Shown here one piece after another: positions 1 through 64,000 of a DNA stretch of 64,000 nucleotides (its first letter is position 1; each line of letters begins with the position of its first letter). Made by a program: the position numbers and the translations under genes. The notes beneath the pieces are model-generated. The model did no database searches. It had not been told where the DNA came from and saw only the letters and a list, made by a program, of their open reading frames with translations. Source of the stretch: Methanoculleus bourgensis MS2. Lineage in GTDB: Archaea > Halobacteriota > Methanomicrobia > Methanomicrobiales > Methanoculleaceae. The stretch spans positions 2,294,001 to 2,358,000 of the forward strand of contig NC_018227.2 in the NCBI RefSeq assembly GCF_000304355.2, in the 5' to 3' direction.

Positions 1-702
1 ATAGCGAGGAAGGATATGAAGATCTACTATCTCAAGCCTTCCATCCTGGTATCCAGTCTGCTCTTCCCGTTTGTGATGTTCCTCGCCTTCGCCATAGGGA
101 GGAGCGCCCCGCCAGGAACCCTGATCCCCGGTCTCCTTGCTATCACCCTCCTCTTCAGCGCCTCTTCCATCGAACCGGTCTCCATCCCAATCGAGCGGAG
201 GACAAAGACCTTCGACCGCCTCCTCTCCGCCCCGGTCTCGGTCCGGGCAATCGTCCTCGGGGCAAGCCTGAGCGGCGCAATATTTGCATCAGCGATCGGC
301 GTCGCGACGACCGCGATCGGTCTGGTCGCCTTCCGCACAGGAATCCTCCACATCGTGGCGCTCCTGACCGGGATCGCGCTCACCTCGCTCTGTTTCTCGA
401 CGATGGGCACACTCTTTGCTGCCTACCGCACAGAGAACGTGGGTGAGGTGATGTCGCTCTTAAACCTCGTCCGCCTGCCCCTCCTCTTCATCAGCGGGGT
501 CTTCATCCCCATCGCGAGCATGCCGGCATGGGGGCAGAGCATCGCTCTCCTCTCGCCTCTCACCTACGCCCACGACCTGATACTCTTTGCGTTCGATGGG
601 ACGACCCTCTTTGGCCCGGTCGCCGATACCGCCGTCCTGGTGCTGGCGCTCATCATCTTCCAGGCCGCAGGGGCCCTCCTTTACCAGAGGTCACGGGAGT
701 GA
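1..702 (+). CDS. ABC-2 type transporter permease (5' end outside the window)
   Basis: Membrane permease subunit of an ABC-2 type exporter. The frame is open to the first base of the window (I-A-R-K-D before the first ATG at 16), and family members normally carry a short cytosolic stretch before the motif seen here, so the true start lies upstream. About six hydrophobic segments are visible. A cytosolic loop with IERRTKTFDRLLSAPVS follows the second one, and the segment FISGVFIPIASMPAWGQ near residue 160 is typical of ABC-2 drug and daunorubicin-type permeases. The ATPase partner should lie just upstream, outside the window. The substrate cannot be told. Confidence 0.85.
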   Translation: MARKDMKIYYLKPSILVSSLLFPFVMFLAFAIGRSAPPGTLIPGLLAITLLFSASSIEPVSIPIERRTKTFDRLLSAPVSVRAIVLGASLSGAIFASAIGVATTAIGLVAFRTGILHIVALLTGIALTSLCFSTMGTLFAAYRTENVGEVMSLLNLVRLPLLFISGVFIPIASMPAWGQSIALLSPLTYAHDLILFAFDGTTLFGPVADTAVLVLALIIFQAAGALLYQRSRE

Positions 703-790
703 AAAGTGTAGATATTCGACGAGATAACTTAAATTGCGCTCAATCTAAACTTTAACTATGCCTTTTTCCGGCCCGCTTGGAGAGCGATCT

Positions 791-1351
791 ATGGTTGATG
801 AGGGAGAGCCGGTTCACGAGATAGGTGCAGGAGGGGAGGGTTACCGAAGGCTGAACCGGAAGTGCATGCTCTCAATGTACATCGGTTATGCCATATCGTA
901 TGCAGTACTCCTGGTGGCCTACCTCCTCCTGAGGACCTACTCGCAGGAATTCCTGGGCCCTTACTACGACTTTGTTCAATACGCCGCTCTGGCGGTCCTG
1001 GCGGTCGCCCTGATCTATATCGTGGCGGCCCCTCCGGTCTACTACGCCCGGTACAGATACCAGATCACTGAAGACAAGGTAGATGTGCGCTATGGCATCC
1101 TCGTGATACGACACATCCTGGTGCCGATCGAGCGGGTGCACCAGGTGGAGGTCTCCAGGGGTCCGATTGACACCATGCTCGGGCTCGGGGATGTCACCAT
1201 AACCACCGCGGGGGGAGATGCGACCATCAACTACCTGGAGATTGAAGAGGCAGAGAAGGTAGCAGACCTGCTCAACGACCTGATCGGGAGAATGCTCCAG
1301 GATAGGAAGTCGAATCCCCAGACCCCCTGCCCGGGGCCTGCAGGCGAGTGA
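791..1351 (+). CDS. PH domain-containing membrane protein, YdbS-like
   Basis: Small membrane protein of the bacterial PH-like (bPH2, YdbS) family. Two transmembrane segments (about residues 30-50 and 60-85 from the start used here) are followed by one PH-like beta domain beginning RYRYQITEDKVDVRYG and containing PIERVHQVEVSRGP and GLGDVTITTAGG, the family signature. I chose the ATG at 791 because GGAGAG lies six bases before it; an in-frame ATG at 758 has no ribosome site. It pairs with the next gene, which carries three such domains, as YdbS and YdbT do in bacteria. The role is unknown; a membrane or envelope function is usual to assume. Confidence 0.85.
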   Translation: MVDEGEPVHEIGAGGEGYRRLNRKCMLSMYIGYAISYAVLLVAYLLLRTYSQEFLGPYYDFVQYAALAVLAVALIYIVAAPPVYYARYRYQITEDKVDVRYGILVIRHILVPIERVHQVEVSRGPIDTMLGLGDVTITTAGGDATINYLEIEEAEKVADLLNDLIGRMLQDRKSNPQTPCPGPAGE

Positions 1352-1523
1352 CAGAAACCGGAGGTAAGAGGTTGCAGCAGCGATACGGACGACACCCTGC
1401 CAGAAGAGACGCGGTACCATGCTCCATCGACCTGAACCGGCCGCCGGTCGGCGGTACGAACACGACCGTCCTGAAGGAGACGGCGGAAGCGCCGCCCTGT
1501 CGGGATCTCCATGCACGGGTGGT

Positions 1524-3065
1524 ATGAGCATGTCCGGCGAAAAGATCCGGTGCCATCCTACCGTCATCGTGGAGAAGACGCTCAGGACGTTCCCCTCGGT
1601 AGTGGTGGTGCTGATCCTCCTTGTTGCATGGATCGATAGCAGCGCAATACTGAGCATGCTTGTGCTCGCTCTTGTCGCGCTCCTGCTCTTCTACTACAGG
1701 CAGTGGAAGAGAACGACCATCCAGTTCAATGATACAGATGTCGTGATAGAGAGGGACACCCTCTTTCAGATGAAGAAGACCCTCCCCTATGCAAAGATGG
1801 CATCGGTCAACGTGAACCGTGACATACCAAACAGGCTCTTTGGGACATCGAAACTGCTGATCAACATCAACTCGGGGACCAGCGCCATGGTCCCGGAAGC
1901 GGTCCTGACATTTGAGCAGGATGTCGCGGAGAGGCTACGGTCCGAGATGTCGCAACGCCTCTATGACCATGCTATCTCCCCGGATGAGGAGGAGACGATA
2001 GAGTCCCTGGCAACGTTCACCCCGCTGGACGTGATCATGCACGGTCTCCTCAGTGTCTCAACCTACCAGACCATACTTGGCTCGGTGTTCCTGGCCTACT
2101 CCCTGTTTGAGCTGTATATCTCCACGGTAGCGGGGGTTCAGGCGGGCGGTGGGGCGATGGTCTCGCTCCTGATGTTCGCTGGAATCCAGATTGGACCGTC
2201 GATCTCGCTGATACTCCGTTACTACAACTACAAAGTCTACCGCAGGGGCGACACGGTCTACCTGCAGCATGGGCTGATCAGGACCTACAAAACATCTTTC
2301 GACGTCTCAAGGATCAATGCCGTCCGTGTCAAGAGCACGCTTGCGGCCCGGCTCCTGGGGAGGTCGTGTATCGAGGCAGAGGTGGTAGGGCTGGTATCAG
2401 AGGGCGGGGAGCGTTCGCGTCCGGTTCTCTGTCTGCTCAAAGATGATGCAACCCAGCAGCGGGTTCTCCGGGAGCTGGTGCCGGAGTTTGTTTATGAACG
2501 TAGACCGAACAAGCAGCCCGAAGGCGCAAAGCGTGTGCTTCTGATACGGGCCGCCGTAACATCCCTGGTGGTGGCTCTGGCGATGGTCGTCCCTTCAGTG
2601 TATGTTTACCGTGAGGTTGCAGCCCTGACCGGGGTCATCGGCACTCCGAGCGTGGTCTTGCAGTATATGCTGCCCCTGGTTGCGGCGCTGGCAATCCTTG
2701 CGATACTCTATGCTGCGCATGTCTCTTACAGGGTCACGGAGTTCGACGCCGGTGAAGACCTCTTCACGTTCGTGAACGGCGCCGTCGACCGCGAGACCGT
2801 CGTTATGAACTACGATAAGGTGCAGATGGTCTGGATCACGCAGGGGCCGGTCGCCAGGATCTTCGGTGTTTCCAGGGGAAGCGTGTACATGCTCTCTTCT
2901 ACCGGGAGTTCGAGCATCTCTTCAGGGTATTTCCCCGGGAGTCAGCTCGAGCGTATCAACGAGATCGTGATGGACCGTATCACCAGCGGGAGATATGATT
3001 ACCGCAAAACAGCATCTGACCGGAGCAGCCCGGTTGTCGATGAGGGAGCCCCGAAAAGACTGTGA
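1524..3065 (+). CDS. Triple PH domain membrane protein, YdbT-like
   Basis: YdbT-like partner of the preceding gene. Three copies of the PH-like unit alternate with paired transmembrane segments. The units start near TTIQFNDTDVVIERDTLF, YKVYRRGDTVYLQHGLIRTY and YRVTEFDAGEDLFTFVNGAV, each followed by a conserved turn of the type N-R-L-F-G-T-S, A-R-L-L-G-R-S or A-R-I-F-G-V-S. The ATG at 1524 has GGGTGGT just before it; the frame is open upstream to 1419, but that extension is charged, Gly/Pro-rich and unlike the family. The gap of 172 bases to the YdbS-like gene is compatible with one operon. Function is not established. Confidence 0.85.
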   Translation: MSMSGEKIRCHPTVIVEKTLRTFPSVVVVLILLVAWIDSSAILSMLVLALVALLLFYYRQWKRTTIQFNDTDVVIERDTLFQMKKTLPYAKMASVNVNRDIPNRLFGTSKLLININSGTSAMVPEAVLTFEQDVAERLRSEMSQRLYDHAISPDEEETIESLATFTPLDVIMHGLLSVSTYQTILGSVFLAYSLFELYISTVAGVQAGGGAMVSLLMFAGIQIGPSISLILRYYNYKVYRRGDTVYLQHGLIRTYKTSFDVSRINAVRVKSTLAARLLGRSCIEAEVVGLVSEGGERSRPVLCLLKDDATQQRVLRELVPEFVYERRPNKQPEGAKRVLLIRAAVTSLVVALAMVVPSVYVYREVAALTGVIGTPSVVLQYMLPLVAALAILAILYAAHVSYRVTEFDAGEDLFTFVNGAVDRETVVMNYDKVQMVWITQGPVARIFGVSRGSVYMLSSTGSSSISSGYFPGSQLERINEIVMDRITSGRYDYRKTASDRSSPVVDEGAPKRL

Positions 3066-3583
3066 GACCACGGTGGGGTCCCGGAATGGTCCGGTGGGGT
3101 ATCATCCCCCGGGCGGCGGAACTCGCAGACCCCTCCTCATAGCCCCCACCCCTCCCGGCCTTCGGCCTCCTCCCCCGCCCCCCGGGGCGGGGGCAGTGCA
3201 TGGGGATATCCAGTGGGAAGCCGTGTCCGAGAGGGGCTCTGGACCCGGTTTTCCCCCGGGCATGTCCCCATACAGTGGACCGTGGTGGGCATCGCCCCCA
3301 GGGGGGGACCGGGGAGGGGGGAGACCCTCATTGGCGCTAACGCAACCATGGGTGCATTGCACTCATGGCGATACCGGAGAGTCTCAACCTTTGCTGAATC
3401 CCAGTCAATTGTTTTGAAACCCGGATCTGACGAAGCCCGGTGCCGGATGCCGGATCTGGACTGTTCCCCGGCTCACCCGAACAGGGGACCGTGGTGGGAA
3501 TCGCTCTGGGGGGTGGGGACCGGGGAGGGGGCTCGCCCCCTCCCCGCAGGCGGCTACCTCAAACCTCCTCCCGGAGAGAAGGT
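3066..3583. repeat. GC-rich dispersed repeat region
   Basis: No credible gene in 518 bases. The stretch holds two units of a dispersed repeat containing GGACCGTGGTGGG followed by a run of C and G (about 3279-3330 and 3486-3545). The second unit is preceded by CCGGTGCCGGATGCCGGATC (3440-3459), which recurs at about 57309. Small frames here (for example 3213-3662) are Gly/Pro/Arg-rich translations of the repeat. Confidence 0.6.
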
Positions 3584-4009
3584 TCATATCGATCCCTCCC
3601 AACCCTGCCCCATATCGACGAGGGGCCGCACCTCACCGACCTCGAACCTCACCACGGCGTGAACCATCGCCGCCGCCTCCTCGCCCACAACCCGGGCGGT
3701 CTCCCTCTTGTAGGCGTCCAGCATCTCGCCGGAGGTTGCATACTCCTTCATCCGCAGGTAGACCCTGAGACCTTTCCAGCCCTCCAGCGTCTCGGTCTCG
3801 CCCTGCTCCACGATGAGGAAGACGGCGTGCGGGTTCTCCTGCAGGTATTCAAACGTGCGGTTCTTTCCCAGGGCAACAACGATGGTCTTCTCATCGACCA
3901 TCTGCGGCGAGCCGAAGACGGCCGCATCGACCTTTCCGTCCCGGTTCGCGGTGCTGAGGACGCCGATCCTCGGCTGTTTGTTGAAGTACTCCATCAATCT
4001 GGTCGGCAT
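3584..4009 (-). CDS. Pyridoxamine 5'-phosphate oxidase family (flavin-binding split barrel) protein
   Basis: Predicted small flavin-binding split-barrel protein of 141 residues. Residues after the start read RLMEYFNKQPRIGVLSTAN, the usual first helix and strand, followed by DGKVDAAVFGSP, VVALGKNRTFEYLQENPHA and a C-terminal strand pair, the order found in PNPOx-like proteins. I used the ATG at 4009; an in-frame upstream start at 4078 adds an atypical stretch. It lies 70 bases downstream of the 4080-5234 gene on the same strand and may be co-transcribed. Substrate and cofactor (FMN, F420 or none) cannot be read from the sequence. Confidence 0.8.
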   Translation of the reverse strand: MPTRLMEYFNKQPRIGVLSTANRDGKVDAAVFGSPQMVDEKTIVVALGKNRTFEYLQENPHAVFLIVEQGETETLEGWKGLRVYLRMKEYATSGEMLDAYKRETARVVGEEAAAMVHAVVRFEVGEVRPLVDMGQGWEGSI

Positions 4010-4079
4010 AATGGACCCTGCCTCGTCACTCCGGGTTAAAAGCGTATGGGTGGCGGGGGCGCAGAACCCCATGCTCACC

Positions 4080-5234
4080 TCAGACCGCCAGGAACTCCCC
4101 GGGAGCGAGGCTGGTGGCGAGCATCACCGTATTGATCTCAGGGTTCTGGAGCCAGGTGTCGGCTTTCCGGTTTCCATCGTCCATCCAGAACCCTTCGATC
4201 GCGTCCGCAAGCGGCACGTATTCCATGAGGGCTTCGGCCCGCCGCTCACGACCGCCTCCTCGGCCGAAGAGATCAGGGTTCTCCCGGACCGCTTCGAGCA
4301 GCCCGGGGACGCCCTCAAGCCCGATCGCGAGCCCGAGTTCCCTGAAGGCGAGGCGGTAGTCCGCAGGATACCGGAGACTGCCGCTCCCCGCGAAGCGTGC
4401 GAGGCCGGCAAGGGCTGAATCCAGGACAGAGTCCAGCAGATCCGGGTACAAAAAGCCGTCCCTGATCGTCAGGTGCACGATCCTTCCGGCATCGAAGAGG
4501 AGGCCACCGATACCGAGCGGGTCGTCAGTGGCCAGGTTCACGCCCCGGCAGATGCCGGCCATATCCGTGATCACAGGCGAGAGATCGGTCCCCCCGGCCG
4601 TCGCCTGGAGTTCGCTGTAGGTGACGAGCCCGTCGAGGGGGTCGTGCTGCCCCATGGCCGGGACGAGCGGGTAGGAGAGGTCGATGCTCATCTTCCAGTG
4701 CATCCTCTTCCTGCCGCCGGAGGGGGGCGTGTAGGTGAACGCGGCGTGGGCCGCCTCTGCAAGTTCCACTGCCCACCTGGTATAAGTCGGATCCCCCGTG
4801 ACCCGGCTTACCCGGTTGAGCGCGTGCATCCACTTCGTCAGGTAGTGGTAGTACTGCCCGTCCCGGTCCCACTCCAGGCGCTCGTCCAGGGGTTCTCCTG
4901 GCCGGCGTTCTGGGAGCGGTTTTCCTATCCGGAGACCGCCCCGGGTGGGGTGAGCCTCGCCCTCTGCTTCGGGAAGACCGCTGATCCATCCGCCCCGGGG
5001 GTCGTCGTCACGGTGCCGGCCGAGGGTGTGGTGCACCTGGTCGACGAGGGCGAGCGCGAGGTCGCGGCAGGTTCGGTCGCCCGTCCAGCGAAAGAGTTCG
5101 AGGTAGTTGCAGACCGCGTAAGCGTCAGTCCAGAGGTAGCGCCGCGGGCGTGCGCGGGGAGGCAGAAGTCCGGTCTGGCCGGCAAACTCTATCATGAGGT
5201 CCCGGACGGTCGTGGTATTCAGGCTTTGTGCCAT
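4080..5234 (-). CDS. Conserved hypothetical protein, helix-rich, glycosidase-barrel-like
   Basis: I do not recognise this 384-residue protein. It has no signal peptide or membrane segment. It is rich in Trp, Tyr and helical repeats such as LWTDAYAVCNYLELFRWTGD, GQYYHYLTKWMHALNRVSRV and YTRWAVELAEAAHAAF. The pattern resembles the alternating helices of six-hairpin glycosidase or epimerase-like barrels, but no catalytic motif can be pointed out, so a carbohydrate role is only a guess. GGGGGAGAT directly before the ATG supports the start. It is followed by the flavin-binding-fold gene on the same strand. Confidence 0.7.
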   Translation of the reverse strand: MAQSLNTTTVRDLMIEFAGQTGLLPPRARPRRYLWTDAYAVCNYLELFRWTGDRTCRDLALALVDQVHHTLGRHRDDDPRGGWISGLPEAEGEAHPTRGGLRIGKPLPERRPGEPLDERLEWDRDGQYYHYLTKWMHALNRVSRVTGDPTYTRWAVELAEAAHAAFTYTPPSGGRKRMHWKMSIDLSYPLVPAMGQHDPLDGLVTYSELQATAGGTDLSPVITDMAGICRGVNLATDDPLGIGGLLFDAGRIVHLTIRDGFLYPDLLDSVLDSALAGLARFAGSGSLRYPADYRLAFRELGLAIGLEGVPGLLEAVRENPDLFGRGGGRERRAEALMEYVPLADAIEGFWMDDGNRKADTWLQNPEINTVMLATSLAPGEFLAV

Positions 5235-5367
5235 ATCTCCCCCGTTGGAGAGGTACTCGCGAGTAGAGCACAGCGGTGCGGAAGGACCACCGGCCAGTCA
5301 CCCCCATGCCTCTCCACTGTATCAACGATCTGGGTTCGCGGGATTACGAGATGCCCCCGCGCCCCCG

Positions 5368-5529
5368 TCACCGCAGCCTGCAGGCCTCATCGTAGGACTT
5401 TTTGCACTCAGGGCAGAGAACCCGCGCCTTTCTCAGGTCCGGGAACGTCTCTTCGGTGATCTCGTCACAGGCCGCCCCGCATATCTCGCACCAGTACTCC
5501 TTTGTCTCTTCTTTCCTCTTGCCTTTCAT
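5368..5529 (-). CDS. Small zinc-ribbon protein (53 aa)
   Basis: Short gene. The protein begins MKGKRKEETKEYWCEICG and ends with CPECKKSYDEACRLR. Two CxxC pairs (Cys14/Cys17 and Cys39/Cys42) form a likely zinc ribbon, with additional Cys21 and Cys50. GGAGGA lies about eight bases before the ATG. The stop of the upstream SDR gene (5569) is 39 bases away on the same strand, which suggests one transcript. The partner and target are unknown; such mini zinc ribbons often bind nucleic acid or another protein. Confidence 0.75.
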   Translation of the reverse strand: MKGKRKEETKEYWCEICGAACDEITEETFPDLRKARVLCPECKKSYDEACRLR

Positions 5530-5568
5530 GCAGTCTTCCTCCACATCTCCGTCACCGCTCTTCCCTCA

Positions 5569-6417
5569 TCAGGCATATGCTTTTCCGCTGGAGCGGTGCC
5601 ATTCCTCAACCCCGGTGAGGTCGAGCCCCATCTCCCAGAACCGCTCCCTGACCTCCGGGTCAAGGGCGAGGGGCGATGGGCGGGCCCACCGGGTCGCCTC
5701 GAAGTAGCCGCCGTTCACCGCCGCGGCATCCGGGGACGTCGCGAGGTAGACCTCCACCTCCGCCCCCTGCTCCGGCGGGGCGCCACCCTGCTCCCCGGTA
5801 TAGGCACGGAGCAGTTTGGTGTCGATCACCCCCGGATGGAGGCAGTTCGCCGTCGTCTTCGTCCCCTCAAGCACCCGCGCAAGCCGGGCGGTGAAGGCGA
5901 CGACCCCGAGTTTTGATACGGCGTACGTGTCGTAGGCGTCGTAGTCGTCAAACCCCGGGAGATTCTCCCAGTCGACCGACCGCACACTCCGGTGAGCGAT
6001 CGATGCGACGTTGACGACCCTCGCCCGACGGCTCGCGGAGAGGAGCGGGAGAAGGTCGTGGGTGAGCAGGAACGGGGCTATGTAGTTCACGGCAAACGTC
6101 ATCTCGATCCCGCCGGGTGCAACTTTTCGTTCTGGCATAAAGACCCCTGCGTTGTTGATGAGCACATCAAGGCTGTCATGCGTCTCGCCGACCTCCTCCG
6201 CGAGACCCCGGACCCGCTCCTGCACCGAGAGATCGGCGATGAAGAGGGCCAGCCGGTCTGAACCGGTGGCTTCTTCCAGTTCCTCGAGGACGGCGCGCCC
6301 CTTCCCCCGGTTCCTGCCGTGGAGCAGCACGCGGTGACCCTGCCGGGCCAGGGCATGTGCGGTTGCCTTCCCGATACCGTCCGTCGAGCCCGTGACCAGG
6401 ATAGTCTGCTCTTCCAT
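5569..6417 (-). CDS. Short-chain dehydrogenase/reductase (SDR), retinol dehydrogenase-like
   Basis: NAD(P)-dependent oxidoreductase of about 282 residues. The Rossmann glycine motif TGSTDGIGKATA is at the N-terminus, with NNAGVF near residue 85, a catalytic Ser in NVASIAHRS and YAVSK as the Tyr-x-x-x-Lys pair. LHPGVIDTKL follows, as in the retinol dehydrogenase and protochlorophyllide-reductase-like branch. HGRNRGKG after strand 2 suggests NADP preference. The ATG at 6417 fits the family; a GTG at 6432 would add five residues. Substrate unknown. Confidence 0.9.
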   Translation of the reverse strand: MEEQTILVTGSTDGIGKATAHALARQGHRVLLHGRNRGKGRAVLEELEEATGSDRLALFIADLSVQERVRGLAEEVGETHDSLDVLINNAGVFMPERKVAPGGIEMTFAVNYIAPFLLTHDLLPLLSASRRARVVNVASIAHRSVRSVDWENLPGFDDYDAYDTYAVSKLGVVAFTARLARVLEGTKTTANCLHPGVIDTKLLRAYTGEQGGAPPEQGAEVEVYLATSPDAAAVNGGYFEATRWARPSPLALDPEVRERFWEMGLDLTGVEEWHRSSGKAYA

Positions 6418-6567
6418 ACGGTCCGGATGCACATCATCTCTATTTGAACGTTTGGTGCCGGATCGGCATGGTGTCTGCCGGCACGAACCTCTCTAGTTCA
6501 GACCCGGGAGCGGGCCTGTACCGGCGCCCCTGCACCACACAAGAGGCACTTTCCAGGGATCCGGTGC

Positions 6568-8451
6568 ATGAAAAATCAAAAAGGTGATATCCTGCACCAC
6601 AGAATAGTATGTATGGTGCGATACTCGGTCACGATGGATGATGACCTTGTGAAGAAGATCGATACGATCTGCAGTTCTCTTGCGATGTCCCGGTCCGAAT
6701 GGCTCAACGACCTCTGCATCAAGCACCTGGATGGTGCGTCGGGCAGCGGCGTGCAGGCCATGGTCTCGGCGGTGATTCCGTCCGAAAGCGGGCCGGGGCA
6801 CAATATGATTGATTATGATGCCGCCTACGCCAACTTCTCGATCGACGTTCCTGAGTACTTCAACTTCGGCTACGACGTCATCGACCGGTGGGCTGAGCGG
6901 GACCGGAATAAACTGGCGATGATCTGGGTGGGCCAGCAGGGAGAGGAGAAGAAGTACTCCTTCCGCGATCTCAAGAATCTCTCCAACGGTGCCGCGAACA
7001 TCCTGCTCAAGTATGGTATCAAGAGAGGCGACCGGGTCATGCTGATGCTCCCGAGGATCCCGGAGTGGTGGATCTTTGTTATCGCGCTCATCAAACTCGG
7101 GGCGGTCTTCTGCCCCTGCCCGACGATGCTGACCCCGAAGGATATCAAATACCGTATCCGGGCCGGGAAGTTCAGGATGATCATCACCGATTACGAAAAC
7201 GCCACAAAGATCGACGAGATCGCCGACGCCTGCCCGCTGCTTGAGACCCTCTTCCTGGCGGACGGGGAGCGGGACGGCTGGGCGAGTTACCCGCACGAGC
7301 TCAAATACCCTGCACCGGTATCGCGCCGCACGGTCAGCATGCCGGTTGCGAAGAAGACCCGGGCGACCGATCCGATGCTGATTTACTTCACCTCCGGCAC
7401 CACCGGTGAGCCCAAGATGGTGCTGCACAACCACGCCTACCCGCTCGGACACATCGTGACCGCATCACTCTGGCAGGACGTCACGGTAAACGACCTTCAC
7501 CTGACCTTCTCTGACACCGGATGGGCGAAATGCGCCTGGGGCAAGATCTTCGGCCAGTGGATCGCCGGCGCCTGCCTCCTCGTCTATGACATCAGGGGGA
7601 AGTTCTCGGCGACCGAGTTGCTCCCGATTATAGAGAGGTACGAGGTGACCACGTTCTGCGCACCGCCGACGGTCTACCGGATGCTGATCCTTGCCGACCT
7701 CGATAAGTTCGACTTCCGGGACCTCCGGCACTGCTGCAGCGCCGGCGAACCCCTGAACCCCGAGGTGATCCGTGTCTGGCAGTACGGCACCGGGCAGGTC
7801 ATCTACGAGGGCTACGGCCAGACCGAGACCGTCTGCTGCATCGGTACGTTCCCCTGTATGGAGCATAAACCCGGCTCCATGGGGAAACCCGTTCCCGGCT
7901 GGCATATCGAGCTCCACGATGACGATGGAAACCCGGTCGAAGTCGGTGAGGAAGGAAGGATTGCTGTCAGGCTCAACCCCCGCCCGGTCGGGCTCTTTGT
8001 GGAGTACCTGGATAACCCTGAAGCGAACCAGGCATCGTTCCAGAATGGGTTCTACTACACCGGCGATAAGGCAAGCATGGATGAGGACGGCTACTTCTGG
8101 TTCGTCGGGCGTAACGACGACGTCATCAAGTCTTCCGGCTACCGTATCGGGCCCTTTGAGGTGGAGAGCGCGCTCCTCGAACACCCCGCTGTACAGGAAT
8201 CGGCGGTCGTCGGGTCACCGGATCTCATCCGGGGGATGATCGTCAAGGCGTTCATCGTGCTGAAACCCGGCTACCAGCCGTCTGAGTCGCTAGTCAAGGA
8301 ACTCCAGGCGCATGTCAGGAAGATCACCGCCCCGTACAAGTATCCGAGAGCCATCGAGTTTGTTCAAGAGCTCCCAAAGACCTTATCCGGGAAGATCCAG
8401 CGCAACGTCCTCCGGGATCAGGAACTGCAGAAGCACACCAACGGTAACTGA
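6568..8451 (+). CDS. AMP-forming acyl-CoA synthetase with N-terminal ribbon-helix-helix segment
   Basis: ANL-superfamily ligase that activates an acid to acyl-AMP and then acyl-CoA. Visible motifs: P-loop YFTSGTTGEPK near residue 272, GYGQTETV near 415, YTGDKASMDEDGYF and GRNDDVIKSSGYRI, and the C-terminal catalytic Lys in KTLSGKIQR near 610. It resembles acetyl- and medium-chain acyl-CoA synthetases of methanogens. The first 60 residues are unusual: MVRYSVTMDDDLVKKIDTIC followed by SRSEWLNDLCIKHL is a good CopG-type ribbon-helix-helix motif, and the ligase proper begins near residue 82. An internal ATG at 6613 is an alternative start that keeps the RHH part. I see no frameshift at the junction. 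Confidence 0.9.
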   Translation: MKNQKGDILHHRIVCMVRYSVTMDDDLVKKIDTICSSLAMSRSEWLNDLCIKHLDGASGSGVQAMVSAVIPSESGPGHNMIDYDAAYANFSIDVPEYFNFGYDVIDRWAERDRNKLAMIWVGQQGEEKKYSFRDLKNLSNGAANILLKYGIKRGDRVMLMLPRIPEWWIFVIALIKLGAVFCPCPTMLTPKDIKYRIRAGKFRMIITDYENATKIDEIADACPLLETLFLADGERDGWASYPHELKYPAPVSRRTVSMPVAKKTRATDPMLIYFTSGTTGEPKMVLHNHAYPLGHIVTASLWQDVTVNDLHLTFSDTGWAKCAWGKIFGQWIAGACLLVYDIRGKFSATELLPIIERYEVTTFCAPPTVYRMLILADLDKFDFRDLRHCCSAGEPLNPEVIRVWQYGTGQVIYEGYGQTETVCCIGTFPCMEHKPGSMGKPVPGWHIELHDDDGNPVEVGEEGRIAVRLNPRPVGLFVEYLDNPEANQASFQNGFYYTGDKASMDEDGYFWFVGRNDDVIKSSGYRIGPFEVESALLEHPAVQESAVVGSPDLIRGMIVKAFIVLKPGYQPSESLVKELQAHVRKITAPYKYPRAIEFVQELPKTLSGKIQRNVLRDQELQKHTNGN

Positions 8452-8459
8452 CCGGATCG

Positions 8460-8469
8460 CTTCTTTTTT
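8460..8469 (+). terminator. Poly-T terminator after the acyl-CoA synthetase gene
   Basis: A run of seven T (TCTTTTTTTG), some ten bases past the stop codon at 8451, is the usual archaeal intrinsic termination signal. Confidence 0.5.
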
Positions 8470-8645
8470 TGTAACTATTCAGCCTCGACCGAGAGATCAC
8501 TGCAATATGACGTGAAATAAAAAGTCGCCCGGTGATACCCCGCATCAGCCGGTACTGCGATTCACCGGCAGGCGCATTCGGTGGAAAATCGTTCATCCCA
8601 ACCGCCGTTCACTGACGAGTGCCAAGTCAACGACGAATTGTCGCA

Positions 8646-8976
8646 ATAGTGCATCGTGTCACGTTATTCTGAAGATTTTGATGCGTGAGATGCAACGACG
8701 ATGACCTCACGCGAAGCCGCGAAGAGCGCGAAGTTCGGTATAATCCCCTGAAACGCCTCATCAAGTCTTCGCGTGAGGCTGTATCGTTATCCCCATCCAC
8801 CAACTCACGCGAAGCCGCGAAGATTGGTCTTGGGTACCTGCAACGCCCCTTCGCGGCCTTCGCGTCTTCGCGTGAGGCAGTGCGGTCATAGAGAGTACCA
8901 GGCTCACGCGGAAGCACGCGGGAGGTCGCGAAGAGGGACGGAAGATCTCTAAATTTAAGATGACAACAAGCACTAG
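8646..8976. repeat. MITE-like element, type A (331 bp)
   Basis: Non-coding element with inverted ends: the left end reads ATAGTGCATCGTGTCACGTT and the right end, complemented, CTAGTGCTTGTTGTCATCTT. The interior holds pairs of inverted CTCACGCGAAG / CTTCGCGTGAG blocks. A near-identical copy in the opposite orientation lies at 37045-37380, and a shorter relative at 54339-54571. No transposase is encoded. The rest of the 8452-9118 gap shows nothing else that I can name. Confidence 0.75.
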
Positions 8977-9118
8977 CCTGAATAGTTACCTTTTTTATAA
9001 AACTGCCGTGAGGCACTGCCCCGGGCTGCATTGATGAATACGGCCTTTCTCCCGTCTCACCTCATGCGGCGGACTGATCGCTGCCTGGGAGAAAACCCCG
9101 CCCGCGCGTGGCCCCAAC

Positions 9119-9727
9119 TCAGCAGACCTGCTCGATGAAGTTCTCAAGTATCCGGAGCCCGACCGCGCCGCTCTTCTCGGGGTGGAACTGGACCCCATAG
9201 GCGAGCCCGCACCTGACGGCCGAGGCAAAGGGGTGGATGTAGGTGGTGCTCGCCAGGGTATACTCCGGTGCAGTCGCCGCGTAGTAGGAGTGGACAAAAT
9301 AGACGTACTCCTCCGCGCCGAGCCCCTCAAAGAGGGGGTCCTGCCGCTCGATACGGATGGTGTTCCACCCCATGTGGGGGACCTTCTCACCGGCGACCGG
9401 GATGAACCGTCTCACATCTCCCGGCACGAGGCCGAGCCCCCGGTGGACGCCGTGCTCTTCGCTTCTCTCCATGAGCATCTGCATCCCGAGGCAGATGCCG
9501 AGGAGCGGCGTATCATCGGCTGCGGCAAGGACGGTCTGTTCGAGATGACTGAGCATCCCCATCCCCTCACGAAACGCCCCCACGCCGGGGAGGACGATAC
9601 CGTCGGCCGCCGCGATCACCTCTGGGTCAGACGTGACCGTCGCCGCCGCTCCTGCCCGCTCGAGGCCCCGGAGGACGCTCCTGAGGTTGCCAAGCCCATA
9701 ATCAATTATAACTATCCTCTTCTTCAT
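9119..9727 (-). CDS. hisH: Imidazole glycerol phosphate synthase, glutaminase subunit HisH
   Basis: Glutamine amidotransferase that feeds ammonia to HisF in histidine biosynthesis. From the ATG at 9727 the protein has 202 residues: IIDYGLGN at the N-terminus, PGVGAFREGM, the nucleophile elbow GICLGMQ with Cys79, and the His182/Glu184 dyad in QFHPEKS. VHSYY precedes the last third as in HisH proteins. The frame is open further upstream, but that stretch translates the neighbouring gene in another frame. The start overlaps the end of the PAPS-reductase-like gene by 26 bases, so the two are translationally linked. hisF is not in the window. Confidence 0.95.
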   Translation of the reverse strand: MKKRIVIIDYGLGNLRSVLRGLERAGAAATVTSDPEVIAAADGIVLPGVGAFREGMGMLSHLEQTVLAAADDTPLLGICLGMQMLMERSEEHGVHRGLGLVPGDVRRFIPVAGEKVPHMGWNTIRIERQDPLFEGLGAEEYVYFVHSYYAATAPEYTLASTTYIHPFASAVRCGLAYGVQFHPEKSGAVGLRILENFIEQVC

Positions 9728-11111
9728 CGGCGTCTCCCCGCTTCCGCCACAGCCCGCGCTCGACCCAGTCGGGAGGCAGCCCCTGCTTCTCCTGCCACCC
9801 GGCGAGTCTCTCACGCCAGGCCGACCAGAGATCCGGGCATGCGTCGTTTATCATATCGAGCGTCGCAAGGTCGCTTGATGGGCAGATGAAACATCCGATG
9901 CGATCGAGTCCCTGCTCGTAGAGGCGGTTGTAGGGGGCCTTCTCGCGGAAGATATAGAGCCAGACATGCATCGCCGTCCATTGCTGGATCGGGGCTGCAG
10001 AGAGCTGTTGCGGGACGTGGCCGTTCCGCCAGACCCGCCTGCTCCGCATCCGCCGCACCGACTCGTACTTCCGCTGCCCGATGAACGAGAGGCATTCCCC
10101 CCAGTGCTCGTCGATCAGGCGGCCGAGAGGGTGAAGTTTGCAGACCCGACAGCACCAGCGGTTGTCGACGGCAGGCGGGCCACGTTCCTCAAACTCCTCC
10201 CAGAACGTCTCTTCATCAGAGACCCGGAAGACGTCGAGCCCGTAGCGGGCGGCCACCGTATCCACGTTCTCGTAGGTCTCCGGGAACTCAAGCCCGGTGT
10301 CGGCAAAGAGGAGCGGCACCGGGCCGAGCGCTTTTTTGACGACCAGAAGGGTCGCGAGGCTGTCCTTCCCGCCGGAGTAGGAGACCGTGGGTGGCAGCGG
10401 GTTTTTCGCCGCTACGTCGCGGACGAACTGAATGCTTGCGGATTCGTATTCTGCAAGAATTGGCTCGTTCGCTGCGACGGCATCCTCCCATGTGGCCTCG
10501 CCCGGGATGCAGACCGAGGGGGCGTTCCTGCGCGTCCGGACGATTACCCCCCTCTCCATCGTCCCGGCGGTGATGGCATCGACCTTCGCCCTGCCGACAC
10601 CGATGCACTCACCGGTTCTCGTCAGGATAACGACCGGGTCGTCTTCAGCGACGGACGGGTCGATAGAGGTGAGGCCCGGGGCGAGGACGCTTGCCCCCTC
10701 GTCCCTGATGAACGGGACGGCACCGTCGTCGACGATGACGTAGCGCCTCATTGGCCGCATCAGGAGCGCGGCGTTCGGGCGCGGCAGGGGCTCCCAGCGC
10801 TGCTCCTCGGGGATGTAGCGGACCGCACCCACGACCGCCCCGCCGATGACGATCTCGTCCATGCGGTCCTCGGCGGGGACCTTGTTGAGGAGCGCAAGAT
10901 GCCCTTCCGGTATCAGCGGTGCTCCGAAGTGCTCGCTGTATATGCGGTTGATCCGCTCGACGTCGTCGGGGAACGCAGGCCGGGCGTCTCCCGGCGGCGT
11001 GACTGCTACCGGGCGGGTCGGGGCACCGCAGGCACAGACCTTGCCAAGCACGGGGACGTGGCAGGAGTCGCACCAGCGGAGCAGGATTTTTCCAAGATAG
11101 AGGCGAGCCAT
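9702..11111 (-). CDS. Phosphoadenosine phosphosulfate reductase family protein with zinc ribbon and PUA-like domain
   Basis: Archaeal three-part protein of about 469 residues. A zinc ribbon comes first (CDSCHVPVLGKVCACG near residue 14), then a PUA-like segment including IVDDGAVPFIRDEGASVLAPG, and last a PP-loop ATPase domain with SYSGGKDSLATLL and downstream Cys clusters RWCCRVCK and GCFICPSS that could hold an iron-sulfur cluster. The PUA module suggests RNA binding, so a tRNA thiolation or sulfur-transfer role is as plausible as sulfate reduction. The ATG at 11111 gives the zinc ribbon at the N-terminus, as expected. It overlaps hisH. Confidence 0.85.
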   Translation of the reverse strand: MARLYLGKILLRWCDSCHVPVLGKVCACGAPTRPVAVTPPGDARPAFPDDVERINRIYSEHFGAPLIPEGHLALLNKVPAEDRMDEIVIGGAVVGAVRYIPEEQRWEPLPRPNAALLMRPMRRYVIVDDGAVPFIRDEGASVLAPGLTSIDPSVAEDDPVVILTRTGECIGVGRAKVDAITAGTMERGVIVRTRRNAPSVCIPGEATWEDAVAANEPILAEYESASIQFVRDVAAKNPLPPTVSYSGGKDSLATLLVVKKALGPVPLLFADTGLEFPETYENVDTVAARYGLDVFRVSDEETFWEEFEERGPPAVDNRWCCRVCKLHPLGRLIDEHWGECLSFIGQRKYESVRRMRSRRVWRNGHVPQQLSAAPIQQWTAMHVWLYIFREKAPYNRLYEQGLDRIGCFICPSSDLATLDMINDACPDLWSAWRERLAGWQEKQGLPPDWVERGLWRKRGDADEEEDSYN

Positions 11112-11268
11112 TCTTATACCTGTTGGGGAGAAATCGATAAAAGTCTTGGCGTATCCCGGGGAACGTAGGAGAATCACCCGGGTTCCTGTACCTCCTGCAG
11201 TTCTCATATGCCCGGAATTGGCCCGTCAGCCTCCCTGGTGAGAACTCTCTGGGGGTGCCATACATAGA

Positions 11269-11277
11269 TTTAAATAT
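11269..11277 (+). promoter_or_regulatory. TATA-like box upstream of the 11301/11488 genes
   Basis: TTTAAATAT sits about 27 bases before the ATG at 11301, the spacing of an archaeal promoter that gives a leaderless transcript. If used, the transcript either starts with the 64-residue frame at 11301 or carries a 187-base leader before the gene at 11488. Confidence 0.4.
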
Positions 11278-11300
11278 TCGGCCGGAATCATAGTATTATC

Positions 11301-11495
11301 ATGTTCAATCATGTAGAATCAGATCCGGTCTTTTTGCAGGCGAGTATCCTGGATTCTACACAGATGAAGCGGGAGAATAGATCTATACCCCTTCAGGTTG
11401 CGGCGATCGGGTATCGTGCGCCGCAGACGCGCCCGGCACAGGGGGCTACCCGGAAGAGGTACAGGGGGAGCGTGCGGGGTGGGGCGTATGCATAG
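11301..11495 (+). CDS. Possible leaderless 64-aa upstream ORF
   Basis: The frame starts with ATG right where the transcript from the TATA-like box at 11269 should begin, and its TAG stop overlaps the start of the next gene by eight bases (ATG at 11488). That geometry fits translational coupling. The protein is basic, ends in Arg/Gly-rich sequence and resembles nothing I know; its composition could equally be chance in GC-rich DNA. It may be an upstream regulatory frame rather than a functional protein. Confidence 0.3.
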   Translation: MFNHVESDPVFLQASILDSTQMKRENRSIPLQVAAIGYRAPQTRPAQGATRKRYRGSVRGGAYA

Positions 11496-11940
11496 GATGG
11501 CCTGGATAGCCATTGGCATCGTCCTCGCCCTGGTGGTCGGACTTTATGCAGCGCGCGGCCACCTGACGCCCGGGGGGGCGTTCCTGGGGAGTACGGCGAT
11601 CGCGGCTGGGATTTCCCTGCCGTTCATCGCCCCGGGTGCGGAAGCGACATCAGCGCGGGCCGCAAGGAAGCGGATGCAGAAGATTGAGGTTCTGGGGCTG
11701 CTCATCTTCATCCTCATGGCGGTCGTCATGCTCACGGTCGGTGCCGCGCTCTTCTTCGACTGGCTTGCAGAGCCAGGCACGGCCTCAGCCGGCATGCAGG
11801 TCGAACTCGGGCTGTTCCCGGGAGTTCCGGGTGCGGCAGGCGCAATATCGGTCATGGACCTCGTGGTTGGCGTTGAGGTGATCGGGGGTCTGTCGCTGGT
11901 TGCGCTCTACATGCTGTCCGGTTTCAGGGGAGGGACGTAG
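11488..11940 (+). CDS. MnhB/MrpB-like membrane protein
   Basis: Membrane protein of 150 residues with about four hydrophobic segments. The segment ARGHLTPGGAFLGSTAIAAG and the C-terminal GVEVIGGLSLVALYMLSGF match the pattern of MnhB subunits of Mrp-type Na+/H+ antiporters and of the related subunits of energy-converting hydrogenases, where a GHxxPGG loop lies near the first helices. Other antiporter subunits are not present here, so it stands alone. GGGTGGGG just before the ATG at 11488 supports this start over the upstream in-frame codon at 11398. Confidence 0.65.
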   Translation: MHRMAWIAIGIVLALVVGLYAARGHLTPGGAFLGSTAIAAGISLPFIAPGAEATSARAARKRMQKIEVLGLLIFILMAVVMLTVGAALFFDWLAEPGTASAGMQVELGLFPGVPGAAGAISVMDLVVGVEVIGGLSLVALYMLSGFRGGT

Positions 11941-12087
11941 CTGTCCGGTGCCCTCCGCCCACACCAGATTTCTGCGATCTCCCACGGTACCGGTCCTTCG
12001 GTGCGATCCTCCGTCCGGGGATGGCCGGGTGGCGGTAAATACGGCCCAATTATCGCTTGTTTTTGGAATAAGAGATTGAGTGAGCAC

Positions 12088-12143
12088 AAAATATATATCC
12101 AGACTGGTTGAGAGTAGATATATCCCACCTCGGGAGGGAGGTG
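12088..12143 (+). promoter_or_regulatory. Promoter and SD-masking hairpin of the 24-aa micro-gene
   Basis: A TATA box (AAAATATATAT, 12088-12098) is followed about 40 bases later by GGAGGTG (12137-12143), a near-perfect archaeal ribosome binding site eight bases before the ATG. CACCTC at 12126-12131 is the exact complement of GAGGTG at 12138-12143 and would form a six-pair stem that hides the ribosome site. Confidence 0.5.
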
Positions 12144-12151
12144 TGTCATTT

Positions 12152-12226
12152 ATGGCAAAGGATAAGAAGTCGAAGTCTCCGGAAAAGAAACAGGAGAAGG
12201 CCCCGGAAAAGGCAAAGAAGAACTAA
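12152..12226 (+). CDS. Lysine-rich 24-aa micro-protein
   Basis: The peptide starts MAKDKKSKSPEKKQEK, contains about eleven lysines in 24 residues and no aromatic or membrane-type stretch. The evidence for a real gene is the context: its own TATA box, a strong GGAGGTG ribosome site at ideal distance, and a clean stop. Such basic disordered peptides may bind nucleic acid or ribosomes; no function can be assigned. Confidence 0.6.
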   Translation: MAKDKKSKSPEKKQEKAPEKAKKN

Positions 12227-12890
12227 TCCTGAATCTCCCTCACACTCTATTTTTGCAAAAAAACGTTCATGAGGCTCCGTTCTTCGGGCCGCATGGTTTT
12301 TCCCGGGAACGCCCGGGCACTGCCGCAGGCCGGGCGGAGTAGAGACTACAAGGAGGGACCTACGAGTTCCGCCCTGTGCGGGGAAGGGGCAAGCCCCCTC
12401 CCCGGTCCCCCCCGGGGCGATGCCCACCACGGTCCACTGTACGGGTGAGGTGGGGAACAGTCCTGATCCGGTACAGGGGTTCACCAGAACTTGAACCTCG
12501 CCGGTATCAACGGGAATTCATTACACCAATCTGGTAAGTTAACGCCTATGGGGTCTCCCCTCCCCGCACAAGCCGGACCCGGGGCACAAACAGAGCCATG
12601 ATCCCCCACTCGCCAAACTGCGGCGGTTTTCATGGGAAATTTAGATGAAATGGCTCACTACTGGGCCATTGCATCTAATATTGTCCATGCGATACCGCCT
12701 CACGCGAAGTCCGTATATCTCCTCCCAACTGGGACCCTTCGCGCTCTTCGCGTGCGGTGGCGATCGCTCCCACACACCCCCAAGGTAAGGTGAAATGGCT
12801 CACTACCCATGCGCGGCGGTCTGTCTTTGCACCCAAAAACCCTGATGACAGATCAGGGAAAGAAAAGTGGTTTTTGTGTACGCCTGAGGA
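12227..12890. repeat. Repeat-filled intergenic region with a type B module
   Basis: No gene. 12380-12450 is a reversed copy of the GC-rich repeat (CCCACCACGGTCCACTGTAC). 12600-12657 is the right end of a type C module (GCGGTTTTCATGGGAAAT). 12658-12806 is a type B module with decayed CTAC borders, ends CTACTGGGCCATTGCATCTA and, complemented, GTAGTGAGCCATTTCACCTT, and CACGCGAAG / CTTCGCG arms inside. Confidence 0.6.
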
Positions 12891-13205
12891 TTAATCGTAC
12901 TCGCGCCATGTCTTACCGCAGGCGGTGCAACGGAAGAACCTGACTTCGCTCTCATCCGCCGCCCGGAGCTGCCTCAGCCACCAGTATGCCGTCGTGCACT
13001 CGCACTCCGGGCATTTGGTCGTTATGGTCGGGAGCGTCGCCACTTCCTCAACATTATCGACGATAATGATCTCTTTCTCCAAACGTTTGTCTGTCTTCTT
13101 CAACCGGTCGGAATCGTTAAAATCCCTGATATAACCGCACTTTTTACACTTCAGCTGACCACCGGATGATATCATCAGGCCTTTGCACTGTGGACAGAAC
13201 ATCAT
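12891..13205 (-). CDS. tfs: Transcription factor S (TFIIS/RPB9-like)
   Basis: Archaeal transcript-cleavage factor that rescues backtracked RNA polymerase. N-terminal zinc ribbon: CPQCKG near the start, then CKKCGYIRD. C-terminal TFIIS-type ribbon: CPECECTTAYWWLRQLR, ADESEVRFFRC and CTACGKTWREY. The acidic Asp-Glu pair in AADES is the catalytic tip that reaches the polymerase active site. The length of 104 residues is normal. I set the start at 13205 (MMFCPQC). It is divergent from artA with a 128-base spacer. Confidence 0.95.
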   Translation of the reverse strand: MMFCPQCKGLMISSGGQLKCKKCGYIRDFNDSDRLKKTDKRLEKEIIIVDNVEEVATLPTITTKCPECECTTAYWWLRQLRAADESEVRFFRCTACGKTWREYD

Positions 13206-13333
13206 TATTACTAATGGGCTACCTACCAAAATTAATTCTTGGTCGGGTCATGCGGCCGTGGCGGCTCACCCGGGGGTTCAGCCGGATCGGGCGCACAAAT
13301 GCTTTAATGTCGTATACGCTGAAAGATACAAGG

Positions 13334-14158
13334 ATGAAGGATTACCTGGTGCTGATCTCCTGCATCTGCTTTCTTATCTTCCTTATCCCCGGCAGGTTTC
13401 GGAAGTACTTCGCCATCGGCGGGTGGGCAAGCATCGTCGGATACCTCTTCCTCGAGCTCCCCTATTACTTCTCCATCAACAACTTCATGTACCCGACAAT
13501 TGCCCTCCTCTCGTTGCCGTTCCTCTATATCACCGCAAAATACCTGCTCCGTGACGATCCCCGGGTGATACAGCTCTCGACGATAGCGGCCGTGGCGTTC
13601 CTGGTCTATGCCCCCTTCGGCTACATACCGGCGCTCGGGGACTGGCTGATTGCAGCGGTCACGGACCAGACATCCGCCGTACTGGCGGCGATTGGGTATC
13701 CCGTGAACTTCACCGCCTGGAACATGATGGAGCGCAACGGGTTCCGGACCGAGATCATCCTTGCCTGCACCGGCATCCAGAGCATCGCCATCATGCTTGG
13801 GGTCGCCTGGGGCGTCCGGTCGACGCTCCGGCAGAAGATTGCCGGGTTCCTTCTGGTCTTCCCGACGATCTATATCCTGAATGTCTTGCGCAATGTCTTC
13901 GTGATCACGGCTTACACCGAGCAGTGGTTCCCGTACCTTCCTGGAATCGCCAGCAACGGCGAGTTCGGGTACGAGAGTTTCTTCTGGGCGCACAACGTCA
14001 TGGCCGAACTTGGGGCGCTGATATTCCTCGTGATCCTCGCCTACGCCCTCTTCACAGTCCTCCCCGAACTCGGCAGCCTCGCCGACGGCCTCTACCGGCT
14101 CTACCGCGGCGAGGTGGAGCAGATCATCCGGCCGAAGGCCGGCAAAGCTGATCTCTGA
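13334..14158 (+). CDS. artA: Archaeosortase A
   Basis: Membrane cysteine transpeptidase-like enzyme that processes surface proteins carrying PGF-CTERM-type tails and links them to lipid. The protein of 274 residues has about eight transmembrane segments. The catalytic triad is visible: Cys145 in LACTGIQS, Arg186 in NVLRNVFVI and His220 in FFWAHNVMAE. The ATG at 13334 gives the usual N-terminal membrane helix; in-frame codons upstream add a non-family stretch. A possible substrate with a fitting C-terminal tail is encoded at 55982-57082. Confidence 0.92.
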   Translation: MKDYLVLISCICFLIFLIPGRFRKYFAIGGWASIVGYLFLELPYYFSINNFMYPTIALLSLPFLYITAKYLLRDDPRVIQLSTIAAVAFLVYAPFGYIPALGDWLIAAVTDQTSAVLAAIGYPVNFTAWNMMERNGFRTEIILACTGIQSIAIMLGVAWGVRSTLRQKIAGFLLVFPTIYILNVLRNVFVITAYTEQWFPYLPGIASNGEFGYESFFWAHNVMAELGALIFLVILAYALFTVLPELGSLADGLYRLYRGEVEQIIRPKAGKADL

Positions 14159-14932
14159 CTCCGGCTCACCTCCCGGACCGGCCGGGTTGACTCACGCGGA
14201 AGTGCGCGAAGTCCCCGGGGGTTCCCACCCTCCTTCTCCGCGGGTGTCGGCACCCTGATTCATCCCGGGGCGACGCCCCCGATGGTTTTCCATGAAACGC
14301 TCACGAGGCAGAGCGAGAGACTATACCCGACTTTCCGCAGTAAGAGTTCTGACCCGGCATTTTTCTCACATTCCCCTCGCTACATCAGAGTACCAAGGCA
14401 AGTTGACAAGGTCTCACGCGGAAGTTCGCGAAGAGCGCGAAGGGTGACGGGGGAGGAAAGACAGTCCTTCGCGCTCTTCGCGCCTTCGCGCCTTCGCGTG
14501 CGGCTGGCGATCACGCCCACGCACTCGCACCATATGGTGAATCGGTCCACTCGTTCATTATTCCAGGACGGGATCGTCTTACTGCGGAAGTGGGCTATAC
14601 GCATGAAAACAGCCGATATCGCCGGGAATCCCCGGGCGGCAAGCAGCCCGACCTCCTGCACCCGGCGTGGTCTCATAGGTCATCTTGATATCCTCAATGA
14701 CAAACGCAACTGGATCCTGGAGAACAGTCGGCAGGCCCTTCCGGCACTGCCAGAAAAATTGGCCGGAGTCGGCGGGAGAAAATTTCCGAGGTTTTATCCC
14801 GCTCTTCCGGCTTCCCTTGCGCCCCGGCACGGGCGCATCGAGGTTTTTTTCTGGAACCCAAGATGTTGTTCGACGGTCGTCCACACGCCCGCCGATCCGG
14901 CCGGGCGCAACCTGTAATCTCTGTTGTTGCCA
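14159..14932. repeat. Intergenic region with decayed repeat modules
   Basis: No credible gene in about 770 bases. 14285-14325 resembles the type C segment with GGCAGAGCGAGAG. 14409-14560 is a degenerate type B module (CACGCGGAAG and CTTCGCG arms, right end GGTGAATCGGTCCACTCG). 14560-14930 looks unique. Frames there (14579-14884 minus, for example) have no recognisable product, although the minus frame contains a stretch like QDPVAFVIEDIKMTYET that might be the relic of a gene. Confidence 0.5.
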
Positions 14933-14974
14933 GCACCGCGTGGGTGCTAGAGGTCTCCTCCAGGGGAGGAGACC
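14933..14974 (-). terminator. Double hairpin downstream of fdhAB
   Basis: Two inverted repeats follow fdhB directly: GGTCTCCTCC and GGAGGAGACC (14952-14961 / 14965-14974) form a perfect ten-pair stem with a three-base loop touching the fdhB stop codon, and AGCACC/GGTGCT with a short loop (14933-14949) lies next to it. No T-run follows, so it may stabilise the 3' end rather than terminate. Confidence 0.55.
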
Positions 14975-16213
14975 TTACTTGAACACGTCAAAGATCTGGT
15001 CGCTGCCTGTCTTGAAGAGCCGCTCTCGCTCCGCCTGCTCTTCAACGAGCGCAAGCACCGGGAGTTCCATGTCCACACCCGGGGTGTGACCGAACATCTT
15101 CTCCATGTCGGTCTGCAGGGCGTGCATGTAGAGCGAGTTCGCGATCTCCATCGGACAGTTCTCCTCACACTGGCCGCAGTTGACACAGGAGTCCGCCACG
15201 TGGGCGTAGCGGATCAGGTGGAACATAAACGGCACGGGGAGCACGCCCGGCGGGACCAGGTAGGGCTTCTTCGTGCTGCACTCGACGCAGTAGCAGATCG
15301 GGCAGTTCTCGATGCAGGCGTAGCACTTGGTACACCGGGACGAGTCCTCCATAACCTTCTGGAGGCGTTCCTTCCCGTCACCAAGGCTCTCGAAGTAGCG
15401 TGCCCGCCACTTGTCGCCGAGTTTCAGCATCGCGTTCTCGACCTTGCCGCGGATCTCGATCCCCTTCGGGTTCGCGGGCCCTGTAGCGATGGCCCCGGCC
15501 TTCGCGGCCCTGTTCAGGAGGTCGGCGCCCTTCTCGGAGCAGACTTCGACGAACGTGGCCTTGCCGGCCTTGTCGCCGATGACACCCCAGTTCCCGCAGG
15601 CAAGGTCGGCCTGACGCGGGATCTTCATCTTGCACCGGCGGCAGTTCGGCCGGCGGCCATACCCAGCATCCTCGAGCTCGTCCATCGAGATGCCCTTGTG
15701 CTGGCCGTCCTTCGTCACGATGATGAACTGGCCCTTGTCGATCTCCTCCTTGACGACATCGTCGGGGTCGACCTCGAACTTCTCGGCGATCATCTTCCGG
15801 GCCAGGACCGGGCTGACCGTACCGCCGCAGTTGACGCCGATCAGGAGGAGGTTGTCCAGGTTGACCTGGTTGCGCTTCGCAAGCTCGTATATGCCCATCG
15901 CGTCGCAACCCTTCACCGTCACGGCAAGGCGCATATCCTCGGCACCGCCGAGGTACTTCTTGATCAGTTTCGAGAGCAGGAGCGTTCCGCAGTGGAGCGA
16001 GCCGGCTGTCTGTGCGATCTCGGCGGGGTCGGTGATCAGCGCCGGCACAGCGTCGTAGAGGTCGACACCTTTCTTGACCGCCAGCACGGCGTCAACGATA
16101 TCATTTTCCAGGGCAAACTTAAGAAGCCCGGTCACCGCGCCGCCGCACTCCGCCACCTTGGCGATGTCGGGGCTCGTTGTCCAGGCATATACCATATCTC
16201 CCTTCGCTACCAT
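14975..16213 (-). CDS. fdhB: Formate dehydrogenase beta subunit (F420-reducing)
   Basis: FdhB takes electrons from FdhA through iron-sulfur clusters and reduces coenzyme F420 at a flavin. The protein of 412 residues has the FrhB/FdhB N-terminal and C-terminal domains (VTVKGCDAMGIYELAKRNQV, PNCRRCKMKIPRQADLACG) followed by two cysteine clusters, CTKCYACIENCPICYC and CVNCGQCEENCP, for [4Fe-4S] binding. The ATG at 16213 begins one base after the fdhA stop, so the genes are coupled; the ribosome site is within the end of fdhA. Length and layout are normal for methanogens. Confidence 0.96.
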   Translation of the reverse strand: MVAKGDMVYAWTTSPDIAKVAECGGAVTGLLKFALENDIVDAVLAVKKGVDLYDAVPALITDPAEIAQTAGSLHCGTLLLSKLIKKYLGGAEDMRLAVTVKGCDAMGIYELAKRNQVNLDNLLLIGVNCGGTVSPVLARKMIAEKFEVDPDDVVKEEIDKGQFIIVTKDGQHKGISMDELEDAGYGRRPNCRRCKMKIPRQADLACGNWGVIGDKAGKATFVEVCSEKGADLLNRAAKAGAIATGPANPKGIEIRGKVENAMLKLGDKWRARYFESLGDGKERLQKVMEDSSRCTKCYACIENCPICYCVECSTKKPYLVPPGVLPVPFMFHLIRYAHVADSCVNCGQCEENCPMEIANSLYMHALQTDMEKMFGHTPGVDMELPVLALVEEQAERERLFKTGSDQIFDVFK

Positions 16214-16214
16214 T

Positions 16215-18284
16215 TCACTGCACCCCCGTGATCTTCTCGACGGCAACTGCACTGTGTTTCAACTCCGGCATCTTGGAGAGCGGGTCCAGCACATTGTTCG
16301 TAAGCAGGTTCACAGACCCCTTCCCGCCGAAGTGCATCGCCATCATCAGCACGCCGGGCGCGACCTCATCGGTCACTCTGGCAAGGGCCTCCGCCTCACC
16401 GCGCCTGCTCCGGAGCCGGATCATCTCTCCGTTCTGGATCTTCAGCCGCGCGGCATCCTCTTCGTTGATCTGCACGTAGGCTTCCGGCACCTCCTGGTGG
16501 AGGATCTTCGCCCGGCCGGTCTGGGTCCGGGTGTGGTAGTGGAAGAGCAGACGTCCGGTCATCAGGGTGAACGGATACTCCTCGTCGGCGACCTCAGCGG
16601 GCGGCCGGTACTCGATGCTGAAGAAGTGGCCGAGACCGTCGGCGGACGAGAACTTCTCGCGGTGGAGGATCGGCGTTCCGGGGTGGTCCTCGGTGGGGCA
16701 GGGCCAGTGGACGGACTCCGGCTTCTCCATCCTCGCGTAGGAGATACCGGCCATCGACGGGGTGACCCGGCGCATGTCGTCCCAGATCTCCTCGGGTGAG
16801 TTGAAGTCGAATCCTTTGAGCCCGAGTTTGTGGGCGAGGTCGACGAAGATCTGCCAGTCTTCCTTCGCATCTCCGGGGGTGTCCACGGCCTTCCTGATAC
16901 GGTTGACCCGCCGCTCGCCGCTGGTGAACGTCCCGTCCTTCTCGGCGAAGGATGCACCGGGGAGGATCACGTCTGCGTACTGGGCGGTCTCGGTCATGAA
17001 GAGATCCTGCACGACAAGGAAGTCGAGTTTCTCAAGCGACTTCATTACGTGGTTCGCGTTGGGGTAGGAGACGACCGGGTTCAGCGCGAAGATGTACATC
17101 GCCTTGATCGGGTCGCCGCACTGGTTGATCTGCTCTGTCAGGGTCACACCGTACTCGCTTGAAAGCCCGGTGACGCCCCAGAGTTCCTCCATCCGCTTCC
17201 GGGTGGCGTCGTCCTCGCACTTCTGGTAGCCGGAGAAGACGTTCGGGTAAGCACCCATGTCGCAGGCGCCCTGGACGTTGTTCTGGCCACGGAGCGGGTT
17301 GACGCCGACTCCAGGTCTCCCAACGTTGCCGGTGAGCATCGCGAGGTTTCCGAGCGACCTGACGTTGTCCGTACCGGTCGAGAGTTCCGTGATGCCGAGA
17401 CAGTAGATGATCACCGCATTCTTGGCGCTCGCGTACATCCGGGCGATCTCCTTGACCCGCTCGGTGGGAACGCCGGTGATCGACTCAACATCCGCGTACT
17501 TCTCCACGACCTTCCTCATATCCTCGTATCCCTTCGTCCGCTTCTCGATGAACTCCTTGTCGTGGAGGTTCTCCTTGATGATCCAGTACATGATCGAGTT
17601 GATCAGGGCGATGTTCGTCGAGGGGTTGTAGCGGACGTAGTGGTCGGCCAGGCGCGCCGTGGGCGTGTAGCGCGGGTCGCAGACGATGAGCGTCTTGCCC
17701 GCCTTCTTTGCCTGGAGAATCCGGCGGCCAGCGAGCGGGTGCGCCTCAACCGAGTTTGCCCCGATCATGAAGATGAGGTCCGTGTTCGCGAGGTCCTCGA
17801 AGGGGTTTGTCGCGGCACCGGAGCCGAACGAGAGCGAGAGCCCCGCGACGGACGGCCCGTGGCAGATGCGCGCGCAGTTGTCGATGTTGTTGGTCTTGAA
17901 GGCCACGCGCGCGAGTTTCTGTATGATGTAGCACTCTTCGTTGGGCGTCCGGCACGAGACCTGGAAGCCGAGGGATTTCGGCCCGAACTTCTCGTAGGTC
18001 TCCTTGAACTTCGAGGCGATCAGGTCGTAGGCCTCGTCCCAGGACGCTTCTTCAAACTTGCCGTTCTTCTTGATGAGGGGCTTTGTCAGCCGGTCGGGGC
18101 TCTGCACGAACTCCCAGCAGGTGGCTCCCTTGGGACAGAGTTTTCCCTCGTTAATCGGGCTCCTCTTGTAGGGCTCTACCCCCACGAGTTTGCCGTCGTT
18201 CACCACGAGGTTAAGGCCGCACCCTACACCGCAGTATGGGCAGGTCGTGGGAACGTAACGTAATTTTCCGTTGGTTTCTGTCAT
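16215..18284 (-). CDS. fdhA: Formate dehydrogenase alpha subunit (molybdopterin, Cys form)
   Basis: Catalytic subunit oxidising formate to CO2 for methanogenesis. The N-terminal [4Fe-4S] motif is CPYCGVGCG, closing with KLCPKG. The metal ligand is Cys141 in RICHGPSVAG, encoded by TGC, so no selenocysteine is needed. Molybdopterin motifs IGANSVEAHP, GMGAYPNVFSGY-like and LTGRLLFHYHTRTQTGR are in place. Length 689 is normal. GGGAG lies about eight bases before the ATG. The promoter with a palindrome directly downstream of the TATA box lies at 18367-18388. Confidence 0.97.
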   Translation of the reverse strand: MTETNGKLRYVPTTCPYCGVGCGLNLVVNDGKLVGVEPYKRSPINEGKLCPKGATCWEFVQSPDRLTKPLIKKNGKFEEASWDEAYDLIASKFKETYEKFGPKSLGFQVSCRTPNEECYIIQKLARVAFKTNNIDNCARICHGPSVAGLSLSFGSGAATNPFEDLANTDLIFMIGANSVEAHPLAGRRILQAKKAGKTLIVCDPRYTPTARLADHYVRYNPSTNIALINSIMYWIIKENLHDKEFIEKRTKGYEDMRKVVEKYADVESITGVPTERVKEIARMYASAKNAVIIYCLGITELSTGTDNVRSLGNLAMLTGNVGRPGVGVNPLRGQNNVQGACDMGAYPNVFSGYQKCEDDATRKRMEELWGVTGLSSEYGVTLTEQINQCGDPIKAMYIFALNPVVSYPNANHVMKSLEKLDFLVVQDLFMTETAQYADVILPGASFAEKDGTFTSGERRVNRIRKAVDTPGDAKEDWQIFVDLAHKLGLKGFDFNSPEEIWDDMRRVTPSMAGISYARMEKPESVHWPCPTEDHPGTPILHREKFSSADGLGHFFSIEYRPPAEVADEEYPFTLMTGRLLFHYHTRTQTGRAKILHQEVPEAYVQINEEDAARLKIQNGEMIRLRSRRGEAEALARVTDEVAPGVLMMAMHFGGKGSVNLLTNNVLDPLSKMPELKHSAVAVEKITGVQ

Positions 18285-18366
18285 TCAACATTCTCCCGAT
18301 TGTTGCATTCAACGTCGGTTGCCAAGCATGTCAGGAAAGGCAGACATACTTACACTAGTTTACTCT

Positions 18367-18388
18367 ACTAAGTAGTATATAAATTTAA
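18367..18388 (-). promoter_or_regulatory. fdhAB promoter with palindromic site
   Basis: On the minus strand AAATTTATATA (18378-18388) is a clear TATA box about 100 bases before fdhA. CTACTAAGTAG (18367-18377), a perfect 11-base palindrome, directly follows it on the fdhA side, where a bound repressor would block polymerase. The whole 18285-18554 spacer is AT-rich compared with the rest of the window and also holds a TATA-like ATATAATAATA (18474-18484) facing the FmdE gene. Confidence 0.6.
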
Positions 18389-18554
18389 ACATATTCTTTT
18401 AACATTTGGCCATTTTATACCTGATATAATTGATCTCTATTGGGTGCCGACCCAATTATACTTTGAAAATCGGATATAATAATACATTTTATTGATTTAA
18501 GCGTTAATTTTTGAGAGAATGTGGAAATATCAGACTTTAATAAACTTAACGTGA

Positions 18555-19244
18555 TTGAACAATCCAAAACGTTTACAACTAACCCTGGTCAAATATTACT
18601 CCGTGCAACCGAGACTGAATCATACACGGGATGATATCGAGGCCAGACTCAAGTCAAAAGGCTCTGATCCGGAGTTGATAGAGCATTTCCGGAGATGCAT
18701 CGACTTTCACACATTTGCGGCCCCCGGGCTCCTAATCGGGGTCTTCATGGTGGACTATGCCCTGGAACTCCTGGACCCTCCCGGCGGTGAGAAGATCTAC
18801 GCCGTCTGCGAGACCACAAAGTGTCTGCCTGACGCCCTGCAGATGATCGCCCACTGCACGATCGGGAACGGCCGTCTCCGGGTGTTTCCCATAGGGAAGT
18901 TTGCCATCACCATGAACAGGCCGGCAGAGACGCCGCAGGTGGATGGAATCCGGGTCTTCGTCGACGGCGAGAAGATCGGCCGGTACCCGACGTTTGCCCT
19001 CTGGTATACCAAAGACCCGCTCTTCGACCCGAGGACACGAGGCACCGCGCTTATCGATGAGATCATCGATGCGGGGCGCGACCTCCTCTCGTATGAATGG
19101 GTGCGGGTGAAAGTGCCGCGGAAACAGCCCTGGAAGTCTGCCATCTGCTCCATCTGCGGTGAGATGGTCCCCGACAACCTGCTCGTCAGCGGAGCCTGTG
19201 CCGACTGCCGGTCCCAGTCCTACTTCGATAAGACAGCATACTGA
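18555..19244 (+). CDS. FmdE family protein with C-terminal zinc finger
   Basis: Protein of the FmdE (formylmethanofuran dehydrogenase subunit E) family, found with molybdenum or tungsten formate-oxidising enzymes. The core reads CIDFHTFAAPGLLIGVFMVD then YAVCETTKCLPDALQMIAHC, with conserved His and Cys residues that can bind metal, then GNGRLRVFPIGKFAITM. A zinc-finger tail CSICGEMVPDNLLVSGACADC follows near residues 197-217. The start is uncertain: the frame opens with TTG at 18555, with a GTG at 18603 as an alternative. It is divergent from fdhA and is followed by a second FmdE-type domain. Confidence 0.8.
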   Translation: MNNPKRLQLTLVKYYSVQPRLNHTRDDIEARLKSKGSDPELIEHFRRCIDFHTFAAPGLLIGVFMVDYALELLDPPGGEKIYAVCETTKCLPDALQMIAHCTIGNGRLRVFPIGKFAITMNRPAETPQVDGIRVFVDGEKIGRYPTFALWYTKDPLFDPRTRGTALIDEIIDAGRDLLSYEWVRVKVPRKQPWKSAICSICGEMVPDNLLVSGACADCRSQSYFDKTAY

Positions 19245-19289
19245 AAGGGCATATAGGGACGTAACACCTATCACCCACGAGTGCACCGC

Positions 19290-20090
19290 ATGGAACTCTC
19301 CCCTATCGGGCTTGTGCGATCGCATCTCCGCTTGCGGAGCGATATGCCGGTCCAGGGCGTCGAGGCTGAGATCGAGGTCTTCCCCGATTACGCCGAGGCT
19401 TTGTCAGGCGTTGAAGAGAACTCGCATCTCATCCTGATCTGCTGGCTGCACGAGGCTGACCGGGCCGTCCTGAAGGCGGTTGCCCGGAAGGTCTCCCGCG
19501 ACCTCCCTGAGAAGGGCGTCTTCTCGCTCCGCTCGCCCGAGAGACCAAACCCCCTCTCCGTCTCCGTGGTGCGGCTGCGCGGTGTCCGGGAGGGGCGGTT
19601 CCTCGAGCTTGAGAATGTGGACGTAATCGACGGGACGCCGGTGGTCGACATCAAACCCTACCAGACGGGATGGGATTGCGTCTTCTCCGCGACCGGTCAT
19701 GACCGGACCGAGAAGATCGAGAAGATGGGGCCCGGCGAATACCGGGAGGGCCTCATCCGCGAGGCGGTGAACTACCACGGGGAACTCTGTCCGGGTGTGG
19801 CGGTCGCGGTGCGGGTCGCGGAGGCGGCGACCCGCATCCTCGGGCGCGACCTGCGGCACCCTCTGGTCTCGGTCACGCTCGGCGCCGATCCCTGCATCGC
19901 TGACGCGCTCATCGGGATCACCGGTGCGCGCCTGGGAAACCACCGGCTGGGATGTTCGGGGACAGACCGCTACGTCTTTGCCTGTCCCGGAGAAGAGGTG
20001 GTCTTTCACCTCCGGACCGTGCCGGAGAGTGTCGATGCGGTCTTTGCGTGCAGCGAAGCAGTGCTCTTTGACTGTGAGATCTGCCGATAG
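19290..20090 (+). CDS. TrmO-like methyltransferase fused to an FmdE-type domain
   Basis: Two-domain protein of 266 residues. Residues 1-145 are a TsaA/TrmO (UPF0066) domain, known for SAM-dependent N6-methylation of t6A37 in tRNA: PIGLVRSHL, RSPERPNPLSVSVVRL and VIDGTPVVDIKPY are its signatures. Residues 150-266 are an FmdE-like domain with NYHGELCPGVAVAVR, GADPCIADAL and a Cys-rich end FDCEICR. A short linker joins them. The domain pairing and the place between FmdE and MoeA genes suggest a role in molybdopterin-enzyme maturation rather than tRNA modification, which is my inference. The ATG at 19290 is preferred over the GTG at 19281. Confidence 0.85.
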   Translation: MELSPIGLVRSHLRLRSDMPVQGVEAEIEVFPDYAEALSGVEENSHLILICWLHEADRAVLKAVARKVSRDLPEKGVFSLRSPERPNPLSVSVVRLRGVREGRFLELENVDVIDGTPVVDIKPYQTGWDCVFSATGHDRTEKIEKMGPGEYREGLIREAVNYHGELCPGVAVAVRVAEAATRILGRDLRHPLVSVTLGADPCIADALIGITGARLGNHRLGCSGTDRYVFACPGEEVVFHLRTVPESVDAVFACSEAVLFDCEICR

Positions 20091-20175
20091 GAAAGCAATT
20101 GCCTTTTAACAGAAAGTAATGAATAATCATGTACATGCCTGGATCCTTTAATCAGGCACATTATCGAGGAGTAGC

Positions 20176-21990
20176 ATGCCACGCCGTTACCTGAACCTCA
20201 CACCGCTCCCTGATGCGCTCGCGGCCATGCGGCGGGCGTTTCCACCCCTGGACCACACTGAGACCGTACCGCTGCGTCTGGCTGTCGGCAGGGTGACAGC
20301 CGAACCGCTGTACGCAGAGTATTCTGTTCCCCAGGCCGATATTGCGACGTTCGACGGTTACGCGGTCAAGAGCGCCGATACCCTGGGGGCACAGGACCAG
20401 CGGCCGCTGCCTCTTGGGGACTGTGCCCGCATCAATACCGGCGAGATACTTCCCCCTTCGTTTGACGCCGTCGTCATGGTCGAGGATACCTGGGATGAGG
20501 ACGGCATGCCCTGGATCAGGAAGTCGGCCGCGCCCTGGCAGCACGTCAGGCATGCCGGCGAGGATATCAGGGCCGGTGAGCTCGTCCTCCCAAAAGGTCA
20601 TCAGGTCCGGCCGTTTGATACAGGCGCGCTCGCTACTTACGGCATAACCCGGGTGAAGGTGCGGTCGGTCAGGGTCGGGATCATCCCGACGGGGAGCGAT
20701 CTCGTGCCGCTCGGTGTGGTGCCTGCGCCCGGCCAGACGGTCGAGACAAACACCCTCATGGCGGAGGCCTACCTCACCCGGATGGGAGCAACCTGCCGCC
20801 GTTATGGGATCGTCCCCGACGACCCGGACCTGATCCAAAGGGCGCTTGAGGAAGCGGTCGCCGAGAACGACCTCGTCATCCTCTCGGCCGGTTCGTCTGC
20901 CGGTTCACGGGACTACTCTTCGGATGTTGTCGGCGCGCTCGGGGAGATCATCTTCCACGGCATCGCGGTCAGGCCCGGGAAACCGGTGCTGCTCGCGCGG
21001 GTCGAGGGTAAGCCGGTTCTCGGGATGCCGGGCTACCCTGTCGCCGCGCAGACCGTCCTCCGGGAGGTTGCCGGGGACCTGCTTCGCTGGTGGGGGCTCT
21101 CCCCGGTCCGCGGCGAGGAGCTGGATGTCCGGCTGTCGCGGAAACTGGCGTCCGATCTCGGGTTTGACGAGTTTATCCCGGTCTCGGTCGGGCGGGTGGA
21201 CGGCACCTGCTGGGCGACGCCGCATCCCCGTGGGGGCGGCATCCAGATGGCGGTGGTCCGGGCAAACGGCTACCTTCACGTCCCTGCCGGGCGCGAGGGG
21301 ATAGGGGCAGGTGAGGAGGTGCGCGTCAGGCTCACCGTCCCGCCGGAGAGGATCGCCCGCACGCTCATCTGCACCGGCGTGCGTTATCCCGCCCTGAACG
21401 AACTCGGGAACTGTCTCTCTGATGCCGGTTATCTGCTCCACTGCTGTAACGCCTCGACGATGGGGGCGGTGCTTGCCCTGCGGGCGAAGACCTGTCACGC
21501 CGCTTCTGTCTGCATCCCGGAGATCGGGGCGGCCTGGAATGACCTGGTGCTCCGGTACCTGCCTGGGGTGGACCTCCTGCGGGTGCAGGTGGCCCGGACG
21601 GAACTTGGGATCGCGTCGTCGGACGCCCTGGATGCCAGCGCCGTGGCATCGCTCAGGTTCGTCAACCGCCCGAAGGGTTCTGCGGCGCGGGTCTTCCTGG
21701 ATGCATGGCTGGAAGAGCAGGGGATCGATGCCGACCGGCTCGCCGGCTACGAGCATGAGGTCAGGACGCCCGGGGCCGTCGCTGCGGCGGTCAGCAACGG
21801 GTTTGCGGACGCAGGCGTCTGCCCGGCCGCTATGGCGCGGGAGGCGGAGCTCTGGTTCACCCCGCTTGGGTATGAGACGTGCGACCTCCTGATCAGGGAG
21901 GAACTGGCCGGGGATGAGGCCGTCGCACGCCTCATCCAGGCCGCCAGGTCGCCGGAGTTCCAGGAGCATCTCCAGTCGCTGAAGAGATAA
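20176..21990 (+). CDS. moeA: Molybdopterin molybdenumtransferase MoeA with PBP-like C-terminal domain
   Basis: Inserts molybdenum or tungsten into adenylated molybdopterin. MoeA motifs in order: ATFDGYAVKSAD, INTGEILPPSFDAVVMVED, RHAGEDIRAGELVLPKGHQV, GIIPTGSDL, LSAGSSAGSRDYS and GMPGYPVAAQ. Domain IV ends near residue 395. Residues after that form a periplasmic-binding-protein-like domain (SFVNRPKGSAARVFLDAWL-like region, then EVRTPGAVAAAVSNGFADAG), an arrangement known from archaeal and bacterial MoeA fusions. GAGGAG lies four bases before the ATG. With fdhAB and two FmdE proteins nearby it completes a cofactor-handling cluster. Confidence 0.92.
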   Translation: MPRRYLNLTPLPDALAAMRRAFPPLDHTETVPLRLAVGRVTAEPLYAEYSVPQADIATFDGYAVKSADTLGAQDQRPLPLGDCARINTGEILPPSFDAVVMVEDTWDEDGMPWIRKSAAPWQHVRHAGEDIRAGELVLPKGHQVRPFDTGALATYGITRVKVRSVRVGIIPTGSDLVPLGVVPAPGQTVETNTLMAEAYLTRMGATCRRYGIVPDDPDLIQRALEEAVAENDLVILSAGSSAGSRDYSSDVVGALGEIIFHGIAVRPGKPVLLARVEGKPVLGMPGYPVAAQTVLREVAGDLLRWWGLSPVRGEELDVRLSRKLASDLGFDEFIPVSVGRVDGTCWATPHPRGGGIQMAVVRANGYLHVPAGREGIGAGEEVRVRLTVPPERIARTLICTGVRYPALNELGNCLSDAGYLLHCCNASTMGAVLALRAKTCHAASVCIPEIGAAWNDLVLRYLPGVDLLRVQVARTELGIASSDALDASAVASLRFVNRPKGSAARVFLDAWLEEQGIDADRLAGYEHEVRTPGAVAAAVSNGFADAGVCPAAMAREAELWFTPLGYETCDLLIREELAGDEAVARLIQAARSPEFQEHLQSLKR

Positions 21991-22158
21991 CGGGAAGGCC
22001 GGGCTGGCGGGGGATCCGCATAGATTCTGTGCATGCGGGGCCTGAAGGGAACATTTACTCATTCACCTTATTTTCAGGATATGTTTGTGTTCGAGGCGGG
22101 TCATCACCTCACGCGGAAGCGCGCAAAGGGCGTGCGAAATATTAGATGCGGTGGTCCA

Positions 22159-22336
22159 CTACTGGACCATTTCACCTTATCGTGTGGGTCCTGGTGCAGA
22201 TCGCCACCTCACGCGAAGGCGCGAAGAGCGCGAAGGGAAGGTGCAGGCGATGGTAATCTCACAGACCTCGCGAGCTTCCGCACTCTTCGCGTGAGGCGGT
22301 ATCGCATAGGCAATATTAGATGAAATGGTCCACTAC
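22159..22336. repeat. Type B module ending directly before a gene
   Basis: Borders are CTAC (decayed CTAG). Left end CTACTGGACCATTTCACCTT and right end complemented GTAGTGGACCATTTCATCTA; arms of CACGCGAAG / CTTCGCGTGAG lie inside. A truncated relative (about 22105-22162) abuts on its left and shares the border. The right end carries AATATTA, 25 bases before the ATG of the next gene. Confidence 0.7.
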
Positions 22337-22341
22337 TATTC

Positions 22342-22737
22342 ATGGCAGTCAGCGAACAGACACAGAACCAGATCATGGCGGTGCTCCGGCGGATGGCGGA
22401 GGCCGCCGCTAAGAAGGATCTCGATGGCATGGTGGCGCTCGTCGACCCCAACATTCGGGCGTTCGGGACCGGTCCTGATGAGAAGGTGATCGGGAGGGAA
22501 GAGTTTCGCCGGCACCTCGAACGCGACTTTTCATGTGCGGAGACGATATCGATCGAGTTCTCCGAGATTCATATCGGTGCTGAGGGGACGGTCGCGTGGG
22601 TGATGGCCGATATGGCGTATCATGTCGTCGCCGGCGGTGCCCCGCAGACCCAGAACGAGCGGTTGACGGCGGTGCTCCGCGGGACGGGGCACGCGTGGGT
22701 CTTTGCCCAGATGCATTTCTCCATCCCGGCGGCGTAA
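22342..22737 (+). CDS. SnoaL-like / NTF2-fold protein
   Basis: Protein of 131 residues with the cone-shaped NTF2-like layout: an N-terminal helix LRRMAEAAAKKDLDGMVALV, then strands with RAFGTGPDEKVIGREEFRRH and GTVAWVMADMAYHV, and a final strand WVFAQMHFSIPA. This matches nuclear-transport-factor-2 and SnoaL-like proteins, which include enzymes and binding proteins; the ligand cannot be guessed. There is no ribosome site. The start lies about 25 bases past a TATA-like AATATTA inside the neighbouring repeat module, which would give a leaderless transcript. Confidence 0.8.
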   Translation: MAVSEQTQNQIMAVLRRMAEAAAKKDLDGMVALVDPNIRAFGTGPDEKVIGREEFRRHLERDFSCAETISIEFSEIHIGAEGTVAWVMADMAYHVVAGGAPQTQNERLTAVLRGTGHAWVFAQMHFSIPAA

Positions 22738-23027
22738 CCTTATTTTGGCCCTGCTGAAACGCACATGAGTCAGGGGTGAACTCAAAATTTACCGGATGCA
22801 GAATCCAGCTGCTGGCTCAGGTGAATCCATGGGTGCATGCTGGCCCGGCCATCTTCTCCGCAACACCCATGCAGTGGGCCGTGGTGGCTATCTGACGACC
22901 AGCGTTCAAGCACGGAGCGGGCAGAGAGGGGTTATCAACAAAGCCCTTATTTTGGATCCGGAGACCCCTTGCCCCCAGTCCCGCAAAACTCGCCGTCCGC
23001 AAAATGGGTGTTTGGGCGACTCACCCC
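22738..23027. repeat. GC-rich dispersed repeat, degenerate copy
   Basis: 22796-22900 resembles the repeat seen at 3436 and 57299: CCGGATGCAGAATCC, then a GTGGGCCGTGGTGGCTATC core. No gene is visible in this 290-base gap. Confidence 0.4.
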
Positions 23028-23882
23028 TCACGGCTCTGCCGTAAAGAAGAGTATCGCCCTGCCGTTGCCGTCGATGACCGCAAGCGTGTCGCCGACGATC
23101 CGGTAGCCTGCCGCCGACCGGAGCAGGGCCAGGTAGGCGCTCTCCTGCTCCATGACCCCGTCTGGCTCGGTGCAGGAGGTCTTTGTGGCGATGACCCGCT
23201 CCACGGCAAGTCCTGTCTCGTTGAGCTGGTAGGGGGCCGAGTAGGCGTTGCACCCTGCAGACCCCGAGAGTGTACCGTCATCGTCGAAGATCAGGGTGAT
23301 GTTGGTCCCCAGGATCGGTGACGCGACAGCGCTGCCGCCGCCGGTGCTGTAACGGGTCAGCTGCCATGTCGTCGCAAGCAACGGCACAGTCTTGGGCTGC
23401 TCTGCCCGCGAAAAGACGAGCAGGTCCTTCCCCGACGGCCCGGAGAGCACCAGCCGGTCGCCATCGACCCGGTAGGAGGAGGCCGCGACAAGGAGTTCCC
23501 GGTAGCGGCTCTCCTGCTGAACGAGCCCATTTGCTGTTGCAGGGTATGCCCCGGTGATAGCGACCGCTTCCACCGATATCCTGGTTCCATTGATCCGGTA
23601 GGGGGCGGAGTAGAGGTTGCACCCGGCTGACCCCGAGAGCGTGCCGCTCTCGCCGAATATAATGAGCGGTTCTGCCTGGGGCAGGGGCGCGGTGACGGAA
23701 CCGTTGTCGGCACGGAGTGCGACCAGGTTCCATGCCGTCCCTGCCAGCGGTTCGGCGACCCGGCCGGCATCGTCGGGGGGCGTGCCCGTCCCGCCGGAGT
23801 ACACGGCCGAGAAGAGGCATGCCACCACGATGACCAGAAATGCGACCTTCGCGAGTGTGTGGTGTCCGTCTCTTCTGCGCAT
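23028..23882 (-). CDS. Secreted or membrane-anchored protein with two META domains
   Basis: An N-terminal hydrophobic segment (VAFLVIVVACLFSAVY, near residue 13) is followed by two META/HslJ-like domains of about 115 residues each. Each domain shows the TxW start (GTAWNLVAL; TTWQLTRYS), GTLSGSAGCNLYSAPY or GTLSGSAGCNAYSAPY, and an ending of the kind QESRYRELL / GDRLVL. In bacteria META-domain proteins such as HslJ are linked to stress resistance; the archaeal role is unknown. Same strand and family as the four-domain gene just upstream in transcription order (24087-25661), likely a duplication. Confidence 0.85.
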   Translation of the reverse strand: MRRRDGHHTLAKVAFLVIVVACLFSAVYSGGTGTPPDDAGRVAEPLAGTAWNLVALRADNGSVTAPLPQAEPLIIFGESGTLSGSAGCNLYSAPYRINGTRISVEAVAITGAYPATANGLVQQESRYRELLVAASSYRVDGDRLVLSGPSGKDLLVFSRAEQPKTVPLLATTWQLTRYSTGGGSAVASPILGTNITLIFDDDGTLSGSAGCNAYSAPYQLNETGLAVERVIATKTSCTEPDGVMEQESAYLALLRSAAGYRIVGDTLAVIDGNGRAILFFTAEP

Positions 23883-24086
23883 CTATCCCACGGGTAGGAG
23901 TTGAGAGAAGAAAAAATAACCCATTTGCGTTGAGATTCTCTCAATCGCTCTCTCCCGGAGGAACGGAAGGAGGGCGCGACGATCCGCCGCTCGCTCCCTG
24001 AATCGGGCGCAGCGGGGGAGAGGTTTTTCCTGTTGCGGTAAAATCGGGAACGGGGGCGCCATGGGCCCCCGGGATCGGAGGGCCGA

Positions 24087-25661
24087 TCAGGGCTGATCCA
24101 CACTCTCTGCCCGGTAGGAGAGCAGCGTCTTCCCTGCCTCATCGAGGAGGTCGAGCCGGTCACCATCGATGCGGCAGCCTGCCACAGACTCAAGGAGGCT
24201 CAGGTACCGCGCCTCCTGCTCCATGATGCCCTCCGGCTCGCTGCAGTACATCTTTGTCGAACCGGCCGGCCCTATGGTCATCGTCTTCCCCGAGACCTCG
24301 TATGCGGCAAAGTAGCGGTTGCACCCGGCGCTGCCGGTGACGTTCCCGTCAGGTGCAAACTCCGCTGTGACCGTCGTGCCGGCGATCACCGAGGAGACCA
24401 CATCTCCTTCAAGGCTGTAGGACTCAAGCGTCCACAGGGTCCCGGTGAGGGGTGCCGCCGGCACCTCCTCTGCCTGCACGAAGAAGAGGAGATCGGTGCC
24501 TGCCGCGTCCAGGAGGACCAGGCGGTCTCCCTCAACCTGATAGGATATGACGTTTTCAAGGAGACCCAGGTACCGTGCCTCCTGCTCCATGACGCCCTCC
24601 GGCTTCTCGCAGTACATCAGGGTGCTGAAGAGCGAGGAAACCGAGAGGTTCGTGCCGTTGAGGAGGTACTGGCCGCCGTAGTGGTTGCACCCAGCGTTCC
24701 CGGTGATGTTCCCGTCAGGGGAGAACGTCGCGGTGATGGTCGTGCCTGCGATGACCGAGGAGACTGCATCTCCCCCGGTGCTGTAACCCTCGAGCACCCA
24801 GTCGGTCCCGGTGAGCGGGAGGTTGGGCTTCTGGACGGCCCGGTCAAAGACCAGCAGGTCGGTACCGTTCTGGTCAGAGAGGAACAGCCGGTCGTCCTCC
24901 ATCCGGCAGGAGGAGACGTTCGCGAGGAGCGCAAGATAGCGGTCCTCCTGCTCCATAATGCCGGGCGGCTCGGCGCAGTACATCTCGGTCCTGACCGCAG
25001 GCTCGATGGTGAGGTTTGCGTCTTTCAACGTGTAGTTCGCGCCGTAGTGGTTGCACCCGGCCGACCCGCCGAGATTGCCGTCAGCGCCGAAGGCCGCCGT
25101 GACCGTCGTGCCGGTGAGGACCGGGACCATGGCGCCGTCCTCACCGACGAGGCTTGCAAGCGTCCAGGATGTTCCAGCGAGCGCTGCGGGCGCTTCCTTC
25201 ACGAAGGTGAGCACCGTGGCGCCGGAGGCGTCGGTGATTGCCAGCCGGTCATTCACAACCCGACATCCGGCCGCCGAGCCGAGAAGTTCAAGGAATCTTG
25301 CCTCCTGCTCCATGACGCCCGGCTCTCCGCAGTACATCTTTGTGCTGATGGGCGGCGAGACCGAGAGAGCCGTGCTGTTGAGGTTGTAGTCTGCGCCATA
25401 CTGGTTGCACCCGGCGGATCCTACGACCTTTCCCTCGTCGCCGAACCGGGCTGAGACCTCAGAACCCGGCAGGGCCGGGACGAGCGTGTTGTTCTCGGCG
25501 AGGTAGGAGTCCAGGGACCAGGAGACCCCGGTGAGCCCGACGACCGTGCCGGGCGTCGACGTACCAGCCGTGCATCCTGCGGTGACGATGCATGCCACAA
25601 CGATGACGAGCAATGACGCCCCCGCAAGGATGTTCCTGTTCATTCTTCTGTTCGGTGCCAT
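24087..25661 (-). CDS. Lipoprotein-like protein with four META domains
   Basis: The N-terminus MAPNRRMNRNILAG plus a hydrophobic core ends in VTAGCTAG, a lipobox-like site. Four META domains follow in tandem, each with a GSAGCN or GNAGCN box, a MYC residue trio (TKMYC, TEMYC, TLMYC, TKMYC), MEQEARYL-type helices and a GDRL / NDRL strand. The conserved Cys pairs may form disulfides outside the cell. The open frame runs upstream to 25844, but that stretch has no signal peptide, so I use the ATG at 25661 (25643 is an alternative). It is separated by 204 bases from the two-domain paralogue. Confidence 0.85.
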   Translation of the reverse strand: MAPNRRMNRNILAGASLLVIVVACIVTAGCTAGTSTPGTVVGLTGVSWSLDSYLAENNTLVPALPGSEVSARFGDEGKVVGSAGCNQYGADYNLNSTALSVSPPISTKMYCGEPGVMEQEARFLELLGSAAGCRVVNDRLAITDASGATVLTFVKEAPAALAGTSWTLASLVGEDGAMVPVLTGTTVTAAFGADGNLGGSAGCNHYGANYTLKDANLTIEPAVRTEMYCAEPPGIMEQEDRYLALLANVSSCRMEDDRLFLSDQNGTDLLVFDRAVQKPNLPLTGTDWVLEGYSTGGDAVSSVIAGTTITATFSPDGNITGNAGCNHYGGQYLLNGTNLSVSSLFSTLMYCEKPEGVMEQEARYLGLLENVISYQVEGDRLVLLDAAGTDLLFFVQAEEVPAAPLTGTLWTLESYSLEGDVVSSVIAGTTVTAEFAPDGNVTGSAGCNRYFAAYEVSGKTMTIGPAGSTKMYCSEPEGIMEQEARYLSLLESVAGCRIDGDRLDLLDEAGKTLLSYRAESVDQP

Positions 25662-25809
25662 ACACCAGCATATGGGCTGGATTGAGTGATAAAGAAATGG
25701 TAAACTACGAAAAAAATCGAACCTATACGTTCCGGGTTTTGGAAACCCGGGGATTATTGAGGCTATCCAATCTCCGGGGACCCACGCCCCCTCCCGCCGA
25801 CGGTGCTGG

Positions 25810-26364
25810 TCAACCCTGCCTATAATCCAGTTTCCCGGCTGCACAGAGTTCGAGCGCCCGGCTGTAACATCGGGCCGCTTCCTCAGAACGGCCTAATTTA
25901 TCGAGCGTGACACTTTTATTGTGCCATGCCGCCATATCATCTGGATCGAGTTTGAGCACCCGGTCGTAACATTGGAGCGCTTCTTCAAAACGGTCGAGTT
26001 CATCGAGCACGGCACCCATATTGTTCCATGCGTCTGCATCATCTGGCCTGAGTTCGAGCACCTGGTCGTAACATTGGAGCGCCTCTTCAAAACGGTCGAG
26101 GGCACAGAGAGCGAGACCCCTGCTGTTCCATGCGCCTGCATCATCTGGCCTGAGTTTGAGCACCTGGTCGTAGCATTGGAGCGCTTCTTCAGAACGGCCG
26201 AGTTCATCGAGCACGAAACCTTTGTTGTTCCATGCGTCTGCACTCATCGGGTTGAGTTCAAGTGATTTATTCAATATGCTGAGTGCCCCTGAATAATCTC
26301 CGTTCTCCAGCAACGTAACAGCCTCATTCAGCCAGTCATCGGATTTTTTCCTGGAACGTCCCAT
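25810..26364 (-). CDS. Tetratricopeptide repeat protein
   Basis: About four to five TPR units of 34 residues after a short basic start. Examples are AWNNKGFVLDELGRSEEAL, AWNSRGLALCALDRFEEAL and AWNNMGAVLDELDRFEEAL, each followed by a QCYDQVLxLRPDDA helix pair. The units are almost identical at DNA level, so they arose by recent duplication. GAGGGTG lies upstream of the ATG at 26364. It is presumably a protein-binding scaffold; the partner is unknown. Confidence 0.85.
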   Translation of the reverse strand: MGRSRKKSDDWLNEAVTLLENGDYSGALSILNKSLELNPMSADAWNNKGFVLDELGRSEEALQCYDQVLKLRPDDAGAWNSRGLALCALDRFEEALQCYDQVLELRPDDADAWNNMGAVLDELDRFEEALQCYDRVLKLDPDDMAAWHNKSVTLDKLGRSEEAARCYSRALELCAAGKLDYRQG

Positions 26365-26385
26365 CACGAAACTACACCCTCTCAA

Positions 26386-26981
26386 TACCTATCATTCTAC
26401 TCCATCGCATCACAGCGCGGGGATACCAGGTTTTGACCGGTGATGGTTGACATACTGCCCAGAATCTCTTCTTAGAACGGTTGAATTCACTGAATCCCGC
26501 TTTAACTAGTCTCATACGCCCGGCTATTTATAGTTAGGTGCGAGAGCATTGAACACGCTTTTCAGGCTGGAGTCGTCCCAAAAGTGATCGGCGATCGAAG
26601 ATCCACCTGATGTAGAGCACTCTTACGCAGATTTTCGGAGGGATTGGCATTCTACGGCATCGAATTACTGACACGGCTTCCTACTGGATATCACAACTCG
26701 GGGGAGGGACCGGGAGGGGGGTGTCCCCCTCCCCGCTGAGGGATTTGGGGACGACCTCGCTGGGACTCAACCCCATGAGTGCCACAAAAGAACCCCAAAT
26801 TGGAGTTATTTTCTCCTGGCGTTTATAGATAACTGCCTCGCTTTCTCATCGTGTCCCGGCCTTTTTGGCCCGGTCACCCATCTCTCGACGCAGACGCGAT
26901 ATCCACCACGGTCCACCGCATGGGGACAGGCTCGGGGAAGAAACCGGGGCCGGCACTGCATCGGTGGCTGGGGGAGTCTGA
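26386..26981. other. Intergenic region without a recognisable gene
   Basis: About 600 bases. 26700-26745 is a C/G-rich block GGGGGAGGGACCGGGAGGGG followed by its near complement, and 26898-26935 carries the reversed CCACGGTCCACCG core of the dispersed repeat. The AT-rich part (26440-26560) holds no open frame of note. Confidence 0.4.
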
Positions 26982-27179
26982 TCAGTACCTGCTGGTCAGG
27001 ACCTCGAGTTCTTCCCTGATGGTCCGGCGGACCATCTCTTCGATAGCGTTGTAGTCCCGCTTTGCCTTCTCGTGCTTCGCGATCATCTCTTCCATCTTCA
27101 TGACACCGAGGGAGAGGTTCTTCCCGTACTTCAGGGCAACCTCCAGTGCCTCTTCGTCGATCCGGACTACTCTTGACAT
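26982..27179 (-). CDS. Small regulator- or antitoxin-like protein (65 aa)
   Basis: The protein starts MSRVVRIDEEALEVALKYGK and continues with two basic/acidic helices (MEEMIAKHEKAKRDYNAIEE, VRRTIREELEVLTSRY). The first strand (RVVRID) and following helix suggest a ribbon-helix-helix-like DNA-binding fold with an extended C-terminal helix, as in small archaeal antitoxins; this is a shape argument. A TATA-like box (27202-27210) 25 bases upstream would give a leaderless transcript. Beyond it is an array of GTTACAG sites, which fits autoregulation. No toxin gene is adjacent. Confidence 0.6.
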   Translation of the reverse strand: MSRVVRIDEEALEVALKYGKNLSLGVMKMEEMIAKHEKAKRDYNAIEEMVRRTIREELEVLTSRY

Positions 27180-27201
27180 CCAGAGAGGTTTTCCCGGCAT
27201 C

Positions 27202-27277
27202 TGATATATTTGTTACAGTTTGTTACAGGAGAACCGAGCTCGTTACAGTACTGTTACAGTGCCCGGAAAACTGTAAC
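27202..27277 (-). promoter_or_regulatory. Promoter with GTTACAG operator array
   Basis: GTTACAG occurs at 27212, 27222, 27242 and 27253, and its complement CTGTAAC at 27271. Intervals of 10, 20 and 11 bases place the direct copies on one face of the helix. A TATA-like ATATATC (minus strand) adjoins the array on the side of the 27179 start. Confidence 0.6.
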
Positions 27278-27493
27278 ATTTAGTTATGAGACCCTCCGGG
27301 ACGCCAGTGGCGGCGCTGCTTATCAAAGACTATGAGCATCTTACCGCCACAATCGCAGGGGTATTTGAGAGATTGGTGGCGAGGATGGTCTGGGGGTGGG
27401 TACCCATATGTTCCTTCCGCAACCCCCATCCCGCCCCCGGGGTGCGGGGGCAGTGCGTGGCGATACCGGGTGGCAATCTGATTACGGGCGTCT

Positions 27494-28245
27494 TTGAATG
27501 GTGCTGTGGTCATCTCGTACTCCGGGACCGTGAACCTCGTGGGGTTCGGCTACAACGCCGACGAGGTCTGGTTGCCGCAGGTCAACATCACGCTCTTCAG
27601 CGCGACCGATACCGGACTCCCATTGATGATCCGGGTTCTGCCTGGTTTGGTCCGGGATGTCGCCACCCCGGTCCGGTCACTGCAGGAGATCGACATCACC
27701 TGGACAAACCTCGTCCTCGACCGGGAATTCGTCTTGGAGGCGAATAAGACCCTCCTGCGGGAGGCCAGGATCCCGTTTGTCCTTCCGCAGCGCCGCAACA
27801 GCACCTGGTACGAGACCCAGATCCATCTCATCGACCATTTCTTCTATCACAAGCAGCTGATCCGCGCCGGCCGGACCCTGATAGCTTCCGCGATGACGGC
27901 GGAGCCCCGGGAGGTCTACGACCTCTACAAGTCCCGGAACCTGATTGAAGACCATTTTGTCGCGTTTAGAGGCCTGATCCAGGCGGATAACCGCTACCTC
28001 CGGGACGCAACGGCGGTCTTCGGCCACGTCTTCGTCGGGTTCCTCTGTCTCTACCTCTATTGCCGGATCCTGAACCGCATCAAGCAGGCGGGGATGACGG
28101 CACACCTCTCGCCCCAGGGTCTGCTCCTGAAACTCTCAAAAGTCTATGCGGTGGAGAACGAGGGGGAAGGCAGACCACCGAGGTGCCCAAACAGGTCCAG
28201 AAGATCGCGGAGAAACTCGAACTCGACATATTCCTTAATGGATGA
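27494..28245 (+). pseudogene. Transposase remnant, IS1634/IS4-like DDE family
   Basis: C-terminal part of a DDE transposase. TGLPLMIRVLPGLVRD, the second-Asp region DREFVLEANKTLL, FVLPQRRNSTWYE and SRNLIEDHFVAFRGLI (catalytic Glu region) are in the order of IS1634-like enzymes. The N-terminal third is missing. Near 28165 the reading frame shifts: the family-like end EVPKQVQKIAEKLELDIFLNG is in another frame and stops at 28245, while the open frame runs on to 28324 with unrelated sequence. No complete inverted repeats are seen. A second copy of the last 60-80 bases lies at 28923-29000. Confidence 0.75.
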
Positions 28246-28348
28246 GAAGTTAGGGTTCAAGACACCGCTCTCCCTCAGGGATTCAGATAGGGCCATTACA
28301 GGTGAGAAAGTACATTTGATTTGACGCACAATCGCTTTGATAGGATGG

Positions 28349-28711
28349 ATGGTAATGGTTGAGGCTACACCTGAATTCCATATTGTATACCGCGGGATGA
28401 CGGAAGAGACCGCGGAGCGCCTACTTAACGACAACGTATTCACTAACAAGGGATTCACCGATACGACCCTCAATCCCTGGTATGCCTGTGAACCACTGGA
28501 CCAAGAACGGCGCGGTTCCTTTCATAATCTGATGGCAATCAGCCTTCCCGAAGGAGCGCATGGGCTGTACGTCCCAGAGCAGGAGATGATTGTACTGCAG
28601 GACGATCTTACTCTAAAATGTATCGGAGTAATGACTTTAAACTCAGTTATGATTGCCCCAGATGGGCGGCCCCGCAATATTCGGCTGTTCGCGATGGAGG
28701 TGAAAGAATGA
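28349..28711 (+). CDS. ADP-ribosyltransferase-like small protein
   Basis: Protein of about 120 residues with the R-S/T-E pattern of ART toxins: Arg in IVYRGM, a strand with GFTDTTLNPWYACE at the STT position, LMAISLPEGAHGLYV, and the acidic/amide motif PEQEMIVLQ near the C-terminus, where ART enzymes carry their E-x-E or Q-x-E. It is shorter than most members, so an N-terminal part may be missing. It overlaps a 40-residue gene by ATGA. The start could be 28349 or 28355. Context (IS remnant, 40-aa partner) is toxin-like; activity is unproven. Confidence 0.55.
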   Translation: MVMVEATPEFHIVYRGMTEETAERLLNDNVFTNKGFTDTTLNPWYACEPLDQERRGSFHNLMAISLPEGAHGLYVPEQEMIVLQDDLTLKCIGVMTLNSVMIAPDGRPRNIRLFAMEVKE

Positions 28712-28830
28712 TCATTAAAGAAAGATTCGTAGAGGACGATCCTGCGACTCTGGCATGGAGCAGGGAGCTCATAACACCTGAAGAGAAAAGACGGGCAGAG
28801 GATATTTTCACATGGATAACTCAGCATTGA
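28708..28830 (+). CDS. 40-aa protein coupled to the ART-like gene
   Basis: The ATG overlaps the TGA of the preceding gene (ATGA at 28708), so translation is coupled. The peptide MIIKERFVEDDPATLAWSRE plus a C-terminal helix EEKRRAEDIFTWI is acidic and helical, with no known domain. Size, charge and coupling are compatible with an antidote or partner of the ART-like protein; it may also be a fragment of a longer gene. Confidence 0.5.
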   Translation: MIIKERFVEDDPATLAWSRELITPEEKRRAEDIFTWITQH

Positions 28831-28922
28831 ACGGCTGGTACAGGATGGTGTCCTCCGCGTCCGGGATATTCTATCAGAGATCCTTTTTATGAAATTTGTG
28901 GATTGCGTTGCATTTTGAGAAC

Positions 28923-29098
28923 TCCCGCCAAGCAGGTCCGGAAGATCGCGGAGAGGCTCAAACTCGATATATTCCCTAATACGTGAGGAGTTTCGGGTTG
29001 AGCAGAGACAGATGATAGCGGCAAAACTCGCGGCCATAGATCGGACAGACAACACCGCCAGCAGGGCTAGAGAGTCTGTTATTGCTCTGGGGGAATAA
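28923..29098 (+). pseudogene. Second transposase-tail copy with attached coding relic
   Basis: AGCAGGTCCGGAAGATCGCGGAG (start at 28933) repeats the end of the transposase remnant at about 28190 and encodes KQVRKIAERLKLDIFPNT and a stop. A second frame through the same DNA continues to 29098 as IREEFRVEQRQMIAAKL followed by ASRARESVIALGE, helical and protein-like but without a start. It looks like debris of the same insertion event. Confidence 0.5.
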
Positions 29099-29239
29099 CA
29101 AATGTGTATACCGATGCCGATCTTCGGTCTCCATCCCCATTACCAACCGGAGTCTGCTCCAGCCATCCGCCATACAAATTCTGTCGTCCATTCAGGCTTT
29201 CTCCTGGCCACCGGTACCAGCCCGGTAAGGCATCTCGCG

Positions 29240-30610
29240 TTAGAGGTTAAGCATCCGGAGCAGATTTTCAAACGACTCTTTACCTTCGACGAACCGTGGC
29301 GGCATGCACCGCTGAATGGACCCGGAGATGCCGAGACGATTCTCGATCTCCTCTGAGACTGCATGATACATCCTGCCATTCTTCGCTTGCCTAGGTGCGC
29401 TGATAAGTATCGCACGATCAAGGAGCCTGCTCAGTCCCGGTTTTCCGGTGACGATGATTGTCTCATCGTTGGACTCTGTCCGCCTGAGATGAGCATTATT
29501 CGAGAGCCGAACAGCTCTCACTTTTCGTTCCTTTGGAGTCAGGTCGCTGAAATCAACGACTTCGTCGACAGTAAAGTATCCGATGATATAGAGCCCTTCC
29601 TGTGCCCCAGTATGACCGTACGGCGTCAGGCCGGCATAAAAGACGAGTAAATCGCCGTGATTCAGTTTCTTGAGATACGCTTTCTTCGAAGGCATATCCC
29701 CGTAACTCGGCGTTTCGAACTCTGGGTCGAAATGCAATTTCATCTGCGACATCCGCTTCGGCAGGTAATTCGAGAGCGGAACCCCGTTTCTCCCTATCGT
29801 GGTTTCATAAGTCCTCTCTTCTGCCGACTCCTCGGTCTCCGGGATGGGGATATACTCGAACGACCCGTTCTCAAAGAGTGGTGCCAGAACGCCGCCGTTC
29901 CCTTTATCGATACCTACCCGCAACAGCATGGCCTTCCGAGGAAGGTTCCACCGGCGGCACTCTGTTCTCTGGAAAGGGCAGTCCTGCCCCCTGAGTACGC
30001 GGCAGGTTTTACTCGCTTTTGGATTCTGCTCGTCCAGCCGCTGTATTTCGCGCACGCATGCCTCGGTAATGTCCTTTCTTCCCGAAAAGCGTCCGAGGAT
30101 CGCTCGTGTGTCATCTTCGCAGACAAGATGCGTGCGTGTATACCGCGAGTAATTCAGGGGAGGTTCGTCGATGGGGATTGCATCATCGAACGAATAGATG
30201 CGGACATCCCCTTTCACCGCATACCTGTCGGGTCTTTCCCCGGCAGAGGGAGAATACACAGAACCCGACTTTTCGATGTACCCCACTATGACTTTCCTCT
30301 TATAGTAACGGTGAATGGGGTCCTCGCACATTGTGAAGAGGAAGAGATATCTTTCAGCACTCTTGAGATGCGGTAGGATATTATTCGGGTAATAACACCG
30401 ATTCTGGTAGTTTTCTGCCCCGATCTCGATGTGCGGCTCCGTCTTATTGCCCTGCCGGTGCAGGTTCAGGACATCCCGAACCGGCAGTTTAGAAGCAGGA
30501 CAGTGAAAGAAGTACTGGAGACGCCCTTTCTCTTCCAGCGAAGAGAACGTGAATCCTTCAAACCGATCTTCACCCTCCTTCCGGGGATCATACACTGCCA
30601 TACCTGCCAT
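29240..30610 (-). CDS. Two-domain protein with C-terminal Nmad3-like domain
   Basis: 456 residues from the ATG at 30610, which has GGGTGATAG seven bases upstream. The second half (from about residue 226) reads AMLLRVGIDKGNGGVLAPLF, FEYIPIPE, LSNYLPKR, HFDPEFETPSYGD and GDLLVFYAGLTPYG, the pattern of nucleotide-modification-associated domain 3, found near DNA base-modification systems. The first half has beta-rich segments YLFLFTMCED, KRKVIVGYIEK and YAVKGDVRIYSFDDAIP, which suggest a related PUA/EVE-type fold, and ends in a cysteine group (Cys203, Cys211, Cys218 by my count). No methyltransferase or nuclease is adjacent. Function is inferred as recognition or handling of modified bases. Confidence 0.65.
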   Translation of the reverse strand: MAGMAVYDPRKEGEDRFEGFTFSSLEEKGRLQYFFHCPASKLPVRDVLNLHRQGNKTEPHIEIGAENYQNRCYYPNNILPHLKSAERYLFLFTMCEDPIHRYYKRKVIVGYIEKSGSVYSPSAGERPDRYAVKGDVRIYSFDDAIPIDEPPLNYSRYTRTHLVCEDDTRAILGRFSGRKDITEACVREIQRLDEQNPKASKTCRVLRGQDCPFQRTECRRWNLPRKAMLLRVGIDKGNGGVLAPLFENGSFEYIPIPETEESAEERTYETTIGRNGVPLSNYLPKRMSQMKLHFDPEFETPSYGDMPSKKAYLKKLNHGDLLVFYAGLTPYGHTGAQEGLYIIGYFTVDEVVDFSDLTPKERKVRAVRLSNNAHLRRTESNDETIIVTGKPGLSRLLDRAILISAPRQAKNGRMYHAVSEEIENRLGISGSIQRCMPPRFVEGKESFENLLRMLNL

Positions 30611-30830
30611 CCGACTATCACCCGCCCCGTCTCGTACCCTTTGCCGTGACGGAATGTAGTATGTTCTTTCAGATAGTCTATTTCCGTTTTGTTTTTTTAT
30701 CCCGGATGCTTCTCCCCGAATAGGGGTTGTGTAACCAGTCCCTCGGTGAATAAACCCTCCGGTTCCGCTCTTTATGCAATATGCAGTGAACAGAACCATC
30801 GGTGCTGGAAAAAAACCGGGGTATTTCAAA

Positions 30831-31250
30831 TCATCCGGCCAGCTCCGGAAAGGTTCCCATAGGGGAAGAGGAGGCCGGAGAGATGATATAGATCCGGGAG
30901 GCACGCACCATATTCGCAGTGGATGCCCGGCGAGCAGTGGGTCCCGGGTGGCCGGGGGCCCGATCCTCGACCCGGATGGCGCCGCCGTAGCGTTCCACGG
31001 GGATCTACATCAAGTAAAGGCCGAGACCTTCGCAGATCTCCCGCTTCTGCTGTTCATACCGATGGAAGATCGCCTCTTTCTGGTCGCCCGGCACCCCCGG
31101 GCCGTGTCCTCGACCGAGACCCGGATGAATTTGCCTTCGTCCTCAGTGCGGATAGCGATCCGGATACCAGGACCGCCGAACTTGATCGCGTCGTCGATCA
31201 GGTTCGCACAGCCTTCAGGGAGAGAATCATCGGCCCCTGCCTGAACCGGC
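30831..31250 (-). pseudogene. Degenerate histidine kinase ATPase domain
   Basis: On the minus strand from about 31245 the frame reads CANLIDDAIKFG (N-box), GIRIAIRTEDEGKFIRVSVE (G1 region), then a one-base frameshift leads to GVPGDQKEAIFHRYEQQKRE and EGLGLYLM (G2 box). A TAG stop sits where the next residue should be, followed by IPVERYGGAIRVEDRAPG. The order is that of the HATPase domain of PAS-type sensor kinases of methanogens. Both the shift and the stop mark it as broken, and no N-terminal part is left. Confidence 0.75.
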
Positions 31251-31487
31251 GAACCCGAATACTCCTATTCTCCCGTTCGAGGTGACCTGGCCCCGGTTCT
31301 TCCCCATACATATCCCCATACACTGGACCGTGGTGGCTATCACCCCCTGCAGGAGATGAAGCCAGGATTATGGGATCAGTTGGAGAAAAAAAAGGGTCCA
31401 TAGCGCTTTTATCCAGACTGAACTGCAGAGCCGGGACCGTTTGGGGGATGACAGCCAATTTCTGGGAACATCCCGGATCACCACCTC

Positions 31488-32987
31488 TCAGGCCCGCCCG
31501 CAGAGTTCCGTGAACCTTCCGAGCCGGTCGAACGGGGCGTCGGCAAACTCGCGGGGCGTCATGCGCCACTCCCAGTTTCCGTCCGAGGTCGAGGGGTAGT
31601 TCATCCTCGCCTCCGCCCCGAGGCCGAGGATGTCCTGCATGGGGATGATGCTTGCCCGGGCAACCGACGTCATCGCGAGACGAATGAGTTCCCGGGGAAC
31701 CTCGTCCGCCGCCACTTCCCGCCCGATATAGGCAAAGAACCGTTGCTTATCCTCCTCCGACGCCTCCTCCTCAAACCACCCCCGGGCCGTGTTGTTGTCG
31801 TGCGTTCCGGTGTAGCATATGAGGTTTGGGACGTAGTTGTGGGGGATATGGGCGCTCCCGGGGAGCCCTTCGCCGAACGCGAAGAGGAGGATCTTCATCC
31901 CCGGGAACCCGAACCGGTCGAGAAGCCCCTGGACGGCCGGGGTGTTGGCGCCCAGGTCCTCGGCGACGATGGCAAAGCAGGGGAACTGCCGGGCGAGCAC
32001 TTCAAAGAACTCTGGTCCCGGCCCGTCGACCCAGGCGCCGTGCTCGGCGGTCGCATCGCCCGCCGGGACTTCGTAATAATCCGCGAATGCCCGGAAATGA
32101 TCGATCCTGAAGAGGTCGTAGAGTTCTGCAGATCGACGGATCCGGCGCATCCACCAGTCGTAACCCCGGTCCCGGAGTGCGGGCCAGTCGTAGACGGGGT
32201 TTCCCCAGAGTTGCCCGGTCTCGCTAAACATATCCGGGGGCACCCCCGCCACCACGGTGGGGCGGAGGTCTTCGCCGAGTTTGAAGATCCCGGGGTTCTG
32301 CCAGACGTCAACGCTGTCGTAGGCGACGTAGATCGGGATATCACCGATGATCTGAATACCCCGGTCGGTGCAGTACCGGTGGAGGGCCGACCACTGCCGG
32401 GCTGCGAGGTACTGGAGGAACTTCTCTTTCCGGACCTCGTCGGCGAGGCGCCGCTGCAGGTCATCAAGGGCCTCCGACTGCCGGGCCCGGACCTCCTCCG
32501 GCCACCGGCTCCACTCCTGCCCGTGGAAGTGGTCTTTGAGGGCAACAAAGAGCGCGTGGTCCTCCAGCCACCACGCGTTCTCGTCGCAGAACTCTTCGTA
32601 CCCGCGCTCCGGCCCCGAGTGGAGAAACCGCTGGTATGCGATCGAGAAAAGCCGGTCCTTGTACCAGGTGACCGCCTCGTAGGCCACCCGGCCCTCTGGG
32701 AAGCCGGGCACAGGTTCCAGGTCGGCCCGCCTAAGATACCCGTCCCGCACAAGCCGGTCGGGGCTGATGAGAAGGGTGTTCATGCCGAACGCCGACGGGC
32801 TGTAGTAGGGAGAACTGGCGTGCTCGATCCGTGTCGGGTTGAGCGGCAGGATCTGCCAGTAGTGCTGCCGGGCCTTCGCCAGCGCCTCGACGAACCGGTA
32901 TGCCGGCGGACCGAAGTCCCCGATGCCGTATGCCGACGGCAGTGACGTGATATGCAGGAGTATACCGCTTCCCCGTGTATGGATCAC
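31488..32987 (-). CDS. malQ: 4-alpha-glucanotransferase (GH77)
   Basis: Disproportionating enzyme acting on alpha-1,4-glucans, cytosolic, in glycogen or maltodextrin turnover. Motifs: GSGILLHITSLPSAYGIGDF at the start, WQILPLNPT, SPYYSPSAF, IIGDIPIYVAYDSVDVW, FRIDHFRAFADYYEVP with the nucleophilic Asp, VAEDLGANTP with the acid/base Glu, and YTGTHDNNTARGWF. Length 499 is standard. The start is GTG at 32987 with a G-rich stretch upstream. It stands alone here, without other glycogen genes. Confidence 0.95.
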   Translation of the reverse strand: MIHTRGSGILLHITSLPSAYGIGDFGPPAYRFVEALAKARQHYWQILPLNPTRIEHASSPYYSPSAFGMNTLLISPDRLVRDGYLRRADLEPVPGFPEGRVAYEAVTWYKDRLFSIAYQRFLHSGPERGYEEFCDENAWWLEDHALFVALKDHFHGQEWSRWPEEVRARQSEALDDLQRRLADEVRKEKFLQYLAARQWSALHRYCTDRGIQIIGDIPIYVAYDSVDVWQNPGIFKLGEDLRPTVVAGVPPDMFSETGQLWGNPVYDWPALRDRGYDWWMRRIRRSAELYDLFRIDHFRAFADYYEVPAGDATAEHGAWVDGPGPEFFEVLARQFPCFAIVAEDLGANTPAVQGLLDRFGFPGMKILLFAFGEGLPGSAHIPHNYVPNLICYTGTHDNNTARGWFEEEASEEDKQRFFAYIGREVAADEVPRELIRLAMTSVARASIIPMQDILGLGAEARMNYPSTSDGNWEWRMTPREFADAPFDRLGRFTELCGRA

Positions 32988-33298
32988 CTGTCAATCCCCC
33001 TCTGAGAGAACGGTTCGACCGTTTGGGCCTGCCCCCTATTATAATCTCGTACCGTCTGGTCGCGCCTGCGTCCTGCGGCGTCGGGGATCGGGTTCCCCTT
33101 GCGAGCGGCACTCTTTTAAGAACCTCCGGTGCCCATTATACTCCGAACGGTTCATGGGTGAACAAACCGGTCTTCTCAAATAGTGACCTCTCTATCTCTC
33201 TTAGAGGAACGGTTGGCCCCCCCTCTCCCGGGCGGCCATTCACAGAGTGTTTATGGTAACTGATCGCGTACCAAACGAGCAGCGGCAGATGGTGTCGG

Positions 33299-36200
33299 AT
33301 GGATTTCTTCAGTAATATTCTGGGTCAGGGAAAAGGTGCGAACCCCGCAATCAACCAGGGGAATGCTCAGTTCGAGGCTGGAAACTACACTGAGGCGGTG
33401 AAGAGTTTTGAGAAAGCGCTCAGGATCGATCCCGAAAACGGCCCGGTCAGGCTCTCCATGGGACGGGCGCTCGCCTGCCTCGGCAGGGACGGGGAGGCAG
33501 CGGAGTGGCTGAGGAAGGCCCTCGATTCGTCACCCGGTGATGCGGGGATACTCCGTGCGCTGGGGCACGTCCTGGCCAGGACCGGCGACTACCAGGAGGC
33601 AGCGGAATGTTTCGCCACGATCGTGGAGAAGAAACCCGCCGACACAAACGCCTGGTACTGGAGAGGCGAGATGCTCGAGAGGCTTGGCCGGTATGCCGAT
33701 GTGGCGGAAGCCTACGCACGAGCGCTGGACGGGAACTCAGAAGACGTTGTCCTGCAGGAAAAACTCGGGAGAACCCTTGAGAGGACCGGCGCCTACCGGG
33801 AAGCAGCGGCCTGCTTTGAGAGAATTCTCCGGGCGAACCCTGAAAGCCCCGGTGCGTTCGCAAGGAAGGGGGCCGCCCTCCTGTACCGCGGGGATTATTC
33901 CGGGGCCGTTGCCTCGTTTGACCGGGTGCTTGCCGGGGACCCGCATAACCTGGATGCCCTCTACGGCAAAGCACGGGCGCTCGAGCACCTCGGCCGCTTC
34001 CAGGATGCTGCCGACTGTTATGGGATGATCACCGCCGCCGATCCCGGAAACACCCCTGCCCTGCACCACCAGGGCTCGCTCCTCCTCCGTTCCGGGAGGT
34101 ACGCGGAGGCGCTTGAGTGCTTCGATAAGGTCGCCCTCGCCGACCCTGATAATATGGCAGTACGCTACTCCATGGGCCTGGTCTACGATACGCTCGGCCG
34201 CTATGACCGGGCGGTCAAGAGTTTTGACCATATCCTGAAACACGACCAGGGCCAGATCCACGTCTGGTACGCCCGCGGCATGGCGCTCTTCCGCCTCGGT
34301 CAGTACGCAGATGCGATCCGGTCATTTGACCGCGTGCTTGAGAGCCGGGCGATGACCGGGATGAAGTGGATCGGGAGCACCAGTGACCTTGCGCTCTTTG
34401 AGAGAGACGAGGCGGGGTCTCCCCTGAAGCAGAAACCGTTGAAGGTTGATGCCTGGAGTGAGACTATCCTGAACCGCAGGGGGACCGCGCTGCTCCACCT
34501 GGGCCGGTACGCGGAGGCGCTGGCGGACTTCGAGCGCGTCCTTGAGTCTGACCCCGGGAACATCCCCGTCCTGCAGCAGAGCAGCACCGCGCTCATCCAT
34601 CTTGGCAGGTATGACGAGGCCGGGATCTGCCTGGACGCGGTTCTTGAGAGGGAGCCGCATAACGTCGTCGCCCGCCTGATGAAAGCGGACGTCCTCGAAA
34701 ACCTCGGCAGGTACGGCGATGCGCTGGCTCACCTTGAAGCGGTGCCGGGTGCCGGTAGGGATGACCTCTTTGCCCTGCACCGGAAGGGAGAGACCCTGAT
34801 GCATCTCGCGCGGTATGCGGAAGCAGCAGCAGCGTTCGATGCTCTCCTCGAGGTCAATCCAGGGGATGCCGCGGCGGCGATGAGCAGGGGAGAGGCGCTC
34901 ATGCATCTTGGGGACTACGAGAAGGCGCTCGGGTGCTTTGACCGGGTGCTCGAAGGAGACCCGGCCGACCGGGGCGCCCTGATCGGCAGGAGCAGCGCGC
35001 TCGAACGTCTCGGCCGTTACGAGGATGCTCTCGGGTCCATTGACCGGGCGATGCAGGCCGGTCCTGCGGATACCGGCACGCTCACCCGCAAGGCATGGCT
35101 CCTCGAGGGGCTCGGGCGTTATGCCGACGCGGCCAACTGCTACGAAGTGCTCCGCAACGCCAATCCCGGCGCCGGGGGAAATCTGCTGAATCTCGGGGTC
35201 GTTCTTGCCGTGCTCGGCCGCTATGAGGAGGCCGCCGGGTGGTTCGGGCAGGCCGTCGAGGCCGACCCCGGCGACCTCTTTGCCTGGTTTAACCGGGGCC
35301 GGGCCCTGGAGAGGATGGGACGATACGCGGATGCGGCTGAGTGCTATGCGAACGTGACCGCCGGGCGGCCGGGAGATACCGGTGCCTGTTTTGCGCTCGC
35401 ATCCGTGCTTGCGGAGCTTGGCAGACACCAGGAGGCGATCGAGTACTGCGATCGGGTCCTTGCATCCGATACCTCGAACGCAGCGGTCACAAAGCTCCGG
35501 GCAGAGATGCTGGAAGCCGTCGGCAGGCACAAGGAGGCGGCCGAGGCGTACGAGCGTTACCTTGAAGTCTCCCCCGACGACCGGGATGCGCAGATGGCGC
35601 TCGGCATGGCACTCGAGCGGGATGGGAGGTACGGCGATGCTATCAGGCATTATGCGCTGGTGCTCAAGGGCGATGAGGGTGACGCTGAAGCATGGTATAC
35701 CCTCGAGAGTGCTCTTGTGCATATGGGGAGGTACGAGGAGGCGCTGGAGTGCTCTAATAGCATCATCGAGGTCAGCCCAGAGAACCAGGCTGCCTGGCAG
35801 CGGCGGGGGGAGATCTTCATGTGGCTCGGGCGCTATGAAGAAGCGGTAGCGTGCTTTGAGAAGGTTCTTGACGCCGACCCGATGGACACCCTCACCCAGC
35901 GAAGACTCGGGGAGGCAAACGAGAAGGCGGGCAGGTACGAGGAGGCGATCGCTGCCTATACCCGGGTGCTCGACCGGGAACCGGCGAATATTGAGACGCT
36001 CCACGCACGAGCCTCGGCTCTTATCCACCTCGGCAGGTATGGTGAGGCGATCAAATCCATCGATAAGATCATCGTCATCCTGCCCGAGAACCCTGCCGTC
36101 CTCTTCATGCGGGGGGCGGTGCTCGAGAAGGCAGGCAGGTACGATGATGCCCTGGTGAGCTACGAGAAAGCGCTCCAGGTGGCCCCGAAGAACGCGGCCA

Positions 36201-36502
36201 TCTGGAACGCGACCGGGATGCTGCTGGATGCTCTGGGGCGCTACCCTGACGCCATCAGGTCGTTTGATACCGCGATAGACCTCGGCAACGCGGATATCCA
36301 CGCCTGGCTCTGCAAAGGAGTAGCCCTCAGCCACCTGGGCCGGCATGACCAGGCGGTCACCTGCTATGATATGGTCCTGGGGGCGGATCCCCGCCATGCC
36401 CGGGCCTGGTACCTGAAGGGGAGGGCGCTTGACCGGCTGGGCAGGTTCGCGGAGGCGGTGGAGTGCTTTGGGAAGGCGCTGGAGGGCGAGGAACTGCCAT
36501 GA
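33299..36502 (+). CDS. Giant tetratricopeptide repeat protein (1067 aa)
   Basis: After a short head (MDFFSNILGQGKGANPA) the whole protein is a run of roughly thirty TPR units of 34 residues, typically GRYxEAxxCFDRVLxxDPxN. A break near residues 355-385 (GMKWIGSTSDLALFERDEAG) separates two blocks. There is no signal peptide or membrane segment, so it is probably a cytosolic superhelical scaffold. The stop overlaps the start of the FKBP lipoprotein gene (ATGA), which ties the two in translation. Codon use matches the surroundings. The client is unknown. Confidence 0.93.
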   Translation: MDFFSNILGQGKGANPAINQGNAQFEAGNYTEAVKSFEKALRIDPENGPVRLSMGRALACLGRDGEAAEWLRKALDSSPGDAGILRALGHVLARTGDYQEAAECFATIVEKKPADTNAWYWRGEMLERLGRYADVAEAYARALDGNSEDVVLQEKLGRTLERTGAYREAAACFERILRANPESPGAFARKGAALLYRGDYSGAVASFDRVLAGDPHNLDALYGKARALEHLGRFQDAADCYGMITAADPGNTPALHHQGSLLLRSGRYAEALECFDKVALADPDNMAVRYSMGLVYDTLGRYDRAVKSFDHILKHDQGQIHVWYARGMALFRLGQYADAIRSFDRVLESRAMTGMKWIGSTSDLALFERDEAGSPLKQKPLKVDAWSETILNRRGTALLHLGRYAEALADFERVLESDPGNIPVLQQSSTALIHLGRYDEAGICLDAVLEREPHNVVARLMKADVLENLGRYGDALAHLEAVPGAGRDDLFALHRKGETLMHLARYAEAAAAFDALLEVNPGDAAAAMSRGEALMHLGDYEKALGCFDRVLEGDPADRGALIGRSSALERLGRYEDALGSIDRAMQAGPADTGTLTRKAWLLEGLGRYADAANCYEVLRNANPGAGGNLLNLGVVLAVLGRYEEAAGWFGQAVEADPGDLFAWFNRGRALERMGRYADAAECYANVTAGRPGDTGACFALASVLAELGRHQEAIEYCDRVLASDTSNAAVTKLRAEMLEAVGRHKEAAEAYERYLEVSPDDRDAQMALGMALERDGRYGDAIRHYALVLKGDEGDAEAWYTLESALVHMGRYEEALECSNSIIEVSPENQAAWQRRGEIFMWLGRYEEAVACFEKVLDADPMDTLTQRRLGEANEKAGRYEEAIAAYTRVLDREPANIETLHARASALIHLGRYGEAIKSIDKIIVILPENPAVLFMRGAVLEKAGRYDDALVSYEKALQVAPKNAAIWNATGMLLDALGRYPDAIRSFDTAIDLGNADIHAWLCKGVALSHLGRHDQAVTCYDMVLGADPRHARAWYLKGRALDRLGRFAEAVECFGKALEGEELP

Positions 36503-37002
36503 GGTATGCGCCGGGGTTCCTGCTGCTGGTCATGGTGCTCCTTGTAGCCGGTGCCGGGTGCACCGGGACAGAGGCGCAGGTGAAGACCGGGGATACGGTG
36601 AAGGTCCACTACACAGGCACCTTTGAGAACGGGACGGTCTTTGACAGTTCCGCCGGGCGTGAACCGCTGGAGTTTACCGTCGGCGCCGGTATGATGATCC
36701 CCGGGTTTGATGAGGGTGTTGTGGGGATGCAGGTGGAGGAGACGAAGACCATCCACATCCCGGCCGACCGGGCGTACGGGAACTACCGGGAAGACCTTGT
36801 CTTTCTCACCGACCCGGCAAGGATCCCGGGAGGGGAGAACCTGACCGTCGGGCAGCAGGTCGGGGTAACCCTGCCCAACGGTCAGAGTCTGGTCGGAACG
36901 GTCACCGGCGTGTCGCCCGACGGGATCGTCATCGACGCGAATCACCGTCTCGCGGGGGAGAACCTCACGTTCTCCGTCAGGGTCGTTGAGATTGGGCGGT
37001 GA
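36499..37002 (+). CDS. FKBP-type peptidyl-prolyl isomerase, lipoprotein-like
   Basis: The hydrophobic start YAPGFLLLVMVLLVAGAGC ends in a lipobox-like AGAGC, so the domain is probably outside the membrane. FKBP motifs follow: VKVHYTGTFENGTVFDSS, PLEFTVGAGMMIPGFDEGV and ETKTIHIPADRAYG. The archaeal insert-in-flap region NLTVGQQVGVTLPNGQS and a closing strand LTFSVRVVEIG complete the SlyD-like form. It would speed proline isomerisation and act as a holdase in folding of exported proteins. It overlaps the TPR gene by four bases. Confidence 0.92.
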   Translation: MRYAPGFLLLVMVLLVAGAGCTGTEAQVKTGDTVKVHYTGTFENGTVFDSSAGREPLEFTVGAGMMIPGFDEGVVGMQVEETKTIHIPADRAYGNYREDLVFLTDPARIPGGENLTVGQQVGVTLPNGQSLVGTVTGVSPDGIVIDANHRLAGENLTFSVRVVEIGR

Positions 37003-37044
37003 TTACGCCCCTGACCTCCGGGGCCCTGTTTATTGGTTCGGCCT

Positions 37045-37380
37045 CTAGTGCTCTTTGTCATCTTAAATTTAGAGATCTTCCGTCCCTCTTCGCGACCTCC
37101 CGCGTGCTTCCGCGTGAGACGTTGGTACTCTCTATGACCGCACTGCCTCACGCGAAGACGCGAAGGCCGCGAAGGGGCGTTGCAGGTACCCAAGACCAAT
37201 CTTCGCGGCTTCGCGTGAGTTGGTGGATGGGGATAACGATACAGCCTCACGCGAAGACTTGATGAGGCGTTTCAGGGGATTATACCGAACTTCGCGCTCT
37301 TCGCGACTTCGCGTGAGACCGGAGGGACCCATCCCGGCATGCGACAAAAATTTCTAAAATAAGGTGACACGATGCACTAG
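37045..37380. repeat. MITE-like element, type A, inverted copy
   Basis: CTAG borders at both ends, with left end CTAGTGCTCTTTGTCATCTT and right end, complemented, CTAGTGCATCGTGTCACCTT. The interior matches the element at 8646-8976 over most of its length in opposite orientation. Confidence 0.75.
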
Positions 37381-37955
37381 TGCTTGTTGTCATCTTAAAT
37401 TTAGAGATCTCCTGTCTCTCTTCGCGACCTTCGCGTGAGACGTCGGTACTCTCTAGTACCCCTCACGCAGAACAGTACTTCGCTAATTTCGGCATCTGAA
37501 ATCGACCAATGCAGCCTCGCATAGCGACCTAAAACGGGATCGGCAGCACCCGGGCACCGGACTTCGCGCGAGAGCGTGAGAGGCCATATTGCTATCTTCG
37601 CCCATTAACTCACGCGAAGCCGCGAAGCCGCGAAGGGGCGTTGCCTACACCCATTATCAAACTTCGCGCTCTTCGCGCACTTCTGCGTGAGTTTTCGGTC
37701 CCGGGAGGCACCAGAGTCTCACGCGAAGCGTGCCATGAGCCTTCGGCTCATAGACGAGCATGAAAAACGGCGATGGCTGGCCCGTATGGTAATAGCGGCC
37801 TCTTCGAGGGGACGCTCTCCATACACGGAGGGGTTTTTCATACCAGCCTTGACGAGGCGTTGCAGGGGATTATACCGAACTTCGCGCACTCCCGCGTGCT
37901 TCCGCGTGACGCAACAATCGCGTGGAAGTATTAGATGCAATGATCCCCTGGCCGC
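37377..37955. repeat. Composite repeat: type A end joined to a type B end
   Basis: Begins at the shared CTAG with a second type A end (CTAGTGCTTGTTGTCATCTT). It then contains several CACGCGAAG / CTTCGCG arms, and closes with a type B-like end (TATTAGATGCAATGATCCCC) where CTAG has decayed to CTGG. No gene in the stretch. Confidence 0.55.
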
Positions 37956-37958
37956 ATC

Positions 37959-39275
37959 TCAGGGGTTCTCCTTCTCTTCGGCAGCCACCGGGGTGACCAG
38001 CACCTTATCAACCCGGTAGCCGTCCATATCGAGGACCTCGAACTGGAGATTATCCCAGGTAAACCGGTCTCCGGCCTCGGGTGTCCGCTCGAGGTACATC
38101 ATCACAAACCCCCCGAGCGTCTGGTAATACCCGCGTTCCTCGCCGGGCAGGCCGCCTACGTCGAAGAGGTCGTGAAACTCGTCGATTGGGAGCATCCCGT
38201 CGAGGAGCCATGACCCGTCCTCGCGCTGGACCGCCATGGCCTCGGGCGGGTGCTCGACCGACGGGATACCTCCGACAATCGCCTCCATGATGTCGTGCAC
38301 CGTAACCAGCCCCTGGATGCTCCCATACTCGTCGGTGATAAAGGCGAGCCGTGCGCCTGAGGTCTTGAACTCTTCGAGGACCGCCAGCGCCATGACACTC
38401 TCGGGCACAAAGAGGGCGGGCTCGATCGCCTTTGCGAGGTCGGGGGGTTCCCCCTTGATCATCCGTGCCCAGAGGTTGCGGACCGAGACGACGCCGAGCA
38501 GGTTATCCAGGTGCTCGCGGTAGACCGGGAAGTATACGTGGCCGGATTCGACCATCTTCTGCCAGTTCTCTTCGGGAGGGTCCTCCACATCCACGGCCAC
38601 GACATCGGGCCGCGGGGTCATCAGCACGCTGACCCGCCGGTCGCCGAGGCGGAAGACACTCTCTACCATATCCTGTTCCGCCTCCCGGAAGATTCCTGCC
38701 CGGGTTGCCTGTTCTATCAGGATCCTGATATCCTCCTCCGTGACCTCAGGCCCGGACGGCTGCCGCACCCCGAGCACCGTGAGCACCGTCTCGGTTGAGG
38801 CGCTCAGCAGCCGGACAAGGGGCGCACCGACCCTGGCGAGGAACCGCATCGGGCGGGCTACCCGGCATGCGATCCGTTCAGCGTTGCCCATAGCCACCCG
38901 CTTCGGCACCAGTTCACCGATCACCAGCGTCAGGTAGGTGATGGCGGCGACGACGATCGCGACCGCGAGCGGCCCGCTGTAAGGGGCAAGCAGGGGGATA
39001 CCGGAGAATATCCCGGCAAGAGGCCCCGCGATCGTCGCCCCGCCGAAAGCTCCCGCCAGGATCCCGACGACGGTGATCCCGACCTGGATTGTAGAGAGGA
39101 ACTGTGTCGGGTCGTCTGCAAGTTCGAGGGCTGCCGCCGCCCCCGCGTCACCGTCGGCCGCTCTCTTCTGCAGACGTGCCTTTCGTGCAGAGATAAGGGC
39201 AAACTCGGTCATCGAGAAGAACCCGTTTGCAAGTATCAGCAGGATGATGACCAGGATGCTGGCAGCGATAGGCAT
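37959..39275 (-). CDS. CNNM/HlyC-CorC family membrane protein with CBS pair
   Basis: 438 residues. The DUF21/CNNM membrane domain has about four helices (IAASILVIILLILANGFFSM, then FLSTIQVGITVVGILAGAFG and a later helical pair). A CBS pair follows (VSVLMTPRPDVVAVDVED; ALFVPESVMALAVLEEFKTS, LAFITDEYGSIQGLVTVHDI), then a CorC_HlyC domain (DGSWLLDGMLPIDEFHDLF, ETLGGFV-like YYQTLGGFVMMYL). Family members are linked to Mg2+/Co2+ transport or resistance. The ATG at 39275 has GGGGAGAG upstream; the open frame begins 33 bases earlier without such a site. Confidence 0.92.
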   Translation of the reverse strand: MPIAASILVIILLILANGFFSMTEFALISARKARLQKRAADGDAGAAAALELADDPTQFLSTIQVGITVVGILAGAFGGATIAGPLAGIFSGIPLLAPYSGPLAVAIVVAAITYLTLVIGELVPKRVAMGNAERIACRVARPMRFLARVGAPLVRLLSASTETVLTVLGVRQPSGPEVTEEDIRILIEQATRAGIFREAEQDMVESVFRLGDRRVSVLMTPRPDVVAVDVEDPPEENWQKMVESGHVYFPVYREHLDNLLGVVSVRNLWARMIKGEPPDLAKAIEPALFVPESVMALAVLEEFKTSGARLAFITDEYGSIQGLVTVHDIMEAIVGGIPSVEHPPEAMAVQREDGSWLLDGMLPIDEFHDLFDVGGLPGEERGYYQTLGGFVMMYLERTPEAGDRFTWDNLQFEVLDMDGYRVDKVLVTPVAAEEKENP

Positions 39276-39382
39276 CGTACAGCTCTCCCCGGGTTTGGGG
39301 TCCGGCATACCGTTACTCCCCTCTCACTTATGCGTATCGTCGTGCACCCCGGCGTCTCATCATGTGAAGATGCATGGGTGAA

Positions 39383-39670
39383 CTAGTAGGCCATTTCATC
39401 TTATTTTGTGGATTCTGGTGCGAATCACCGGCCTCTCGTGGAAAGCCGCGCGGGAGCATTCATGGGGCAGAGCAAGAGGCTGTACGTATGAAAACAACCT
39501 ATTTCCCGGGCTTCCCGGACAGTGGACCGTGGTGGGAATCACCCCGGGGGAGGGGGCGAGCCCCCTCCCCCCACAACCTAGATCTGGGGCACGATGGAAC
39601 AGAGCAGGGGAGCCCCTGGTCGCCACCCGGGGAGGTCTTCGTGGAGCATTTAGGTGAGACGACCCACTAG
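39383..39670. repeat. Type C repeat module
   Basis: CTAG-bounded, 288 bp. Left end CTAGTAGGCCATTTCATCTT, right end complemented CTAGTGGGTCGTCTCACCTA. The interior contains CATTCATGGGGCAGAGC and GGACCGTGGTGGGAATCACC. Relatives lie at 46000-46348 and 59211-59487. Confidence 0.7.
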
Positions 39671-39845
39671 TGGAGCATTTCATCTAATATTGTCCATGCA
39701 ATACCATCTCACGCGAAGGGCGCGAAGCCGCGAAGTTCGGTTGCTGGGCGGCAGAGTCCCCTTCGCGTTCTTCGCGTCTTCGCGTGAGGTGGCGATCGCT
39801 CGCCCCGCATCAGGACCCGCAACATAAGGTGAAACGGTCCACTAG
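39667..39845. repeat. Type B repeat module
   Basis: CTAG-bounded, 179 bp, sharing its left CTAG with the type C module. Ends CTAGTGGAGCATTTCATCTA and, complemented, CTAGTGGACCGTTTCACCTT. Inside are CTCACGCGAAGG and CTTCGCGTGAGG arms. A copy nearly identical apart from a short deletion lies at 54810-54970. From 39846 to 40050 I see no gene. Confidence 0.75.
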
Positions 39846-40084
39846 GTCTCTGGTCGCTCCCGGGTTGCGCTACCGCTCGCGTATCCCGGCGGAAAAGTCG
39901 GGTTTGAGTCTATCCTGCACCCAACCGCTATCCCGAGGCCGCTTTCATGCGTGCAGCCCGGGGTTATGCCTCTGGTAGTTTCATCCGCGCACCCTCTCGC
40001 TACGCGTCGTAGGGTTTCACCCCAAACTGCAGCAACCCTGGAAAACCGGATGGTCAACCATATATGGCTCCGCCATTAAACAGT

Positions 40085-41407
40085 ATGGACGTGAAATCAG
40101 CTATACTGGGTGGCGGTCTCACGGGAGTTACACTGGCCCGTCTGCTCCAGGATTTGGGCGACGAGGTGACCGTTCTCGAGCGTGAAGAGATGATCGGAGG
40201 GCTCTGCCGCTCGCGGACGGAAGCGGGTTTCACGTTCGATGTCGGAGGCTCGCACATCATCTTCTCCCGCGACGCTGAGGTCCTCTCCTTCATGCTCTCG
40301 GTCCTCGGCGGGAACGCCGACCGCCGGAAGCGGAATACCAAGATCCTGTATAAAGGGCGCTACGTCAAGTACCCCTTCGAGAACGGCCTCTATCAGTTAC
40401 CCGCGGAAGACCGCTTCTTCTGCATCAACGAGTTTATCAAGAATCTCATCGCCGTCGAGAAGGGCGAGATCCCGCCGCCCACAAACTTTGCTGAGTGGAT
40501 CACCTACACCTTCGGCCGCGGCATCGCCGAGTGTTACATGGTCCCGTATAATGAGAAGATCTGGAACTACCCGGTGGACCGGATGTCGCACCACTGGGTG
40601 GAAGGGCGTATCCCCCGCCCGCCGGTCGAGGATATCGTCAAATCGGCCATCGGCATCGAGACCGAGGGCTATGTCCACCAGGCAGTCTTCTCGTACCCGG
40701 TGGAGGGCGGCATTGAGGCGCTGGTCCGGGGGATTGCAGAACCGGTGCTCCCTGCCATCCGGACCGGTTTTGCCGTCGCGTCCATCAGGGAGGAGAATGG
40801 GAGTTTTGCAATCAGCGATGGCAGAGAGACCGTCCATGCGGACCGCCTGATATCGACCATCCCGCTCCAGAACTTGCTCCCCTGCCTTCTGGACGTCCCG
40901 CCTGAGGTGCAGGCGGCCTGCGACGCTCTCCGCTACAACTCACTCTGCTCGGTCTTCATCGGTCTTGTAGGGGACGTCCCTGATATATCGTGGCTCTATG
41001 TCCCCGATGAGGCGACGGGTCTCTTCAACCGGGTCTCGTTCCCCTCGAACTACAGCAGAGAGGTTGCCCCGCCGGGTCACTCCTCGATCCTCGCTGAGAT
41101 CACCTATAACGATGGGGATGCGGTCTCCCGGATGCCTGATGCCGCGGTGATCGACCATACCGTTCAGTCTCTCATCTCCGCCGGGATCATCCCCTCCCAC
41201 GACGCGGTCGTCTACACCGGCATCGAACGGCAGGAGTTCGCCTATGTCGTCTACGACATCGACTACCTGGAGAACATCGAGATTGTCAGGGAGTTCTGCC
41301 GGGAGCGGGGCATCGACCTTGTCGGGCGGTTCTCCCGGTTTGAGTATCTCAACATGGACGGGTGCATCAGGAGCGCGATCGACTTCGCGAAGGCGGCGAA
41401 GAGATGA
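40085..41407 (+). CDS. FAD-dependent NAD(P)-binding oxidoreductase, amine oxidase/UDP-galactopyranose mutase-like
   Basis: Flavoprotein of 440 residues. The dinucleotide motif AILGGGLTGVTLARLLQDLG is at the N-terminus, with VLEREEMIGGLCRS and FDVGGSHIIF binding FAD. The middle resembles protoporphyrinogen-oxidase and UDP-galactopyranose-mutase-like enzymes (YNEKIWNYPVDRMSHHWV), and GCIRSAIDFAK closes the FAD site. CATATATGG (about 40052-40060) lies 25-30 bases before the ATG at 40085, fitting a leaderless transcript. It overlaps the next glycosyltransferase gene by four bases, so it probably works in sugar or lipid-glycan synthesis. Confidence 0.85.
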   Translation: MDVKSAILGGGLTGVTLARLLQDLGDEVTVLEREEMIGGLCRSRTEAGFTFDVGGSHIIFSRDAEVLSFMLSVLGGNADRRKRNTKILYKGRYVKYPFENGLYQLPAEDRFFCINEFIKNLIAVEKGEIPPPTNFAEWITYTFGRGIAECYMVPYNEKIWNYPVDRMSHHWVEGRIPRPPVEDIVKSAIGIETEGYVHQAVFSYPVEGGIEALVRGIAEPVLPAIRTGFAVASIREENGSFAISDGRETVHADRLISTIPLQNLLPCLLDVPPEVQAACDALRYNSLCSVFIGLVGDVPDISWLYVPDEATGLFNRVSFPSNYSREVAPPGHSSILAEITYNDGDAVSRMPDAAVIDHTVQSLISAGIIPSHDAVVYTGIERQEFAYVVYDIDYLENIEIVREFCRERGIDLVGRFSRFEYLNMDGCIRSAIDFAKAAKR

Positions 41408-42381
41408 AGGTCAACATCTTTGTCGAGGATTTCCGGTTCCTGCGGTACATCGGGTGCGCAACGGCGGCGAGAACGCTGTATAACCACCTTGCGCTGCTTC
41501 CTGAGATGGAGGTCACCCGTAATTCGTATCGCAGCGACTCTGACCTGACCCACTACCACACCTTTGGTCCCTGGGCGATGTACCACCTGAAATTCACCGA
41601 AGGCGTAAAAGTGCTGACCGCCCACTCGACTCCCCGGATAAACGAGGGTAACGTCGCCTTCTCGAAGAGGATAAACACGATATACCCCAAAATTTACCGG
41701 CAGTTCGACCACATCATCACGATATCGGAGCCCTGCCACCGGGAGACCGAACAGCTCGTCCCGAACATCCCAAAGACCCTCATCCCGAACGGTATCGATC
41801 GGGAGTACTTCAGGCGGGACGATGAGAAACGGGAGTCGTTCCGTGAGGAGTATGGGATCGGCTCGGACCAGAGGGTGGTGCTCTCAGTCGGCCAGCAGAC
41901 CCCCCGGAAAGGCATCTACGACTTCTTCAAACTCGCAGACCAGCACCCCGATATGACCTGGGTCTGGGTGGGCGGGTTCCCGTACGGAACCCTCTCGAAG
42001 GATTACGCGAAGATCCAGATGCTCAAGGCCCACTCTCACGAGAATGTCATATTCACGGGCGTCATCGACGATATCTCCCGGGCGTACAGCGGGGGGGATA
42101 TCTTCTTCATGCCCTCGCATGCCGAGACGTTCGGCCTCGTGATCGTGGAGGCCCTCTCGTCGGGTCTGCCTGTTATCGCCCGGGATATCTTCGAGTTCCG
42201 GGAGATCTTCGGGGACTCGGTCCTCTTCTTCCGTGAGATCGGTGAGGCGCGTGACCTCCTCAACGACGACGCGACCCTGCAGCGTTGCGCCTCAAGGGCT
42301 CGCACCTCGACCGAGAAATACGACATCACGCTTATAGCAAAACGGCATCAACAACTATACCAGGAGTTGATCGAGGCATGA
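41404..42381 (+). CDS. Glycosyltransferase family 4
   Basis: GT-B fold glycosyltransferase of 325 residues. The donor-binding half carries LIPNGIDREYFR, RVVLSVGQQTPRKGIYDFFK, NVIFTGVIDDISRAYSGGDI and the E-x7-E motif in ETFGLVIVEALSSGLPV. It begins with ATG overlapping the TGA of the flavoprotein gene and itself ends in an ATGA overlap with the GT2 gene. Donor and acceptor cannot be deduced; in this setting a glycolipid or surface glycan is likely. Confidence 0.92.
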   Translation: MKVNIFVEDFRFLRYIGCATAARTLYNHLALLPEMEVTRNSYRSDSDLTHYHTFGPWAMYHLKFTEGVKVLTAHSTPRINEGNVAFSKRINTIYPKIYRQFDHIITISEPCHRETEQLVPNIPKTLIPNGIDREYFRRDDEKRESFREEYGIGSDQRVVLSVGQQTPRKGIYDFFKLADQHPDMTWVWVGGFPYGTLSKDYAKIQMLKAHSHENVIFTGVIDDISRAYSGGDIFFMPSHAETFGLVIVEALSSGLPVIARDIFEFREIFGDSVLFFREIGEARDLLNDDATLQRCASRARTSTEKYDITLIAKRHQQLYQELIEA

Positions 42382-43076
42382 TCTCCGTCGTCGTTCCAAC
42401 CTATAACGAAGAGCAGAACATCGAGCGCTGCCTGGAGTCTCTTGCCGACCAGACGGTGCCGCGGGAGACCTACGAGGTCATCGTCGTCGACGGGAACTCA
42501 AAGGATCGGACCCGGGAACTGGCTGAGCCCCTTGCGGACAGCGTCTTTATCCAGAAGAGCAAGCGGGTGGGCGGGGCACGCAACGACGGGGCAATGGCGG
42601 CCAGCGGCGAGGTCGTCGCCACGACGGACGCCGACTGTATCCTCCCCCGGGACTGGGTGGAGAGGATCGGCCGGAACTTTGCGGAGCGGGAGATCGTGCA
42701 GCTCTACGGCACAGTCTACCCGATCGAGGATGGTGTCCGGAACCGGCTCTCGCTTGTCGGCGCAAACACCTTCTCGCGGCTCGGCTACCACACCAGGACG
42801 ATCTACTTCACGCTCGGGTGCAATACGGCGTTTGACCGTGACGCGTTCATCAGGGCAGGGATGTACCGGTGCATCGATGCCGGGGACGACCTTGAGATCG
42901 CGCAGCGGATGCGGAAACTCGGAAAGGTCTACCTCGATCCCGATCTCGCGGTCGGTTTCTCGATGAGGCGCTACCAGCAGTTCGGGACGATCAAGTCGAT
43001 CTCTGAGTGGCTATATATTGTTCTTCGCGGGGGTGACGCCTCCAGTGTCACCTACTCGCAACGGGAGTATAAGTAG
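42378..43076 (+). CDS. Glycosyltransferase family 2
   Basis: GT-A fold transferase of 232 residues. SVVVPTYNEEQNIERCLESL starts the nucleotide-binding domain, with VIVVDGNSKDRT, a DxD motif in TTDADC, and GCNTAFDRDAFIRAGM with DAGDDLEIAQRM near the acceptor side. A short C-terminal amphipathic segment (SEWLYIVLRGG) may touch the membrane. It is the last gene of the flavoprotein-GT4-GT2 operon. Confidence 0.92.
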   Translation: MISVVVPTYNEEQNIERCLESLADQTVPRETYEVIVVDGNSKDRTRELAEPLADSVFIQKSKRVGGARNDGAMAASGEVVATTDADCILPRDWVERIGRNFAEREIVQLYGTVYPIEDGVRNRLSLVGANTFSRLGYHTRTIYFTLGCNTAFDRDAFIRAGMYRCIDAGDDLEIAQRMRKLGKVYLDPDLAVGFSMRRYQQFGTIKSISEWLYIVLRGGDASSVTYSQREYK

Positions 43077-43092
43077 CCCTTCTCGCCCAGGC

Positions 43093-43518
43093 ATGAGTAA
43101 CAGAAGACCCGACCCGGAGGCCCAGGCCGAAGCGGTGAGGAGGGGCGATGCCTGCGGGTTTGCACGCCTCCTCGGTATGGAGGTCACTGAGGTCACCGAT
43201 GGGTGCGTCAGGGTGGCCATGCAGGCGGAGGGCATGGAGAACGCCTATGGCACGGTCCACGGGGGCGCGATATTCGCCCTTGCCGACCATGCCTTCGGCA
43301 TCGCCGCGAACCTGGAAGGAGTGGACCAGATAGCGATCTCCGCCCATATTCACTATTTTTCTCCGCCGACGACCAGCGCGCTCGAGGCGGTCGCCAGACG
43401 GGTTTCGGAGACGGAGAAGACGTCGGTATATGCCGTCGATGTCTACTCCGGCGACCGGCTTGTTGCCGCATTCGAGGGGATCGGGTTCAAGACCGGTTTT
43501 CTCCCGCGGCGGGTTTGA
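43093..43518 (+). CDS. PaaI-type hotdog-fold thioesterase
   Basis: 141-residue hotdog protein. The signature NAYGTVHGGAIFALADHAFG spans the central helix, with RVAMQAEGM before it and AISAHIHYFSPPTTSALEAV after it. PaaI-like enzymes hydrolyse acyl- or arylacyl-CoA. It follows the GT2 gene after 16 bases and could be on the same transcript. Confidence 0.9.
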   Translation: MSNRRPDPEAQAEAVRRGDACGFARLLGMEVTEVTDGCVRVAMQAEGMENAYGTVHGGAIFALADHAFGIAANLEGVDQIAISAHIHYFSPPTTSALEAVARRVSETEKTSVYAVDVYSGDRLVAAFEGIGFKTGFLPRRV

Positions 43519-43523
43519 GAGGG

Positions 43524-43696
43524 CAGTGGATCATTGCATCTAATATTTCCACGCGATTGTTGCGTCACGCGAAGCCGCGAAGAGCGCGAAGGGGACGATA
43601 CCATCCAGCAACCGAACTTCGCGTCCTCCCGCGTGCTTCCGTGTGAGGTTGCGATCTGTACCAGGACCCGCAAGATAAGGTGAAATGCTCCAGTAG
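43524..43696. repeat. Type B repeat module (decayed borders)
   Basis: Left end CAGTGGATCATTGCATCTAA and right end complemented CTACTGGAGCATTTCACCTT, with CACGCGAAGCCGCGAAG arms between. It lies six bases after the thioesterase stop codon. Confidence 0.65.
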
Positions 43697-43745
43697 TTCT
43701 GGTGCCCGGCTTTCTCTGGGTGAGGGGCGATGGAAGCCTTGCCCG

Positions 43746-44225
43746 CTACACAATCCTGCAGTGGCCGCCCCCTCGCTTTGCGAGGTACTGCTGGTGATAC
43801 TCCTCGGCCCGCCAGAACGTTCCCGCAGGCTCGATGGCGGTGACGATGGGACGCCTGAACCTCCCCGAACGTTCCACCTCCTGCTTCGACGCCCGTGCTG
43901 CTGCCTCCTGCTCCGGGGTGTGATAGAAGATCACCGACCGGTACTGCGTCCCGATGTCGGGCCCCTGCCGGTTGGGCGTGGTGGGGTCGTGGATGCTCCA
44001 GAAGAGGTCGAGGAGGTCCTGGTATGACACCTGCGCGGGGTCGTAAGTCACCTCCACAACCTCCGCATGCCCGGTCCTCCCGGTGCAGACGTCCTCGTAG
44101 GTCGGGTTCGCGAGAGTACCCCCCATGAACCCCACCGCCGTATCTACAACGCCGGGCAGGTGCCGGAACGCCTCCTCAACACCCCAGAAACAGCCTGCGC
44201 CAAAGGTGGCCTTCTCTGATGTCAT
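43746..44225 (-). CDS. msrA: Peptide methionine sulfoxide reductase A
   Basis: Reduces methionine-S-sulfoxide in proteins. 159 residues from the ATG at 44225: [18 protein letters not shown] with catalytic Cys12, [43 protein letters not shown] and a C-terminal GGGHCRIV whose Cys may resolve the disulfide. The frame is open upstream to 44732, but that is antisense to the divergent DUF2148 gene. Complete and normal in length. Confidence 0.95.
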
Positions 44226-44315
44226 GGCATGGTCTTCAACCGATCTTTTGCAAAAACCTATCGATGCTGCCCGCGGAAGGAAGATACTTATCTCCCATCG
44301 GCGATACCTACTCCC

Positions 44316-44867
44316 ATGACTCTCGAATCTGATGCCGTAGAGACGGTTGCCCGGTTGATGGCACTCTCTGCACGCACTGCCCCGAAGGCACGGGGCACAG
44401 ACGTGATCAAGACCCTGCTCGTCACCGGAGAGGATCGGACGGTACTCGCACGGGCGATGCGGGAGTTCGGCGAGAAGCACAATGCGCCGTTTTTTATCAG
44501 GGATGCGGGCAACATCGAGGCGAGTGACGCCTGTCTCATCATCGGCGCGCTTCTGGCCGATGCCGTAGGCCTCGACTGCGGCGGGTGTGGGTATCCCACC
44601 TGTGCGGAGATGCTCAAAGCACAGGGTGAGAGACCCCAAAAGGCCACCCCGTTCGGCGGCCCGAACTGTGCCGTCAGGATGGCGGACCTCGGTATCGCGG
44701 TTGGTTCTGCAGCGAAGACCGCAAGCATCCACAACGTCGACAACCGGGTCATGTACACCGCCGGCGTCGGCGCGCTCTCGCTCGGGTGGCTGGAGGGATG
44801 CGGCGTCGCGTATGGCATTCCGCTCCGGGCATCTGGAAAGGATATCTTCTTTGACCGCATACGGTAA
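44316..44867 (+). CDS. DUF2148 ferredoxin-domain protein
   Basis: 183-residue archaeal and anaerobe protein of the DUF2148 family. The Cys motif [14 protein letters not shown] (a 4Fe-4S-type CxxCxxxxC arrangement) lies in the middle, followed by [20 protein letters not shown]. The C-terminal part [17 protein letters not shown] is conserved in the family. The biochemical role is unknown. It is divergent from msrA and 11 bases before the GHMP kinase gene, probably an operon. Confidence 0.85.
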
Positions 44868-44878
44868 CCAGATACAGC

Positions 44879-45961
44879 ATGGGCACCATGAAGATCAGGG
44901 GAGGGGATCTCGACCTCGTCGAGTACGAGTTCACCTCCTTCTCGCCCGGTGAGAATATCAGGCCGTGCGGCCTTCAGAAGGACTACAACCTGTCGCCGGT
45001 TTCCGGCATCGTCGTCGTAGATGCTCCCGCCCGGATCCACCTCACCGTGCTTGACATGAACCGGTTCTCCCCGGACCGCCCCGGGGGTGGCGGCATCGGG
45101 TTTGCCATCAGGACCTACTGCACCGCCGAGGTCGAGTGCACGGCGTCGGGACTCGAGATCGACTACACCCGCGAACCGATCCTCCGGCACTTCGTAGAGG
45201 TCTTCAGGCACGTCGTCGGTTACACCGGGGGATTCCGGGTTTGTGCTCGTGACCACATGCACGAGCATGTGGGGCTTGGGTCCACGAGCACCATTCTCAT
45301 CGCAGTCGCAAACGCCCTCAACGTCGCGGTGGGATCACCGCTGACCTCTGACCAGCTCCGCCTGCTCCTCGGCAACAACTTCGTCGAGGAGACCGAGTCC
45401 GGGAACGTCGCGTTCGGGTTCGAGACCGGTGTCGGCCCGGCAGCCAGCACCTACGGCGGGATGGCGGTGATGGGCGATGAACTGACGCTTGTCTACCAGC
45501 ACGCCTTTGCGGAGGGGGAGCGGGTCTACATCGCCATCCCGCCTTCCGGCGTCTCGTCGGCGGGAGAAAAGGAGTTCGATCTCCTGATGAACAAGGCCCG
45601 GACCCTCGACTACCGCGACCGCACATTGAAGTCGTATCTCATCATGATGGACCTCATCCCGGCGCTGGAACAGGGCGACCTTACAAAGATCGGCGACGTG
45701 ATCTGGGAGATCGAGTTCCGGGGCTCAAAACGCGCCGAGGTCGAGCACCACGGGTTTGAGCTCTACCGCTACATGGCGGCGCTCCGGAACGCCGGTCTCG
45801 AGTTCGTCGGCATGAGTTCGGTCGGCCCTTCCATCGCCATCATCACCGGCCGCCCGGAGGATGAGGTTGCGGCAATCCTCTCGTCGGTGGGTCTTAGGAT
45901 CGCGATCGCAACAGAGGTCGACAACGAGGGGCTGAAGATCCGGGTGGAAGAGAGGGCATAG
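44879..45961 (+). CDS. GHMP kinase family protein, beta-RFAP-synthase-like
   Basis: 360 residues with the GHMP fold. The N-terminal [18 protein letters not shown] and GGIGFAI region resembles beta-ribofuranosylaminobenzene 5'-phosphate synthase (methanopterin pathway), and [20 protein letters not shown] is the phosphate-binding motif. The C-terminal [16 protein letters not shown] matches the third GHMP motif. The family includes RFAP synthase and sugar or mevalonate-type kinases; an N-terminal extension of about 45 residues is unusual for RFAP synthase, so the exact substrate is open. Confidence 0.75.
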
Positions 45962-45999
45962 CGGGCTCCCGGGAACGCCCGAGCGCTGCTCCCATCCCC

Positions 46000-46348
46000 C
46001 TAGTGCATCATTTCACCTTAACTAGCGGGTGCGTGGGAGTGATCGCCAGTCTCTCGCGGAAAGTTGTGCGGGAGAATTCATGGGGCAGAGCAAGAGGGAG
46101 TACGCATGAAAGCGACCTATTCCCCCGGGAGATCCCGGGGAAGAACCAGTTTCTAGCCGGTTCTCCCTGGCCGATTCTTCCCGGTCTTTCGGGAAACCGG
46201 CGTCAGCACCACCCCCTGGCGCGGCGTTCCACCGGATGTCGCCATGACTGCTCTCGCCCCCGGGAGGGGGTGGGGGAACGGAGGGGAGCGCTCTGTGGGG
46301 GATAAGACGAAGGCCAGATATGGTCTGTTATTTTGGAATCGATGCACT
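46000..46348. repeat. Type C/D composite repeat
   Basis: CTAG borders at 46000-46003 and 46345-46348. The left half matches the type C module (CTCTCGCGGAAAG, CATGGGGCAGAGC). The right half matches the type D module of 54568-54813 (AAGGCCAGATATGGTCTG, then GGAATCGATGCACTAG). 46349-46492 shows no gene. Confidence 0.6.
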
Positions 46349-46492
46349 AGGGCGATTGCCCACCACGGCCCCCTGTCCGGGGAAAACCGGATCCGGGTCT
46401 ACTCTTGCACCCGGCACCCAGTTGTTCGCCAGTTCAACCTCTCGCCACGCTGCATGGTTTTTCCGGGAGGGCCGGGACCAACCGCTCCCGCC

Positions 46493-47617
46493 TCACGCCC
46501 CTCTCTTCACCGGCACCGGTTCGCGCTCATCCCCCCACCTGCCCAGGAGCGACTGGAGGTAGACACCGAAGAAGGCGCAGAAGAGACCCCCGATCGTGGT
46601 GAAGATGATATAATTCACGCCGGCATCATCCGCTATAGGAAACCTTGGGATCTCGCTGATCGAGAGGATGTAGATGCTTGCTCCGTAGGCGATGACCCCT
46701 ATCGCGAGCACGAAGAACGGCAGGGCAACAACTCTCCTGATCGCCTCCCGCTCGTTGAGGAAGACATCGATGATCTTTCCCACCGATGCAACGAGGCCGG
46801 CGGCAGTAAACCAGGCGATGGCACCGTAGATGAACGTCAGGATCTGGAAGAAGATGCCGGAAGCCGTATAATAATCAAGGAGGCTTATGAGCCCGAGGAT
46901 AATCCCGACGATACCAAGCAGTATTGCGGTGATATACGAGACAAAGGTGAACCTGCCGCCATGTAGCGATGCCTTCAATGACGAGACGAAGTACCCGAAG
47001 ATCTCATCGATCCCCATGCCCTTGAAGAGCAGGTAGATGCCGATGACGCCGACGACGACGATGGTTGCACCCTCTGGGTATCCCAGCAGGTAGCCGGCTG
47101 CATAGAGGAGCATGGCAAGACCGAGCGGTACAAGCACCAGTTTTGAGACCTTCGGGTCATCGAGGAGCCGTTTGAGGATGTAGTAGGTCCCCTCAAGGTT
47201 TGGCATCTGATTGACCACAACCCTCCGCACGCTGCTGACCGGCACCCTCGACTGGATGATCGGAAGAACATACTCATCCTCAGCACCGTCCGTCACCAGG
47301 ATGCAGGAGTTCGAACCTGTCCCCGTGAGAATCGCATCGAGACTGGACGCTATCCGCCGGTCTCCCTCGAGCAGGTTCATGTGGTTGCCGCAGATGACAG
47401 CGACGGCAACCTCTTCCCCCCGTTCGGCAAGCTCGTCATAGAGCTTGACCGTCTCGAAGATCGCGTTAACATCAGAGTCTTCAGGGTCGATCAGGCCGAG
47501 GGAGGTTGCCGCATGGAGGCATGCCTCTCTACCCACGATGGGGCCATCAATCCGGGCCTTGAACCCGAGATCATCATCGCGATCGACACAGAGGACGAGC
47601 GTCCGCTCTTTTACCAT
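46493..47617 (-). CDS. DUF373 family membrane protein
   Basis: 374 residues. The N-terminal soluble domain begins RTLVLCVDRDDDLGFKARID, the hallmark of the archaeal DUF373 family, with SDVNAIFETVKLYDEL and ILVTDGAEDEYVLPIIQSR. Six to seven transmembrane segments fill the second half. A function is not known; the acidic first domain suggests metal or nucleotide binding. It lies downstream of the coiled-coil gene on the same strand with a 58-base gap. Confidence 0.9.
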   Translation of the reverse strand: MVKERTLVLCVDRDDDLGFKARIDGPIVGREACLHAATSLGLIDPEDSDVNAIFETVKLYDELAERGEEVAVAVICGNHMNLLEGDRRIASSLDAILTGTGSNSCILVTDGAEDEYVLPIIQSRVPVSSVRRVVVNQMPNLEGTYYILKRLLDDPKVSKLVLVPLGLAMLLYAAGYLLGYPEGATIVVVGVIGIYLLFKGMGIDEIFGYFVSSLKASLHGGRFTFVSYITAILLGIVGIILGLISLLDYYTASGIFFQILTFIYGAIAWFTAAGLVASVGKIIDVFLNEREAIRRVVALPFFVLAIGVIAYGASIYILSISEIPRFPIADDAGVNYIIFTTIGGLFCAFFGVYLQSLLGRWGDEREPVPVKRGA

Positions 47618-47675
47618 TCAATAGAACATCTCTTCGAACCTATTAAATTATTTGCAGCGAAGGTGGAAAAAAGTA

Positions 47676-48536
47676 TTAGATGAGTTTAGCACGCTGAAGC
47701 AGGAGCAGGTCGTCGGTGGTGAGTTTCTCTCCACCCCGGAACTGCTCGAAGATCCGCTCCGCCTCTTTCCGGACGGCCTTCTGCTCCTTGGTGACCCTGG
47801 TCTTCCGGGTCTTCTTGCGCAGGCCCGAGATGACTTTATCGTAATCACGGAGCTCCTTCTGGCAGGCGATGAACTGTTTGTGCTCCTCATCTGCCGCTTC
47901 CTGAGCTTCAACAAACCGCTGGTGGGCCGCGTCCGCTTCCTCACGGGATTTGTCGGCCTTCCGGTACGACTCCACCATCAGGTCGTGGTGCTGCTGGGCA
48001 ACCTCAGCTTTCTCGGTGACCCCTTTGTGGATCTCTGAGGCCTGCCTGCGATGTTCCCGGGCTTCGGCGAGCTTCGTCCGCATCTCCTTGTTCTGTTCAA
48101 GCTCTGCCTCCTGGTCCTTGACCGACGCCTTCAGGTGCTTGATCTTCTCGATCAGTTCGCGCTCCTTATCGGTGCTGTAGACCTCGGTCTGCTGCTTGAA
48201 CTCAAGGTGTTCGATCTGCTTCTGCAGTTCCTTGATGCCCCGGTTCCTGAGGTTGCCGTGCTCCCTCTTGAAGGCCTCGATCTCTTCAAAGAGAACGTTC
48301 GCCTTATCGTTGTACTCGTTCCTCTGGTCTTTCAGCGCCTGGACTTCTTCGTTGATCTGATCCCGCTGCTCTTTATGCTGCTGCGCCTCCTCGACAAATT
48401 CGCGGGTCTGTGCATTCAGCGCGTTGCGTTCACGGGCATTCTTGCTGGCGAGCGCGTTTAACTCGTTGCGCCTGTCTTTGTGCTGTTCAGACTCCGCAAG
48501 GACTTTTTTTCTCTTCTCAATCAAATCATTCAGCAT
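47676..48536 (-). CDS. Archaeal coiled-coil protein (COG1340-like)
   Basis: 286 residues, nearly all of it heptad-rich coiled coil (for example KRKKVLAESEQHKDRRNELN, EVQALKDQRNEYNDKANVLF, REHRRQASEIHKGVTEKAEV), rich in Glu, Lys, Gln and Arg and lacking Pro. The C-terminal end RKEAERIFEQFRGGEKLTTD is a conserved motif of the archaeal coiled-coil family once called phosphoserine-phosphatase-like, which has no phosphatase site. It probably has a structural or ribosome-associated role; not established. Confidence 0.85.
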   Translation of the reverse strand: MLNDLIEKRKKVLAESEQHKDRRNELNALASKNARERNALNAQTREFVEEAQQHKEQRDQINEEVQALKDQRNEYNDKANVLFEEIEAFKREHGNLRNRGIKELQKQIEHLEFKQQTEVYSTDKERELIEKIKHLKASVKDQEAELEQNKEMRTKLAEAREHRRQASEIHKGVTEKAEVAQQHHDLMVESYRKADKSREEADAAHQRFVEAQEAADEEHKQFIACQKELRDYDKVISGLRKKTRKTRVTKEQKAVRKEAERIFEQFRGGEKLTTDDLLLLQRAKLI

Positions 48537-48830
48537 TCTCTACCAATCCTCGACATTCGGTACCTGTCTCATATCCCCCGCCAGCGGGACTGCTCCCATG
48601 CGCCTGCAGGGATACCTGGGGCTTACGCAGCGGCTACACCACAAGAAAAGACACCTACCGGACTCGCGAACGAGGCCGTTATTCATCAGTCTGCTCATGT
48701 GTTCAACCCCGGTACTTGGCAACCGCAGACCCGCAGGTTCTGCGCCCTGCACAATACACCCCGTGCTGGAGGGATTATACAAGAACGTCTATAATTTTAA
48801 TGTCATCTATACTATTAAGTATTTCGTGAA

Positions 48831-49205
48831 CTACCCCCGCTTGCGCGAGCGGGCTTCCTGTTTCATCCCCCTCCTTACCGGGAGCGAGTCCACAGGCTCG
48901 ACGGCGCTGATCCATCGCCTGCAAGTGGGAATTGTTTGATATTGGTCGCGGCGTTCCGGTCCTGGTCGTGGGTCGTCCTGCAGTCCGGGCACGTCCACGC
49001 CCGATCCTTCAGCCACGGCAACTCCGCTTTGAGCGCCGGAAGCTGGTTCATGAGGTCGTATCTGGACAAGCTGATACCCTCGTCGTGATACGCCGTGTTC
49101 TTGCGGTTGAGAGCCCAGTTGTACACAAACCGGCAGCACCCAAGGTGCTGGGCGATCAGGGTCTTCTGATCCCTCGTGGGATACAGCCGGTACCTCCGCC
49201 GGCAC
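48831..49205 (-). pseudogene. TnpB (IS200/IS605) internal-deletion remnant
   Basis: On the minus strand the N-terminus of a TnpB-type protein (RRRYRLYPTRDQKTLIAQHL, FVYNWALNRKNTAYHDEG) is joined after about 60 residues directly to its C-terminal zinc finger (WTCPDCRTTHDQDRNAATNI). The whole RuvC core is missing. After the stop follow GGAAGCCCGCTCGCGCAAGC and a GGGGGTAGTTCACGAAAT end, the hairpin-bearing right end typical of archaeal IS605 elements. The N-terminal start codon is lost. It may be mobilised in trans, and the right end could still encode a guide-RNA-like scaffold. Confidence 0.75.
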
Positions 49206-49647
49206 TAAGATGAACCGTGCGGCGTGAACGTGAAGAAGGGGCGCCGCTCCCACCCCCCCCTTGCGGAGGGAGCTCTCCCGCTCATGCCGCCGACGAGTCC
49301 CGCAGAGGTAGATCTCTTTTCAGGGCCCCGGCGGGGACAGAGGCGTGGGAGGATGGAATGCTCATGAGGCATAGTCTCACGCCTCACAGATGAAGACAGG
49401 CTCGCCGATGGAGCGGTGGATTGGAGTGTCCAACCGTGCTGGGGGATCGGGGAGGGGTAGCCGCTCTTCCCTTGAGGGCCGGGCCCGGGGCATGATGGAA
49501 CAGAGCAGGGAACCTCAAATTCTCAAAACCGGGACGTTTCCATGCGTACTATCTCTCGCTACGCCTCGCGATGGTTTCGAAGAACTGGAGGGCAGACTGC
49601 CGGAAGGGGATCTGAAAAAAGTATGGAATGAGGGGGGATTGGGGGAT
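49206..49647. other. Intergenic region without a gene
   Basis: About 440 bases with C-rich stretches. 49480-49510 has GGGGCATGATGGAACAGAGC, matching a segment of the type C module at about 39586. No start-and-stop frame with coding character was found. Confidence 0.4.
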
Positions 49648-50775
49648 TCAGAGGAAGTCAATGAGATGCCCGCTCGGGGCGTCCCTCGCCATGCCGCGCC
49701 TGCCGGATGATACGCCGGACCGCTGCGTTGCCGGTTCATAGGCACGCTGGCTTCCCAGGATCTGTGCACTTTTAACGCCGGTCATGACCGCCATGACGCG
49801 AACTCTGCCTTCGTAATCGCTGTTCACCCGCGCTCCCCAGATAACGTCCGCATGGGGGTCGAGTTCGTAGGTCAGGGAACTTGCGATCTCCTCGGCATCC
49901 TGGAGGGTCAGGTCGTTCCCGCCCGTGATATGGATGAGGCTCCCGGTTGCTCCACGGTAGTCGATGTCCAGCAGGGGATGGTTCAGGCACTCGTGGACGA
50001 CGCTCTCTGCCTTGTTCTGCTGCTTGCTCTCCCCGACGAGCATCACGGCAACGCCGCCCTTGCTCATGATGGCCCGTACGTCTGCGTAGTCGATATTGAT
50101 GAGTGATGGTTCTGTGATCGTCTCGCTGATGCCCTTGACAGTCTCTGCGATGAGCTGGTCCATGACCGAGAACGCCTGGCCGAGCGGCAGGTTCGGCACA
50201 TACTTGATGAGCCGGTTGTTGTCGAGCACGATGACCGAGTCGGCGGCGGCCGAGAGCGCTTCAAGCCCCTCTTCCGCACGGAGAAGCCGCGCTTTCTCGA
50301 CCTGGAAGGGATAGCTGACCATACCGACGACGATTGCCCCCTGCTCCTTGGCAATCTGTGCGACAACCGGGGCCGTTCCTGTACCGGTACCTCCACCCAT
50401 ACCGGCGGTGATGAAGACCAGGTCCGCATCGCAGAGCAGCCCCTCCAGGGTCGGCCGGGCCATCTCGGCTGCACGCCTGCCGACGTCCGGGAACCCGCCG
50501 GCCCCGAGGCCCTTGGTGAGCGACTTGCCGACAAGCACCCTCTTGTCGGCCTGGATCATGTCCAGGTGCTGCTTGTCCGTGTTGATCGCGATCGTCTCTG
50601 CACCGTTGACCTGCATGTGGTACAGGCGGTTGATGGTGTTGTTGCCTGCACCGCCACACCCAACGATGACAATTCGTGGCTGGCCGAGGATGTCGTCTTC
50701 ATCCCCGATTGTGTCCGTCTTCAGGTACTTTTCCCGTTCAGCGTGTTTCAACGCCTCGTTGATGATCGTCTGCAT
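49648..50775 (-). CDS. ftsZ: Cell division protein FtsZ
   Basis: Tubulin-like GTPase forming the division ring. 375 residues: an N-terminal tail, then [37 protein letters not shown], the tubulin signature [15 protein letters not shown] (about 125-139), [11 protein letters not shown] and the T7 loop region [19 protein letters not shown] short unstructured tail ends in GHLIDFL. GGAGGT lies six bases before the ATG at 50775. It is ten bases downstream of a ribbon-helix-helix gene, as in the cdrS-ftsZ pairs of haloarchaea. The frame upstream to 50925 is antisense or overlap only. Confidence 0.97.
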
Positions 50776-50785
50776 CAAATACCTC

Positions 50786-50965
50786 CTAAACTTTGAATGA
50801 AATCTGCTCGGCCTCGCGGAGAACACGGTTTCCATGTTTCTCGAGAAGCGCCCTGACTGAGTACCGCACAGCTTCCGATACCGTGGGGAACTCGCCAGCC
50901 TCCACCAGCTTCTCGAGCATCTCAACCTGCTGCCGGGGCAATCTGATAGTTATCCGATCCATCAT
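50786..50965 (-). CDS. cdrS: Ribbon-helix-helix regulator, CdrS-like
   Basis: 59 residues: [20 protein letters not shown], then [19 protein letters not shown], the strand-helix-helix of the CopG/CdrS family. In haloarchaea CdrS is co-transcribed with ftsZ2 and acts in cell-division control; the same arrangement here (10-base gap, shared promoter) makes the identification likely. Two adjacent ATG codons (50965, 50962) are possible starts. The upstream region has repeated GTCTGAC / GTCAGAC boxes, possible autoregulatory sites. Confidence 0.85.
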
Positions 50966-50979
50966 CTCAATCACTCATA

Positions 50980-51081
50980 TCTGACATATGGCAGACGAGG
51001 AGCAGCCATTTGTCAGACAGTCGTAATCTCCATGTCTGACTGCATCAGATAAGGCATAATAACTTCTGTATAATATAAATA
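50980..51081 (-). promoter_or_regulatory. cdrS-ftsZ promoter with repeated GTCAGAC boxes
   Basis: Minus-strand TATA box ATTTATATTATA (51069-51080). Between it and cdrS lie TCTGAC (50980-50985), TGTCAGACAG (51011-51020) and ATGTCTGAC (51032-51040), direct and inverted forms of one heptamer, placed where a repressor would act. Confidence 0.55.
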
Positions 51082-51162
51082 CCTTCCGAAACGAATCATC
51101 GGCCGACATAACGGTTTTATGGATAGCAACCGACAACATACCCTCAGAGGGTTGCCACCAAT

Positions 51163-52161
51163 ATGAGACAAAACCTCCCGGAAAGAATGGAACATGGCGG
51201 CCGGGTACGCTGGCACCGGACCCGGGGAAGAGGCGAACTGCTTGATTTCAGCGCCAATATTAACCCCTATCCCCCGGATATATCCTGGACGCCGGATCCT
51301 TCGGTACTGAATGATTACCCGGATGACCGGTACGAGGCACTCAAAGAGGTGATCGGCAGGACGTTCGGGCGCGATGCGGCAGAGGTCGCTGTCGGCAACG
51401 GATCTATCGAATTGATCCGCGCGTTCTGTTCTGCGATGCTCGGACCCGGGGATGCTGCCTGTATCACACCCCCGACGTTTGCCGAGTATGAGATGGCGGT
51501 GCTGCTGGCCGGTGCGCGATGCACCGACGAGAGCAACGAGGCTGCTGTTCGGTTCCTCTGCAACCCGAACAACCCCACAGGAGCGTTTCATACCCGCCCT
51601 GAAGTCCTCCGGTTGCTCGCCGCGACAGCTGAGCAGGGAGCGTATCTCTTCCTCGACGAAGCGTTCATCGAGCTCTCCGACCCGCGCCAGAGCCTCGCCG
51701 ACGTCTCCCACGAGAACCTCTTCGTCCTGCGCTCCCTGACAAAGAGCTTCGCCGTGCCGGGCATCAGGTTCGGGTATGGTTTCGGCACCCCCGAACTCAT
51801 CGAGCGGGTGGAGACGGTGCGTCTTCCCTGGACGGTGAACACGTTCGCCGAGTCCTTCGCGATCGAGGCCTTCCGGAACTACGATACGCTTGAGGAGTCG
51901 CGGGAGAAGATCGCGCGGGAGCGCGGGTGGCTCTGTGACCGCATGGCCGGCCTTGGCCTTGCCTATGAGCCCCCGTCTGCAAACTACATCCTGGTCGAGG
52001 TTCCGATGGAAACAGAGGTGCTGGTCGAGAGGCTCCTCCGCCATGACATCCTGGTCAGGGACTGCCGGTCGTTCGGGCTCCCCCGCCATATTCGCGTAGC
52101 GGTGCGGACTCACGAGGAGAACAGGCAACTCATTGAGGCGCTCGAAGCATGCTTGCCCTGA
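51163..52161 (+). CDS. cobD: Threonine-phosphate decarboxylase / histidinol-phosphate aminotransferase-like PLP enzyme (CobD)
   Basis: Fold-type I PLP enzyme of 332 residues. EHGGRVRW and LLDFSANINPYPPD at the N-terminus are typical of CobD/CobC, which makes (R)-1-amino-2-propanol phosphate for the cobalamin loop. Other motifs are NGSIELI, NPNNPTG, FLDEAFIEL, the PLP lysine in LTKSFAVPGIR and a final PRHIRVAV. Overlap by 13 bases with cobY supports the cobalamin assignment over histidine synthesis, though the two activities cannot be separated by sequence alone. Confidence 0.85.
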   Translation: MRQNLPERMEHGGRVRWHRTRGRGELLDFSANINPYPPDISWTPDPSVLNDYPDDRYEALKEVIGRTFGRDAAEVAVGNGSIELIRAFCSAMLGPGDAACITPPTFAEYEMAVLLAGARCTDESNEAAVRFLCNPNNPTGAFHTRPEVLRLLAATAEQGAYLFLDEAFIELSDPRQSLADVSHENLFVLRSLTKSFAVPGIRFGYGFGTPELIERVETVRLPWTVNTFAESFAIEAFRNYDTLEESREKIARERGWLCDRMAGLGLAYEPPSANYILVEVPMETEVLVERLLRHDILVRDCRSFGLPRHIRVAVRTHEENRQLIEALEACLP

Positions 52162-52754
52162 TCATGGCCGGGGGAAAGGGGTCGCGGCTCCGGATGGGCG
52201 AAAAACCGCTGGTCACCATCTGTGAGAGACCTATGCTCTCCTACGTCATCGATGCCTTTGAGGTTGCAGAACATGAGGTTGTCGTGGTTGCCTCGCACCG
52301 GACGCCATACACCAAAAACTGGTGCCGGGCAAGAGGGGTCACCCTGTACGAGGCCGAGGGGCTTGGTTATGTCGAGGATATCCAGGCGGCGGCCGAAGAC
52401 CTCGTGGAAGCAGGGGAACCCTTCTTCACCTGTGTCTCCGACCTCCCCTGTCTTGTGCCCGAGATCATCACCAGTGTCGAGGATGCCTGGCACCGGGCGG
52501 GAACGCCGGCATGCTCCACGTGGGTGCCCCGCGACCTCTGCGAAGAGCACGGTTGCCGCACACAGTATACAGAGACGGTCGACGGCACGCCGGCCTGCCC
52601 CGCCGGGATCAACATCCTGACGGCAGGCGATCTCGTTGGGCCCCAGGAAGAACTGCGGCTCCTCCTGCACGATCGGAGGCTCGTCTTCAACATCAACACG
52701 CGCGAGGAACTTGCGCTGGTGCAGGAATACCTCTGCCGGAAGCGGATCCCGTAG
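52149..52754 (+). CDS. cobY: Adenosylcobinamide-phosphate guanylyltransferase CobY
   Basis: Archaeal replacement of the CobU guanylyltransferase, joining GMP to adenosylcobinamide phosphate. 201 residues of the nucleotidyltransferase fold: LALIMAGGKGSRLRMGEKPL is the GTP loop, followed by SYVIDAFEVAEHEVVVVASH, FFTCVSDLPCLVP (metal-binding Asp) and VFNINTREELALVQEYL. It overlaps the end of cobD. Length and layout are normal. Confidence 0.92.
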   Translation: MLALIMAGGKGSRLRMGEKPLVTICERPMLSYVIDAFEVAEHEVVVVASHRTPYTKNWCRARGVTLYEAEGLGYVEDIQAAAEDLVEAGEPFFTCVSDLPCLVPEIITSVEDAWHRAGTPACSTWVPRDLCEEHGCRTQYTETVDGTPACPAGINILTAGDLVGPQEELRLLLHDRRLVFNINTREELALVQEYLCRKRIP

Positions 52755-52829
52755 CACCTGGTGGATGCCGCCTCCATCCTCTTTTTCTCAAGAGAAACTG
52801 TATTATCGGATTATCGCCGACCTCTATAT

Positions 52830-54065
52830 ATGGAGTCCTGCCGGGAGATCGAACTAGAGGGGCATATCATCGATTCAGGCATTATGACCCTGGTGTTCGA
52901 CAAGATCATGGATATGGGAGGAGAATTCGAGATCCTCACGTTCAATGTCGGGAAGCTGAAGACTGATACGAGTTACGCACGCCTGCGCGTCTCTGCGCCT
53001 GACGACCAGCAACTCGATGCTATCCTCTCCGAACTGCACCGGCTCGGAGCGCGCACCCCCGAGATCAGCGACGTCACCCTTGTACCGGCAGAGGGCGACC
53101 GGATCCTTCCAAAGGGGTTCTACTCGACCACCAACCACCCGACCTTCGTGAAATACCTGGACGAGTGGCTGCCTGTCGAGCAGATCGAGATGGACTGCCA
53201 CATCGTGGTCGATGAAGAGAATACGCGGGCGGTCTGCAAACCGATCTCAAAGATCAAGGCCGGCGACGCCGTTGTCGTAAGCGAGGCCGGGGTGCGTGTG
53301 ATCTACCCGGAGCGGCCGAGGAAGGTCAGCACGTTTGAGTTCATGCACGGGACCGTCTCATCTGAGCGGCCGAGCGAGGCGATCATCGCAAGGATCGCCC
53401 GCGAGATCCTGAAGCTGAAGCAGGAGGGGGAGAAGATTGCGCTCGTCGGCGGCCCGGCAATCGTCCACACCGGGGCGGCAGGAGCCCTTGCAAAGATGAT
53501 ACGTGAAGGCTACATCGACGTGCTCTTTGCGGGGAACGCGCTTGCCACTCATGATATCGAGTCCAACCTCTTTGGCACGTCTCTTGGGATGGACGTCAGG
53601 ACGGGCACGCTTGTCACCGGCGGGCATAAGCACCATATCTATGCCATCAGCGAGATCATGCGGGCCGGATCCATCAGGAATGCGGTCGAGCAGGGGGTTG
53701 TCACCGGCGGGATCATGTACGAGTGCGTGAAAAAGGGTATCCCGTTTGTGCTTGCCGGTTCCATCCGGGACGACGGACCGCTCCCCGACACGATCACGGA
53801 TGTCGTAGAGGCGCAGGACGCCATGCGCCGCCATATCCAGGACCTCGGGATGGTGGTGATGGTCGGGACGCTCCTCCACTCCATCGCCGTCGGAAACTGT
53901 CTCCCCTCATACGTCAAGACCGTCTGCGTCGATATTAACCCCGCATCGGTGACGAAACTGATGGACCGGGGCACGACACAGGCGATCGGCGTCGTGAGTG
54001 ATGCAGGGACGTTCCTCCCGCTGCTCGCAAAGCAGCTGGAGGAGCAGAAGAAAAAGACCTGCTAG
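52830..54065 (+). CDS. Archaeal ornithine cyclodeaminase (TIGR00300 / LOR-SDH-like family)
   Basis: About 411 residues. The N-terminal LOR/SDH-type domain begins REIELEGHIIDSGIM and includes PKGFYSTTNHPT. The C-terminal Rossmann-like domain has KIALVGGPAIVHTGAAGALA, GNALATHDIESNLFGTSLG, GHKHHIYAISEIMRAGSI and CVDINPASVTKLMDRG. Members in methanococci convert ornithine to proline. I use the ATG at 52830; the frame is open to 52761. There is no clear ribosome site. The TAG stop coincides with the CTAG border of a repeat module (54062-54065). Confidence 0.85.
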   Translation: MESCREIELEGHIIDSGIMTLVFDKIMDMGGEFEILTFNVGKLKTDTSYARLRVSAPDDQQLDAILSELHRLGARTPEISDVTLVPAEGDRILPKGFYSTTNHPTFVKYLDEWLPVEQIEMDCHIVVDEENTRAVCKPISKIKAGDAVVVSEAGVRVIYPERPRKVSTFEFMHGTVSSERPSEAIIARIAREILKLKQEGEKIALVGGPAIVHTGAAGALAKMIREGYIDVLFAGNALATHDIESNLFGTSLGMDVRTGTLVTGGHKHHIYAISEIMRAGSIRNAVEQGVVTGGIMYECVKKGIPFVLAGSIRDDGPLPDTITDVVEAQDAMRRHIQDLGMVVMVGTLLHSIAVGNCLPSYVKTVCVDINPASVTKLMDRGTTQAIGVVSDAGTFLPLLAKQLEEQKKKTC

Positions 54066-54342
54066 TGGAGTATCTCATCTAATGTTTCACATGGCATCCC
54101 ATCAACTCACGCGAAGAGCGCGAAGACGCGAAGTCCATGGGATTGTTACGTCCTCCTTCGCGATCTTCGCGGCTTCGCGTGAGGTTTCGGTATAGAGAGG
54201 TTCGTCCACTACAGTCTCACGCGAAGAGCGCGAAGCCTTGATGCCCGTGAGATTACTATCGCCTGCACCTTCCCTTCGCGCCCTCCCGCGTGAGGTGGCG
54301 ATCTGCACAGGACCCGCAAGATAAGGTGAAATGCTCCACTAG
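54062..54342. repeat. Type B repeat module (281 bp), left member of a CTAG chain
   Basis: Left border CTAG includes the stop codon of the upstream gene. Ends CTAGTGGAGTATCTCATCTA and, complemented, CTAGTGGAGCATTTCACCTT, with several CACGCGAAGAGCGCGAAG arms inside. Confidence 0.75.
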
Positions 54343-54571
54343 TGCATCGTGTCATCTTATTTTAGAAATTTTTGTCGCGTGTTGGGACGGGCACTCCGGT
54401 CTCACGCGGGAGTGCGCGAAGGTTGGTATAATCCCCCTGCAACGCCCCTTCGCGCCCTCACGCGTGCTTCCGCGTGAGGGGTAATCGAGAGTACCGATGT
54501 CTCACGCGAAGCCGCGAAGGTCGCGAAGAGGGACGGGAGATCTCTCAATGTAAGATGACAACAAGCACTAG
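54339..54571. repeat. Type A repeat module (233 bp), shares CTAG borders
   Basis: Ends CTAGTGCATCGTGTCATCTT and, complemented, CTAGTGCTTGTTGTCATCTT. Shorter than the two 330-bp type A copies through loss of an internal part. Confidence 0.75.
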
Positions 54572-54813
54572 TCATCGATTCTCAATTACCGGCACGCTCA
54601 ATGGAGGGGGGTGTCGATCTCGTTTCACGCTTTCCGAGGGTTTGCATCCCGGGAACGGCGTTCCACCGGATATACACCCGGGCACTGCCCCCGCCCGGGG
54701 GGCGAGGGAGGAGCGCCGAATGGGCGGGCGGGGTGGGGAGAGGGAGGGAAGCGCTCCGCGGGGGATGGGGCGAAGGCCAGATATGGTCTGCCAATTTGGA
54801 ATCGTTGCACTAG
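54568..54813. repeat. Type D repeat module (246 bp)
   Basis: Ends CTAGTCATCGATTCTCAATT and, complemented, CTAGTGCAACGATTCCAAAT. The interior is GC-rich with GGCCAGATATGGTCTG near the right end, also found at about 46311. Confidence 0.65.
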
Positions 54814-54970
54814 TGGAGCATTGCATCTAATATTGTCCATGCAATACCATCTCACGCGAAGGGCGCGAAGCCGCGAAGTTCGGTTGCTGGGCGGCATCGT
54901 CCCCTTCGCGTGCGGTGGCGATCGCTACTACGCATCAGGACCCGCAACATAAGGTGAAACGGTCCACTAG
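54810..54970. repeat. Type B repeat module (161 bp), right member of the chain
   Basis: Almost identical to 39667-39845 apart from a short internal deletion. Its right CTAG (54967-54970) includes the TAG stop codon of the convergent radical SAM gene. Confidence 0.75.
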
Positions 54971-55953
54971 CGCGTAAGCGGCATACAGAACGGTTCTTCC
55001 TGGTCGATTATAAACTCCCACTCTTCTTTGCACGCGCAATCTGTCTCTGCAAGCGCACGTAAGAGTCCGGTATCTCCGGTCAGCGAGTAGTCGCCGATCC
55101 CCTTCACGATCGAGCGATCGCAGTTACCGCAGTTGTGCGGCCCCCGGACCTGCCCGCCGCCGACGGGGTCGCAGAGGACATGCACCGGCGAACTGATCAA
55201 CACGTCAAGGACCGTCCAGAGGTACGGCGGGCGGTACGCGTGCTGCCTCCAGAGGCGCTCGACTTCGGTCCTGCCCTGGACGGTACAGAGGTTCATGGAG
55301 ATGCTGTCGGCGACAGAGGAGACGTCCTTGATGGAACGCACCATGTCGTCGCGCGCCTCGCGTTCGGTCAGGAACGGCGGTTTCATCAGGAGGTAGGCCT
55401 TCACGCCCGCGCCGGCGGCGTGTGCAACCTCCGCGGCGCGGAGAAAGTCGGCATACGAGAACCCTTTGTCGATGCATTTCTCCCTGATGAAATCGTTCGT
55501 GGTCTCAAGGCCCATAGCGACAGAGAGCGGTGTAGCCCAGGCGCCGGTGTCGATCTCCTCACCAAACTCCCGGAGCGCATCGGGATCGACGTACTCCGGC
55601 CTTGTCTCGGCGATCACCATCTTGCCCCGGAACGCCTCCGCGACGGCGCGCCGGGCAGCGGCGGGGACCTCGTCGGGGTCGAAGAAACTCCCTGACGTGA
55701 AGACCTTGAGCACCTGGTAATCCTCGTCGCGGAAGTTCTCTTTCACCCAGCGGACCTGGCGGACCAGCCGGTCGGTGAGGTCATCCCGCGGCATGTCGGG
55801 GTAGCGCTCGTGCCGGTAACCGCACATACGGCACCGGTTCCATGAACACCCGCCGCTCCTGAAGATAACCGTCAGCGTATCGAGAACCTGCCCGTCAATG
55901 CGGTCCTTCCCCCGCCAGGACGCCAGCGGCTTCTCAACTGATTTGGATAGCAT
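54967..55953 (-). CDS. Archaeosine biosynthesis radical SAM protein RaSEA
   Basis: Works with ArcS to turn preQ0-lysine on tRNA into archaeosine. 328 residues: LTVIFRSGGCSWNRCRMCGY carries the cluster cysteines, with KVFTSGSFFDPDEVP, VIAETRPEYVDPDAL, VAMGLETTNDFIREKCIDKG and AYLLMKPPFLTEREA in TIM-barrel order. C-terminal CDPVGGGQVRGPHNCGNCD adds further cysteines typical of the family. GAGGT lies three bases before the ATG. It is divergent from the surface-protein gene with a 28-base spacer. Confidence 0.93.
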   Translation of the reverse strand: MLSKSVEKPLASWRGKDRIDGQVLDTLTVIFRSGGCSWNRCRMCGYRHERYPDMPRDDLTDRLVRQVRWVKENFRDEDYQVLKVFTSGSFFDPDEVPAAARRAVAEAFRGKMVIAETRPEYVDPDALREFGEEIDTGAWATPLSVAMGLETTNDFIREKCIDKGFSYADFLRAAEVAHAAGAGVKAYLLMKPPFLTEREARDDMVRSIKDVSSVADSISMNLCTVQGRTEVERLWRQHAYRPPYLWTVLDVLISSPVHVLCDPVGGGQVRGPHNCGNCDRSIVKGIGDYSLTGDTGLLRALAETDCACKEEWEFIIDQEEPFCMPLTR

Positions 55954-55981
55954 TATACCTCATATTCGTCGATGTAATGGT

Positions 55982-57082
55982 ATGAAAAGGATCGCATGGC
56001 TGACACTCCTTGCTGCGATGCTGCTCGTCAGTGCCGCATCAGCCGCGTATGTCGAGATCAATGCTCCAAAGACAGTATATGCCGGCGACCCGCTCAAGGT
56101 CACCGGAACCACGATCGTGGGGGGGCTCACAAAGCCTTCGCTCAACCCCGGGTTCAGCACAGACGTCGTCTTATACTCCGTCAAGCACTCGAAGAGCGAA
56201 GTCGTCCGGAAGACCATCGTCGTCCAGGAGGATGGCTCGTTCTCAGCGACGTTTGATACCAGGGGTCTTGCTGCAGGGGATTACACGGTCGAGATCATCG
56301 ATCCCGAGCCGCCGAACACCTTTGGGGGCAGTTCAAAGACCCTGCAGTTCCTCAAACTGGTCGATCGGTCTGGAGATCTCAGGATCACTTCGCCGCTCAC
56401 CCAGGAATTAGACGGCAGCCTCGATATCTCTGGTGCAATCACCGATATCGGGGGCGCGGGCGTGCGGATCCAGGTCGAGTATGGCGGCACCACCGTCTAT
56501 GGGCCTGAATACATCAAGACCGATGCTGATGGGAGGTTCTCTGTGACCGTGCCCATATCAGATGCAGGCGCCTACAATGTCACCTTCTCTGACACGCGGA
56601 GTTACATCGATACCATCGAGTTTGCAGTATTAGGAGGCGCATCGCCCCCTACCGAGACGCAAGGAGCGACGGTCTCGGCCAGCGCACCCGCCACCCGGTC
56701 TGCTCCGGCGTACTTCGAGGTCGATACCGGGGTCGGCACGGTGACGCTCACAACCTCGTCCGGCGGGATTGACTGGGTGGTCGAGTACATCGACGAGGGC
56801 GGCAGCCTCCATAAGATCAATGACGCGGGTCTGCTTGATCCCGAGACCACGGAGTTCTCAGCACAGGGAGGCCGGGTCTACGTCAAGGTCTACCCGGTTG
56901 GCTACAACGACCGTGGAACGGTGCAACTCTCGGCCACAAATGCCGATGCGGTCAGGGTGAGCCAGAATGCGCCGGTGATCTTCGGTGATGCGACGCCCAC
57001 ACCCACAGAAACTGCTGCGCCGCTCCCTGCAGTGCTGGCACTCCTTGCACTACTCGTGGTCATCCTCAGCCGCCGGGGATGA
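55982..57082 (+). CDS. Secreted surface protein with archaeosortase-like C-terminal tail
   Basis: 366 residues. A signal peptide (KRIAWLTLLAAMLLVSAASA) precedes two beta-rich Ig-like units (YAGDPLKVTGTTIVGG; DGSLDISGAITDIGGAGVRI) and a third beta region (FEVDTGVGTVTLTTSSGGI). A Thr/Pro-rich linker (TPTPTETAAP) is followed by a hydrophobic helix and a final SRRG. The tripartite tail (short Pro motif, helix, basic end) fits processing by an archaeosortase such as the one at 13334; the classical PGF motif is not present, APLP standing in its place. ATTATAC about 28 bases before the ATG suggests a leaderless transcript. Confidence 0.8.
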   Translation: MKRIAWLTLLAAMLLVSAASAAYVEINAPKTVYAGDPLKVTGTTIVGGLTKPSLNPGFSTDVVLYSVKHSKSEVVRKTIVVQEDGSFSATFDTRGLAAGDYTVEIIDPEPPNTFGGSSKTLQFLKLVDRSGDLRITSPLTQELDGSLDISGAITDIGGAGVRIQVEYGGTTVYGPEYIKTDADGRFSVTVPISDAGAYNVTFSDTRSYIDTIEFAVLGGASPPTETQGATVSASAPATRSAPAYFEVDTGVGTVTLTTSSGGIDWVVEYIDEGGSLHKINDAGLLDPETTEFSAQGGRVYVKVYPVGYNDRGTVQLSATNADAVRVSQNAPVIFGDATPTPTETAAPLPAVLALLALLVVILSRRG

Positions 57083-57090
57083 GCAACCTT

Positions 57091-57097
57091 TTTTTCG
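57091..57097 (+). terminator. Poly-T terminator after the surface-protein gene
   Basis: Seven T in a row, nine bases past the stop codon at 57082 and 26 bases before the tRNA gene. Confidence 0.5.
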
Positions 57098-57122
57098 TCA
57101 GGCAACCAATGGGTAGAAGCGA

Positions 57123-57207
57123 GCCGGGATAGTCTAGTCCGGTAAGGCGGTGGCCTTGAAAGCCACTGGTGCCTGGCACCTCGGGAGTTCAAATCTCCCT
57201 CCCGGCG
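57123..57207 (+). tRNA. tRNA-Ser (anticodon UGA)
   Basis: Acceptor stem GCCGGGA pairs with TCCCGGC, discriminator G at 57207. The D arm AGTCTAGTCCGGTAAGGC, anticodon stem GTGGC/GCCAC with loop CTTGAAA (anticodon TGA), a long variable arm GGTGCCTGGCACC as in class II tRNAs, and T arm GGGAGTTCAAATCTCCC are all present. CCA is not encoded and there is no intron. Confidence 0.95.
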
Positions 57208-57882
57208 TTCTCAGTTTTGTTCTCTTCTCAAAAACTCTATTTGAGAGCCAATTTTCTGCACCCGCCGGAGTAAAACAGATACGGGCTGCCCACCTGATGA
57301 AGCCTGGTGCCGGATGCCGGATCCGGACTGTTCCCCGGCTCACCCGGGCAGTGGACCGTGGTGGCTATCCTCATGGGGGGGGACCGGGGAGAGGGAGACC
57401 CCCTCCCCGCGAAAGGCGAACCCCGCGACCCCCCCCACCCCGCCCGCCCATTCGGCGCTCCTCCCTCGCCCCCCGGGCGGGGGCAGTGCGTAGCGATGGT
57501 CACGGGAAAAACCTGCCCGAGATCAAGACCGTTTTCCGGGTATGATGATTGCCCTCAGACCAATCAACAGTGCCTCAAATCGCCCTTCGTCTCCTGAATG
57601 GAGCGTTACTATCACGAATCTCCGTACCTGACGTTGGTGCGCATGGGGTCTCCCCTACCTCCATACCGATTGGCCCCCTCAGCCCATCGCTACGTCGGCG
57701 AGCCTGGAGAGCAGGCCGACTTCAACGGTGTAGCTTCTCGGCACGCCCGCGGTGCATGAAAGACCTTATTCTCAAAAGAGCATTTGTAGGGTGGGGCAGG
57801 AGCCGGGGGCGGGGCCGGGACCTTGAGGCTCTCCCCCCGCTCCCGGGCCACATGCTCATGCCCCCTCACACAGGGTGGCGGT
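57208..57882. repeat. GC-rich dispersed repeat region
   Basis: No credible gene in 675 bases. 57299-57420 repeats the block of 3436-3545 (GGTGCCGGATGCCGGATC, then ACTGTTCCCCGGCTCACCCG and GGACCGTGGTGG). 57420-57490 repeats the CGCCCGCCCATTCGGCGCTC segment also seen, reversed, at about 54715. 57540-57880 looks unique. Confidence 0.55.
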
Positions 57883-58287
57883 TCAGACTATCTTCTCTCC
57901 CGCCCTCGGGCCGGGAGCGCACTCGTAGATCTCCTGAATCTTCATGATGAGGAGACTCTTTGCCGGTGCCTTCGCCATCTTCGACCGGACGGTAAACTGC
58001 ATCTTCTCAAACTCGGGACCGCTGGTCCTGACCTCGACGTTGCCCTTGACCTGGAAGCAGCCCTTCGTCTCGGCTCCCCAGATGTAGATGGATACCTTCG
58101 GGTTTTCCCGGACGTTTGCGAGCGTCTTCTTCATGAAGTTGTCTGCAATCCAGATCGTCTCGTCATCGACGAGCTCAACGAACCCGATCGGCACCACGTT
58201 CGGCCATCCGTCCTTTGAGGCTGTAGCGACCGGGAAGACCTTCATCGTCCGGAACGCCGCCTTCATCTCTTCAGTCAGTGCAACCAT
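57883..58287 (-). CDS. Pyridoxamine 5'-phosphate oxidase family protein
   Basis: 134-residue split-barrel flavoprotein-type protein: AFRTMKVFPVATASKDGWPN, VVPIGFVELVDDETIWIADN, KTLANVRENPKVSIYIWG and GCFQVKGNVEVRTSGPEFEK are the expected strands. It is more typical of the family than the 3584-4009 protein. GGTGA lies eight bases before the ATG at 58287. It is divergent from the Cys-rich winged-helix regulator, with an inverted repeat between the two, so it may be that regulator's target. Confidence 0.9.
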   Translation of the reverse strand: MVALTEEMKAAFRTMKVFPVATASKDGWPNVVPIGFVELVDDETIWIADNFMKKTLANVRENPKVSIYIWGAETKGCFQVKGNVEVRTSGPEFEKMQFTVRSKMAKAPAKSLLIMKIQEIYECAPGPRAGEKIV

Positions 58288-58311
58288 CACTGTTCACCAC
58301 TCCATTCTTTA

Positions 58312-58352
58312 AACTACAGATTAATATAGATAATTGTCAGAAAACTGTAGTT
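58312..58352. promoter_or_regulatory. Inverted repeat between divergent genes
   Basis: AACTACAG (58312-58319) and its exact complement CTGTAGTT (58345-58352) flank a 25-base AT-rich core ATTAATATAGATAATTGTC containing a TATA-like stretch. This is a likely operator for the divergent pair. Confidence 0.55.
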
Positions 58353-58422
58353 GCGGCAGCGGCGCTACAGGTACCTGACCCGGGGCCCGCGCCACCATCA
58401 ACAGGGACAGGCGAGTCACACC

Positions 58423-59196
58423 ATGGAAGATACGACCGAGACCTCAGAGATCACCGCGCTCAGGCATGAGATTGCCGAACTCCGGGATGACGTCCGGCGG
58501 TATGCCGTTCCGGCCGGCAGGCAGGTGGACCGGCTCTTCTCTGAGTTCCGGCGGCAGTGTGCCGAAACTGTTGTGCGCGGGCATATCGAGAACGCAAGCG
58601 ACCTTATCGGCCGTGAGGCTTCAGGCTGTCCTCTTGAGGGACGATGCAGGGCCGCGTTTGCCGCCCTCTTCGAGAGCTCGCTTGAGCACCTGGAGACCGG
58701 GGAGATACCGGTCGGAGTTGCCGGCGCTGTCAGGAAACAACTTGCGGACCTGCAGCGGAACGCCCCGACCGATCGCTGTGTCCCCTGTTTTGAGGAGGCA
58801 GAGAGACAGCTTGAGCGCCAGCTCCGGATGCTTGAGGCGATCCATGTTCTCCGGGACGAGCAGGGAGAGGAGTCTGTCATCGAGGATCTCTCGCCGGAAG
58901 ATGTCGCAAGCAGGGTCTGCTATCCACTGAGCAGCCCTCATCGGGTCCGTATCCTCAAAGTGCTCTACCAGGAAGATAAATCGTTCTCCGACCTTGCAAC
59001 GATCACCGATCTCCGCGGGGGAAACCTTCTCTTCCACCTGGAGAAACTCCTGGCGGCCGGTCTGATCCGCCAGCGCAAAGACCGCGGCGAATACTCCATC
59101 AGTCTGAGCGGCTACGAGTCGCTTGTGGCACTCTCGGCACTCTGCCGGAAGATCCGGGGCGACACCGGCCCCCTCGTCCGGGAGGGGTTACCGTGA
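58423..59196 (+). CDS. Cys-rich winged-helix transcriptional regulator
   Basis: 257 residues from the ATG at 58423. An N-terminal helical part (ITALRHEIAELRDDVRRYAV) is followed by a cysteine-bearing sensor-like region with GCPLEGRCRAAF and RCVPCFEEAE, four to five cysteines that could bind a metal or iron-sulfur cluster. A C-terminal ArsR-type winged helix follows: LSSPHRVRILKVLYQEDKSF, GGNLLFHLEKLLAAGLIRQR. Redox or metal sensing is inferred. The frame is open upstream to 58351. An inverted repeat lies in front and the flavin-binding-fold gene is divergent. Confidence 0.85.
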   Translation: MEDTTETSEITALRHEIAELRDDVRRYAVPAGRQVDRLFSEFRRQCAETVVRGHIENASDLIGREASGCPLEGRCRAAFAALFESSLEHLETGEIPVGVAGAVRKQLADLQRNAPTDRCVPCFEEAERQLERQLRMLEAIHVLRDEQGEESVIEDLSPEDVASRVCYPLSSPHRVRILKVLYQEDKSFSDLATITDLRGGNLLFHLEKLLAAGLIRQRKDRGEYSISLSGYESLVALSALCRKIRGDTGPLVREGLP

Positions 59197-59210
59197 ACCG
59201 CCATGGGGCG

Positions 59211-59487
59211 TAGTGGGCCATTTCACTTTATTTTGTGGGTTCTGGTGTGGATCACCAGCCTCTCGCGGAAAGCCACGCGGGAGCATTCATGGGGCAGAGC
59301 GAGAGGCTGTACGCAGGAAAACACCCCATTCCCCAGGCTCTCACCCCATGCTGTGGACCGTGGTGGGATTCGCCTTGGGGGCAGGGGGAGGAGGCTCGCC
59401 CCCTCCCCCCGTACGGAAGCCATGCCCGGGGCACGACGCCAAACCAGGGCGGTTTTCATGGGAAATGCTAACTGAAATGCTCCACTA
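59211..59487. repeat. Type C repeat module (decayed borders)
   Basis: Left end TAGTGGGCCATTTCACTTTA and right end complemented TAGTGGAGCATTTCAGTTAG. The inside contains CATTCATGGGGCAGAGC and GGACCGTGGTGGGATTCGCC, as in 39383-39670. Confidence 0.7.
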
Positions 59488-59580
59488 ACTGCAGGAGGTT
59501 GCAGGGTCGATGCCACCCGGCGGCTATCCCCTTCCCGGGCGCGGGATCAATTCCCTTATTGGCTCCCGGGGCCAATCTCT

Positions 59581-59952
59581 ATGCCCATGGGTCGGTACGT
59601 CAGCGGGGACGTCGTCCTGGCCTCCGTGCGCATCGGAGGTACCGGGGAATGGAAGGTGCGCCCGGCGGTGGTGGTCACGGCAGGGGAGAATGGGAGCCTG
59701 CTGGTCTGCCCGGTCTCGAGTAAACCCCCCTCAGATACGCCCTCAGTTCCGCTCTCGATCGACGACTTCGCCCGGGGCGGGCTCGACCTCTTCCAGGAGA
59801 GTTACGTCCTGACCGCATACCCGTTCACCGTCCGGCCGGCCGGTGTCGTCGCCAAGAAAGGCTCTCTCCTGCCTGAGACGGTTGCTGCCATCCGGGGGGC
59901 CGTGCCGGCGGCGCACCAGCCTCGCGAGAGGAGGTCCCGCCGCCGGCGGTGA
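59581..59952 (+). CDS. MazF/PemK-like toxin
   Basis: 123-residue protein of the PemK/MazF fold: RYVSGDVVLASVRI, then KVRPAVVVTAGENGSLLVCP with the conserved RPAVVV strand, SIDDFARGGLDLFQESYVLT and a C-terminal helix ending in an Arg-rich tail. MazF-type enzymes cut mRNA. No small antitoxin frame is seen on either side, so it is an orphan or its partner is elsewhere. TTATT about 30 bases upstream could be a weak TATA box; there is no ribosome site. Confidence 0.75.
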   Translation: MPMGRYVSGDVVLASVRIGGTGEWKVRPAVVVTAGENGSLLVCPVSSKPPSDTPSVPLSIDDFARGGLDLFQESYVLTAYPFTVRPAGVVAKKGSLLPETVAAIRGAVPAAHQPRERRSRRRR

Positions 59953-59956
59953 CCGA

Positions 59957-61714
59957 TTAGAGTTCGTAGCGTTTCAGGAACTCGCGTATCTTCCGGGACT
60001 CTATCCACTCGCGGTCGAGCTGGCTGATCCGCAGGTTGATCCTCCGGACCTGCTCACGGAGTTTCTCAGCAGCCTCCTCGTCATCGAGCAGATCCGCAAT
60101 CCCCATAACCACCTGGAGCGGGTGGCGGACGTGGTCGGCGAGGACGGCGAACTGCGCGATATTTCGCGCGGTCATATCAAAGGCCTGCTCCCGGAACCGC
60201 TCATACAGGATCCGCTCCGAGATATCCCTTCCGACAGCCTGGAACCCCACAATCACCCCCTTCTCGACGATCGGCGACTCGTTTAATTCCAATATGGCGG
60301 CCTCTCCATCCTTCCGCCTGACCTCAACCCGGAGCCCCTCGACCTGCTCGCCCCGGAGCACCTTCTGCCGCCCCTCTTCCCATGCCGGAAGGCTCGATGG
60401 GAGGATGTAGTCTTCGAGGTCAGTCCCTGTCATCTCCTCGGGGCAGTACCCGAGTATCCGCTCCACCGCCGGCGAAGCATAGTTCAGTCCGTCGGCCAGG
60501 TATGATGTAATGATGATGTCGAAACTCCGCTGGGCGATCCCGCGGAACTTCTCCTCACTCTTCTGGAGCGCCGCTTCCGCCCGCAACCTCTCGATGACCC
60601 GGCCGAGCCGCTCTGCCACGGCGTCGAGCAGCATCCGCTCTTCCCGCAGGAACGGCCCTTCCGCCGCCCCCGGCTTCTCGTGGAGGTAGCGGACCTCAAC
60701 CTCGCCGGCGCATTCACCGTGGACGATGATCGGGCTTCTCTGTTTCCAGGGCGTCTCCCCCGGGCCGCCTCTCCAGTACTCCCGGCCATCAACCATGATC
60801 CGTACCGCGGCATCGCCCGGGTACTGCCAGCCTGAGGGGAGCGTATCGGCAACCGCCTGCAGGAGCGCATCAAGCGTTATCCCCGGGATCTCGACGAGGT
60901 GCGTTATGGAATACAGGCACCGGAGTTCGTTCATCCGCTGGTCAAGGTCGTAGGTTCGCTTCCTGAGCGCCTCCTCCACGCGGTCCCGTTCAGTCACGTC
61001 AAATGCTGTCCCGGTGATGCCGACGATCCTCCCGCCGGCATCCCGGAACGGCTTGAGGGTCAGGTCCCTGATATGCACCTCATTCCCGACAGTGAGTGCC
61101 GCTTCCGCACGCACGGTCTCCCCCGTCTCCAGGACCTGGCGCTTGAGCGCGGTCAATCGCGCGGCGTCATCGGGGAGAAAGGCCTCCTCATCCGTCATCC
61201 CAAGGATAGACGTATCCGTGAGTCCCAGTTGCTGGTTGTATGACCAGATGTAGCGGAGGTCGCTGTCCTGCGCAAAGACGACCACCGGCGACTGGTCGAG
61301 CGCGGTCATGAAGTGGTGCGCATTCGCATCTCCGGCGACGTCCCTGACCCTGATGGCCCGGAACCCGTTCCCGATGTCTGCGTGGGCCGGTATGCCCGAT
61401 ATCGAGAGCCAGCGCCGGATGCCGTCAGGAGCCCGGGTATGGCAGATGAAGGGGGGCAGGTCTGCGCCGTTCTCAAGCGCCTGCACAACCAACCGTGCAG
61501 ATGTCTCATTCTGGAGGTTCGGTAAAAGGTACCTGCTGAAGAGAGCGAGGATATCCATCCCAATGGCGTCTTCCTTCCCGATATCCAGGATGCGGGCGAG
61601 CGCCGTGTTGCACCAGGCAACCCTCCGGTCATCACCTACTACGAGGAGGCCGTCGTCCAGAGCGTCGAGCACCGGAAGACCGTATGGTGCCCGGTCATGG
61701 TATGAGTCTGTCAT
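59957..61714 (-). CDS. PAS-domain signalling protein without kinase ATPase domain
   Basis: 585 residues. PAS domains: PVLDALDDGLLVVGDDRRVA (about 11-130), ALDQSPVVVFAQDSDLRYIW (about 135-250) and KFRGIAQRSFDIIITSYLAD (about 395-510). A GAF-like region from RCLYSITHLVEIPG lies between the second and third. The C-terminus FAVLADHVRHPLQVVMGIAD has a His in the dimerisation helix position, and the protein ends with WIESRKIREFLKRYEL, a common ending of methanogen PAS proteins, with no HATPase domain. It probably signals through a partner. The start at 61714 has GGAGGGAG three bases upstream. Confidence 0.88.
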   Translation of the reverse strand: MTDSYHDRAPYGLPVLDALDDGLLVVGDDRRVAWCNTALARILDIGKEDAIGMDILALFSRYLLPNLQNETSARLVVQALENGADLPPFICHTRAPDGIRRWLSISGIPAHADIGNGFRAIRVRDVAGDANAHHFMTALDQSPVVVFAQDSDLRYIWSYNQQLGLTDTSILGMTDEEAFLPDDAARLTALKRQVLETGETVRAEAALTVGNEVHIRDLTLKPFRDAGGRIVGITGTAFDVTERDRVEEALRKRTYDLDQRMNELRCLYSITHLVEIPGITLDALLQAVADTLPSGWQYPGDAAVRIMVDGREYWRGGPGETPWKQRSPIIVHGECAGEVEVRYLHEKPGAAEGPFLREERMLLDAVAERLGRVIERLRAEAALQKSEEKFRGIAQRSFDIIITSYLADGLNYASPAVERILGYCPEEMTGTDLEDYILPSSLPAWEEGRQKVLRGEQVEGLRVEVRRKDGEAAILELNESPIVEKGVIVGFQAVGRDISERILYERFREQAFDMTARNIAQFAVLADHVRHPLQVVMGIADLLDDEEAAEKLREQVRRINLRISQLDREWIESRKIREFLKRYEL

Positions 61715-62065
61715 CTCCCTCCGGCATTGCAGTGTATAACTGTAGTTGATGAGCCACAAGGAGGTAAAAAAGATTACTATCTGGCTCTCCAGGTTAAATG
61801 CCGGTTATATCGGCTTCAAGGCGCCGTTTCAGCGCTGTTCCCTGGTTTTCCAATGGGAATGAAAGCCGTCCTCCGGGTATGCAGGGCATCCGCTTGAACA
61901 AGCAGCCATGTGCCTGGGTGGAAAAGATGCGGACTGCCTTCGGTGAAACCAGGTGCCGGATGCCGGATCGGCCTTCATCAGTTAAGCCCGGGATCGCGCT
62001 CCATAGTGGCCTTCACCGGCGGTGCAGCCCTGCCCGGTATCGATAAGTCCCCCGCCGCCGAATCC

Positions 62066-62347
62066 ATGAACATGGCAGTGCGGGTGCGTGTGTGGATCAG
62101 CGGACTGGTGCAGGGTGTCGGGTTCCGGTGGGCCGTGGAGGATGAGGCCCGGGCCGAAGGAGTCACCGGATGGGTCAGGAACCTCCCGGACGGCCGTGTG
62201 GAGGCCGTCTTTGAGGGTGACGAGGTGCCGGTGAGGCGAGTGGTCGAGTTCTGTCGCCGTGGTCCGGCCCTGGCCCGGGTCGATGACGTGGAGGCGGTTC
62301 GCGAGGAGTACTCCGGAGAGTTTGAAGGGTTCTCCATCCGGCGATGA
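62066..62347 (+). CDS. acyP: Acylphosphatase
   Basis: 93 residues. VWISGLVQGVGFRWAVEDEA holds the phosphate-binding loop with the catalytic Arg, and GWVRNLPDGRVEAVFEGDE holds the catalytic Asn. It hydrolyses acyl phosphates. Starts at 62066 or 62072 are both possible. The open frame runs far upstream, but the family start is here. Confidence 0.93.
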   Translation: MNMAVRVRVWISGLVQGVGFRWAVEDEARAEGVTGWVRNLPDGRVEAVFEGDEVPVRRVVEFCRRGPALARVDDVEAVREEYSGEFEGFSIRR

Positions 62348-62427
62348 GGGGACCGCCACATCCCGGGCCGGGAGATCCCTGCGACCTCACTCAAAGCATA
62401 AGTACCAGGGACGAACCCTGGAAGGCT

Positions 62428-63018
62428 ATGGCGACAGATACAGAGCACCGCCAGATCTTCTCCGTGATCCGGGAGCGCCGGAGCGTCAGGAACTACACAG
62501 ATCGTGAGGTCCCGGATGACAGCATCAGAGAGATCATCGCTGCGGGCATCCAGGCGCCGACTGCTCTCGGGCTTCAGCCCTGGCAGTTTGTGGTTGTCAG
62601 GGACAGGGACCTGATGCGGAAGGTCTCCGACTACTGCAAACCGGTCCTGGTAGAAAAGATTGAAGAGGTGCCCCGCAACCCGGGAACAGATCTCTTTCTC
62701 GCGGCGCTCAGGGATCCGGAGTACAGCATCTTCTACAACGCTCCGGTGCTGATCCTGATCCTCGGCGCACGGGAGGTTGTATCAAGTGTCATCGATTGTG
62801 CGCTCTGTGCAGAGAATATGCTGCTTGCCGCCTGGGCGCTTGGTCTTGGCAGTTGCTGGGTCGGCTCCGCCGCCCTCATCGGGCAGAACCCCGACCTTCT
62901 CGCGGCGCTGAAGGTCCCGGACGACCACCAGATTGTAGCACCATTGATCTTCGGTTATCCCGCCCCCCTGCCGCCAAAACTGGAGCGGCGGGAGCCCCGG
63001 ATCACCCGGATCCCGTAG
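62428..63018 (+). CDS. Nitroreductase family protein
   Basis: 196-residue flavin-dependent reductase: IRERRSVRNYTDREVPDDSI, AAGIQAPTALGLQPWQFVVV, the central DCALCAENMLLAAWALGLGS and CWVG segment, and IFGYPAP at the end are all family landmarks. The FMN-binding Arg pair is in RERRSVR. The electron donor (NAD(P)H or F420H2) is not predictable. Confidence 0.92.
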   Translation: MATDTEHRQIFSVIRERRSVRNYTDREVPDDSIREIIAAGIQAPTALGLQPWQFVVVRDRDLMRKVSDYCKPVLVEKIEEVPRNPGTDLFLAALRDPEYSIFYNAPVLILILGAREVVSSVIDCALCAENMLLAAWALGLGSCWVGSAALIGQNPDLLAALKVPDDHQIVAPLIFGYPAPLPPKLERREPRITRIP

Positions 63019-63045
63019 CTGCCTGCCGGTGTGCCGGCCCCCCTC

Positions 63046-64000
63046 TCACCCGGTGGCGGGCGTCGCGATCGCCTCGATCGGGATGATCGGGAGCGTGATC
63101 CGCTGCTGTCCCCTGATGAGCGTCAGGGTTGCCGGCTCCGCGATGGGCCAGGTGGTGAGGAACCGGTGCAGGTCATCGACGCACGTCACGCAGGTATCGT
63201 TGATCGCGATGATCAGGTCACCCGGCCGGAGTCCGGCCCGGCCGGCGGGGCTTGCCCGGGAGACCGAGACGACCTCGACCGCCTGATTCCCGGAAAGTCC
63301 GAGCGCCCGGATGAGCGGCCGCTCCAGTGGCCGAGACTGGCCGGCGATGCCGAGGTAGCCGCGCCGCACCCTGCCGTCGGCGACCAGTTGCGGGAGGACC
63401 CAGGCGGCGGTGTTGGATGGGATCGCGAAGCAGATTCCCTGGGCCATGGGGATGATTGCCGTATTGATACCGATGACGCGGCCACGTGAGTCCACCAGCG
63501 GACCGCCGGAGTTGCCGGGGTTGAGTGGAGCGGTATGCTGGATGATGTTCTCGATCAGGCGGCCATCCCGGCTCCGAAGCGCGCGGCCGAGGGCGCTCAG
63601 GACACCTGTCGAAACGGTCGAGTCAAAGCCGAGCGGGTTGCCGATGGCTATCGCGAGCTGCCCGACCGAGAGCGCGGCCGAGTCGCCGAAACGAACGTAG
63701 GGAAGCCCCCCGGTATCGGCGCGGAGCACGGCGAGGTCGGTCGCCGGGTCGGCCCCGGCCAGGCGGGCAGGGAGTGCGGTCCCGTCCGCCAGGCGGACCT
63801 CGATCCTCCCTGCTCCCTGCACCACGTGATTGTTGGTCATGATGTAGCCCTCCGGTGCCACGATCACGCCTGACCCCGCTCCCATCTGTTCGCCCCTCCG
63901 GCCCTGGAGGGTCTTTCCCACGACGACGCTCACGACCGTGGGCCCCACGGACCCGACGACCCGGACGACCGCCCGGGAGTAGGCGTCAAGGAGGTCGGCG
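63046..64000 (-). CDS. HtrA-like S1C serine protease (N-terminus outside the window)
   Basis: The frame runs open to the window edge (ADLLDAYSRAVVRVVGSVGP before the first internal start at 63948), so the 5' end is missing. Catalytic triad: His in MTNNHVV, Asp in ATDLAVLRA, Ser in NPGNSGGPLVD. A PDZ domain follows (RRGYLGIAGQSRPLERP, ASPAGRAGLRPGDLIIAIND). It is an envelope or cytosolic quality-control protease; a membrane anchor, if any, is beyond the window. Confidence 0.93.
   Translation of the reverse strand, partial: ADLLDAYSRAVVRVVGSVGPTVVSVVVGKTLQGRRGEQMGAGSGVIVAPEGYIMTNNHVVQGAGRIEVRLADGTALPARLAGADPATDLAVLRADTGGLPYVRFGDSAALSVGQLAIAIGNPLGFDSTVSTGVLSALGRALRSRDGRLIENIIQHTAPLNPGNSGGPLVDSRGRVIGINTAIIPMAQGICFAIPSNTAAWVLPQLVADGRVRRGYLGIAGQSRPLERPLIRALGLSGNQAVEVVSVSRASPAGRAGLRPGDLIIAINDTCVTCVDDLHRFLTTWPIAEPATLTLIRGQQRITLPIIPIEAIATPATG

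Follow-up and report, generated by a model that had tools for sequence, protein, structure and literature searches.

Four CTAG-joined MITEs between the stop codons of two convergent genes in Methanoculleus bourgensis MS2

In a 64,000-nt stretch of the M. bourgensis MS2 genome (the window; the closed genome that carries it comprises 2,789,774 bp), the space between two convergent genes begins and ends exactly at their stop codons and is filled by modules joined through CTAG. What are these modules, how did they come to lie end to end, and how did both genes remain unbroken?

Anatomy of the chain and the empty site in relatives

Inspection of the sequence confirmed the layout given by a first-pass annotation: positions 54062-54970 consist of four non-coding modules, B (54062-54342), A (54339-54571), D (54568-54813) and B (54810-54970), and of nothing else. 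CTAG occurs at 54062, 54339, 54568, 54810 and 54967, and at no other position in 52855-57133. The features are as follows, with the strand given for the genes.

52761..54065, plus strand: upstream convergent gene (ORF), ArgZ-like / LOR-SDH protein of 434 aa (Pfam PF21570, PF04455, PF21571), TAG stop within the first CTAG
54062..54065: outer CTAG on the left, a copy of the target-site duplication that carries the upstream gene's TAG stop; empty site in relatives
54066..54338: MITE 1, type B, 273 bp, ends TGGAGTATCTCATCTAA / TGGAGCATTTCACCTTA
54339..54342: CTAG common to MITE 1 and MITE 2
54343..54567: MITE 2, type A, 225 bp, with copies of 99-100% identity at genome positions 1837023 and 712786
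54568..54571: CTAG common to MITE 2 and MITE 3
54572..54809: MITE 3, type D, 238 bp, ends TCATCGATTCTCAATTA (TG mutated) / TGCAACGATTCCAAATT
54810..54813: CTAG common to MITE 3 and MITE 4
54814..54966: MITE 4, type B, 153 bp, a shortened form of an abundant 171-bp variant
54967..54970: outer CTAG on the right, a further copy of the target-site duplication, whose CTA is the TAG stop of the downstream minus-strand gene; empty site in relatives
54967..55953, minus strand: downstream convergent gene, radical SAM protein of 328 aa (PF04055)

Neighbouring modules have inverted TG...CA ends and one CTAG in common per junction, which can be written as CACTAGTG. In chain order the ends read TGGAG.../...CTCCA, TGCATCGTGTCATCTTA/...TAAGATGACAACAAGCA, TCATCGATTC/...GGAATCGTTGCA and TGGAGC/...GGTCCA. 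The earlier description of inverted ends and a single CTAG per neighbour pair needed one correction: module D reads CTAGTC at its left end, whereas its other copies show CTAGTG or CTAGTA there, so the TG of this end is mutated. The ORFs likewise bear out that the first CTAG holds the TAG stop of one gene and the last CTAG that of the other.

Of 35 genus genomes, 32 yielded an orthologue of the upstream gene, and 29 loci besides the present one were readable across the junction. In 19 of these 29, a single CTAG contains the overlapping TAG stops of both convergent genes, which is the empty site that the first-pass annotation had proposed to look for; its refuting condition, module-free orthologues lacking CTAG at the junction, was thereby not borne out. 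Other junctions among the 29 are TTAG (four), TTAA (two), CTAA (one) and a non-TA sequence (one), and G021 has a different short spacer; the genes abut without a spacer in at least 25 of the 29. Given the empty single CTAG in relatives, the stops at the two outer borders of the chain are two copies of one ancestral CTAG. The earlier picture of two TAG stops, one at each outer border, thus gives way to a single palindromic CTAG in which both stops overlapped and inside which the chain grew.

In one congener, G016 (locus L103), the corresponding CTAG is occupied by a separate element of ~420 bp, whose left end is of type B and whose right end is of type D; CTAG stands at each of its borders. This insertion is independent of the chain in the window, and the stop/stop CTAG has accordingly been occupied independently in two species. 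The mixed ends suggest a single enzyme that may work on B and D ends alike, or a fusion of two elements.

A MITE family with a 4-bp target-site duplication

Dozens of copies of each of modules A, B and D, some complete and some partial, are spread over unrelated loci of the genome, in both orientations and often as singles. The pattern goes well past anything that chance would produce. The motif of the B/A ends was found at 449 sites in the whole genome when up to two mismatches were allowed, compared with 24 for a reversed control. The inverted repeats at the ends have the consensus TGSANCRTNTCAnnTnA for B/A, TaCAnCGATTC for D and TGCCRAGTCAA for a further type, E. Our catalogue comprises 111 elements flanked by a target-site duplication, all non-coding and 141-808 bp in length; the long D variants (805-816 bp) were searched for a transposase ORF and contain neither this nor any other long ORF. 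Being short, non-coding and multicopy, with facing terminal inverted repeats and a duplication of exactly 4 bp, the modules are MITEs in structure. The best module A copies are 99-100% identical over 233 bp, and B-type ends number 181 in this genome vs 0-4 in each of 34 congeners; together these values point to a recent, lineage-specific burst of the family.

We picked 86 facing end pairs without any duplication criterion. The 4-bp flanks are identical in 58 of them, and the 28 pairs without identical flanks would reflect decay, nesting or mis-paired ends. Among the 41 pairs other than CTAG/CTAG, 13 match in direct orientation (CTAC, GTAG, TTAG, CTAT; ~0.2 expected by chance), no pair matches when inverted, and the identity never reaches 5 or 6 bp. 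Specific cases are GTAG/GTAG at locus L034, CTAC/CTAC at L035 and L049, and TTAG/TTAG at L036. Because non-CTAG flanks match directly, never inverted and never beyond 4 bp, the element itself runs from TG to CA, and the adjoining four bases belong to a target-site duplication rather than to element sequence. At locus L068, consecutive elements have the non-palindromic CTAC in common, so the shared unit is the duplication, whatever its sequence. The duplications of the 111 catalogued elements are CTAG in 77, CTAC/GTAG in 13, other sequences in three and imperfect in 18. At 38 target sites no base preference was detected outside the 4 bp, and no consensus extends beyond CTAG. The first-pass proposal of elements that target CTAG and keep it as a junction therefore stands in that CTAG is targeted and retained at both borders, but this CTAG is a 4-bp target-site duplication that is sometimes CTAC/GTAG, TTAG or CTAT instead.

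The preferred target is rare. In an unbiased 464-kb sample of genome stretches, analysed alongside individual loci, we counted 159 CTAGs, whereas a Markov model predicts 447 and base composition 1670. About one-third of the CTAGs present in this sample adjoin TG/CA-like element ends.

Are stop codons sought as such? With likely genes called by a codon-usage score, which is crude, and with some elements undetected, the outer duplication contains the TAG stop of a likely gene at 7 of ~65 insertion sites (8/66 in a listing that enters the window chain twice), compared with 15 of 125 CTAGs not attached to elements. Enrichment at stop codons was therefore rejected: the count of borders against TAG stops suggested by the first-pass annotation gave no excess, and the association is what CTAG preference alone gives. 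A likely coding frame is split by 1 of 66 insertions, whereas 36 of the 125 element-free CTAGs lie inside genes, so the surviving insertions have been filtered for harmlessness. Of the earlier idea of harmless insertion into TAG stops, the survival of both stops holds, but the stops themselves are not specially targeted.

Several further observations concern the wider family. Elements of the same MITE family lie elsewhere in the window, at 37045-37380, 39383-39845 (a two-element chain), 46000-46350, 22159-22336, 12658-12806, 8646-8976 and 43523-43696; those at 22159-22336 and 12658-12806 have CTAC duplications. Some elements are composites, with an A-like core inside E or with mixed B/D ends. 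GC-rich dispersed repeats that match the middle of module D (window 54648-54738, approximately positions 81-171 of 246 bp) occur, independently of the D ends, in most of the 35 genomes of the genus; this middle part looks like a distinct repeat embedded in the element. Modules A and B contain CACGCGAAGNNCGCGAAG repeats, e.g. at 54107-54135, 54208-54230 and 54850-54880, which are also scattered elsewhere in the genome and are REP-like units.

Growth of the chain and alternative readings

We consider it very probable that successive insertions into a single palindromic stop/stop CTAG built the chain, each of them regenerating CTAG. The modules would be non-autonomous DNA transposons that depend on a DDE-type transposase acting in trans, an enzyme whose staggered cuts are 4 bp apart and fall preferably at CTAG. 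In the ancestor, the overlap of the convergent genes would have been a single palindromic CTAG, from which each gene took its TAG stop. The first MITE to arrive would have entered this CTAG, and repair of the 4-bp gaps would have duplicated it to give gene1-CTAG-MITE-CTAG-gene2, leaving each gene with a TAG stop of its own. Each later MITE would then have entered one of the CTAG copies and added another, up to CTAG-B-CTAG-A-CTAG-D-CTAG-B-CTAG. The order of insertion, the identity of the transposase and its chemistry are what we infer here, and the chains would persist owing to the neutrality of their sites. The end pairs without identical flanks, the excess of shared junctions described below and the lack of matching autonomous elements at the loci examined weigh against this reading.

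Chains recur throughout the genome, as expected if elements insert into each other's borders, a claim of the first-pass annotation that our catalogue supports. It lists 28 chains, 15 of two elements, 10 of three, two of four and one of five; the last (E, B, B, B, B; locus L025, genome ~1056898-1059964) has single CTAG joints throughout. Nine shared junctions were seen in the unbiased 464-kb sample. Under random insertion among CTAGs, the expected number lies between 3.2, with every site open, and 5.2, with 60 sites closed, corresponding to p values of 0.0007-0.03. The excess is moderate. It indicates that something beyond random choice among CTAGs acts, perhaps selection, and selection for neutral sites could produce it; a longer target motif does not account for it.

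Four other explanations were weighed against successive insertion. Retention of the modules for a function between convergent genes, e.g. as strong RNA hairpins or transcription terminators, would accord with the folding of the 909-nt stretch, which is far better than that of its shuffles (z -9.7); yet palindromic MITEs should fold back in any case, copies of these elements lie at many sites unrelated to this one, and the congeneric orthologues that lack a spacer show that the gene pair usually does without one. Rfam gave no match, and we regard a retained function as very unlikely. Hardly more credible, and to us slightly less so, is an assembly of the chain by recombination between dispersed copies, with CTAG and the element ends as homology. 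The number of elements and the composites described above would favour it, but the outer borders match the relatives' empty CTAG exactly, every inner border is a single CTAG, and the elements found in chains are mostly full-length with intact ends.

The remaining two explanations concern the enzyme, and the duplications bear on both. A transposase of the IS630/Tc1 type, duplicating only a 2-bp TA inside CTAG, would explain the TA core present at nearly all sites, and IS630 itself prefers CTAG. In pairs such as CTAC/CTAC and GTAG/GTAG, however, the bases flanking TA also match directly, so that four bases rather than two are duplicated; the 13 non-CTAG pairs with 4-bp identity contradict this reading, and its probability seems to us exceedingly small. 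We give least credence of all to a cassette-like array, in which a site-specific recombinase would integrate and excise modules at CTAG much as attC cassettes are handled by integrons. One short junction common to the modules and the presence of arrays are what such a system would produce; against it, the module ends are inverted repeats, the directly repeated 4-bp flank varies from site to site, and the modules occur in both orientations and frequently as singles at dozens of unrelated sites. Successive insertion with target-site duplication accordingly remains our reading of the chain.

Known relatives and the mobilising enzyme

The first-pass annotation knew of no described family with such behaviour, a statement that fails in the face of two published systems. 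MITEPsy1 of Pseudomonas syringae pv. phaseolicola, related to ISPsy2, inserted into a trap plasmid at CTAG or YTAA with duplication of 4 bp (PMC3189936). Like the modules, it is a non-coding element (100 bp) with inverted ends and a 4-bp CTAG duplication; unlike them, it has GGAAGG/GTATCC rather than TG...CA ends and a known likely parent IS, and the consulted part of that report presents no chains with a shared duplication (PMC3189936). TnRErm46 of Rhodococcus equi, with ISRe46 of the IS481 family, inserts at CTAG and preserves the TAG stops of target genes (PMC6794481). Its ends start with TG (TGTTGCGGGTCATGACG) and have several positions in common with type A ends (TGCATCGTGTCATC), but it is a 6.9-kb autonomous transposon with cargo, and its direct repeat is the 6-bp NCTAGN, in contrast to exactly 4 bp beside TG...CA here (PMC6794481).

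Other families resemble the modules in part. The earlier remark that IS5-type enzymes prefer CTAG-like targets agrees with the IS5 group, whose members duplicate 4 bp at CTAG/CTAA-like sites (E. coli IS5, PMC11677980; ISMysh01, PMC9241763); unlike the modules, they encode a transposase, and the module ends were absent from the PF01609 loci examined in the genome and genus. The IS701 family has a conserved 4-bp target duplication, but its end consensus (---YACT-Y--YR) does not fit TGSANCRTNTCA (PMC2266710). The MITEs and short mobile repeats of Haloquadratum walsbyi are likewise archaeal, high-copy and non-coding, insert frequently into one another and include MITEs without a functional transposase copy in the genome; they differ in belonging to other families with other targets, and the consulted part of that work describes no shared-CTAG chains (PMC3119063). 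A literature search for MITEs in Methanoculleus returned nothing relevant.

MITEs with a CTAG duplication, and a transposon that leaves TAG stops intact on insertion at CTAG, have thus been published before. New, to our knowledge, are the family itself, its shared-duplication chains of up to five elements and the independent occupation of one stop/stop CTAG in two species. Mechanistically, the chain is a neat but ordinary case of site-preferring transposition. It offers a clean, testable picture in which preference for a 4-bp palindrome, its duplication and the avoidance of CTAG in genes let chains pile up while genes stay unbroken, a shared stop/stop CTAG being a natural safe harbour. Annotators should bear in mind that odd modular spacers lying exactly between stop codons can be stacked MITEs.

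That several hundred ends have been amplified in a single methanogen also points to a missing transposase. No autonomous element with module ends was found at the PF01609, PF13546, PF00665 and NF033577 loci examined. For an IS5-family parent, we inspected the PF01609 loci of this genome and the best 29 of the genus, none of which has module ends and a 4-bp duplication. The single PF13546 protein of this genome lies within an element having other ends (GAGTTACGCA), PF00665 (rve) has no match in this genome and other ends at the sampled genus loci, and at the sampled IS481-like (NF033577) loci of the order a CTAG duplication is lacking and the ends differ from those of the modules, e.g. TGTAGTATCCCG. 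No match emerged among viral contigs, plasmids or phages, and a search of genome contigs with the end pattern returned four records only, among which a Lachnospiraceae bin had no second end.

Two features of the modules occur in the IS481 family, namely TG...CA ends and, in some members, a CTAG target. Because TG...CA ends at CTAG resemble ISRe46, an IS481-like enzyme is our leading guess at the parent, though a tentative one that may well prove wrong; an IS5-like enzyme or one of another DDE family is possible. More speculative, and in our judgement rather unlikely, is that an undescribed trans-acting transposase, since lost from the genome and leaving its several hundred ends behind, recognised four fairly dissimilar end types (A, B, D and E) and was self-nucleating, in that each insertion at a rare, genome-depleted CTAG would add a CTAG in neutral DNA and chains would outgrow uniform CTAG targeting.

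In the course of this search we noted an IS at L093 (897-2618) with an inverted copy in L094. The two 1,722-bp copies are 100% identical, have CC... ends and encode a 547-aa PF01609 transposase; this IS has been recently active and is unrelated to the MITE ends.
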